DNA of 32,795 nt from Magnetococcales bacterium (GTDB taxonomy: Bacteria; Pseudomonadota; Magnetococcia; Magnetococcales; Magnetaquicoccaceae). Positions 1 through 32,795 of the stretch are shown here, piece after piece. Within the stretch, counting starts at the first letter, position 1; each line of letters begins with the position of its first letter. The DNA lies in contig JADGAR010000040.1 of assembly GCA_015231915.1 (NCBI GenBank), positions 1 to 32,795 of the forward strand. The letters are read 5' to 3'. The position numbers and the translations under genes were made by a program. The notes under the pieces were generated by a model that had not been told where the DNA came from, did no database searches, and saw only the letters and a list, made by a program, of their open reading frames with translations.

Positions 1-1
1 C

Positions 2-247
2 ACCGGGTTGCACTTCGACGACATCCGCAAACTGCTGGAGGTGCTCGGCCAACTGGTGGATGCCGGGAATACGGTGGTGGTGATCGAGCACAATCTGGAT
101 GTGATCAAGACCGCCGATTGGATCATCGACCTGGGACCGGAAGGGGGCGATGGGGGCGGGCAGGTGGTGATGGAGGGCACCCCGGAGGCGTGCGCCGCCC
201 ATCCCACCTCCTGGACCGGGGCGTTTTTGCGGCCCCTGTTGAAATAA
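2..247 (+). CDS. uvrA: UvrA C-terminal fragment (excinuclease ABC subunit A), 5' truncated by window edge
   Basis: Only the last 81 codons are inside the window, read from base 2 to a TAA stop. The fragment contains the end of the second ATPase domain of UvrA: the D-loop/H-loop region with the motif [20 protein letters not shown] and the UvrA-typical tail [11 protein letters not shown], followed by the variable C-terminus. UvrA dimers scan DNA for bulky lesions and load UvrB in nucleotide excision repair, using ATP. The match to the UvrA C-terminus is very characteristic, so the call is safe although the catalytic Walker A and zinc modules are outside the window. It converges on the coiled-coil gene with only 15 bp between the two stops, and no clear terminator hairpin is seen in that gap. 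Confidence 0.95.
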
Positions 248-262
248 GGGTGCCCGCAGGGA

Positions 263-889
263 CTACATCAGGGAGAACTGGCGCAAGGCGGCGGCCAGTT
301 TGGGTTCGTCCTTGGCCATTTCGCGCAGGGCGGCCAGCAGCCTGTCCATGGTGGAGAGCCGTTCTTCCAGGGGTTTCAGCATGGTGCGCCGATCCCAGAG
401 AATGAACCCGATGAACGAAATGATGATGCCGAGCAGGGAGCCGAACAGCGTAAGGGTCATGTGGGTGAGATCGCTGAGACGTTTGTTTATATCATCGAAT
501 CTTTTGTCGATGGCATCGAATCTTTTGTCGATGGCGGCAAACCGTATCTCAATGCTGGCATTGAGATCCTCGAATCTTTTGTCGATGGCGGCGAATCGTT
601 TATCGATGCTGGCATTGAGTTCGTCGAATCTTTTATCGATGGCGGCGAATCTTTTATCGATGCTGGCATTGAGTTCGTCGAATCTTTTATTGAAATCATC
701 CATGCGTTGGTTCAAGGCGGTTTGACCTGCCTTGATCGTGGCGAGTTGCTCGATGATTTCCCGGTCGGAGATGCGTGGCGCGACCTCGACGGCATGCACG
801 GGCAGGACGCAGAGCAGCCAGGCCAGCAGCGTCAGGATCGGCATGGGTGGCACGGCAAGCCAGGTGCGTGGAGGTGGCGGATGGGGCAT
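263..889 (-). CDS. Exported/membrane coiled-coil protein with 18-residue repeats, unknown function
   Basis: Protein of 208 aa. The ATG at 889 is chosen because a GAGGAG Shine-Dalgarno lies just upstream and a good promoter (932-960) precedes it; the same frame stays open far upstream but only as antisense of pseG. Residues 1-33 form a signal peptide ending VHA. Residues 43-140 are a charged coiled coil built from an IDKRF heptad, with three copies of an 18-residue unit (71-88, 89-106, 107-124). A strongly hydrophobic segment (about 145-165) follows and then a 40-residue amphipathic tail. It looks like a bitopic membrane protein with a helical stalk. Similar heptad-rich proteins are often annotated only as hypothetical. 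The function is not recognised. It is divergent from the pseudaminic acid operon. Confidence 0.8.
   Translation of the reverse strand: MPHPPPPRTWLAVPPMPILTLLAWLLCVLPVHAVEVAPRISDREIIEQLATIKAGQTALNQRMDDFNKRFDELNASIDKRFAAIDKRFDELNASIDKRFAAIDKRFEDLNASIEIRFAAIDKRFDAIDKRFDDINKRLSDLTHMTLTLFGSLLGIIISFIGFILWDRRTMLKPLEERLSTMDRLLAALREMAKDEPKLAAALRQFSLM
518..679 (-). repeat. Three 54-bp direct repeats encoding an 18-aa coiled-coil unit
   Basis: Units lie at 626-679, 572-625 and 518-571. The first two encode the identical peptide DELNASIDKRFAAIDKRF; the third is diverged (EDLNASIEIRF...). Partial IDKRF heptads continue at both ends. The near-identity at DNA level suggests recent expansion by slippage or unequal recombination, so unit number may vary between strains. 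Confidence 0.85.
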
Positions 890-931
890 TGCGACTTCTC
901 CTCGTGCGGTGCACTTTATCAAGGATGTGTC

Positions 932-960
932 ATCATAGCGCCTTTTGCATGTCAAGTCAA
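932..960 (-). promoter_or_regulatory. Sigma70-type promoter for the coiled-coil gene
   Basis: On the minus strand a -35 TTGACT (955-960) is separated by exactly 17 bp from a -10 TATGAT (932-937). Both hexamers match the consensus at five of six bases. The predicted start near 925 gives a leader of about 36 nt before the ATG at 889, with the GAGGAG ribosome binding site inside it. Confidence 0.65.
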
Positions 961-991
961 AAGAGTCGATGCGCGGCCATTCCCGACCGGC

Positions 992-1020
992 TTGAAAAGG
1001 GCGGGGATTTGGCGCATATT
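992..1020 (+). promoter_or_regulatory. Candidate sigma70 promoter for the pseG-pseI operon
   Basis: TTGAAA (992-997), a 17-bp spacer and CATATT (1015-1020), matching consensus at 5/6 and 4/6 positions. A start near 1027 would give a leader of about 37 nt that includes AAGGAG before the pseG ATG. It is the best-spaced pair in the 174-bp divergent gap, but remains a by-eye prediction. Confidence 0.45.
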
Positions 1021-1063
1021 CCCCGCATGCCGGAGGATGCGGTCGTCTAAGGAGTAGCGAAGC

Positions 1064-2536
1064 ATGGATGTGGTCTTGCGCGCCGACGCAGGCGTGAACA
1101 TCGGAGGCGGGCATGTCATGCGCTGCCTGACCCTGGCGCAGGCACTGGAGCGCCAGGGGGCGGATGTGGCCTTCGCCTGCCGGACGGGCACGGAGCAGGT
1201 GGTCTCCCGGCTGGCGGAACGGACATGGCGGGAACTGCCGCAGGGTCTCGCCCCGGAACAGGAAGCGCAATACCTGGCCGACGGGTGGCCGGAAGGGTGC
1301 GAATTGCTGGTGGTGGACCATTACGGCCTGGACGCCCGCTTCGAACGGGCCTGTCGCGGCTGGGCGCAGCGGATTCTGGTGATCGACGACCTGGCGGATC
1401 GCTCCCACGATGCGGAGTGGCTGCTGGATCAGACTCCGGGGCGCGAGGCGCAGGATTATGCCGGTCGGGTGAACCCGGAGTGTCGCCTGCTGCTGGGCGC
1501 GGATCATCTCTTGTTGCGGCCCGCCTTCGCCAGCGCCAGGCACGCGGCGCGGAGCCGCCGTCTGGCCGGGGGCAGGAGCGGACGCCTGCTGGTCACCTTG
1601 GGGTTGACCGACGCCCACAACGTCACCGCACGGATCCTGGAGGGGATCGCCGCTGCCGGCGTGGCGGCGGAAGTGGACGTGGTGCTGGGAGGTGGCGCCC
1701 CGCACCTGGACGCGGTGCGCGCGTTGACGCGCGGCATGCCTTTTCCGGTCACTTTGCATGTGGATGTCAGCCGGATGGAGCGGCTCATGGCGCAGGCGGA
1801 CCTGGCCATCGGCGCGGGGGGAACCTCTGCCTGGGAACGGTGTTGCCTGGGATTGCCGGCCATCACCGTGACCATCGCCGACAATCAGTTCGGGGTGGCG
1901 CGCGTGCTGGAGGAGGCCGGCGCCTCGCTGACCGCTGCCCCCGGCGAGGTTGCCGCGCGGCTTGCAGACCTCTGGGAAGACGACGCCAGGCTCGCACGCA
2001 TGGGGGTCAATGCCGCCAGCCTCTGCGACGGTCTGGGCGCGCCCCGCACCGCCATGCTCCTGCGCCCCGGACGCGCCGCCGACGGTCGTCCCGTGCGGCT
2101 GCGGCCAGCCACCTTGAACGATGCCCGTCTGGTCTGGACCTGGCAACAGGAACCCGGCATCCGCCGCCATGCCCGCCAGCCCCGTCCCCCTGCCTGGGAG
2201 GAGCACCTGGCCTGGATGACGGATCGCCTGGCCGATCCCGGCACGTTGTTTCATCTGATCCTGCACGGGGAGGAGCCTGCGGGTCTGTTGCGTTTCGACC
2301 GCCTGCCGGATGGGAGGTACGAGGTCTCGATCCTGGTCGCCACTGCCAGCCAGCGGCTGGGGTTGGCTGCCGAGGCCGTGCGTCTGGGCCGCTTTCTCCT
2401 GCCGGAAGCCACGTTGCTGGCCTGGATCAAACCGGAAAACAGCGCCTCCCTGGCCCTGTTCGCCAAGGCGGGGTATCGTCGTCTGGACGCGCATCGTTTC
2501 ATCCTGGAACCCACGGAGGTGCAAGAGGCGGAATGA
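1064..2536 (+). CDS. pseG: PseG UDP-sugar hydrolase fused to a GNAT acetyltransferase (PseG-PseH-like bifunctional protein)
   Basis: 490 aa, far longer than a stand-alone PseG of roughly 300-350 aa. Residues 1-335 are PseG: the N-terminal GGGHVMRCLTLA with the expected catalytic His17, DHYGLD at 85-90, and the nucleotide-binding GAGGTSAWERC near 260. PseG removes UDP from UDP-2,4-diacetamido-2,4,6-trideoxy-L-altrose in pseudaminic acid synthesis. Residues 353-485 look like a GNAT fold (VRLRPATLNDARLVWTW, then EVSILVA and LGLAAEAVRL), matching the role of PseH, the N-acetyltransferase one or two steps earlier. The fusion would join the acetylation and UDP-release steps in one chain. The ATG has AAGGAG 7 nt upstream. 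It overlaps pseI by ATGA. The PseH assignment rests on context; the GNAT part could acylate another position. Confidence 0.88.
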   Translation: MDVVLRADAGVNIGGGHVMRCLTLAQALERQGADVAFACRTGTEQVVSRLAERTWRELPQGLAPEQEAQYLADGWPEGCELLVVDHYGLDARFERACRGWAQRILVIDDLADRSHDAEWLLDQTPGREAQDYAGRVNPECRLLLGADHLLLRPAFASARHAARSRRLAGGRSGRLLVTLGLTDAHNVTARILEGIAAAGVAAEVDVVLGGGAPHLDAVRALTRGMPFPVTLHVDVSRMERLMAQADLAIGAGGTSAWERCCLGLPAITVTIADNQFGVARVLEEAGASLTAAPGEVAARLADLWEDDARLARMGVNAASLCDGLGAPRTAMLLRPGRAADGRPVRLRPATLNDARLVWTWQQEPGIRRHARQPRPPAWEEHLAWMTDRLADPGTLFHLILHGEEPAGLLRFDRLPDGRYEVSILVATASQRLGLAAEAVRLGRFLLPEATLLAWIKPENSASLALFAKAGYRRLDAHRFILEPTEVQEAE

Positions 2537-3594
2537 GCAAACCCGTCATGCGGATCGGCCAGCGTGCCATCGGCGTCGAACATCCCCCTTACGTCATCGC
2601 GGAACTCTCCGCCAACCACAACGGCGATCTCGCAGCGGCCCTGCATCTGCTGGAGGCGGCACACGCAGCCGGGGCGGATGCCGTCAAGCTGCAAACCTAC
2701 ACCGCCGACACCATCACCATCGATCATGACGGCCCGGAATTCCGCATTCGCGGCGGTCTTTGGGACGGCAACACCCTGTATCGGCTCTATCAGCAGGCGC
2801 ATACCCCCTGGGAGTGGCATCCCGCGCTCTTCGCGCGGGCGGCGGAGTTGGGGTTGCCCCTTTTCAGTTCGCCCTTCGATCCCACGGCGGTGGATTTCCT
2901 GGAACGACTCGCCGCTCCGGCCTACAAGATCGCCTCGTTCGAGTTGGTGGATCTGCCCTTGATCCGGCGGGTGGCCGCCACCGGCAAGCCGATGATCCTC
3001 TCCACCGGCATGGCCGATCTGTCGGAGGTGGCCGCTGCCGTGGCGGCGGCAGAGGAGGGGGGATGCCGGGAGCTGGCCCTGCTGCACTGCGTGAGCGGCT
3101 ATCCCACCCCGGCCAACGAATGCAACCTGCGTGCGATCCACACCCTGGCCGAGGCGTTTCCCCGTGCGGTCGTCGGGCTGTCCGACCACACCCTGGAGAC
3201 CACGGTCCCGGTGGCTGCCGTGGCCCTGGGCGCGGCGATCATCGAGAAACATTTTACCATGTCCCGGGCCGACGGGGGACCGGATGCCGCCTTCTCCCTG
3301 GAACCCGATGAGCTGGGCGCGGTCTGCCGGGGGTGTCGCGTGGCCTGGTCGGCCCTGGGCGCCGGGGGGTGGGAACTCAAGCCCAGCGAGGCGGGCAACC
3401 GCATGTTCCGGCGTTCTCTCTACGTGGTGGCCGACATGGCGGCAGGAGAGCGGTTCACCCCGGAGAACGTGCGCAGCATCCGGCCTGCCCATGGGCTGCC
3501 CCCTGCGGAGCTGCCCCGGATCCTGGGCCGGCGGGCGCGGTGCGCCATCGGGCGCGGCACCCCCTTGCGCCGCGAGCTGGTGGAGGAGTCATGA
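2533..3594 (+). CDS. pseI: Pseudaminic acid synthase
   Basis: 353 aa, the usual length for the NeuB/PseI family. It condenses phosphoenolpyruvate with 6-deoxy-AltdiNAc to give pseudaminic acid. The N-terminal TIM-barrel part (residues 15-280) carries AELSANHNGD, ADAVKLQTYT, STGMADLSE, LLHCVSGYPTP and GLSDHTLE, and the family metal/PEP signature IIEKHFTM. Residues about 290-350 are the antifreeze-like SAF domain (RRSLYVVADMAAGE, ending RILGRRARCAIGRGTPL). SANHNGD together with the PseG neighbour favours PseI over NeuB. The ATG overlaps the pseG stop, and the stop overlaps the next ATG (ATGA), so translation of the three genes is probably coupled. Confidence 0.92.
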   Translation: MSKPVMRIGQRAIGVEHPPYVIAELSANHNGDLAAALHLLEAAHAAGADAVKLQTYTADTITIDHDGPEFRIRGGLWDGNTLYRLYQQAHTPWEWHPALFARAAELGLPLFSSPFDPTAVDFLERLAAPAYKIASFELVDLPLIRRVAATGKPMILSTGMADLSEVAAAVAAAEEGGCRELALLHCVSGYPTPANECNLRAIHTLAEAFPRAVVGLSDHTLETTVPVAAVALGAAIIEKHFTMSRADGGPDAAFSLEPDELGAVCRGCRVAWSALGAGGWELKPSEAGNRMFRRSLYVVADMAAGERFTPENVRSIRPAHGLPPAELPRILGRRARCAIGRGTPLRRELVEES

Positions 3595-4592
3595 TCTTTT
3601 TCGCCAATCATCCGGATTTCAAGCGTTTCTGGGAAGACTTGACGCGCGGACATGCCCTGCTGCATCCGTTCTACCTGCCTGGGCATCTGGCGTATGCACG
3701 GGAATATTTCGGCACCTCCGACGGCTGGGAGGATCTCTCCCTGGTGGTCGTGGAGGAGGGCCGTCCGGTGCTGGGGGTGATCTGGAGCCTGCCTGCAGGC
3801 GGCACGGAGTTGAGCGCCTGCGGGCGTCCGGTGGCCTGCGTGGAGGCAGCGGAGGCCACGACCGGTCAACTGCAGCGCGCCCATCTGGCGTTGAAGCGGG
3901 AACTGGAGCGGCTGACCAGCGAGCGTCGGATCACGGGGTTGCACTATGTGGATCCGCTCCCGGATGGCAACCTGACCCGCTTCGGCGAGCATCTGCTGGA
4001 TCTGGGCGGGCGGGCCGTGCCGTTTTTTTCCTCCATTGTGGATCTGACCCGTGGCCAGGCCGCCTTGTGGGGCGAGGTGCGCAAGAGCTACAAGAGCCTG
4101 ATTCACTGGGGTCTCAACCATCTCGTCATCCGCACGGCGTTCGACGAGGTGCTGTTCGCCGCGTTCCAGGCCCTGCACCTGCGCGAGGCCGGGAGGCAGA
4201 CCCGTTCGGCGCGCAGTTGGGAGTTGCAGGCCGCCATGATCCGTGACGGGGAGGCCTTCATGGTCACCGGGGAGCTGGAGGGGGAACTGGTGAGCGCGGC
4301 GTTGTTCATTTACAGTGCCTCGCTGTGTTATTACGGCGTCAGCGCCGCGCGCCGCGACCTGTTCGACAAGCCGCTCTCCCATGCCATTCTGTGGACCGCC
4401 ATCCAGCAGGCAGGCCGGCTCGGCTGCCGCGCCTTCGAGATGGGGGAGCAGCTTTATCCCAACCAGGGCGACCCCAGGCCGGACCAGAAAAACCTCAACA
4501 TCGCCAAATTCAAACGGGGATTCGGCGGACAGACCCGCCTGATGCTCAACATCGACTGGCGCTGCACCCGGGAGGCGAGCGAAAATGCTTGA
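3591..4592 (+). CDS. FemAB/GNAT-like acyltransferase of the pseudaminic acid operon
   Basis: 333 aa, starting at the ATG that overlaps the pseI stop by ATGA. It looks like the double-GNAT fold of FemAB/BioF2-type acyltransferases: the central segment around RKSYKSLIHWGLNHL and LHLREAGRQTRSARSW, then FIYSASLCYYGVSAARRD, and the C-terminal segment LSHAILWTAIQQAGRLGCRAFEMGE with KFKRGFGG, a pattern typical of FemAB-related sugar or peptide acylators. Genes of this type commonly sit beside pseudaminic or legionaminic acid genes, where they may add an acyl or amino-acyl group to the nonulosonic acid; that role is inferred from context. No signal peptide or membrane segment is seen, so it is probably cytoplasmic. 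The substrate cannot be read from the sequence. Confidence 0.7.
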   Translation: MIFFANHPDFKRFWEDLTRGHALLHPFYLPGHLAYAREYFGTSDGWEDLSLVVVEEGRPVLGVIWSLPAGGTELSACGRPVACVEAAEATTGQLQRAHLALKRELERLTSERRITGLHYVDPLPDGNLTRFGEHLLDLGGRAVPFFSSIVDLTRGQAALWGEVRKSYKSLIHWGLNHLVIRTAFDEVLFAAFQALHLREAGRQTRSARSWELQAAMIRDGEAFMVTGELEGELVSAALFIYSASLCYYGVSAARRDLFDKPLSHAILWTAIQQAGRLGCRAFEMGEQLYPNQGDPRPDQKNLNIAKFKRGFGGQTRLMLNIDWRCTREASENA

Positions 4593-4617
4593 CATTCCGC
4601 GCCGGATTGGGGATCGT
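4589..4617 (+). promoter_or_regulatory. Promoter candidate with consensus -35 before the twin-HTH regulator
   Basis: A perfect TTGACA (4589-4594) overlaps the stop of the acyltransferase gene. It is followed after 17 bp by GATCGT (4612-4617), a weak -10 keeping the conserved second A and last T. The -10 weakness suggests a regulated or activator-dependent promoter. The transcript start near 4624 would fall directly before a GAGGAGAGGGG ribosome binding site. Confidence 0.45.
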
Positions 4618-4638
4618 CTCTGTCGAGGAGAGGGGAAA

Positions 4639-4668
4639 ATGCGCCAAATCCAGCGAAATCCATCATGA
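4639..4668 (+). CDS. Possible 9-codon leader peptide (MRQIQRNPS) coupled to the regulator gene
   Basis: A short frame starts at ATG 4639, 8-14 nt after a strong GAGGAGAGGGG ribosome binding site, and ends with a TGA overlapping the ATG of the downstream regulator (ATGA at 4665-4668). The regulator's own ATG has no recognisable Shine-Dalgarno, so ribosomes may reach it through this leader. The alternative is that the leader is a chance frame and the regulator starts elsewhere. Confidence 0.4.
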   Translation: MRQIQRNPS

Positions 4669-5444
4669 ACCCGGTTGAATTTCATGCAATGCTGGCGCAA
4701 TTTCAGCGATTGACCCCGTTGCAACGCCGACAGGCCATGGAGATGCTGGCAGGGTTGGACGCCCAATCCGCGCCCTCGGACCTCGCGGAGGCGCTGCAGC
4801 AGTGGCGCAAGCGCAGCGGCTGGTCCCAGGACGCCACGGCCCACAGGCTGGGGATCTCCCGCACTCTCCTGTCGGAGATCGAGAACAACCGGAGGAGTCC
4901 CTCCCGCAAACTCGTCCAACGCATCAGAAATCTGCTGGCGGATACCACGATGAACATACCAGAAAGCGATTTGTGGGCTTCGGTCCTGGAGCAGGCGCTG
5001 GCGGATCTTTCCGACCGCAGCCATCGCCGCAAGGCACTGCTCTGGTTTTCCAGCCGGGATGATGCCCCGGGTTCGTTCCTGTTCGTGTGTGACGCCTTGA
5101 ATCTGGATCCCGACAAGGTGCTGGCGTTCGCCAGACAGCGCAAGATGGCCACCTTTGCGGTCAATGCCGCCAGTTCGGCCAGCCGGGTGGTGTTCAAGCC
5201 GCCGCAGCCCCAGGTGGAGTTCGATCTGACCGCGATGCAGCGCCAGGAGGCCGCGCTGCTGGCGAACCTGCCGGGGCAACTGCGCGCCTGGCGCAAGGAA
5301 CAGGCCTTCCTGACCCAGGCCGAGGTCGCCGCCATGCTGGGGATCGGTCAATCCAGCTATTCGGACATCGAGCGTGGGGACAAGCTCCCGTCGCAAAAGC
5401 TCGCGCAGCGCCTGCTGGAATTGATGCGAACCCCATCGGCCTGA
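4665..5444 (+). CDS. Transcriptional regulator with two XRE-type helix-turn-helix domains
   Basis: 259 aa. Residues 41-93 form one Cro/C1-type HTH (LQQWRKRSGWSQDATAHRLG, then ISRTLLSEIENNRRSPSRKL). Residues 206-253 form a second one (LRAWRKEQAFLTQAEVAAML, then GIGQSSYSDIERGDKLPSQK). Between them, residues 101-155 (DLWASVLEQALADL..., SFLFVCDALNLDPDKV) recall a helical module found next to HTH domains in phage-type regulators, an inference from memory of such proteins. Two DNA-binding heads in one chain would allow a monomer to contact both halves of an operator. The GT41 gene starts one base after its stop, so the two are co-transcribed, and the regulator probably controls its own operon. The ATG at 4665 lacks its own ribosome binding site; see the upstream leader. 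Confidence 0.8.
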   Translation: MNPVEFHAMLAQFQRLTPLQRRQAMEMLAGLDAQSAPSDLAEALQQWRKRSGWSQDATAHRLGISRTLLSEIENNRRSPSRKLVQRIRNLLADTTMNIPESDLWASVLEQALADLSDRSHRRKALLWFSSRDDAPGSFLFVCDALNLDPDKVLAFARQRKMATFAVNAASSASRVVFKPPQPQVEFDLTAMQRQEAALLANLPGQLRAWRKEQAFLTQAEVAAMLGIGQSSYSDIERGDKLPSQKLAQRLLELMRTPSA

Positions 5445-5445
5445 C

Positions 5446-7398
5446 GTGAGCGAGGATATCCAGACTCACCTGTTGACCCTCTATCAGCGGGGCGATCATC
5501 CGGCGGTCGAGGCGTTGGCGCGGCGTTTGACGCTGGCGGCTCCGCAGGAGCCGTTTTTCTGGAAGATCCTCGGTGCCGCGTTGCACAGCCTGGGCGGACG
5601 GGGGGAGGAACTCCTGGCCGTCTGGCTGCGGGCAGCCCAGTTGCGACCCGGCGACCCGGAGGCGCAAGCCAATCTCGCCATCGCCTGGAAGGACCTGGGC
5701 CGCATGGCCGAAGCGGAGGCCTGTCTGCGGCGCGCCTTGACGTTGCAACCCGATTTTCTGCCCGCCTGGTACAATCTCGGCAATCTTTTGCGTGATGCAG
5801 GCCGTTTCCAGGAGGCCGAGACCGCCTACCGCACCCTCCTCGATCTTTGTCCGGACCATGTGGACGCCTTGTGCAATCTGGGGCTGATGCTGATCGCAAG
5901 GCAGCGTCCCGACGAAGCGGAAGCCTGCTTTGCCAGGGCTGTGGCCATCGCGCCGCAGCAACCGGCGCTGTTGGTGCAATTGGGCAAACTCCTGGCGGGC
6001 AGGAACGGCATCGAGGAGGCCGCCGGGCTGTTCCAGCGGGCATTGGCGCTGGATCCGGAGTGCGTGGAGGCGCGCTGGCATCTGGCGTTTTTGGCGCTTT
6101 CGCCGTTTCGGCATGCCGAAGGGGCGGGGCAGGCGGCGCGTGGGCGGTTCGGGCGGGAACTGGAGGACTTGGCGCAGTGGAGCGCGGCGCGGGGCTGGCG
6201 GGACGGGCCGCGTGGCGTGGGGTGCGAATATCCCTTTCATCTGGCGTATGATCAGGAAGAGAACCGGGAGCTTTTGACCCGCCATGGCCGTCTGTGCGCC
6301 CGGCTGATGGAGGGCTGGCGGGAGCGCGAGGGCATCCCTTCGCCACCGGCTTTGTCCGCGCCCCCTTTGCGCCTGCGGGTCGGGGTGGTCAGCCGCTACT
6401 GGCGGGACCACTCCGTCTGGCACGCCTTGATTCAGGGGTGGTTCGCCCGCCTGGATCCGGCGCGCTGCGAACTGCTGGCGTTCGATCTTGCCGCTTCCGG
6501 GGATGTGCGTTCCCAGGTGGAGCGGATCCAGACCGCGCGCCCCGATCTGCTCATCTATCCGGAGGTGGGGATGGATGCCATGACCGTCCGTCTGGCCGCC
6601 CTGCGTCTGGCGCCCCTCCAGCTGGCCTCCTGGGGCCACCCGGAGACCACCGGACTGCCCACCATGGATGGTTTCCTGTCGGCGGAACTGTTCGAGCCGG
6701 CCAATGGCGCGGATTGTTATTCGGAAAAACTGGTGAAACTGCCCAATCTGGGGAGCTGGTTCACCCGGATGACTGGGCCGGGCCGGGCGGATGCGCGACC
6801 GGAGGGGTTTGGCCTGGATCCGGCGCGCCCCGTGCTGGTTAGCCCTGGGACGCCGTACAAGTACCATCCGGACCATGACGCGGTTTTCGTGCAATTGGCC
6901 AGGCGCATCGACGGCTGCCAGTTGGTCCTCTTCGACCTGCCCGGATACCGGCACCTCTGCCACTACAGAAATACCCGCCTGCAGGACCGTTTCCGTCGGG
7001 AGGGCCTGGAGTGGGCGCGGCATGTGACCATTCTGCCCTGGCTGACCGAGGCCTCCTTCCACGATCTGCTGCGGGTGGCCACCCTGATGGTGGACACCAT
7101 CGGTTTTTCCGGGTTCAACACCGTGGTGCGCGCCCTGGAGTGCCATTTGCCGGTGGTGACCCTGGAAGGCCGTTTCCTGCGCGGTCGTTTGGGCGCGGGG
7201 GTGTTGCGCCGTCTGGGGATGCCGGAGCTGATCGCCGCCGACGTGGAGGGCTATGTCGCCCTGGCGTCGCGACTGGCCGGCGATGCCTCGTTCCGGGAGA
7301 GCATGCGCACCCGCATCGCCGCCCGTCTCCCCATCCTGTTCGAGGATCCTGCCCCGGTCACGGCGCTGGAGGAGCTGATGGGTCGGGGAATTCGATGA
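5446..7398 (+). CDS. TPR-containing O-GlcNAc-transferase-like (GT41/SPINDLY-type) glycosyltransferase
   Basis: 650 aa from a GTG start one base after the regulator stop. Residues 40-220 contain TPR repeats (PEAQANLAIAWKDLGRMAEA, PAWYNLGNLLRDAGRFQEAE, DALCNLGLMLIARQRPDEAE). Residues 308-640 are the GT41 catalytic part: RVGVVSRYWRDHSVWH corresponds to the SSDFxxHPxxH region of OGT with its active-site His; QLASWGHPETTGLPTMD at 392-408; VLVSPGTPYKYHPD; VTILPWLTEASFHDLL; and MVDTIGFSGFN with LPVVTLEGRFLRGR. Such enzymes transfer a nucleotide-activated sugar to Ser/Thr of proteins, the TPRs holding the acceptor. Placed behind pseudaminic acid genes it could glycosylate flagellin with nonulosonic acid, though no flagellin is in the window. 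Its last 41 bp overlap the 3' end of the convergent histidine kinase gene. Confidence 0.85.
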   Translation: MSEDIQTHLLTLYQRGDHPAVEALARRLTLAAPQEPFFWKILGAALHSLGGRGEELLAVWLRAAQLRPGDPEAQANLAIAWKDLGRMAEAEACLRRALTLQPDFLPAWYNLGNLLRDAGRFQEAETAYRTLLDLCPDHVDALCNLGLMLIARQRPDEAEACFARAVAIAPQQPALLVQLGKLLAGRNGIEEAAGLFQRALALDPECVEARWHLAFLALSPFRHAEGAGQAARGRFGRELEDLAQWSAARGWRDGPRGVGCEYPFHLAYDQEENRELLTRHGRLCARLMEGWREREGIPSPPALSAPPLRLRVGVVSRYWRDHSVWHALIQGWFARLDPARCELLAFDLAASGDVRSQVERIQTARPDLLIYPEVGMDAMTVRLAALRLAPLQLASWGHPETTGLPTMDGFLSAELFEPANGADCYSEKLVKLPNLGSWFTRMTGPGRADARPEGFGLDPARPVLVSPGTPYKYHPDHDAVFVQLARRIDGCQLVLFDLPGYRHLCHYRNTRLQDRFRREGLEWARHVTILPWLTEASFHDLLRVATLMVDTIGFSGFNTVVRALECHLPVVTLEGRFLRGRLGAGVLRRLGMPELIAADVEGYVALASRLAGDASFRESMRTRIAARLPILFEDPAPVTALEELMGRGIR

Positions 7399-9832
7399 GA
7401 AACGCCGCTCCCGGCAGGCCATCGTCCTGGATGGAAATCCGGCCCTGATGGCCCTCGACGATCCCCTTGACGATGGACAGCCCCAACCCGGTGCCCCGGG
7501 TGGGTCCCTTGGTGGTGACGAACGGCTCGAAGATCCTGGCCCGCTTCTCCACGGGAATGCCGGGTCCGTTGTCCCGGACCAGGATGCGTATCCCGCTGCC
7601 CTCCCGGCGTCCATCGACCTGGATGCAGGGATCCGCAACCCTGTGCTCTTCCATGGCGTCCATGGCGTTGTTGAACAGATTGATGAACACCTGTGAGATC
7701 TCCTGGGCGTTGCAGGTCAACGTCAGCGCCTCCGGGATCGACACTTCCAGGCGGATGCCGTGCTTGAGGCGGTGCTGCAGCAGGGTGCGCGCCTCCTGCA
7801 AGGGTTCGCGCAGCGCCACGGCCCGCCTGCCCGTTTCCCGGTTGCCGCTGGCGTAGGACTTCAGGCTGTCGATGATGGTGGTGATGCGTTGGCTGCCCTT
7901 TTCGATCCCCTCCAGGGCGGGCTGGACTTCCGTGAGAAATCTTGCCACCCGGCCCCTGGGATCCGTCGCGGCGGCCTGTTCCAGCAGCGGCGCAGCCTGC
8001 TGCCAGAACTGGCGCAGAAAGGCGATGTTGCCGGTGATGAAGCTGTTGGGGTTCTTGATCTCGTGACCGATCCCGGCGGCGAAGGTGCCTAAAGTGGCCA
8101 GCCGCTCGGTGTGCAGCAGTTGCCGGGTGCGCTCCTCGACCATGCTCTCCAGTTTCTCGGCGTACTCCTTCAATTGCCGTTCGGTCCTCTTGCGGTTGGT
8201 CAGGTCGCGGATGATGGCCAGGTGATAATGGGTTTCTCCCATCTTCCAGTGGGAGAGGGCAAGCTCCATGGGAAACGTTTCGCCGTTCTTGCGCAGACCG
8301 GACAGCTCACGGGTGATGCTCGTCAGCCGCAAGTCGGTCGTGTCGCGCATGTCGAACCCGGCCAACCTGGCACGATGCCGCTCCCGGTATTCCGGCGGGA
8401 TGATGAACTCCAGGGTGTGATCGTGGACCTCCTCCTCCTCGTAGCCGAACAGCTCGCGGGCGCCGCGATTCCAGGTTTCGATGCGTCCCTCCTGGTTGGC
8501 GATGATGATGGCGTCGCTGGCGCTTTGAATCAGGGAGCGAAAGCGCAGATGACTCGCCTTCAGGGCGGTCTCCGCCTGGCGACGCCGGGTCACGTCCTGT
8601 TTGATGGCGATGAACCGTTCGACCTGGTTCTCCTTGTCCATGACCGGGGTGATCACGGACTCCTCCACGTAGAGATGCCCCTGCTTGTGCCGGTTGGTGA
8701 ATTCCCCGCGCCAGGTGCGGCCCGCCAGAATGGTCTCCCACAGTTCCCGATAGAAGGCCGGTGGTTGCAGTCCCGACTTGAGCACCGCGTGGGTGCGACC
8801 GATGATCTCGTCCGGTGTGTAGCCGGTCTCCTGGCTGAACGCGGGATTGACCCATTCGATCACCCCGTCGCGGTTGGTGATCACCACGGCAGTGGCCACC
8901 GAGCGGATGGCGGTGGAGAGCGTGCGCAACTGCAACTCCCCCTCGTCGAGCGCCTGTTGCAGACGTTGCGGTTTGCGGACCAGATGAAAGATGCCCCCCC
9001 CGATGAGCAGGGAGATCACCCCGCCCAGGGCCAGAAACACCTCCCGTCCGGGCCAGCCGGCGGGCCAGCCATGGCGCGGTCTGGCCGCGATCCGCCAGGA
9101 GCCGTTGGGCAGGGTGATCTCCTGCGTCACCGCGTCGTTTTGAAAGGCACTTTCCGGGCCGAAGAAGAGTTCGCCCGTGGCCCCCAGGCCATCCTTGCCC
9201 CGCAGGGCGATTTCCATGGAGGGTGAAGGATCGTACAGTCGCCCCTCCTGCAACAGGGGCGTGAAGTCGATCACCATGATGGCCAGGCCCCAGAATGACG
9301 TGTCGGCCTTGGTGTCGTTCAAAAAAATGGGGAGGCGCCCGATCAATGCCTTGCCCCCCTGGCGCAGTTCCACCGGGCCGGCCAGGATGAGTCGTCTGGC
9401 ATCGATGGCCTTTTGTACCGCGTCGCGGCGTTGCGGATCGTTGAGCAGGTCGTGTCCCCTGGCGGCTTCGTTTCCTTGCAGGGGGTGGATATGGGTGACC
9501 ACGGCGTTCGGGGCCAGTTGCAGGCTGCGCAAGCCTTCCAGGCCGGATCCCAGTTCGCGCACGAAGGCCTGGAATTCGTTTTCCGTGAAGCGGGGATTGG
9601 CGATGACGAAGGCGGACAGACCCTGGAGCAGGTGGATGCGGCGGTTGATGGAGGCCTCGAGGTTGGCCCGGATGGCCCCCAGGGTCTCCTGCATGTGCGT
9701 GTGGGTCTGGAGTTGGAATTTTTCCCGCTCCGCCGCGTCCACGCTCCACAGCAGGGCGAGCAGGCACAGGGAGGTGGCCAGGCCCATGACACTGGCGCCG
9801 GTGACATGCTGTTTGATGTCTCTTAAGCGCAT
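7358..9832 (-). CDS. Membrane sensor histidine kinase: CHASE-like sensor, two PAS domains, HisKA-HATPase
   Basis: 824 aa. TM1 at about 13-33, an extracytoplasmic CHASE-like region at 60-245 (INRRIHLLQGLSAFV, LRSLQLAPNAVV), and TM2 at 273-293. PAS1 spans about 305-425 (VVITNRDGVIEWVNPAFSQE) and PAS2 about 430-555 (AIIIANQEGRIETWNRGARE). The HisKA domain has phospho-acceptor His590 in GIGHEIKNP. The ATPase has its N box at 728-737 (NLFNNAMDAM), G1 DNGPGIP at 754-760, F box FEPFVTTK and G2 GTGLGLS at 780-786, so all catalytic boxes are intact. It should sense a periplasmic small molecule and phosphorylate a response regulator, but no regulator gene lies in the window. It follows mltA by 57 bp of AT-rich DNA that may hold its own promoter. 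Its 3' end overlaps the convergent GT41 gene. Confidence 0.92.
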   Translation of the reverse strand: MRLRDIKQHVTGASVMGLATSLCLLALLWSVDAAEREKFQLQTHTHMQETLGAIRANLEASINRRIHLLQGLSAFVIANPRFTENEFQAFVRELGSGLEGLRSLQLAPNAVVTHIHPLQGNEAARGHDLLNDPQRRDAVQKAIDARRLILAGPVELRQGGKALIGRLPIFLNDTKADTSFWGLAIMVIDFTPLLQEGRLYDPSPSMEIALRGKDGLGATGELFFGPESAFQNDAVTQEITLPNGSWRIAARPRHGWPAGWPGREVFLALGGVISLLIGGGIFHLVRKPQRLQQALDEGELQLRTLSTAIRSVATAVVITNRDGVIEWVNPAFSQETGYTPDEIIGRTHAVLKSGLQPPAFYRELWETILAGRTWRGEFTNRHKQGHLYVEESVITPVMDKENQVERFIAIKQDVTRRRQAETALKASHLRFRSLIQSASDAIIIANQEGRIETWNRGARELFGYEEEEVHDHTLEFIIPPEYRERHRARLAGFDMRDTTDLRLTSITRELSGLRKNGETFPMELALSHWKMGETHYHLAIIRDLTNRKRTERQLKEYAEKLESMVEERTRQLLHTERLATLGTFAAGIGHEIKNPNSFITGNIAFLRQFWQQAAPLLEQAAATDPRGRVARFLTEVQPALEGIEKGSQRITTIIDSLKSYASGNRETGRRAVALREPLQEARTLLQHRLKHGIRLEVSIPEALTLTCNAQEISQVFINLFNNAMDAMEEHRVADPCIQVDGRREGSGIRILVRDNGPGIPVEKRARIFEPFVTTKGPTRGTGLGLSIVKGIVEGHQGRISIQDDGLPGAAFLIEFPDPSAPPAP

Positions 9833-9889
9833 GTTTACCTGACCTTTGTTATTTAACTAAAATAATCTATTGCCAACCATTCGTGAATG

Positions 9890-11170
9890 TCAGTTGGAGA
9901 AACCGGTCAACCTTTGCCAGAAACTCTTTTTGGGTTCCGGGGGCCTGGGGGCGATGAAGTAGAGGGAGGCGCCGGTCTGTTTCATGATACCGGCGGTGCG
10001 CAACGCCTTGTCGCCAAAGCCCATGAAATAATCGACCCGTCCAGGGCCGCGTATCGCCCCGCCAGTGTCCTGATTGACCGTGAAGCGCAGGGTGGGCCGC
10101 CAGCCGGTGACGGTGTCGTCTGCGGCGAATTCGGGAAAGGTGACGTACAACATGCCGGGCGCCCCTTTGGGAAAAAGCCGGTCATCCGTCGCCATGGAGC
10201 GCTCTCCGGTCAGGGGCACACCGATATTGCCATAGGGTCCTCCGTCCAGCTTGCGGAAAAAGACATACGAGGGATTGGAGAACATCACCCGTTCGGTCTG
10301 TTTGGGGTTGTCCTTCAGCCACTGCCGCAAGACGGGGAGACTCATCTTCTCTTTGGGGATTTCCTTCTCGTCGATCAACAGGGAGCCGATGGAACGGTAG
10401 GGCAGGCCATTGCTGCCGGCATAACCGACCCGCAGCGTGGCACCATCCGGCAGGGAGATCCGGCCCGAACCCTGAACATGCAGAAAGAAGAGATCAATGG
10501 GATCCTCCACCCAGGCCAGTTCCAGATGCTTGCCGCGCAGGACCCTTTCGCCGTCGATCTGGGCACGGCTGTAATAGGGGTGCAGGGCACCCTTGTCCAG
10601 CCTGCCCAGCAGCCGCTTGCCCTTGAAGTCGGGCCACCACTCCGACAGGTCCACTTCAATGAGGTTGTCGGGACGTCGGTACAGGGGGTGGGGATAACTC
10701 TTGCCGGGATTGAGCGATCCCTTGAGGAGCGGTTCGAAATAGGCGGTGACCATCACCTCCCCGTGATTGTCGCTGCCCACGGAATGAAACAGGAGGTAAT
10801 GTTCTTTCAGATGGTCGTGGAATTTCGCCAAAGGCAAGGTACGGGCCGCCTGGGCGAGATCCCGGCAGGCCTTGGCCATTTCGGCCACGGTGAAGGTGCG
10901 TGGTCCGAAACGCACCTGGGCGTCTTGCGGTTGCTGGGCCTCGTAGTAGGCGGCGCTCGCCTCCAGGGCATCGGCCCATGTGGCGAGGTCGCCATCCTGG
11001 GAGAGCACTTTGTCCACCTGGCTCCAGGCGGCCAGGGTCAGGCTGTTCTCCTCCGTGACGGCAGGCGGGGCGGGGGGGGGTGAGGAGCAACTGCTGAAAA
11101 AAACCAATCCCAGCGCCAGCCACAAGGCTGGCGCCGGGAGGAACCGCAATTGGGGAAAAAGCCGTCTCAC
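9890..11170 (-). CDS. mltA: Membrane-bound lytic murein transglycosylase A
   Basis: 426 aa from a GTG at 11170 that overlaps the TIM44-like stop (GTGA); an ATG at 11221 in frame would place the start deep in the upstream gene and is less likely. Residues 1-27 are a lipoprotein-type signal (LGLVFFSS before Cys28), so the enzyme is probably anchored in a membrane facing the periplasm. The MltA domain (about residues 110-330: VTAYFEPLLKGS, PHPLYRRP, DLFFLHVQGSGRI, VGYAGSNGLPYRSIG) is followed by the 3D domain with the catalytic Asp in NQDTGGAIRGPGRVDYFMG. MltA cleaves the MurNAc-GlcNAc bond of peptidoglycan, leaving 1,6-anhydro ends. The order TIM44-like then mltA is known from alphaproteobacteria. 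The C-terminal tail (KKSFWQRLTGFSN) is basic. Confidence 0.93.
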   Translation of the reverse strand: MRRLFPQLRFLPAPALWLALGLVFFSSCSSPPPAPPAVTEENSLTLAAWSQVDKVLSQDGDLATWADALEASAAYYEAQQPQDAQVRFGPRTFTVAEMAKACRDLAQAARTLPLAKFHDHLKEHYLLFHSVGSDNHGEVMVTAYFEPLLKGSLNPGKSYPHPLYRRPDNLIEVDLSEWWPDFKGKRLLGRLDKGALHPYYSRAQIDGERVLRGKHLELAWVEDPIDLFFLHVQGSGRISLPDGATLRVGYAGSNGLPYRSIGSLLIDEKEIPKEKMSLPVLRQWLKDNPKQTERVMFSNPSYVFFRKLDGGPYGNIGVPLTGERSMATDDRLFPKGAPGMLYVTFPEFAADDTVTGWRPTLRFTVNQDTGGAIRGPGRVDYFMGFGDKALRTAGIMKQTGASLYFIAPRPPEPKKSFWQRLTGFSN

Positions 11171-12201
11171 AACGTGCCGCGTGCCACTTCTCCGGGTTGC
11201 TGAATCGCGGAGAGCAGCCAATTGGGGTTGGTTGCGCCGACAGGCCGGCAGAAGGTCCAGTACTCCTCGGCCTGCACCGGTTGCGAGGGGTTGCCGTTGG
11301 TGACGCGACCGTTCATGTCGGTTTCGTATTCGATCATTTCGATGGCGAAATGGACCGTGATCCAGTTTTCGCCGGCCTCCTGCCAGGCTTCGGAGATCTC
11401 GCAGGCCAGGAAGCGGATGCGATCCACCACGTCGCGACGACCGGCGGCCTGGCGTTCACTGGCTTGTTGCTGCACGATGGCCCACATGCGCTCCGTGAGC
11501 AGAGGGCGCAGGCGGTCGATGTTCCAGTTGCTCCATGCGGCCTGGAGTTGCTGAAAGGCCCCTTGTGCGCCCATCAGGAAGTGACCTTCGTTGAAGGAGG
11601 GATCCATGCTGGTGATCTGGGCCAGCCCCTGGGAAACCGTATCGACGGGTCCGGCGGTGCCGCCCCCCATGGAGAAGGTCTGGGGCAGGGGGTTTTTGTC
11701 CAGGGAGACGCGGGGAGTCGTGGACTGGGGGAAACTGGTCGGCATGGCGTGGCCGCCGTAAGGGGTGGAGTACTCGACAGGCTGCTGGGGCGCATGGTCC
11801 ATGCCGCCGGCGGGGCGACGGTTCCTGAGCCAGCGGATGAGGAGGAAGATGCCGCCTCCGATCAGCAGGATCTCGAGAAAGCCGATGCCGCCACCTGCGC
11901 CGCCGCCGAAGAGCATGGAGCCGAGCAGACCGCCGAGCATGAAGCCGCCGATGCCGCCCAGCAGGCCGGACCCCCAGCGGGAGCCGGAGCTGGCTGGCGT
12001 GGCCTGGTGTTGTGCCGGCATGGCGGGCTGGGCGGAGCGCTGGGTGGCCTGCTGGGGCGGCGAGAAGCTTTTTGAGCCGCGCGACCCCACGGAGCTGCCC
12101 CCTCCCATGCGCGCCGCCATGGCCTCATCCGGGGTCAGCAGCGCAAAGCCGGCCAACAGAAAGAGCAGCAGGGTGAAGCAGATCGTGATGGTGTTTTTCA
12201 T
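11167..12201 (-). CDS. TIM44-like domain membrane protein
   Basis: 344 aa from the ATG at 12201, with GAGGAAC as ribosome binding site; the start overlaps the glcF stop (ATGA). Residues 1-29 form a signal peptide ending AMAA. A low-complexity Ser/Gln/Ala stretch follows, then a Gly-rich hydrophobic pair (GGIGGFMLGGLLGSMLFGGG and IGFLEILLIGGGIFLLIRWL, about 83-130). The C-terminal 140 residues are a TIM44/MRPL45-like alpha-beta domain (FNEGHFLMGAQGAFQQLQAA, DRLRPLLTERMWAIVQQQ, EYWTFCRPVG, NWLLSAIQ). Bacterial proteins of this family have a single-pass anchor and a domain related to the mitochondrial import motor subunit Tim44; their exact role is unsettled. Coupling with mltA by a GTGA overlap argues for a role in the cell envelope. 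Confidence 0.87.
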   Translation of the reverse strand: MKNTITICFTLLLFLLAGFALLTPDEAMAARMGGGSSVGSRGSKSFSPPQQATQRSAQPAMPAQHQATPASSGSRWGSGLLGGIGGFMLGGLLGSMLFGGGAGGGIGFLEILLIGGGIFLLIRWLRNRRPAGGMDHAPQQPVEYSTPYGGHAMPTSFPQSTTPRVSLDKNPLPQTFSMGGGTAGPVDTVSQGLAQITSMDPSFNEGHFLMGAQGAFQQLQAAWSNWNIDRLRPLLTERMWAIVQQQASERQAAGRRDVVDRIRFLACEISEAWQEAGENWITVHFAIEMIEYETDMNGRVTNGNPSQPVQAEEYWTFCRPVGATNPNWLLSAIQQPGEVARGTL

Positions 12202-13499
12202 GGTGTTCCTCGTTTTGGTTCCAGTGGTTTGTTTATGGCGGACCACAGCAGTTCCGCCAGATGTCTGACGCGCACCCGGGCGCCTCTTTGCCGCAGGCCC
12301 GCCTGCAGATGGAGCATGCAGCCCGGATTGCCTGCCACGACGCAATCCGCGCCGGTGGCGAGGATGGCGTCCAGTTTGCGTTCGCGGATGGCCTGGCTGC
12401 GGTCGGGCTGGCGCAACAGATACTCCCCTCCGGCCCCGCAACAGGCTGTCTGGGTTCCCGGTGGCGTGATTTCGCGCCTGGGGACGGGCAGCATGTCGAG
12501 CAGCTTTCGGGGTTCCTCTATTATACCCAATTCGAAGCGGGTTTGGCAATGGTCATGATAGGCCACGCTTTCGCACTCCGGAAGCGCGCCGGAAAGGGGG
12601 GAGTGTGGCATTTTTTGCAGGAGAAACGTGTTGAAATCCATCGTTTTTGCGACCAGTTCCCTGGCAAGCGGGTGGAAATCGGGATCATCGGCCAGGGCGG
12701 ACGGATAATCGGCGATGGTCATGGCGCAATTGGCGCTGTCGCACAGCACGGCATCGACGGGACCGGCAGCGGCAAAGGCCCGCAGGGTGCGTCTGGCCTG
12801 GCGGCGGAAACGTGCGCCGTCTCCGGCTTCCCGGTAGGGGGAACCGCAACAGCCAAAGCCTTGCCAGACAACGACATCGCATCCGGTCCAAACCAGGAGA
12901 TTGGCCGCCGCAGGCGCAACGTGCGGCAGAAACAGGCGGGCCATGCAGCCGCACAGCAAGGCCACCCGTGGCCGACCGGCAGCGGACGCCTCCGGGGGGG
13001 AAGCGGTGAACATCACCTCCGGTCCAGGGTCGGGGAGCAGGGATTCCAGGCGTTCCAAAGCGGAAAAGCGGGCCAGAATGGCGTGTCGTCGGACAAAATC
13101 CTGCCATCCCAGCTTACGATACCAGCGCAGGACCAAGGCGGCCAGGGCGGTCAGGCGGTGACTGTCGGTGATCCGATGCAAAAGACGACTGGCCAGCGTG
13201 GGCCGGAGCGGGGCCAGCAGGCGGGCCTGCATGACAAGGGAGCCGGGTCTGACACCGGCTGGACAGGCCAGGTGGCAGGCCCTGCAAAGCAGGCAGCGGG
13301 AGAGGGCGTTGCCCGCCTCATCGGGGGTCAGATCGCCGGCGGCGAGCGCCAGGACAATGGAGACGCGCCCGCGCGGGGATTCGGTTTCGTCGTTGTCCAC
13401 CCGGTAGGTGGGACAGCTCGGCAGACAATAGCCGCAGTGGGTGCATGCCCCGGCATTCCCGAAGGGTGGTGTTTCCATGACACGTTCACGTGCGACCAC
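12198..13499 (-). CDS. glcF: Glycolate oxidase iron-sulfur subunit-like protein (GlcF family)
   Basis: 433 aa if the GTG at 13499 is used, 426 aa from the ATG at 13478; neither has a good ribosome binding site. Two 4Fe-4S ferredoxin motifs lie near the N-terminus (CTHCGYCLPSCP and CLLCRACHLACP). Two CCG-type cysteine-rich domains follow (GFGCCGSPYREAG and QTACCGAGGEYLL). The order and length match GlcF, the electron-transfer subunit of membrane-associated glycolate oxidase GlcDEF. The flavin subunits GlcD and GlcE are not in the window, so it either works with unlinked partners or is a related Fe-S oxidoreductase. It lies between the 78-aa gene (15 bp upstream) and the TIM44-like gene (ATGA overlap), an unexpected neighbour for peptidoglycan genes. 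Confidence 0.82.
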   Translation of the reverse strand: MVARERVMETPPFGNAGACTHCGYCLPSCPTYRVDNDETESPRGRVSIVLALAAGDLTPDEAGNALSRCLLCRACHLACPAGVRPGSLVMQARLLAPLRPTLASRLLHRITDSHRLTALAALVLRWYRKLGWQDFVRRHAILARFSALERLESLLPDPGPEVMFTASPPEASAAGRPRVALLCGCMARLFLPHVAPAAANLLVWTGCDVVVWQGFGCCGSPYREAGDGARFRRQARRTLRAFAAAGPVDAVLCDSANCAMTIADYPSALADDPDFHPLARELVAKTMDFNTFLLQKMPHSPLSGALPECESVAYHDHCQTRFELGIIEEPRKLLDMLPVPRREITPPGTQTACCGAGGEYLLRQPDRSQAIRERKLDAILATGADCVVAGNPGCMLHLQAGLRQRGARVRVRHLAELLWSAINKPLEPKRGTP

Positions 13500-13514
13500 T
13501 GCTGCCCGGCTGGG

Positions 13515-13751
13515 TTACGCTCGGATATCCATCTTGTCGGCTTTTTCCGCATTGTGCCGCTTGACGGTTTCGGCGCTGTTCTCCTGGCGGTAGAGTTGCT
13601 TGTTGGCCTGCCGGGGTTCCATCATTTTTTTCGGGGCCTTGGCCGCCTCTTTTTCCTCCTGGGCCGCAGCGCGGTTTTTGGCCTGATTGGCCGGGTTGAG
13701 GCTCTTGAGGGAGGGGGTGTTGCCCGGAGGGGCGAGGGCTGCGAGCGACAT
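13515..13751 (-). CDS. Small charged protein of 78 aa, unknown
   Basis: The ATG at 13751 has a perfect AAGGAG 7 nt upstream, and this Shine-Dalgarno overlaps the TAA of lpoA (TAAGGAG), so the gene is tightly coupled to lpoA. The product is rich in Ala, Lys, Glu, Gln and Asn (for example AAAQEEKEAAKAPKKMME), has no signal peptide or membrane segment, and is probably helical or disordered and cytoplasmic. It is not recognised. The strong ribosome binding site and exact packing between lpoA and glcF make it a real gene rather than a chance frame. Confidence 0.7.
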   Translation of the reverse strand: MSLAALAPPGNTPSLKSLNPANQAKNRAAAQEEKEAAKAPKKMMEPRQANKQLYRQENSAETVKRHNAEKADKMDIRA

Positions 13752-13762
13752 GGGGCGTCTCC

Positions 13763-15511
13763 TTATTGCGAGAGGGGAAGAACAGGGATTTCCGCTTCGA
13801 TGGCTTCCGGATCCACGGGAGGCGGTTCGTTGGCGGGTTGCAAACGTGGCTCGGTCTCGACCGCCGGGACAGGCCGGGAGATGCGGCGGGCCGGGTCCGG
13901 CGCTCCGCTGCCGGGAGGCGCGGCAAGGGGGACGATCCGCTTGCCATCGATCCGATAGAGATGGAGATTGCGTTCGCTCAAGCCGTTGTCGAGGAAGCGA
14001 AGCGATCCGGCGCTGCCGTGAAAGCCGTTGGGACGGGTGATGCCCTCCTGCCATTGGGGACCGCCCAGCCGCTGATCCCGCAACAGTTGGGCGAGCACGG
14101 CGATGGAGTCGTAGACCAGCATGGAAAGGGCGGGCACCGGGGCGATCCCCAGGGTCTTCTGATGGCTGGCGTTGAATTGATCCCGCTTGTTATGATCGAT
14201 GTCGCAGAAGGTGGCCCCCTGGAGGGATTCCGACTCTTCCAGCAGTTCGGGCCGGTTCCACAGGGAAGACCCCAGCAGGGCGATCTTGGGGGAGACGATG
14301 CCGAACAGGGCCGCTTGCGGGGCGATCAGCCGCACCTGTTTGGCGCTGGCCGGGAGGTAGAGGGCCTCGAAATCGATCAGCGGGGCGGGTTCCTGGCCCG
14401 ATCCCTGGGCCGTGCGCTGTCTGGCCGCGCCGGGATCCGTCTGCACGATCATTTTGAGGGCATTGGAAAAATCGGTCTCCTGTTCCGGGAAGAGGATGGA
14501 ACGGGTGACGGTGCCGCCCAGGGCCGCGACCTCCTCGGCGAAGGTCTGGGCCTGGAGCCTGCCGTAATCGCTGTCTGCGGCCAGGATGGCGAACCGTTGC
14601 AGGTGCGCGGTCTGCATGGCGTGGCGCGCCATGACGCGGGCCTGGGCATCCGGCTGGAAGGCGTTGAGGAAGACGTTGCCGCCGGCAGAGAGGATTTCCT
14701 GCCTGGGATTGAGGGTGATGATGGGGATCTTGCTGGCGGCGGCGGCCTTGGCGGCACCCAGGGCGGCGGCATGAAAGATCGGACCGATGATGATCCGGCT
14801 GCCCCGGCCAACGAGTTTCCGCACCGCTTCCTGCGCCGTGGTCTCGTTGGCGCCGCTGTCTTCGACCTCCAGGTGGAGGTTGACATCGCGATAGTCGGCG
14901 AGGGCCTTTCTGGCCGCCAGAATCAGGTTGTTGCCCATGGCGGCGGAAGGGCCGGTCAGGGGGATCATCAGTCCGGCAACGACGGCCTCGGTGGCGTTGG
15001 GGTCATTGGCGATGCGGCGCATGGCCTCGGTGTTGACCAGGGAGGAGTGGGAGGCCTTTTGCCACGCCTGCTGGGCCGCCTGCTCCTCGCCGGCCACCGC
15101 CAGGCGGTCGCCGAGCACCAGCTGGAGAAACGGAAGCAGCGAGGACCCCTTGGGCTGGCGGTCGAGCAGGGTCTTGATCTGTTCCCGGGACAGGGGTTCC
15201 AGGGCCAGGAGCAGTTCGCGGATCTGGTCGGGCGCGGAGGGGGTGGGCGGGATCCGCTGCAAATAGGCCCGCGAGGCGTCCTGGGAGGACGGCGCGAGGA
15301 ATTCGTCGATCAGGCGTTGCCAGGGCGAGGGTTGACCCGGTTCGGCATAGGGGGTGACCCGGTAACCCGGGAGCGGATTTTGGCTGGCGTCAGACGGGGT
15401 GCGGGTGGTATTACCTGGGGATTGATCCGTGGGCAGCACCTGGGCGCTGGCCGTCGTGACCAGGAGCAGCCAGACGAGACAGACCAGCGGGAACGAAAAA
15501 GGAGCGCGCAT
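13763..15511 (-). CDS. lpoA: Penicillin-binding-protein activator, LpoA/LppC family
   Basis: 582 aa. Signal peptide at residues 1-23 (FPLVCLVWLLLVTTASA). An N-terminal helical TPR-like part (about 50-170) is followed by a periplasmic-binding-protein (type 1) fold from about 175 (AGLMIPLTGPSAAMGNNLIL, IIIGPIFHAAAL, RFAILAADSDYGRLQAQTF, ALYLPASAKQVRLIAPQAAL). This is the LppC/LpoA architecture; in enterics LpoA stimulates the bifunctional synthase PBP1A. LpoA there is an outer-membrane lipoprotein, whereas no canonical lipobox Cys is seen here, so this one may be soluble in the periplasm. The C-terminus has a Pro-rich tail. It is divergent from rsmI with 30 bp between starts, the arrangement also seen for yraL/yraM in E. 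coli. No clear ribosome binding site precedes the ATG. Confidence 0.87.
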   Translation of the reverse strand: MRAPFSFPLVCLVWLLLVTTASAQVLPTDQSPGNTTRTPSDASQNPLPGYRVTPYAEPGQPSPWQRLIDEFLAPSSQDASRAYLQRIPPTPSAPDQIRELLLALEPLSREQIKTLLDRQPKGSSLLPFLQLVLGDRLAVAGEEQAAQQAWQKASHSSLVNTEAMRRIANDPNATEAVVAGLMIPLTGPSAAMGNNLILAARKALADYRDVNLHLEVEDSGANETTAQEAVRKLVGRGSRIIIGPIFHAAALGAAKAAAASKIPIITLNPRQEILSAGGNVFLNAFQPDAQARVMARHAMQTAHLQRFAILAADSDYGRLQAQTFAEEVAALGGTVTRSILFPEQETDFSNALKMIVQTDPGAARQRTAQGSGQEPAPLIDFEALYLPASAKQVRLIAPQAALFGIVSPKIALLGSSLWNRPELLEESESLQGATFCDIDHNKRDQFNASHQKTLGIAPVPALSMLVYDSIAVLAQLLRDQRLGGPQWQEGITRPNGFHGSAGSLRFLDNGLSERNLHLYRIDGKRIVPLAAPPGSGAPDPARRISRPVPAVETEPRLQPANEPPPVDPEAIEAEIPVLPLSQ

Positions 15512-15541
15512 TTGGAGAGCAAGGAGTCCGGTCAGGAGTCG

Positions 15542-16411
15542 ATGAAGGGCACGGGTCGATTATACATCGTTCCCACACCGATCGGCAACCTCGAAGATAT
15601 GACCCTGCGCGGGGTGCGCATCTTGAGGGAAGTGGATCGCATTCTGGCGGAGGATACCCGCAGGACACGCATTCTGTGCGACCATTACGGGGTGACGACC
15701 CCGCTGAGCCGCTTCGATGACAACACCGCCGCAAAGTTGATGCCGGGCGTGCTGGCGGAGCTGGCTGCCGGTCGGCGGATCGCGCTGGTTTCCGACGCCG
15801 GGACGCCCGGCATCAGCGATCCCGGCTCCCCGCTGGCGCGCGCGGCGCGTGAACTGGGCGTGGCGGTGGAGGCGTTGCCTGGGGCCACGTCGGTCACCAC
15901 CGCCCTGTCCGGGAGTGGTTTGCCGGGCGAGCGGTTCGTTTTCGAGGGGTTTTTGCCCCGCAAGGGGGGGGAGCGGCAACGGCGTCTGCGGGGGATGGTG
16001 GGGGAGGAGCGGACGGTGGTCTTTTTCGAGTCTCCCCAGCGTCTGGTCGCCACCCTGGACGATCTGGCCGCCCTCGGGGCCGGGTCGCGCGTGATCGTGG
16101 TGGCGCGGGAGCTGACCAAGCTGCACGAGACCCTGCATCGCGGCACGGTGGCAACCCTGGCCGCCGGTTTTCGGCAGCAGGCGGTTCGGGGCGAGATCGT
16201 GGTGGTCATGGCGCCGGGAACCCGCCCCCCGTCCTCCCCGGAGGAGGCCGCCACCCTGCTTGACGAGGCCCTGGCCTCCGGCATGGGCCTGAAAGAGGCC
16301 TCCCGGCGCCTGGCCCCGCTTACCGGCCTGTCGGCCTCCACACTTTACGGGATGGCCCTGGAGCGGCGGAACGCCTCCATGGCGGATGCGCTGGGCCGCG
16401 ACGACTCGTGA
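15542..16411 (+). CDS. rsmI: 16S rRNA (cytidine-1402-2'-O)-methyltransferase
   Basis: 289 aa from the ATG at 15542, preceded by CAGGAG. The frame is open much further upstream, but only as antisense of lpoA. RsmI is a tetrapyrrole-methylase-fold enzyme that 2'-O-methylates C1402 in the ribosomal decoding centre with SAM. Family motifs are all present: YIVPTPIGNLEDMTLR at the N-terminus, ILAEDTRRTRILCDHYG, ALVSDAGTPGISDPGSPLAR, ALPGATSVTTALSGSGLP, FFESPQRLVATLDDL, ARELTKLHETLHRG and GEIVVVMAPG. The C-terminal 60 residues form the helical tail (MGLKEASRRLAPLTGLSAST). Length and motif order are typical. Confidence 0.96.
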   Translation: MKGTGRLYIVPTPIGNLEDMTLRGVRILREVDRILAEDTRRTRILCDHYGVTTPLSRFDDNTAAKLMPGVLAELAAGRRIALVSDAGTPGISDPGSPLARAARELGVAVEALPGATSVTTALSGSGLPGERFVFEGFLPRKGGERQRRLRGMVGEERTVVFFESPQRLVATLDDLAALGAGSRVIVVARELTKLHETLHRGTVATLAAGFRQQAVRGEIVVVMAPGTRPPSSPEEAATLLDEALASGMGLKEASRRLAPLTGLSASTLYGMALERRNASMADALGRDDS

Positions 16412-16702
16412 TTCTCTTCTGTTCGGCATCGGACGGCAACGCTGCGCCCCTACCGTCAAGGAAATGCAGAAACAGTTTCAGTGCCGTCTCACGCGCTCCA
16501 CGTCCCATGCGATCTTCTTGTACGTACGCTCGCTAATGATAAAAAATGCAATCTTATCAAATATTAATCTCCAATAGAAGCAATGCAAGCGACGCACACA
16601 TTTCACTTGCCGAACAAGGCACAATGACGGAAAATATACCTTGAACCAACCCTGCGCGCAGGTCAGCAGCGATTCTGCCCCAGGTTGGGAGAGGAGAAGC
16701 AT
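16412..16702. other. AT-rich intergenic spacer with a 12-bp palindrome
   Basis: This 291-bp gap between rsmI and the Rpn-type gene is much richer in A and T than its surroundings around 16530-16640, with runs such as ATAAAAAATGC. A perfect 12-bp palindrome CCTGCGCGCAGG lies at 16651-16662, 41 bp before the next ATG and in a position suited to an operator. A GTACGTAC palindrome is near 16520. No well-spaced -35/-10 pair and no terminator hairpin with a T-run stand out. Confidence 0.5.
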
Positions 16703-17674
16703 ATGCAACGACGCCGATTGATCACCTTCGATTGGGCCATGAAACGGCTTTTGCGCAGCAAGGCCAATTTTGCCGTGCTGGAGGGTTTCCTGAGCGAGTT
16801 GCTCGCCACCGATATCCAGATCGTCGATATTCTGGAGAGCGAAAGCAACAAGGAAGATCTCTTCGACAAGTTCAATCGCGTGGACATGAAAGTCAGAAAC
16901 AGCGCCGGCGAATTGATCCTGATCGAACTGCAATACGAACGGGAGTTCGATTATCTCCAGCGACTCATCTTCGGCATCGCCAAAACCATCACGGAGCATG
17001 TGGATGAAGGTGATCCCTATTCCAAGGTTCCGAAGGTCATCTCCATCAATATCCTCTACTTCGACCTCGGGCAGGGCAAGGATTATCTCTATCTGGGCAC
17101 CACCTCGTTCCGAGGCATGCATACCGAAGAGGAGTTGATCCTCAGCGAGGCCCAAAAGGAGCTGTTCCAGCGACAGACCGTCCAGGAGATCTTTCCAGCC
17201 ATCTACCTGATCCTGGTCAAACGGTTCGACGAGGTTGCCAGGAATACGTTGGACGAATGGATTTATTTCCTGAAAACGGGTGATATCCGCGAAGAGTTCA
17301 CCGCTCGTGGCCTGGAGAAGGCCAAAAAGGTGTTGGACATCCTGCAACTTTCAGACGCCGATCGTTTGGCCTACGAGCAGTTCCAGGAAGGTCTGCGCGC
17401 CCAGGCCAGCATGGTGGAGAACACCTGGAAGGCCGGCAGAATGGAGGGCAAAAAGGCAGGGATCGTGGAAGGTATCGAAATCGGCGAGAAGAAAGGCAAG
17501 GCCGAAGGCAAGGCCGAAGGCAAGGCCGAAGCGTTGCTCACCTTGCTCCGTCTCCGGTTTGGTTCTGTCCCGGATCCGGTACAGGCAACCGTGATGGCGG
17601 CAAAGCCGGAGGATCTGGAAGCATGGCTCGGCAACATCCTCGATGCCGACTCCCTGCCAGCCGTCTTCCATTGA
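16703..17674 (+). CDS. Rpn-family PD-(D/E)XK nuclease / putative transposase-like protein
   Basis: 323 aa, ATG at 16703 with a GAGGAGAAG ribosome binding site. The N-terminal half has the Rpn/YhgA-like nuclease pattern: ITFDWAMKRLL, NFAVLEGFLSELL, then the catalytic core with Asp61 (FNRVDMKVRN) and Glu75-x-Gln77 (LILIELQYERE), followed by YLQRLIFGIAKTI. Members of the family are recombination-promoting endonucleases first described in E. coli; many genomic copies have unknown roles. The C-terminus has three GKAE repeats (265-276) and a helical tail (LTLLRLRFGSVPDPVQATV) often seen in these proteins. It stands alone, flanked by an AT-rich spacer, and converges on the TPR gene. No inverted repeats or target duplications suggesting a mobile element were found. 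Confidence 0.85.
   Translation: MQRRRLITFDWAMKRLLRSKANFAVLEGFLSELLATDIQIVDILESESNKEDLFDKFNRVDMKVRNSAGELILIELQYEREFDYLQRLIFGIAKTITEHVDEGDPYSKVPKVISINILYFDLGQGKDYLYLGTTSFRGMHTEEELILSEAQKELFQRQTVQEIFPAIYLILVKRFDEVARNTLDEWIYFLKTGDIREEFTARGLEKAKKVLDILQLSDADRLAYEQFQEGLRAQASMVENTWKAGRMEGKKAGIVEGIEIGEKKGKAEGKAEGKAEALLTLLRLRFGSVPDPVQATVMAAKPEDLEAWLGNILDADSLPAVFH
17495..17530 (+). repeat. 12-bp tandem repeat, three copies, in the Rpn-type gene
   Basis: The unit GGCAAGGCCGAA is repeated three times without mismatch and encodes GKAE x3. Since 12 bp is a multiple of three, copy-number change would keep the frame and alter only linker length before the C-terminal helices. Confidence 0.9.
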
Positions 17675-17711
17675 TCGGAATCCCGGAACCTTATCCGCTG
17701 CTCTTGTCTCC

Positions 17712-19562
17712 TCAATAGCGCGTTTTCTGCGAGAATCGGGTGTCGGGCACGGGCTTGTTGCCCAACTCCTCGATGGCGGCGCGGGCCAATTGAATGTTGT
17801 AGGTGATCTTTTCCACATGGGCGGCGGCGCCGGCCATCCGGAACACCTCCAGCGCCCTTTCCTCCAGGGAGATGGCGCGCCACAGAGGGTCCGGGTCACG
17901 GGTCCGCGCGCCGATCCGGGTCAAAACCAGGCCAAGATTGTTGATCGTCTGCGCCCATTGCAAGGGAGCGCGCTCGAAGGTCAACTCCTGCAGCACCTCC
18001 TGAAAGGCGCTCAAGGCCTCTTGCAGCCGCTCCGTGCCGGTTTCGCGCTCCCCGAGACGCAACAAGGCGTTGGCCAGGTTGTTCCGGGTGCCGGCCCATT
18101 GCAGGGGCATGCGCTCCCTGGTCCATTCCTGGAGGGCATTGCGATAGGCCGCCACGGCCTCCTGCAAGCGCTCGGTGCCATTCTCCCGATCCCCCAGACG
18201 CAACAGGACATTGCCCAGATTGCCCTGCGTCATCGCCCAGTCGAGGGGCGCGCGCTCCCGGGTGAACTCCAGGCCGGCCTCGCGAAAGGCGTTGGCCGCC
18301 TCCTGGAGACGCTCCGGATTGCCCTCCCGTTCCCCCAGGCGGAACAGGGTATTGCCCAGGTTGTTCTGTGTCGTGGCCCATTGCAGGGGGACACGCTCGC
18401 GGGTTCGCTCTTCGAGCGCCGCGTGATAGGCCTCCACAGCCAACAGCAGTTGCCGCGTATCGCTGGCGCGCTCGCCCAGGCTTTGCAGGACGTTGCCCAG
18501 GTTGCTTTGCGCCGCGGCCCAGCTCAAGGGCGTCTCCTCGCGGGTGAGTTCCGTCAGGGTCCCGTTCAGGGCATCCAGGGCCTCTTCCAGGTGTTGCGGC
18601 TCCCCTTTGCGCTCTCCCAGACGCCACAAGGCGATTCCCAGGGAGAGGTGCGTCACGGCCCATTGCAGCGGCGCACGCTCGCGGGTGAACTCCCCGAGCG
18701 CCGCGCGCATGGCCTCCACGGACGCTTCCAACCGGCTGACGCCGTTTTCCCGTTCGCCGAGGATCAACAGGGCCAAGCCCAGGTTGTGGCCCATCCTGGC
18801 CCACGCCATGGCATGGGTCTCACGGGGGAAAACCTCGAGACCCTGCTGGTACCCTTGGACCGCCTCCAGCAGGGGCGGCTCCGCGCCAGACTCCGCAGCC
18901 GTCATCAGCAGACCATCCGCCAGCAGCGCGCCCAGCCAGGCCCGATCCGTTCCGGACCAGACCCCGTTGCCGGATGCCAGTCGCTCACGCACCGATGGGA
19001 CAAAAGCGTCCGGCTTCCCGCCGAACGGGACCGCCTGCAGCCCGATCATGAGATTCACCACCTGACGCAGCTCGTCCCAGGGCGCCGGGGGAAAATCCAC
19101 CCGGTCCTCCTGCAAGGGGTGCCGGTCTCCTTGCAGGAAGGGGCCGGTGGTGGTCAGATGCAGCCTGGCAATCGGTTTGCCCCCTTCCCGGACCAGCTCC
19201 CCCCACAGCAGCATTTTGGCGCCGGTTGCCCGCAGCAGGGCGTATGCCTGGGCATGGTCCTTCTTTCCGGCGATGCGTCGCCCCAGGTCCGCCACCCGGA
19301 TCCCCTGGAGCGCAAGCGCAGACTCCTGGATGGCCTTGTGGGTGGCCTCTCCCTCATCCCCCTCCAGCCTGGCCACCAGAACCGTGCATTGACTCGCGTC
19401 GCAGTTCGGCAGCGGTTTTTCCTTTTTTCGCCATATGAGCATCATGACCATCAGCGCGCAGATCCCAAGCAGCACCAGCCAGGGTGCATCGAGCAGCTTG
19501 ATCCACGCATCGCTCCATTTGCCATTTGCCATGTCGGCGAGGATGATTGTCAAATGATTCAT
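17712..19562 (-). CDS. Membrane-anchored TPR protein with seven 47-residue repeats
   Basis: 616 aa. One membrane helix at 27-44 followed by a basic RKKEK stop-transfer. Residues 58-150 (QCTVLVARLEGDEGEATHKA, GIRVADLGRRIAG, ATGAKMLLWGELV) resemble the TolB-like N-terminal fold seen with TPR proteins, an inference. From about 245 to 560 come seven TPR-like units with an exact 47-residue period: Trp254, 301, 348, 395, 442, 489 and 536 all sit in a PLxWAxxxxNLG context, followed by LGER. This long repeat is common in proteobacterial TPR proteins and serves as a protein-binding scaffold; the partner is unknown, and no CHAT protease or kinase domain is attached. It begins 6 bp after the epimerase gene and is probably the last gene of the fur-to-TPR operon. 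No clear ribosome binding site precedes the ATG. Confidence 0.82.
   Translation of the reverse strand: MNHLTIILADMANGKWSDAWIKLLDAPWLVLLGICALMVMMLIWRKKEKPLPNCDASQCTVLVARLEGDEGEATHKAIQESALALQGIRVADLGRRIAGKKDHAQAYALLRATGAKMLLWGELVREGGKPIARLHLTTTGPFLQGDRHPLQEDRVDFPPAPWDELRQVVNLMIGLQAVPFGGKPDAFVPSVRERLASGNGVWSGTDRAWLGALLADGLLMTAAESGAEPPLLEAVQGYQQGLEVFPRETHAMAWARMGHNLGLALLILGERENGVSRLEASVEAMRAALGEFTRERAPLQWAVTHLSLGIALWRLGERKGEPQHLEEALDALNGTLTELTREETPLSWAAAQSNLGNVLQSLGERASDTRQLLLAVEAYHAALEERTRERVPLQWATTQNNLGNTLFRLGEREGNPERLQEAANAFREAGLEFTRERAPLDWAMTQGNLGNVLLRLGDRENGTERLQEAVAAYRNALQEWTRERMPLQWAGTRNNLANALLRLGERETGTERLQEALSAFQEVLQELTFERAPLQWAQTINNLGLVLTRIGARTRDPDPLWRAISLEERALEVFRMAGAAAHVEKITYNIQLARAAIEELGNKPVPDTRFSQKTRY
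17850..18815 (-). repeat. Seven imperfect 141-bp repeats encoding the 47-aa TPR units
   Basis: The DNA behind the TPR array repeats with a 141-bp period (conserved Trp codons at 18801-18803 and every 141 bp down to 17955-17957). Units differ at many bases but share blocks such as the one encoding PLQWA and LGER. This is a coding repeat, prone to recombination. Confidence 0.8.
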
Positions 19563-19568
19563 TTTATT

Positions 19569-20456
19569 TTAGTGATTTCTCGCAAGAGGAGTGATTTTGT
19601 CAAAAAAATCATCTGCCACGGATGCGGGGTTCCGGGGCCGCAGACCGGTGGTTTGGATGACGTGACCAGGATCCATGGAGATGTCCAGCGGCCAGGTTTC
19701 CGGAAATCCCAGGCCATTGATGCTGCATGGAGCAGGTTCGATCTCGCGCAGGCCGGTGGGAAGCCTATGTTGGAAGAGCCGGTAGAGTTCCATGATCGAC
19801 AGGGCCTGGGGGCCGCACAGGTGAAAAATACCGGAAAGGTTCCGGGTGGCGATGGCGGTCAGTCCAACGACCACATCCGTCACGTCGATGGGGGAGAAGA
19901 TCCGGTCGTGGGCGCACCGGATCGGTTGGTTCGCTGTCAGCGCCCCCCACCAGACGGAAAACAACGAAACCCCGTCATGGGCCGCGCTGTATACCTTGGG
20001 CAGCCGCACCACGCAGGCCAGCTCCGATTCCGCCAGGCGCTTTTCGATGATCCGCTTCTGCTGGCCATAGCGCACCAGGGGGTTGGGCGGGTCGGTTTCC
20101 GCATAAAGACCCCGGCGACCGTCGAACACCAGGTCCGAGGAGGTGAAGATCGGCTTGATGCCGTATGTCGCGCAGGCATCGAGCAGTCCGAGAATCTCCC
20201 GGACGTTCACCCGTTCGGAGGTGGCGGGGTCCTGAACGCAGTCGTTCACCCGCGTCATGCCGTGCAGAATGAAGGCATGGGAAAACTGCCCCGGATCGGG
20301 TGCGAGGTCTTGCAGCCCCATCCCCGCCGGGTCGAAGCGCACCCCGCCCGGAAACGGCCTGGAGTACCAGGTGGCCACAGCCCTCTCCGGTCCCAGATGT
20401 TCGAACAGATGGCGTCCGATGTACCCGGAGCCGCCGATGATGAGAAATTTTTTCAT
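19569..20456 (-). CDS. NAD-dependent epimerase/dehydratase (RfbD-like sugar reductase fold)
   Basis: 295 aa, extended SDR family. The N-terminal Rossmann motif is IIGGSGYIGRHLFEHLG (GxxGxxG) and the active-site Tyr-x-x-x-Lys is in LVRYGQQKRIIEK, with the Ser/Thr of the catalytic triad in FTSSDLVFDGRRG. Length and the IFTSSDLVFDG...Y(A)ETDPPNPLVRYG pattern are closest to dTDP-4-dehydrorhamnose reductase-like proteins, which reduce a 4-keto nucleotide sugar, but the exact substrate is unknown. In this operon it could reduce or epimerise a keto intermediate of the unusual sugar. The ATG at 20456 has no convincing ribosome binding site. It lies 51 bp after the small RelB-like gene and 6 bp before the TPR gene. 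Confidence 0.8.
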   Translation of the reverse strand: MKKFLIIGGSGYIGRHLFEHLGPERAVATWYSRPFPGGVRFDPAGMGLQDLAPDPGQFSHAFILHGMTRVNDCVQDPATSERVNVREILGLLDACATYGIKPIFTSSDLVFDGRRGLYAETDPPNPLVRYGQQKRIIEKRLAESELACVVRLPKVYSAAHDGVSLFSVWWGALTANQPIRCAHDRIFSPIDVTDVVVGLTAIATRNLSGIFHLCGPQALSIMELYRLFQHRLPTGLREIEPAPCSINGLGFPETWPLDISMDPGHVIQTTGLRPRNPASVADDFFDKITPLARNH

Positions 20457-20507
20457 GTGTTCTGGAGGGATGCCGTGCCGCCGGTCCCATATGAAAAATG
20501 CACTTGA

Positions 20508-20714
20508 TTATCGAGCGATGCCATTTTCGAGGTCATGCAACAATTCGTCCCCGGATGTAAAACGATGACATTGCCTGCGCATGATCTCTGCCGCCTCATC
20601 CATCGCCGCAAAGGTTGTGGAATTGGGTTCCCGGACGGGAAACGGCATACTCTGTTCGATCGGTTCATGCTGCACACGCATCTCTTTCGTACTGGCACGT
20701 CCCATCGCGACCAT
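20508..20714 (-). CDS. Small RelB/DinJ-antitoxin-like protein, C-terminal part only
   Basis: 68 aa. The ATG at 20714 is preferred over one at 20735 because TGGAGGTG lies 6 nt upstream, the best ribosome binding site in this part of the operon. The C-terminal half (MPFPVREPNSTTFAAMDEAA, then RFTSGDELLHDLE) matches the pattern of the RelB/DinJ antitoxin tail (PFEV.PN..T..AM.EA ... F.S..ELF.DL). The ribbon-helix-helix DNA-binding half that normally precedes it is absent: only a 27-residue unrelated lead is present. No toxin gene of RelE/YafQ type is next to it. It is either a remnant or a free toxin-binding peptide. The family resemblance is judged by eye. Confidence 0.5.
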   Translation of the reverse strand: MVAMGRASTKEMRVQHEPIEQSMPFPVREPNSTTFAAMDEAAEIMRRQCHRFTSGDELLHDLENGIAR

Positions 20715-20805
20715 ATTCACCTCCAGAAGCTTCATTGTCACTATTAAACGCAATGTAACGCGGTGGCATGGCAATGGCAAGAGGATGCCCCGCAAAGCAG
20801 CCAGC

Positions 20806-21468
20806 CTACTCGAAATAGATAAAATCCCAATCCCCGGTATAGCCGCAGCGCTCGTACCACCATTGCCACTCCTGGGGCGTGTAGAACGATTCGCAGGTCA
20901 ACTGCCAATAAAGGAGGTTGGCCTTCTCCCGTTCGTTGCGGTAGGACTCCACCATGATCAGCTTCGCGCGTCGGCCCACCCGTTCGATCTCGCGGATCGC
21001 CTTTTCCAGATCGTAACAGTAGAGATTGTGCAGGGTCCCGGCAGACAGGACCAGATCGAAGCTTTGGTCCGGGTAGGGCAGGGCAGTCGCGTTGCCCAGG
21101 GTCAGGAAGGGACGCACCTCCTCCTTGGCGTGCTGGAGGCCGTAGGCCGAGATGTCCAGTCCGGCCACTGTGATGCCGGGGAGGGCGCGGGTGAATTCAT
21201 ACAGCAAAAAGGCCTTGCCGCACCCCACGTCCAGAATGCGGCTGTCTGCGGTCAGGCCGTAGTGGCGCACCATCCGTTCGGCCACCGGCAGCCAGCGGCC
21301 ATCGTAGCGATAGCCCCCGTAGCCGTATTGCCGCTCCCCGTCCCAGTAGTCGAAGCCCCACTGTTTGGCCTTGGCGGCGCACTCCGCCTTGTCGTGGGCG
21401 GTCACCCGCTGGACGTAGTCGCGCCGGGTGCGGGTGTTCATGACATTGAAGAACTCCACGTGCGCCAT
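20806..21468 (-). CDS. SAM-dependent class I methyltransferase
   Basis: 220 aa. The ATG at 21468 shares one base with the radical SAM stop (TGATG), so translation is coupled. Motif I for SAM binding is RILDVGCGKAFLLYEF (residues about 77-92), followed by the acidic loop GITVAGLDISAYGLQHA, motif LGNATALPYPDQSFDLVLSA and the post-motif LHNLYCYDLEKAIREIERVG. The N-terminal 70 residues are rich in Tyr and Trp (KAKQWGFDYWDGERQYGYGG) and the C-terminus has PQEWQWWYERCGYTGDW, probably forming the substrate pocket. Likely O- or C-methylation of the sugar made by this operon, inferred from context only. A 91-bp gap follows before the small RelB-like gene. Confidence 0.85.
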   Translation of the reverse strand: MAHVEFFNVMNTRTRRDYVQRVTAHDKAECAAKAKQWGFDYWDGERQYGYGGYRYDGRWLPVAERMVRHYGLTADSRILDVGCGKAFLLYEFTRALPGITVAGLDISAYGLQHAKEEVRPFLTLGNATALPYPDQSFDLVLSAGTLHNLYCYDLEKAIREIERVGRRAKLIMVESYRNEREKANLLYWQLTCESFYTPQEWQWWYERCGYTGDWDFIYFE

Positions 21469-22535
21469 CAGACGAATACTCCATGTTCCGGGTCGATTGC
21501 CATGATGTTTTGAATGGCCAGGTTCTTGCCGTGGGTCACGCAATGATGACGACACTCCTGGGCCGGGTTGAGGGAGAAGATCCGTTGCCGGTTCTCCTCG
21601 GAAAACCAGAACGCCTTGAAGCTGCGCTCCTTGATCCAGCCCAGCAGGCCGCTTTGCCGGTAGGCCTTGTCCTGACAGGTGTAGACCCCGCAATCCGCGC
21701 CGATGACCGTCAGATATTGCAGATAAAAGCAGGTGGTGTACGCCTTGTCGAAGCGGTCTTCCAGTTCGTGGTAGTGATCGAGGACCGTGAAGCGGGCGTC
21801 GCTTTGCGCCATGGCCGCGCGGATCTGCCCGGCGACCCGCTCCCGCAGACGGTCGTGGTATTCGTTGTTGCCCGCGCCATCGTTGGCCACCACCACCCCG
21901 GAAAGCTTGACGTGATTCACCCCGGCGGCCTTGAGACGGGCGCAGACCTCCTGCAGGTGATCGCAATTGACCTCGGTGACGATGAAGCTCACCCCCAGCA
22001 CGCAGCGGGTGTCGCGGGCGGTGAACGCCTCGATGTTGTGCATGAGCCGGGTGAAGGGATCCGTCTCTCGCAAGCTGCGGGCTGTCGCATAGCTGGCGTC
22101 GTCCCAGCCGTCCATGGAGATGCGCACCCAGGTGCCGTGCCGGGCGAAGGCATCGGCCATTTTGCCCTTCAGGTTGCTGCCGTTGGTCAGGACCGCCACC
22201 CGCACCCCGCCGCCGGCCAGCCGTTCCACCACTTCGGGCAGTGGCTTGTAGAGCAGGGGTTCCCCGCCGCCGGAAAAGGTCACGGCCTTCACCCCCATGT
22301 CGAGGATGTCCGTGACGATTTCGTGCATCTTTTCCGGGGCGATGGCGTCGGATTCCACCATCTCCTCGCCCAGGTGGAGATTGTCCACCTTGTAGGCGCA
22401 GTACCAGCAGTTGTGGTTGCAGTGGTTGGTCGGCTTGATGCGGATGTGGATCGGGGCCACCACCCGCTGCTCGCGCAGCGCCCGCAGTTGCTCCGGAAAG
22501 TGAATGAATTTGTGGGAGCTGTAGAGAATGGCCAT
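21468..22535 (-). CDS. Radical SAM enzyme with C-terminal extra-cluster (SPASM-like) Cys region
   Basis: 355 aa from the ATG at 22535, 5 bp after the transketolase C gene. The [4Fe-4S]-SAM motif is CNHNCWYC (Cys39, 43, 46), followed by VTFSGGGEPLL (GGE motif binding SAM) and VLTNGSNL. The C-terminal third has many cysteines (TTCFYLQ, ADCGVYTCQDKAYRQSG, AQECRHHC), the pattern of a SPASM or Twitch domain holding auxiliary Fe-S clusters. SPASM-type enzymes do peptide modification, dehydrogenation or sugar chemistry. Here the neighbours are sugar enzymes, so a radical step on a sugar (oxidation, epimerisation or deoxygenation) or on a carrier is inferred. No peptide substrate gene is seen nearby. 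Its stop overlaps the methyltransferase start. Confidence 0.85.
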   Translation of the reverse strand: MAILYSSHKFIHFPEQLRALREQRVVAPIHIRIKPTNHCNHNCWYCAYKVDNLHLGEEMVESDAIAPEKMHEIVTDILDMGVKAVTFSGGGEPLLYKPLPEVVERLAGGGVRVAVLTNGSNLKGKMADAFARHGTWVRISMDGWDDASYATARSLRETDPFTRLMHNIEAFTARDTRCVLGVSFIVTEVNCDHLQEVCARLKAAGVNHVKLSGVVVANDGAGNNEYHDRLRERVAGQIRAAMAQSDARFTVLDHYHELEDRFDKAYTTCFYLQYLTVIGADCGVYTCQDKAYRQSGLLGWIKERSFKAFWFSEENRQRIFSLNPAQECRHHCVTHGKNLAIQNIMAIDPEHGVFV

Positions 22536-22540
22536 GGGGA

Positions 22541-23476
22541 TTATTTCCGAGAGCGGATGCCGGAGAGCTTCCGGGCCACGCGGGCGGCGATGGTGGCGGG
22601 ATCGAGGCCGAGCCAGCCGAGCAGCTCCTCCTGGGATCCGTAGTGTTCGATGAAGTGGTCCGGCAGGGCCAGACGCAGGAGGGGGGTGGCCAGGCCGTGG
22701 TCGATGAGAAGTTCCGCCACCGCGCTCCCCAGACCGCCGATGAGGGAGTGTTCCTCCAGGGTCACCAGCAGGGGAAATGCGTTGGCCGCCTCCAGCAGGG
22801 CCGCCTCGTCCAGGGGCTTGACCGTGTGCAGATGCAACACGCCGCATTCGATGCCGTCTGCGAGCAGAATCTCCCGTGCCGCCAGGGCGCGCTGGGCCAT
22901 CACCCCGGTGGTGATGAACAGGGCGTCCACGCCGGGTCGCATCCGGTTGGCCACCCCGATGGCGCACGGGTCGTCCTCCCTGCACACCACCTGGTCCCCG
23001 CCCTTGGCCAGGCGGATGTAGACGGGACCGGGCCAATCCAGGGTTTTGGCCATGCAGGCGCGCATCTGCACCGCATCTGCGGGGGCCAGGATGGTCATGT
23101 TGGGCATGGCCCGCATCAGGGCGATGTCGTCCGGGGCCAGATGGGTCGGTCCCAGCGGGGCGTAGACCACGCCGCCGCCGTTGCCGATCAGCCGCACCGG
23201 CAGATTGTGCAGGCAAAGATCGATGGCGATCTGCTCCAGGCAGCGCCGGGTCAGAAAACTGGCGATGGTGTTGACATAGGGGATGAATCCCTCCATGGCC
23301 AGACCGGCGGCCATGCCGATCAGGTTCTGTTCCGCGATCCCTTCCATGAAGAACCGCTCCGGATAGGCGGCGCGGAAGGCATCCAGGGTCCCGGACCCCA
23401 GGTCCGAGCCGATGAAGAGGACTCGCGGATCCCGTTTGGCCAGTTCCAGGACCGAGTTCAGGCTGGTCTTGCGCAT
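22541..23476 (-). CDS. Transketolase C-terminal subunit (Pyr and C-terminal domains)
   Basis: 311 aa, corresponding to the second half of a transketolase or DXS. The pyrimidine-binding domain has the catalytic Glu in FMEGIAEQNLIGMAAGLA, then GVVYAPLGPTHLAPDDIALM and ILAPADAVQMR. The C-terminal regulatory-type domain starts near 190 (DALFITTGVMAQRALAA, LHLHTVKPLDEAAL, LVTLEEHSLIGGLGSAVAE). It has no thiamine diphosphate-binding GDG motif; that lies in the upstream partner gene, one base away, and both must assemble into one active site. A GGAGG ribosome binding site sits within the end of the partner gene. The pair transfers two-carbon ketol units between sugar phosphates or onto a keto sugar. 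Confidence 0.9.
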   Translation of the reverse strand: MRKTSLNSVLELAKRDPRVLFIGSDLGSGTLDAFRAAYPERFFMEGIAEQNLIGMAAGLAMEGFIPYVNTIASFLTRRCLEQIAIDLCLHNLPVRLIGNGGGVVYAPLGPTHLAPDDIALMRAMPNMTILAPADAVQMRACMAKTLDWPGPVYIRLAKGGDQVVCREDDPCAIGVANRMRPGVDALFITTGVMAQRALAAREILLADGIECGVLHLHTVKPLDEAALLEAANAFPLLVTLEEHSLIGGLGSAVAELLIDHGLATPLLRLALPDHFIEHYGSQEELLGWLGLDPATIAARVARKLSGIRSRK

Positions 23477-23477
23477 G

Positions 23478-24296
23478 TCAGGCCTCCAGTGCCCCGTAAA
23501 GGGATGCCAGCAGATCGGGAGCCAGCTTGGATTTGTGGTGCCAGTCGGCGTTGTTTTCCACCAGTCCGATCCCCTTGCCCTTGATGGTGTGGCAAAGGAT
23601 CGTCAGGGGTTTTTCCGCTGCCGGGGGGGTGGTGAGGGTGGCGCGCAGGGTGGCGAGGTCATGGCCGTTCACCTCCCTGGTTTCGCAGCCGAAGGCGCGC
23701 CATTTTTCCGCCATGGGGGCCATGTCCAGCACCTCGCGGGTGGGGCCATAGGATTGCATGCCGTTGCAGTCCACCAGGGTGATCAGGTTGTCCAGGCGAT
23801 GTTTGGCTGCTGCCATGGCCGCCTCCCAGACCGAGCCTTCATTGCTTTCGCCGTCGCCCAGGATCACCACCACCCGGTGGGATTTGTTTTTCAGTCGTGC
23901 GGCCAGGGCCATGCCGACCCCGATGGAGAGGCCGTGGCCCAGGGCGCCGGTGGAGGCCTCCACGCCGGGGATGCGTCCCCGCTCCGGGTGGCCGCCCAGA
24001 AAGGAGTCGAAGCGGCAGAAGCTGTCCAGCGCCTCGCCGGGGAAAAACGCCTTGTCCGCCAGGATCGCATAGAGCGCCAAACAGCCGTGGCCCTTGCTGA
24101 GGATGCAGCGGTCGCGATCGGGCCAGTCCGGTTCGGCGGGCCGCACGCGCAGCACGTCGTCATAGAGCACGCGCAGGATTTCGATCAGGGAGAAGGCCGA
24201 TCCCAGGTGGCCCCGGCCCCCTTTTTCCATGGCGCGCAGCACCATTTTGCGCAGGTGTCGCGAGCGGTCGTCCAATGGGGTATCGGTCGGATTCAT
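23478..24296 (-). CDS. Transketolase N-terminal subunit (thiamine diphosphate-binding domain)
   Basis: 272 aa. Contains RGHLGSAFSLIEILRVLYDD (the usual N-terminal GH.G...S..E.L), LSKGHGCLALYAILAD, STGALGHGLSIGVGMALAAR, and the thiamine diphosphate/Mg motif ILGDGESNEGSVWEAAMAAA ending in LITLVDCNGMQSYG, then TIKGKGIGLVENNADWHHK. Split transketolases of two about 300-residue chains are known in archaea and in some bacterial secondary-metabolite and polysaccharide clusters, where they are specialised rather than central-metabolic. The ATG overlaps the stop of the APH-like kinase (ATGA), and the next gene starts one base after its stop. Together with the neuCBA-like genes it suggests that the operon builds a sugar needing a two-carbon transfer. 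Confidence 0.92.
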   Translation of the reverse strand: MNPTDTPLDDRSRHLRKMVLRAMEKGGRGHLGSAFSLIEILRVLYDDVLRVRPAEPDWPDRDRCILSKGHGCLALYAILADKAFFPGEALDSFCRFDSFLGGHPERGRIPGVEASTGALGHGLSIGVGMALAARLKNKSHRVVVILGDGESNEGSVWEAAMAAAKHRLDNLITLVDCNGMQSYGPTREVLDMAPMAEKWRAFGCETREVNGHDLATLRATLTTPPAAEKPLTILCHTIKGKGIGLVENNADWHHKSKLAPDLLASLYGALEA

Positions 24297-25327
24297 TTTG
24301 TTTCTTGTCCCTGTCGTTTGCGCAACCAGGTCAACAGTGCCCTGGCCTTGGCCAGTTGCCGGTCGCGTGCCACTGTCCGGGTTTCGTGGCGACCGGCGAA
24401 GGAGCGCCGTTCCCACCCTTCCTGCAAGAATTCGTTGAGCATGATCATGCACCAACAGAGGCCCAGCATCGGCAGACAGCCCGTGAGGCGTTCCTCGAAT
24501 TCCGCGTCTTCCCGGCAGATCTCCCGCATGCCGTTGGCAAAATATTCTCGTAATGTAGAATCAAGATTCATGCCAGGATGTAAAAGAAAATCGCAAGTCA
24601 GCTTCACCGGGTCGTCCCAGCCGAAGTACTCGAAATCCAGAAAAACGATGCCTCCGTCCGGGCGGCGCAAGGCGTTGTGGAAGCCGAAATCCGAGGGACT
24701 CGGCAGTCGCAGGGCAGGGGGGAGTTCGTCCGGAGGGCAATGGCGCACCATGGTGCCGAGGCTCTGATCGGCGAAGAGCAGCAACTCCTGGCGCACGAAG
24801 GCGGCCAGTTCCGGGTGTTGCGGCAAGACCTGGAAAAGCCGATCCATGCGTGTGCTGACCTGGTCGAGCAGCATGGCTGGCGACAGGCAGGCCGCCGAAG
24901 CCAGGGGCAGGTGGCGGGCTTCGGGGACCTCGCGCAGGGCGTACAGTTTCCGGATCAATGCCAGGGCCGCATCCACATCCGTTGTGGTGGCTCCGTTGAC
25001 CGGCTCTCCCTCGATCCACTCCAGCAGGGTGCAGCCATGCTCCCGATCCACTGCGATCACCCGTGGCACCTCGGTCACGCCGTGGGCATGCAGGAAGGCG
25101 AGCGCCTGGGTTTCGGTTTTTTGTCGGTCGCGAGGGTCATGGGCTTGACGGAGGTGGCGCTTCAAGGCAAACCTGCCGGCGGGGGTCTCCACGCGCATGA
25201 GCCGGCTGTTGCCCCCGCCGCCCATCGGGACGAGCGTTGCTTCTGGCTGGCCGGTCAGGTGCCGGGCGATTTCTTGAATGGCAAGATTCTGATCTGTCAT
25301 TTCACGTATCATTTTGCTGAAACGCAT
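24293..25327 (-). CDS. Aminoglycoside phosphotransferase/choline-kinase-like small-molecule kinase
   Basis: 344 aa. The ATG at 25327 overlaps the HAD gene stop by one base (TGATG). Protein-kinase-like fold: nucleotide loop VPMGGGGNSRLMRVETPAG and Lys in FALKRHLRQ, hinge TLLEWIEGEPV, catalytic loop SPSDFGFHNALRR (the D-x-x-x-x-N core, with Ser in place of the more usual His before it) and metal-binding LDFEYFGWDDPVKL. Family members phosphorylate choline, homoserine, sugars or antibiotics. In this setting it more likely phosphorylates a sugar or an alditol for the pathway than gives antibiotic resistance. The substrate cannot be read from the sequence. Its stop overlaps the transketolase N start. 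Confidence 0.83.
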   Translation of the reverse strand: MRFSKMIREMTDQNLAIQEIARHLTGQPEATLVPMGGGGNSRLMRVETPAGRFALKRHLRQAHDPRDRQKTETQALAFLHAHGVTEVPRVIAVDREHGCTLLEWIEGEPVNGATTTDVDAALALIRKLYALREVPEARHLPLASAACLSPAMLLDQVSTRMDRLFQVLPQHPELAAFVRQELLLFADQSLGTMVRHCPPDELPPALRLPSPSDFGFHNALRRPDGGIVFLDFEYFGWDDPVKLTCDFLLHPGMNLDSTLREYFANGMREICREDAEFEERLTGCLPMLGLCWCMIMLNEFLQEGWERRSFAGRHETRTVARDRQLAKARALLTWLRKRQGQETK

Positions 25328-25941
25328 CAAGCGAACAACAATCGGGAGATGGCCTCCCAGTCCCGGCAGCGCTCCCAGGCGGGGTCTGCGGCAAGATCCC
25401 CCCAGGGGTCGAGGAGGATCCGGCGGGTGGCGGGGGGAAAGCCGGGGTCGGCGAAAACTTCCGGCAGGTCGTCGATGAAGAGGTCGCACCGCAATTGGGT
25501 GATGCGGGCGACTTTCTCCGTGCGGGTGGCGGCGAAAAAGAGATGCTCCGGGGGGATGCCCGAACCAACCGGGGCCAGGATGCCTTGTTGCCACAGCCAG
25601 GTCGCGGCGGCCTGACGCAGGTCGCAGATCTGTTCCGGGTCGCCGGTGGCAAAGCGGGTCTTGTGGCTCACCACGAAGAGCGTGGCCCCGCGCGCTGTGG
25701 CCTGCTCCAGGAACGGACGGACCCCGTCACGCAGGCGGGCATGTCCGATGCGCGGGCCGTAGACGGCGGCCTGCAGACGCCGCCATTTCTCTTCTCCTTC
25801 CTCCAGGCCGCGCACGAACTCCCGGACACCGTTCTTGCCGCCGACCCCCGGCGGAGGGGTCCAGCCCAACTCCCGGGCCACCCGGACGAAGGAGTCGTCG
25901 TAGTTGATCAGGGTGTTGTCGAAGTCGATGCCGATGCGCAT
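25327..25941 (-). CDS. HAD-superfamily hydrolase (sugar-phosphate phosphatase-like)
   Basis: 204 aa starting inside the 3' end of the cytidylyltransferase gene (34-bp overlap); the ATG at 25941 gives the family-typical first strand MRIGIDFDNTLINYDDSF with nucleophile Asp6 and acid Asp8. Motif II is FVVSHKTRF (Ser), and the acidic motif IV is CDLFIDDLPEVFADP. A cap insertion lies at about 25-90 (GVREFVRGLEEGEEKWRRLQ). HAD proteins of this type remove phosphate from small metabolites; one obvious role is a dephosphorylation step before or after NeuB-type condensation, but that is inferred from context. It overlaps the APH-like kinase start, giving an opposed kinase/phosphatase pair in neighbouring genes. 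Confidence 0.8.
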   Translation of the reverse strand: MRIGIDFDNTLINYDDSFVRVARELGWTPPPGVGGKNGVREFVRGLEEGEEKWRRLQAAVYGPRIGHARLRDGVRPFLEQATARGATLFVVSHKTRFATGDPEQICDLRQAAATWLWQQGILAPVGSGIPPEHLFFAATRTEKVARITQLRCDLFIDDLPEVFADPGFPPATRRILLDPWGDLAADPAWERCRDWEAISRLLFA

Positions 25942-26642
25942 GGCGTGCCTGGGAAAGAACGGGAGAGCAACCACTCCGCGACCAGCAGGTCCCGCTCGGA
26001 ATCGATATCCAGCGACCGTTCCGGGGGCATGACGAGTGCCCTGGTATGGGCGTCCATGAAGCGGGCGGAGCGCTGCAGCCAGTCGGTGCGGGCCACCAGG
26101 ACCGCGCCGTTGAGGAGGTGGGCGCGGGGGAGGTCCTGGCGGTTGGCGCGGGTGTGATCGCCGGGCAGCACCGGACGCATGGCGCCGGCCTCGTCCACGA
26201 AGAACATCCACCAGGGAGGTTTTTCTGCCGGAGTGACCGTCACGCAACTGTCGGCCCCCTCCCGGACGCACAGTTCGAGGCAGTCGGTGATGTCTTGCGC
26301 GGTGCGCAGGGGCGCGGTGGGTTGCAGCCAGACCAGATAGTCGTAGCGTTCCGGCAGGGTGGCCAGCAGATGCAGGGCCACGTCGATGGCCAGGGTATGG
26401 TCGGCGGCCAGTTCCGGGGGGCGGGGAAAGGGGCATTCGCAGCCCCACTGGCGTGCGATGGCGATGATCTCCGCGTCTTCGGAGGAGAGCACCAGACGGT
26501 CGATCTCCGGGCAGCCCCGCGCCGCCTCGATGGTCCAGGCCAGCAGCGGTTTGCCTGCCACCATGCGGATGTTCTTGCGCGCCACCCCTCTGGACCCGCC
26601 GCGTGCCGGGATCACGGCCAGCACGCTCGCCCCGTGGATCAT
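25908..26642 (-). CDS. neuA: CMP-nonulosonic acid cytidylyltransferase (NeuA/LegF family)
   Basis: 244 aa; ATG at 26642 overlaps the neuB stop (ATGA), with GAGGAG upstream. Activates a nonulosonic acid with CTP to the CMP-sugar. Signature VLAVIPARGGSRGVARKNIR at the N-terminus binds CTP; GKPLLAWTIEAA, LVLSSEDAEIIAIA, LVWLQPTAPLRTAQDI, and RQDLPRAHLLNGAVLVART follow, with the Asp motif ERSLDIDSERDLLVAE near the end. LQPTAPLR and the closing DIDSERD pattern are closer to LegF/NeuA than to PseF as far as can be judged by eye. No second domain is attached. The 3' end runs 34 bp into the HAD gene. Confidence 0.85.
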   Translation of the reverse strand: MIHGASVLAVIPARGGSRGVARKNIRMVAGKPLLAWTIEAARGCPEIDRLVLSSEDAEIIAIARQWGCECPFPRPPELAADHTLAIDVALHLLATLPERYDYLVWLQPTAPLRTAQDITDCLELCVREGADSCVTVTPAEKPPWWMFFVDEAGAMRPVLPGDHTRANRQDLPRAHLLNGAVLVARTDWLQRSARFMDAHTRALVMPPERSLDIDSERDLLVAEWLLSRSFPGTPCASASTSTTP

Positions 26643-27751
26643 GATGACTCTCCTCGATCGACGATCAGTTCGTCCGGTTGATAATCCCGTGGTGCGGCAC
26701 GCCCCAGCCACTGCCAGTAGGCCATGGGCGAGATGCCCGATCCTGGCCGCTTGATCCCCAGATTGTGTTCCGAAAAGCACTCTCCCTGGGCGACGGGTGC
26801 GATGGCGACCAGGCTTTTGCGCGCCACGGCCCGGTTTTTCCATTCCGCAGCCATGGGGAGCTTGTGTCCATGGCCTTGCAGGGCGGTTTCCACCTCGCGA
26901 ATGGCGCGCACCATGGCGGCCAGTTCGTCCGGTTCCAGCGAGGCCCGATGGTCCGGGCCGGGCAGGGTGCGGTCCAGGGTGAAGTGCTTTTCGATCACCA
27001 CTGCCCCGCGTGCCACGGCGGCGATCGGTATGGCGATCCCTGCGGTATGGTCCGAATAGCCCACCGGCAGCCCGAAGGCGGCGGCCATGGCATCCATGGC
27101 CCGCAGGTTGACCTGATCGACGGGTGCGGGGTATTCGGTGGTGCAGTGGAGCAGGGTGACCCGTTCTTCCAGGATCGCCTGGCCTGCCGGAGAGGCGAAG
27201 GCCCCTGCGCAGCCCGCCAGGGAGGGCGGCTCCGGGAGGCCCAGCAGCCCGAAGGCCAGGGCGCCCAGCGCGGTTTCGATCTCTCCCAGGGTGGCCATCC
27301 CGGTGGAGAGGAGAATCCGGCGTCCCGTGGCCCCCACCCGCACCAGAAACGGCCCGTTGGTCACCTCGCCGGAGGGGATCTTGAGGAGCGGCAGATCCAT
27401 TTCGGCAACGAGAAACTCCAGGCTGGGCAGGTCGAACGGGGTGGAGAGGAAGGCGATACCCCGCGCCCGGCAGTGGTCTGCCAGCCGCAGGTGGGTGGCA
27501 TGGTCCAGCTCCAGTCGCCGGATCATGGCGAACTGGGACTCCTCCGGATCGGTGGTGGCCTGCTGATAGGTGGCCTTGCGGGCGTTCCGGCTGACCAGTT
27601 CTGCGGCGCGGAAGGTCTGGAACTTGACTGCGTCCGCACCGGCGTCCGCCGCCGCGTCCACCAGGCGCAGGGCCAGTTCCGGATGACCGTTATGGTTGAC
27701 TCCGGCCTCGGCGATGATGGTGACGGAGGGTGTCGCGGGGGTGCTTTTCAC
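26639..27751 (-). CDS. neuB: Nonulosonic acid synthase (NeuB/LegI-like)
   Basis: 370 aa from a GTG at 27751 that overlaps the neuC stop (GTGA). Condenses a 2-acetamido-2-deoxy-hexose (ManNAc or its 4-amino-6-deoxy derivative) with phosphoenolpyruvate. Motifs: IIAEAGVNHNGHPELALRLV, ADAVKFQTFRAAELVS, GIAFLSTPFDLPSLEFL, LLKIPSGEVTNGPFLV, LSTGMATLGEIE, LLHCTTEYPAP, VGYSDHTAGIAIPIAA and VVIEKHFTLDRTLPGPDHRA, then a short SAF-type C-terminal domain (ARKSLVAIAPVAQGE). GVNHNG plus PGPDHRAS fits NeuB/LegI and is clearly different from the PseI paralogue at 2533. This makes two distinct synthases in one window. Which of NeuB or LegI it is depends on whether its substrate is ManNAc or the 4-amino-6-deoxy form, and no LegB/LegC-type genes are in the window. 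Confidence 0.9.
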   Translation of the reverse strand: MKSTPATPSVTIIAEAGVNHNGHPELALRLVDAAADAGADAVKFQTFRAAELVSRNARKATYQQATTDPEESQFAMIRRLELDHATHLRLADHCRARGIAFLSTPFDLPSLEFLVAEMDLPLLKIPSGEVTNGPFLVRVGATGRRILLSTGMATLGEIETALGALAFGLLGLPEPPSLAGCAGAFASPAGQAILEERVTLLHCTTEYPAPVDQVNLRAMDAMAAAFGLPVGYSDHTAGIAIPIAAVARGAVVIEKHFTLDRTLPGPDHRASLEPDELAAMVRAIREVETALQGHGHKLPMAAEWKNRAVARKSLVAIAPVAQGECFSEHNLGIKRPGSGISPMAYWQWLGRAAPRDYQPDELIVDRGESS

Positions 27752-28959
27752 ACGGTCATTCCCTTGGCCAGCAGGGTGCGTTTGCCGGGGAGGTTGAGCA
27801 GGATCTCCAGGGAGCGTTGCGCCATGTGGCCGTCTCCGTAGAGGGTGTGACCCGGGCGGACGGTTTGCCGGTATGCCGCATCGAAAGCGGCGCGCCGGAT
27901 GGCCTCTGTCAGCGCGCCTGGTTCCGCAGGGACGTTTTGTACGTTGCCGGCGTTCATGCGGTCGCGCTGCCGCTCTCCCACGTTGACCGCCGGCAGTCCC
28001 AGGAACGGGGCCTCGTGAAAAGCGAGGGAGGAGTTGCCCACCAGGCAGAGGGCATGTCGCAGCAGGGAGAGAAAAAAGTTCCGTTCCAGGTGGCGGTAGA
28101 CCGTCACCTGGGGATGGTCCGCGTAGCCGTCGATGACCCGTTGGATTTCCAGATGGCCGGGATCGCTGTTGGGCGCGCCGATGAACAGATGCAGGCCGTT
28201 GGCCAAAGCGGCCTCGATGCAGAGTTCGGCCTCCTCGGCGTCCCGGCGCAGCCCGGCGTCGGGCAGGGGGTGATGGATCAGGATGAGATACTCCTCCGCC
28301 GCCCCGTCTCCCACCCTTTGGCACAAGGTGGCGCGATCCGGGCAGGGTTCGGTGCGCAGTCGGTCCACGCCGCCGCTGCCGACCGCATGGACCCGCCAGG
28401 GTTCCTCGCCCAGTGCCCGCACCCGCGCGGCATGGGCTTCGTTCATGGTGAGGTGGATGTGGCTCAATTTGGTGGCGGCGTGGCGGATCGATTCGTCCGG
28501 ATTGCCGTCCCGGGAGGCGATGTGATCCCCGCCGGCCAGATGGACCACCGGGATCCCCAGGTAGAGGCCGCTCAAGCCGCCCGCGACCGGTTCCTCCCGG
28601 TCGCCCAGGGTGATCAGCAGGTCCGGGGCTTCCCGGGCCAGGGTTTGCCCCAGTTCCGCGATCAGCAGACCGGTCGAGCGCACCTTGCCCACCCGCGAGG
28701 AGGAGTGCAGCAGATTTTCGATGCGTTCCGCGATGCGCAGGCCGTCCGCTTCGATCTGACGCACCGATTCGTGATGCAGGCCGGTCAGGTGGGCGCCGCA
28801 CACGATCACCCCGACATCGAAAGCGGGATGGGCATGCAGGGCGGCCAGCAGGGGATAAAGCAGATCGTATTCCGAGCGGATGCCGGTCAGGGCGAGCACC
28901 TTGAGTCGCCCGCCCCGTTCCGCCAGCAGGGTGGTCAGGCTGTCGGGCGATGGGGGCAT
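27748..28959 (-). CDS. neuC: UDP-GlcNAc (or UDP-bacillosamine-type) 2-epimerase, hydrolysing, NeuC/LegG family
   Basis: 403 aa from ATG 28959, which lies inside the 3' end of the fur gene (25-bp overlap) and has no good ribosome binding site; a GTG at 28899, near the usual start of the fold (KVLALTGIRSEYDLL), is an alternative. GT-B-type fold with HLTGLHHESVRQIEADGL, LGDREEPVAGGLSGLYLGIP, HLAGGDHIASRDGNPDESIR (catalytic Asp/Glu region), HAVGSGGVDRL and LCLVGNSSLAFHEAPFLGLP. The enzyme converts UDP-GlcNAc to ManNAc plus UDP, or the 2,4-diacetamido analogue, feeding NeuB. As first sugar gene it commits flux to the nonulosonic acid. The start is the least certain point. Confidence 0.88.
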   Translation of the reverse strand: MPPSPDSLTTLLAERGGRLKVLALTGIRSEYDLLYPLLAALHAHPAFDVGVIVCGAHLTGLHHESVRQIEADGLRIAERIENLLHSSSRVGKVRSTGLLIAELGQTLAREAPDLLITLGDREEPVAGGLSGLYLGIPVVHLAGGDHIASRDGNPDESIRHAATKLSHIHLTMNEAHAARVRALGEEPWRVHAVGSGGVDRLRTEPCPDRATLCQRVGDGAAEEYLILIHHPLPDAGLRRDAEEAELCIEAALANGLHLFIGAPNSDPGHLEIQRVIDGYADHPQVTVYRHLERNFFLSLLRHALCLVGNSSLAFHEAPFLGLPAVNVGERQRDRMNAGNVQNVPAEPGALTEAIRRAAFDAAYRQTVRPGHTLYGDGHMAQRSLEILLNLPGKRTLLAKGMTV

Positions 28960-29366
28960 TGGGGGTTCATGCAATTGACATAGAGGGAGAGGGCATGGTC
29001 CTGCACCTCGAAGCCCCGTTCGTGCGCGATTTCCCGTTGGCGTTTCTCGATCACCGGATCGACGAACTCCTCCACACGCCCGCATTGCAGGCAGATGAGG
29101 TGGTCGTGGTGTTCCCCCTGGTTGAGTTCGAAGATGGCCCGGTTCGCCTCGAAGTGGCTGCGCGACAGGAGACCGGCGTGTTCGAACTGGGTCAGCACCC
29201 GGTAGATGGTGGCCAGGCCGATCTCTTCTCCGTCGGCGAGGAGGCGTTTGTACACCTCTTCGGCGCTCATGTGCTGGCCGGCGTCCGAGACGAACAGGCG
29301 CAGCACCTTCATCCGGGGAGCCGTTGCCTTGAGACCCGCGTTTTTGAGATCTTGATTCATGTCCAT
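28935..29366 (-). CDS. fur: Fur-family metal-dependent transcriptional regulator
   Basis: 143 aa from ATG 29366 with AAGGAG 7 nt upstream; an ATG at 29414 in frame lacks one. Winged-helix part at 1-80 (LKATAPRMKVLRLFVSDAGQ, EEIGLATIYRVLTQFEHAGL). Metal sites: His32, GEHHDHLICLQCGRVEEFVD with His86, 87 and 89, Cys92 and Cys95, and the second pair Cys132/Cys137 in CMNPQCPH, giving the structural Zn(Cys)4 site. Fur senses Fe(II) and usually represses; Zur or Mur are other members that cannot be excluded by eye. It is the first gene of the nonulosonic acid operon and neuC starts inside it, so the two are co-expressed. A TTGACA lies at 29405-29410 on the minus strand, but a matching -10 at normal distance is not seen. 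Confidence 0.9.
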   Translation of the reverse strand: MDMNQDLKNAGLKATAPRMKVLRLFVSDAGQHMSAEEVYKRLLADGEEIGLATIYRVLTQFEHAGLLSRSHFEANRAIFELNQGEHHDHLICLQCGRVEEFVDPVIEKRQREIAHERGFEVQDHALSLYVNCMNPQCPHRPTA

Positions 29367-29516
29367 GGCCCGCTCCTTGTGTCTCAGATGATAACGCCAC
29401 AACCTGTCAACCAAATTCTCGCATGTTCGCTGCCGGAAGGCAACCGGGAATCCATGATTGGCGCGAGCAATTATTCATGCGGGCGCGCGAGAGTTCGGGA
29501 GGGGGTGCGAAAGGGA

Positions 29517-29546
29517 TTGCAATGACAACCCCGGCCTTGCGATAAT
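29517..29546 (+). promoter_or_regulatory. Sigma70-type promoter for the hydrolase-dmeF-kdsC-gmhA operon
   Basis: TTGCAA (29517-29522), an 18-bp spacer and GATAAT (29541-29546, 5/6 consensus). The start near 29553 gives a leader of about 45 nt, with GAGGAG before the ATG at 29598. Confidence 0.55.
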
Positions 29547-29597
29547 GGATCGCAGAGCTTGTTTTGTTTCGTTCGTCCCGGTTGAGGAGTGTTCTCC

Positions 29598-30428
29598 ATG
29601 CGCAAATTCATTCTCCCCCTGTTGGCGGCGTTTTGCATGGTGTTCGTGGCCACGGCGGCCCGCGCCGATGTCCTGATCCTGGCCCACGGCTATCTGGGCA
29701 GTTCGGCCTCCTGGGAAGCCAGTGGCGTGGTCCCGATTCTCGCCGGCAAGGGATGGGAACGGGCCGGCATCCTGGGCTATGGCCCTGGCGGGGTGCAGTT
29801 GATTCCCGGCCTGGGTGGGAGCGGTCGGAACAAGATCTATCTGGTGGACCTTCCCTCGGCGGCGCCGCTGGGGTTGCAGGCCGACCATCTGGCCCCCATG
29901 TTGCGCCTGCTGGCGGCCAGGCATCCCAGGGAGAGGTTCATCCTGGTTGGCCACTCGGTGGGGGGTCTGGTCCTGAGGTTGGCCCTGGTGCGTGGACTGG
30001 TCACCAATCCGGTGGCGCTCGTCACCATTGCCTCGCCCCATCTGGGCACCCCTCGTGCCGAGCAGGCACTGCACGCCACCAACGACATCTGGCCCGTGGA
30101 GGTCTTCAAGGATTTCTTCGGCGGTGGGGGCTACCAAACATTGAAATATTCCCGTGGACTTTATGTGGACATCGTGCGTCCCTGGCCCGGTTCTCTGCTC
30201 TACTGGCTGAATCTCCAGCGTCATCCTGACATCCATTACGTCTCGGTGGCGCGGGGCACGCCGTTCGTTTTGCTGGGGGACATCCTGGTGCCCGGCCCCA
30301 GTCAGGACATGAACCGGATTCCGGCCCTGCGTGGCCGCTCCACCCTCTATACCCTGGGAACCGGGCACGAACTCAATCCCGCGGATGGATTCACTCTGGT
30401 CAATATATTGAAAGACTTGAAAAAATGA
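29598..30428 (+). CDS. Exported alpha/beta-hydrolase (lipase-like)
   Basis: 276 aa from ATG 29598; a GTG at 29589 in frame is possible, but it overlaps the GAGGAG ribosome binding site. Residues 1-23 are a signal peptide (ILPLLAAFCMVFVATAARA), so it acts in the periplasm or is secreted. The nucleophile elbow is ILVGHSVGGLVLRLAL (G-H-S-V-G, serine) and the oxyanion strand is VLILAHGYLGSSASWEASG. LVTIASPHLGTPRAEQA and the closing LYTLGTGHELNPADGFTLV hold the likely His. This fits the class of triacylglycerol lipases/esterases related to LipA-type and PGAP1-like enzymes; the substrate is not certain. The stop overlaps the dmeF ATG by ATGA. Confidence 0.83.
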   Translation: MRKFILPLLAAFCMVFVATAARADVLILAHGYLGSSASWEASGVVPILAGKGWERAGILGYGPGGVQLIPGLGGSGRNKIYLVDLPSAAPLGLQADHLAPMLRLLAARHPRERFILVGHSVGGLVLRLALVRGLVTNPVALVTIASPHLGTPRAEQALHATNDIWPVEVFKDFFGGGGYQTLKYSRGLYVDIVRPWPGSLLYWLNLQRHPDIHYVSVARGTPFVLLGDILVPGPSQDMNRIPALRGRSTLYTLGTGHELNPADGFTLVNILKDLKK

Positions 30429-31387
30429 GCTTACACGATCTTGCCGTATGGCAACACGAACACCATTTCGGCCTGGATGTCCAGCAGACCGGCGAACGTC
30501 AGACCCTGCTGGTCGTCTGGTTGACCTGCGTCACCATGGTCGTGGAGTTGGTGGCCGGATATGCCACCGGCTCCATGGCTCTCACCGCCGACGGTTGGCA
30601 CATGGGGACCCACGCTGCGGCTTTGGGTCTGGCGGCCTTCGCCTACCGTTTTGCCCGCCGCAACGTCAACAATCCCCGCTTCACCTTCGGCACCGGCAAG
30701 GTGGGCGCCCTGGGAGGGTTTGCCAGTGCCGTGGCCCTGGCCATCGTGGCCATCCTCATGGCGGTTGAATCCGTTCAGCGTCTCATCACCCCGGTCCCGG
30801 TGGAGTTCAAAGCTGCCCTGCTGGTGGCGGTAACCGGCTTGCTGGTCAATCTGCTGAGCGCCAAACTGCTCGGCAGCGCCCATCACCACCACCATCATCA
30901 TGATCACGATGACCATGTTGATCACGATGACCATGATGATCACGATGACCATCACCAGGACCACAATCTGAAGGGGGCTTATCTGCATGTCCTGGCCGAT
31001 GCTCTCACTTCGGTGACGGCCATTGTCGCCTTGATTTGTGGCATGAGTCTGGGGTGGGTGTGGATGGATCCTCTGATGGGGGTGATCGGTTCCCTGGTGA
31101 TTGGCGTGTGGGCTTTGGGTCTCATCCGGGAAAGCGCCAAGACCCTCCTGGACGCCGAGGACAACTTCTCCCTGCGCGAGAAGGTGCGCGAGCGGTTGCA
31201 GTCGCACGAGGATTGCGAGGTGACCGATCTGCATATCTGGCGCGTGGGGCCGTCCAGTCATGCCTGTATCGTCTCGTTGCTTGTTCATCGACCGCGTGCT
31301 TCCGACCATTACAAGTCCTTGTTGCAGGGGATTGGCGGGTTGGCGCACGTCAGCGTGGAGGTAAACCATTGTCGCACCTGCGGGTGA
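30425..31387 (+). CDS. dmeF: Cation diffusion facilitator, DmeF-like Co/Ni efflux transporter
   Basis: 320 aa, six predicted membrane helices (about 28-48, 63-77, 95-115, 127-147, 184-205, 210-232), then a cytoplasmic ferredoxin-like domain at 245-320. Metal site residues: His59 and His63 in TM2 (ADGWHMGTH) and His188 and Asp192 in TM5 (HVLADALTSV). TM2 with His at the position where zinc CDFs have Asp is a feature I associate with DmeF. The loop between TM4 and TM5 (153-180) has 15 His and 11 Asp in 28 residues, suited to binding metal before export. The closing HCRTCG carries a His/Cys motif. DmeF exports Co(II) and Ni(II) in exchange for protons. The ATG overlaps the hydrolase stop. Confidence 0.88.
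   Translation: MSLHDLAVWQHEHHFGLDVQQTGERQTLLVVWLTCVTMVVELVAGYATGSMALTADGWHMGTHAAALGLAAFAYRFARRNVNNPRFTFGTGKVGALGGFASAVALAIVAILMAVESVQRLITPVPVEFKAALLVAVTGLLVNLLSAKLLGSAHHHHHHHDHDDHVDHDDHDDHDDHHQDHNLKGAYLHVLADALTSVTAIVALICGMSLGWVWMDPLMGVIGSLVIGVWALGLIRESAKTLLDAEDNFSLREKVRERLQSHEDCEVTDLHIWRVGPSSHACIVSLLVHRPRASDHYKSLLQGIGGLAHVSVEVNHCRTCG
30902..30952 (+). repeat. 18-bp period repeat in the His/Asp loop of dmeF
   Basis: The 15-mer GATCACGATGACCAT occurs without mismatch at 30902-30916, 30920-30934 and 30938-30952, separated by GTT and GAT. It encodes DHDDHV/DHDDHD units. Perfect identity at DNA level points to recent slippage expansion of the metal-binding loop. Confidence 0.9.
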
Positions 31388-31414
31388 CCGCTTCGTTGTT
31401 CTGGGAGAGTGTTC

Positions 31415-32023
31415 ATGTCCATTGAGGAGCGCATTTTGCGGGAGTTGGCTCGTTTGCCTGCTTCCCTGGCGGAGGAGGTATTGCATTTCATCGGCTATTT
31501 GGCGGATCGTCATGCCAGGGGCTTGGAGGCGGGATCCGAGGTTGCCTCTCCGGTGCGGGTGGATGCGGTTGTGTTTGATTTTGATGGGGTTTTGACGGAC
31601 AACCGGGTATTGGTGCGTCAGGATGGCATTGAGAGTGTGACGTGCAGTCGCGGGGATGGCATGGGTTTCGGCTTGTTGCGCAAGGCGGGGATTCCGGTTT
31701 TCATCATGTCCACCGAGACCAATCCGGTGGTGAGCGCCCGGGCTGCGAAGTTGAAGGTTCCGGTGATGCAGGCTGTCGAGGACAAGGGATCGGCTGTGCG
31801 CGAGTTGTGTGAGCGTGAGGGGTTCGCGCCGGAGCGGATTCTGTTTGTTGGCAATGACATCAATGATTTGCCTGCCTTCCGTGTTGTCGGATATCCTGTT
31901 GCGGTGGGCGATGCCATGCCTGTGGTCAAGCAGGCGGCCTGGCGGGTTTTGCGCACCCCTGGCGGGGCCGGAGTGGTTCGGGAATTGATGCAAGATGTGC
32001 TCGGCATGAGCGATACCCGTTGA
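31415..32023 (+). CDS. KdsC-like HAD phosphatase with N-terminal DUF2281-like segment
   Basis: 202 aa, ATG 31415 with GGGAGAG upstream (a GTG at 31409 is also possible). Residues 48-202 are a C0-type HAD phosphatase like KdsC: nucleophile Asp55 and Asp57 in VFDFDGVLTDNRV, SRGDGMGFGLLRKAG at 78-92, IMSTET at 98-102, Lys124 in EDKGSAV, and GNDINDLPAF at 146-155. KdsC makes Kdo by removing phosphate from Kdo-8-P; related enzymes act on nonulosonic acid 9-phosphates. Residues 1-36 (SIEERILRELARLPASLAEE, then VLHFIGYLADRHARG) resemble DUF2281, a helical module of VapB-type antitoxins, which KdsC proteins normally lack. Third codon positions are unusually T-rich for this window. gmhA follows after 22 bp. 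Confidence 0.83.
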   Translation: MSIEERILRELARLPASLAEEVLHFIGYLADRHARGLEAGSEVASPVRVDAVVFDFDGVLTDNRVLVRQDGIESVTCSRGDGMGFGLLRKAGIPVFIMSTETNPVVSARAAKLKVPVMQAVEDKGSAVRELCEREGFAPERILFVGNDINDLPAFRVVGYPVAVGDAMPVVKQAAWRVLRTPGGAGVVRELMQDVLGMSDTR

Positions 32024-32045
32024 ATTCTGGAAGGAGAATCATCCC

Positions 32046-32669
32046 ATGTCTCAGGCATTTGCCACCACGACCACTGCCCATGTGAGTGCCTTGTTGGAGC
32101 GTTCCATCGAGTTGAAGCGTCAGGTGTTGACCACCGAGATTCCGGCCATCACTGCCCGTATGGCTTTGTTGTGTGCTGATGTCATTGCTGCCGGGGGCAA
32201 GCTTTTGTTTTGCGGCAATGGAGGTTCTGCTGCCGATGCTCAGCATTTGGCTGCTGAATTGTTGGTTCGTTTGCGTCCGGATGTCAATCGTCAGGGTTTG
32301 CCGGCTTTGGCTTTGGCCATGGACACTTCTTCCATGACCGCCTGTGGCAACGATTACAGTTACGAGGTTTTTTATGCCCGCATGACCCAGGCTTTGGGGC
32401 GAAAGGGGGATGTTTTGATTGGCATCACCACTTCCGGCAATTCTCCCAATGTCACCGAGGCCTTGAAGACCGCACGTGCTCTTGGCATTCATACTTTGGG
32501 TTTGTTGGGTGGCAAGGGGGGGCAGGCGTTGCCCTGGTGTGATCTGGCCATCGTTGTACCTTCGCGGGAGACCGGACGGATTCAGGAGGTACATATCACC
32601 ATTGGTCATGCCTTGATGGAGGCCATTGAGGAGAGTCTGTTGGAACGTGGGTTTCTTGCCAGGCAATAA
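32046..32669 (+). CDS. gmhA: Sedoheptulose-7-phosphate isomerase (phosphoheptose isomerase)
   Basis: 207 aa, ATG with AAGGAG 8 nt upstream. SIS-domain protein with the GmhA signature LLFCGNGGSAADAQHLAAEL (52-71), DTSSMTACGNDYSYEVFY (93-110), GDVLIGITTSGNSPNVTEAL (121-140) and the C-terminal RIQEVHITIGHALMEAIE. His67, Glu71, Gln180 and His188 correspond to the metal and active-site residues known for E. coli GmhA. It converts sedoheptulose-7-phosphate to D-glycero-D-manno-heptose-7-phosphate for LPS inner core or other heptose glycans. The same T-rich codon use as the gene before it suggests that both entered together. The TAA stop is followed by a hairpin array that may end transcription. Confidence 0.92.
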   Translation: MSQAFATTTTAHVSALLERSIELKRQVLTTEIPAITARMALLCADVIAAGGKLLFCGNGGSAADAQHLAAELLVRLRPDVNRQGLPALALAMDTSSMTACGNDYSYEVFYARMTQALGRKGDVLIGITTSGNSPNVTEALKTARALGIHTLGLLGGKGGQALPWCDLAIVVPSRETGRIQEVHITIGHALMEAIEESLLERGFLARQ

Positions 32670-32702
32670 ATAGATTCAGCATTTTTTGCCTTAAAGTATT
32701 AA

Positions 32703-32780
32703 GGGTCCAGGGGGATTATCCCCCTGGTGGGGTCCAGGGGCGAAGCCCCTGGTGGGATCCAAGGGCGAAGCCCTTGGTAT
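32703..32780. repeat. Array of three related hairpin repeats (GGGTCCAGGGG-type)
   Basis: Three tandem inverted repeats spaced 25-27 bp apart: CCAGGGGGATTATCCCCCTGG with an ATTAT loop, CCAGGGGCGAAGCCCCTGG and CCAAGGGCGAAGCCCTTGG with GAA loops. Their first bases are at 32707, 32734 and 32759. Each unit is preceded by TGGGGTC- or TGGGATC-like sequence. The third hairpin differs from the second by a G-to-A and C-to-T change that keeps base pairing, so structure appears conserved. The array lies 37 bp after gmhA, in the position of a terminator or 3' mRNA stabiliser, but without a T-run. Repeats of the form GGGTCCAGGGGCGAAGCCCCTGG are abundant in some magnetotactic and related proteobacterial genomes, as far as I recall. 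Confidence 0.85.
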
Positions 32781-32795
32781 CCAGCGCGCTTTATC

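Follow-up and report, generated by a model that had tools for sequence, protein, structure and literature searches.

The locus described here raises the question of why a phosphatase of the KdsC type should begin with a segment resembling the antitoxin family DUF2281, and what such a segment might do there. The stretch of DNA analysed (the window, 32,795 nucleotides) is contig C68 of a draft genome (G000; 4.02 Mb in 133 contigs). As read from the window sequence, the gene runs on the forward strand from an ATG at 31415 to a stop codon ending at 32023 and encodes 202 amino acids; a GTG at 31409, two codons 5' of this ATG, provides an alternative start. On sequence evidence, we confirm it as a real, conserved chimeric gene that combines a DUF2281-like N-terminus with a KdsC-fold HAD phosphatase. 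The parts of the gene and its neighbours are as follows.

28938..29414, - strand: gene that we take to encode a Fur-family-like regulator; conserved neighbour (synteny alone)
29589..30428, + strand: lipase/esterase-like gene; conserved neighbour
30425..31387, + strand: CDF (cation-efflux) transporter gene, 27 nt 5' of the fusion gene
31403..31407, + strand: Shine-Dalgarno-like GGGAG, 7 nt 5' of the ATG (from sequence); in the sister species G001, too, GGGAG stands before the ATG
31415..31519, + strand: DUF2281-like helical hairpin, residues 1-35 (homology, selection, AlphaFold2)
31520..31555, + strand: linker, residues 36-47 (low model confidence; no protein-level selection seen)
31556..32020, + strand: HAD phosphatase of KdsC/KDN9PP fold, residues 48-202 (nucleophile D55, specificity pair E101/K112)
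32046..32669, + strand: SIS-domain gene, GmhA-like sedoheptulose-7-phosphate isomerase, 3' of the fusion in the window and in G001

An antitoxin-like hairpin joined to a KdsC-fold phosphatase

We compared residues 1-47 with curated profiles and obtained two matches under the cut-off: positions 2-28 of the 64 in PF10047 (DUF2281) gave 19.8 bits where 26.5 are required (E 0.0012), and positions 1-29 of the 65 in NF050009 (TA_VapB) gave 23.1 bits where 60 are required (E 8.1e-5). PF10047 fits this genus poorly, since none of its 11 genomes has a match above the cut-off, their own stand-alone proteins included, and sub-threshold places occur in 7 of the 11. A genus profile built from eight stand-alone DUF2281 proteins, cut to their first 40 residues (eight of the ten PF10047 places; two were not used), scored 54.4 bits for the window N-terminus and 46.2 bits for that of the sister species, as against a best of 13.2 bits among 20,000 shuffles and of 5.1 bits among the N-termini of 1,839 ORFs (window gene excluded), which rules out a chance resemblance to DUF2281. 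The domain search proposed in the initial annotation thus missed the curated cut-offs and was decisive against the genus's own proteins, so that a significant DUF2281 match, whose lack would have spoken against the fusion, is present in substance. In addition, residues 1-40 share 41-49% identity with four DUF2281 proteins of the genus, with L14, P15, E21, L23 and L29 invariant in the alignment with genus DUF2281 proteins, and PF10047 and NF050009 each recognise every one of the ten rows of alignment A1 (two fusions, eight stand-alone proteins) with E no higher than 0.1. At the DNA level, the likeness to stand-alone DUF2281 copies reaches 79% over 48 bases and 84% over 43, stretches too short for dating a transfer.

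Like the DUF2281/VapB antitoxins (PF10047, NF050009), of which close copies occur in the genus, the fusion has the N-terminal hairpin LPxxLAxEVLxFIxYL; unlike them, it is joined to an enzyme, has no toxin gene seen adjoining it and lacks the antitoxin C-terminal half, the matches ending at position 28 of 64 (PF10047) and 29 of 65 (NF050009). An AlphaFold2 model of the whole fusion predicts helices at residues 3-12 and 16-38 with a turn at LP 14-15, then a linker modelled with low confidence, and after it the HAD fold. This model was built from alignment A2, where, as in A3, MAFFT had wrongly set the stand-alone hairpins against the DFDG strand; a model of the module alone, from the clean alignment A1, agrees with it in the helices (3-13 and 16-41), with pLDDT 93-97 over the first 30 residues. 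The module of 36 residues originally suggested was therefore right to within one or two residues.

Residues 48-199 match the KdsC/YrbI-type HAD core, with PDB entry 3mmz at E 9.6e-51 by sequence, so that both halves of the fusion first suggested are borne out. In line with this, Foldseek searches with the predicted structure returned 3mmz at E 6.9e-24 and KdsC entries at E about 1e-17, and the phosphatase part carries D55, D57 and GNDINDLPA, which we take to be the HAD catalytic motifs. The nearest solved relative, 3mmz, a HAD hydrolase from Streptomyces avermitilis that is 52% identical over the structural match, is without a matched hairpin, and its entry title names no specific function. 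The statement that KdsC phosphatases start just before the DFDG motif holds only roughly, as the listed stand-alone relatives start some 10-46 residues before it.

Translation start and selection on the N-terminus

In the one species pair that could be compared (the window and sister species G001, since the fusion is known in two species only), dN/dS (NG86) was 0.054 over residues 1-35, 1.14 over residues 36-47 and 0.052 over residues 48-202. Nonsynonymous change was deficient over residues 1-35 (Fisher p 1.9e-7), no deficit was found in the linker (Fisher p 0.74), and hairpin and linker differed from each other in nonsynonymous change (Fisher p 0.0004). These values indicate that residues 1-35 are translated and under protein-level selection. 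They also argue against a true start after residue 40, the outcome that the initial annotation had regarded as damaging to its proposal, and we reject such a downstream start. One version of it would have translation begin inside the frame, at a GTG at residue 47 or 49, leaving residues 1-46 as an upstream reading frame. GTG codons do exist at 31553 and 31559, but the low dN/dS of residues 1-35, a reading frame that in either species runs uninterrupted into the phosphatase, in-frame DUF2281 homology and the GGGAG site 5' of the ATG at 31415 make this highly improbable.

Distribution of the fusion and a shared upstream locus

A whole-protein search of 61 genomes found matches over residues 1-202 only in the window genome and in G001, the one further species to emerge from the wider search that had been suggested. 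Eight other genomes of the genus (G002, G003 and G005-G010) match from about residue 39-49 onward, and G004 (76% complete) had no match to the whole protein. The second copy lies in record PDZX01000010.1 (L034), the Magnetococcales MAG WMHbin3, and is 92% identical over its full length. Assembly error could in principle have joined two genes, the source being a draft of 133 contigs, but the presence of the same fusion in a separate record, with the joint inside one contig in both, renders this explanation scarcely credible, and we reject it. Among the best 80 of 105 relatives, the close relatives of the fusion in named records are Magnetococcales MAGs, with PDZX01000010.1 the nearest, and the hairpin can be recognised by eye only in L034; one of these 80 loci, L107, has no usable start. 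Across 398 genomes of the phylum, PF10047 had matches in 37, with no listed frame longer than 263 aa; the window fusion itself falls below the threshold of this search, so further fusions are possible.

In the eight sister genomes with partial matches, the open frame instead has a cytidylyltransferase before the phosphatase (Pfam was run on two of these frames and NCBIfam on three). This second type of fusion stands behind the CDF gene in seven of the eight species and elsewhere in the eighth, G003, where its locus (L134, G003:C101) lies behind a gene that reads as cyclase-like and the CDF gene is not upstream. The Fur-like, lipase-like and CDF genes are found upstream in G000, G001, G002, G005 and G007-G010, the CDF gene alone in G006, on a short contig, and none of the three in G003. 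The sister-species fusions thus share phosphatase and locus with the window fusion and differ in carrying a cytidylyltransferase of about 238 residues where the hairpin stands. Common upstream genes combined with a different N-terminal domain indicate that two alternative domains occupy one slot before the same phosphatase. The arrangement of the sister species is also that of vertebrate CMP-sialic acid synthetase (C-domain 3ewi), whose C-domain is reported to be without phosphatase activity and to form a tetramer that acts as an oligomerisation platform for the N-domain (PMC8636478). In a three-protein tree, G000 and G001 branch as sister to the rest of the genus (86.8/85), a topology that does not tell replacement of a cytidylyltransferase from two separate gains of a domain; the HAD tree does not place G003 firmly, and the nearest outside relatives in that tree are mostly stand-alone.

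The translation start differs together with the domain: the fusion has its own GGGAG and follows the CDF gene after a gap of 27 nt, whereas in five sister species (G005-G008 and G010) the stop codon of the CDF gene and the ATG that opens the cytidylyltransferase gene overlap. Such a difference might be expected if the hairpin were a passenger, recombination having placed an antitoxin ribosome site and first codons before the phosphatase, with relevance for expression or solubility only. However, residues 1-35 are as strongly constrained at the protein level as the enzyme is, which is more than a mere leader would need, and we regard the passenger explanation as rather unlikely.

Stand-alone DUF2281 genes and their toxin neighbours

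Two stand-alone DUF2281 copies in the genus adjoin PemK-family toxin genes (43.3 and 29.1 bits; cut-off 23.1), while others adjoin ORFs that read as PIN-like. At L114:1441-2005 and L191:1017-1575, DUF2281 genes overlap PemK/MazF-like toxin genes. The pairing with a PemK/MazF-like toxin differs from the PIN/VapC pairing described in two papers, one showing neutralisation in E. coli for a VapC/DUF2281 pair (PMC12654330) and the other listing DUF2281-PIN pairs in Synechocystis (PMC4963859). An apparent second chimera on contig C26 of G001 was discarded, as the match to residues 3-77 crosses a stop codon and the DUF2281 gene there stands alone, with a PemK-like gene behind it.

Close relatives of the hairpin are encoded elsewhere in both fusion genomes (contigs C46 and C88 of G000; C44 and C26 of G001), which makes mixed pairing possible. 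The fusion might then still belong to a toxin-antitoxin circuit, its hairpin pairing with stand-alone DUF2281 antitoxins or with toxins and tying envelope sugar synthesis to the toxin-antitoxin state. Against this stand the missing C-terminal half (the NF050009 match covers positions 1-29 of 65, that of PF10047 positions 2-28 of 64) and the immediate surroundings of the fusion, where the neighbours are the CDF and GmhA-like genes and no toxin gene was seen; we consider such a circuit unlikely.

Specificity signature of the phosphatase

The phosphatase scores below the cut-offs of the KdsC models TIGR01670 (78.3 bits; cut-off 106.95) and NF007019 (87.7 bits; cut-off 208) and of the KDN-9-phosphate phosphatase model NF058599 (80.6 bits; cut-off 180). 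Alignment with 3e81 equates E101 and K112 with E56 and K67 of the KDN-9-phosphate phosphatase of Bacteroides thetaiotaomicron (3e81, 4hgo), residues which, according to the PDB entry titles, are mutated in 4hgq (E56A) and 4hgr (E56A/K67A). This enzyme shares the HAD fold and the Glu/Lys pair with the fusion, and differs in its sequence (the structural match has about 34% identity) and in being without the N-terminal hairpin. KdsC, the KDO-8-phosphate phosphatase, likewise shares the fold and the catalytic motifs but has, in KdsC-type rows, an Arg-type specificity residue.

Of 109 aligned rows, in which some genes appear under two identifiers (G001/L034, G005/L035, G007/L036, G003/L037, G006/L038 and G008/L062) and from which L107 and whole-protein matches without a locus were excluded, 95 have Glu/Lys and 14 have Arg together with Glu, Asp or Ala. 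The Arg rows are the relatives' lower-scoring KdsC-type matches of the whole-protein search, and the Glu/Lys pair is present in all ten members of this phosphatase group that the genus encodes. The KdsC specificity implied by the initial annotation is thus not supported, the pair being of the KDN-9-phosphate phosphatase type and the Arg of KdsC absent, and the fusion phosphatase is most likely of the nonulosonate-9-phosphate type. More generally, a 'KdsC-like' label can conceal a Glu/Lys, KDN-9-phosphate-like clade.

The genus genomes (G000-G010) encode kdsA above cut-off in 9 of 11 cases and kdsB likewise in 9 of 11, and TIGR01670 has no match above cut-off in any of the 11; the sole match above 23 bits, in 10 of 11, is the fusion phosphatase or its cytidylyltransferase-fused relative. 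As kdsA and kdsB are present with no other KdsC-type match in the genus, KDO-8-phosphate is a possible substrate. The same pattern would suggest that the fusion is simply the KdsC of the genus, a reading against which the Glu/Lys signature speaks and which we did not adopt. With kdsA and kdsB but no canonical Arg-type KdsC found, either the KDO pathway is incomplete in the genus or its phosphatase is of a different kind.

A proposed role for the hairpin

Drawing on the fusion, its conservation, the slot, the loss of the antitoxin C-terminal half and the Glu/Lys signature, all taken from sequence, we infer both the substrate class and a role in oligomerisation or docking. The explanation towards which we lean, with slightly more confidence than doubt, is that a DUF2281 antitoxin hairpin has come to sit on a nonulosonate-9-phosphate-type phosphatase, where, held by a flexible linker, it now acts as a module for oligomerisation or docking. 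The front part of the protein would correspond to the N-terminal hairpin of those DUF2281 antitoxins that the genus encodes beside PemK/MazF-like and PIN-like toxin genes, placed in the slot that a cytidylyltransferase domain holds in sister species. The C-terminal half of antitoxins generally binds the toxin; since this half is missing, the hairpin on its own is not expected to neutralise a toxin. KdsC-fold phosphatases are tetramers in known members, and if every N-terminus bears a freely linked hairpin, these hairpins could connect tetramers or dock a partner. The roles first suggested, regulating the tetramer or targeting it to a partner, are conceivable. Sequence searches found no structure of any DUF2281 protein, the only hits being to FliG with no E value below 0.48; a dimerising role of the hairpin is therefore an extrapolation even for the stand-alone family.

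A bolder version of the proposal, which we think quite unlikely, would place the phosphatase in mixed assemblies with DUF2281 antitoxins, a surface-sugar step being tuned by the toxin-antitoxin state and the slot acting as a swap site for interaction modules. The fusion is a clear example of an antitoxin fragment taken over into a metabolic enzyme and maintained there by selection, while sister species carry a different domain in that slot. Should the hairpin determine the state of assembly, the fusion would offer a small testable system for the domestication of toxin-antitoxin interaction modules. The fusion does not appear in titles and abstracts, mostly from the open literature, on DUF2281, DUF2281 fusions, KdsC-cytidylyltransferase fusions or Magnetococcales toxin-antitoxin systems.

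Other features of the window

The window contains, at 25971-29414 on the - strand, a nonulosonate-looking cluster with genes that read as NeuC-, NeuB- and NeuA-like, and a cytidylyltransferase match at 25971-26627 represents a separate source of a cytidylyltransferase in the window. On the + strand, frames at 1064-3594 resemble the pseudaminic acid synthesis proteins PseG/PseH and PseI. Finally, the CDF transporter (30425-31387) has a long His/Asp-rich loop (HHHHHHHDHDDHVDHDDHDDHDDHH), and a frame on the - strand at 263-2524 carries heptad-like repeats (FAAIDKRFDELNASIDKRF) that suggest a coiled coil.
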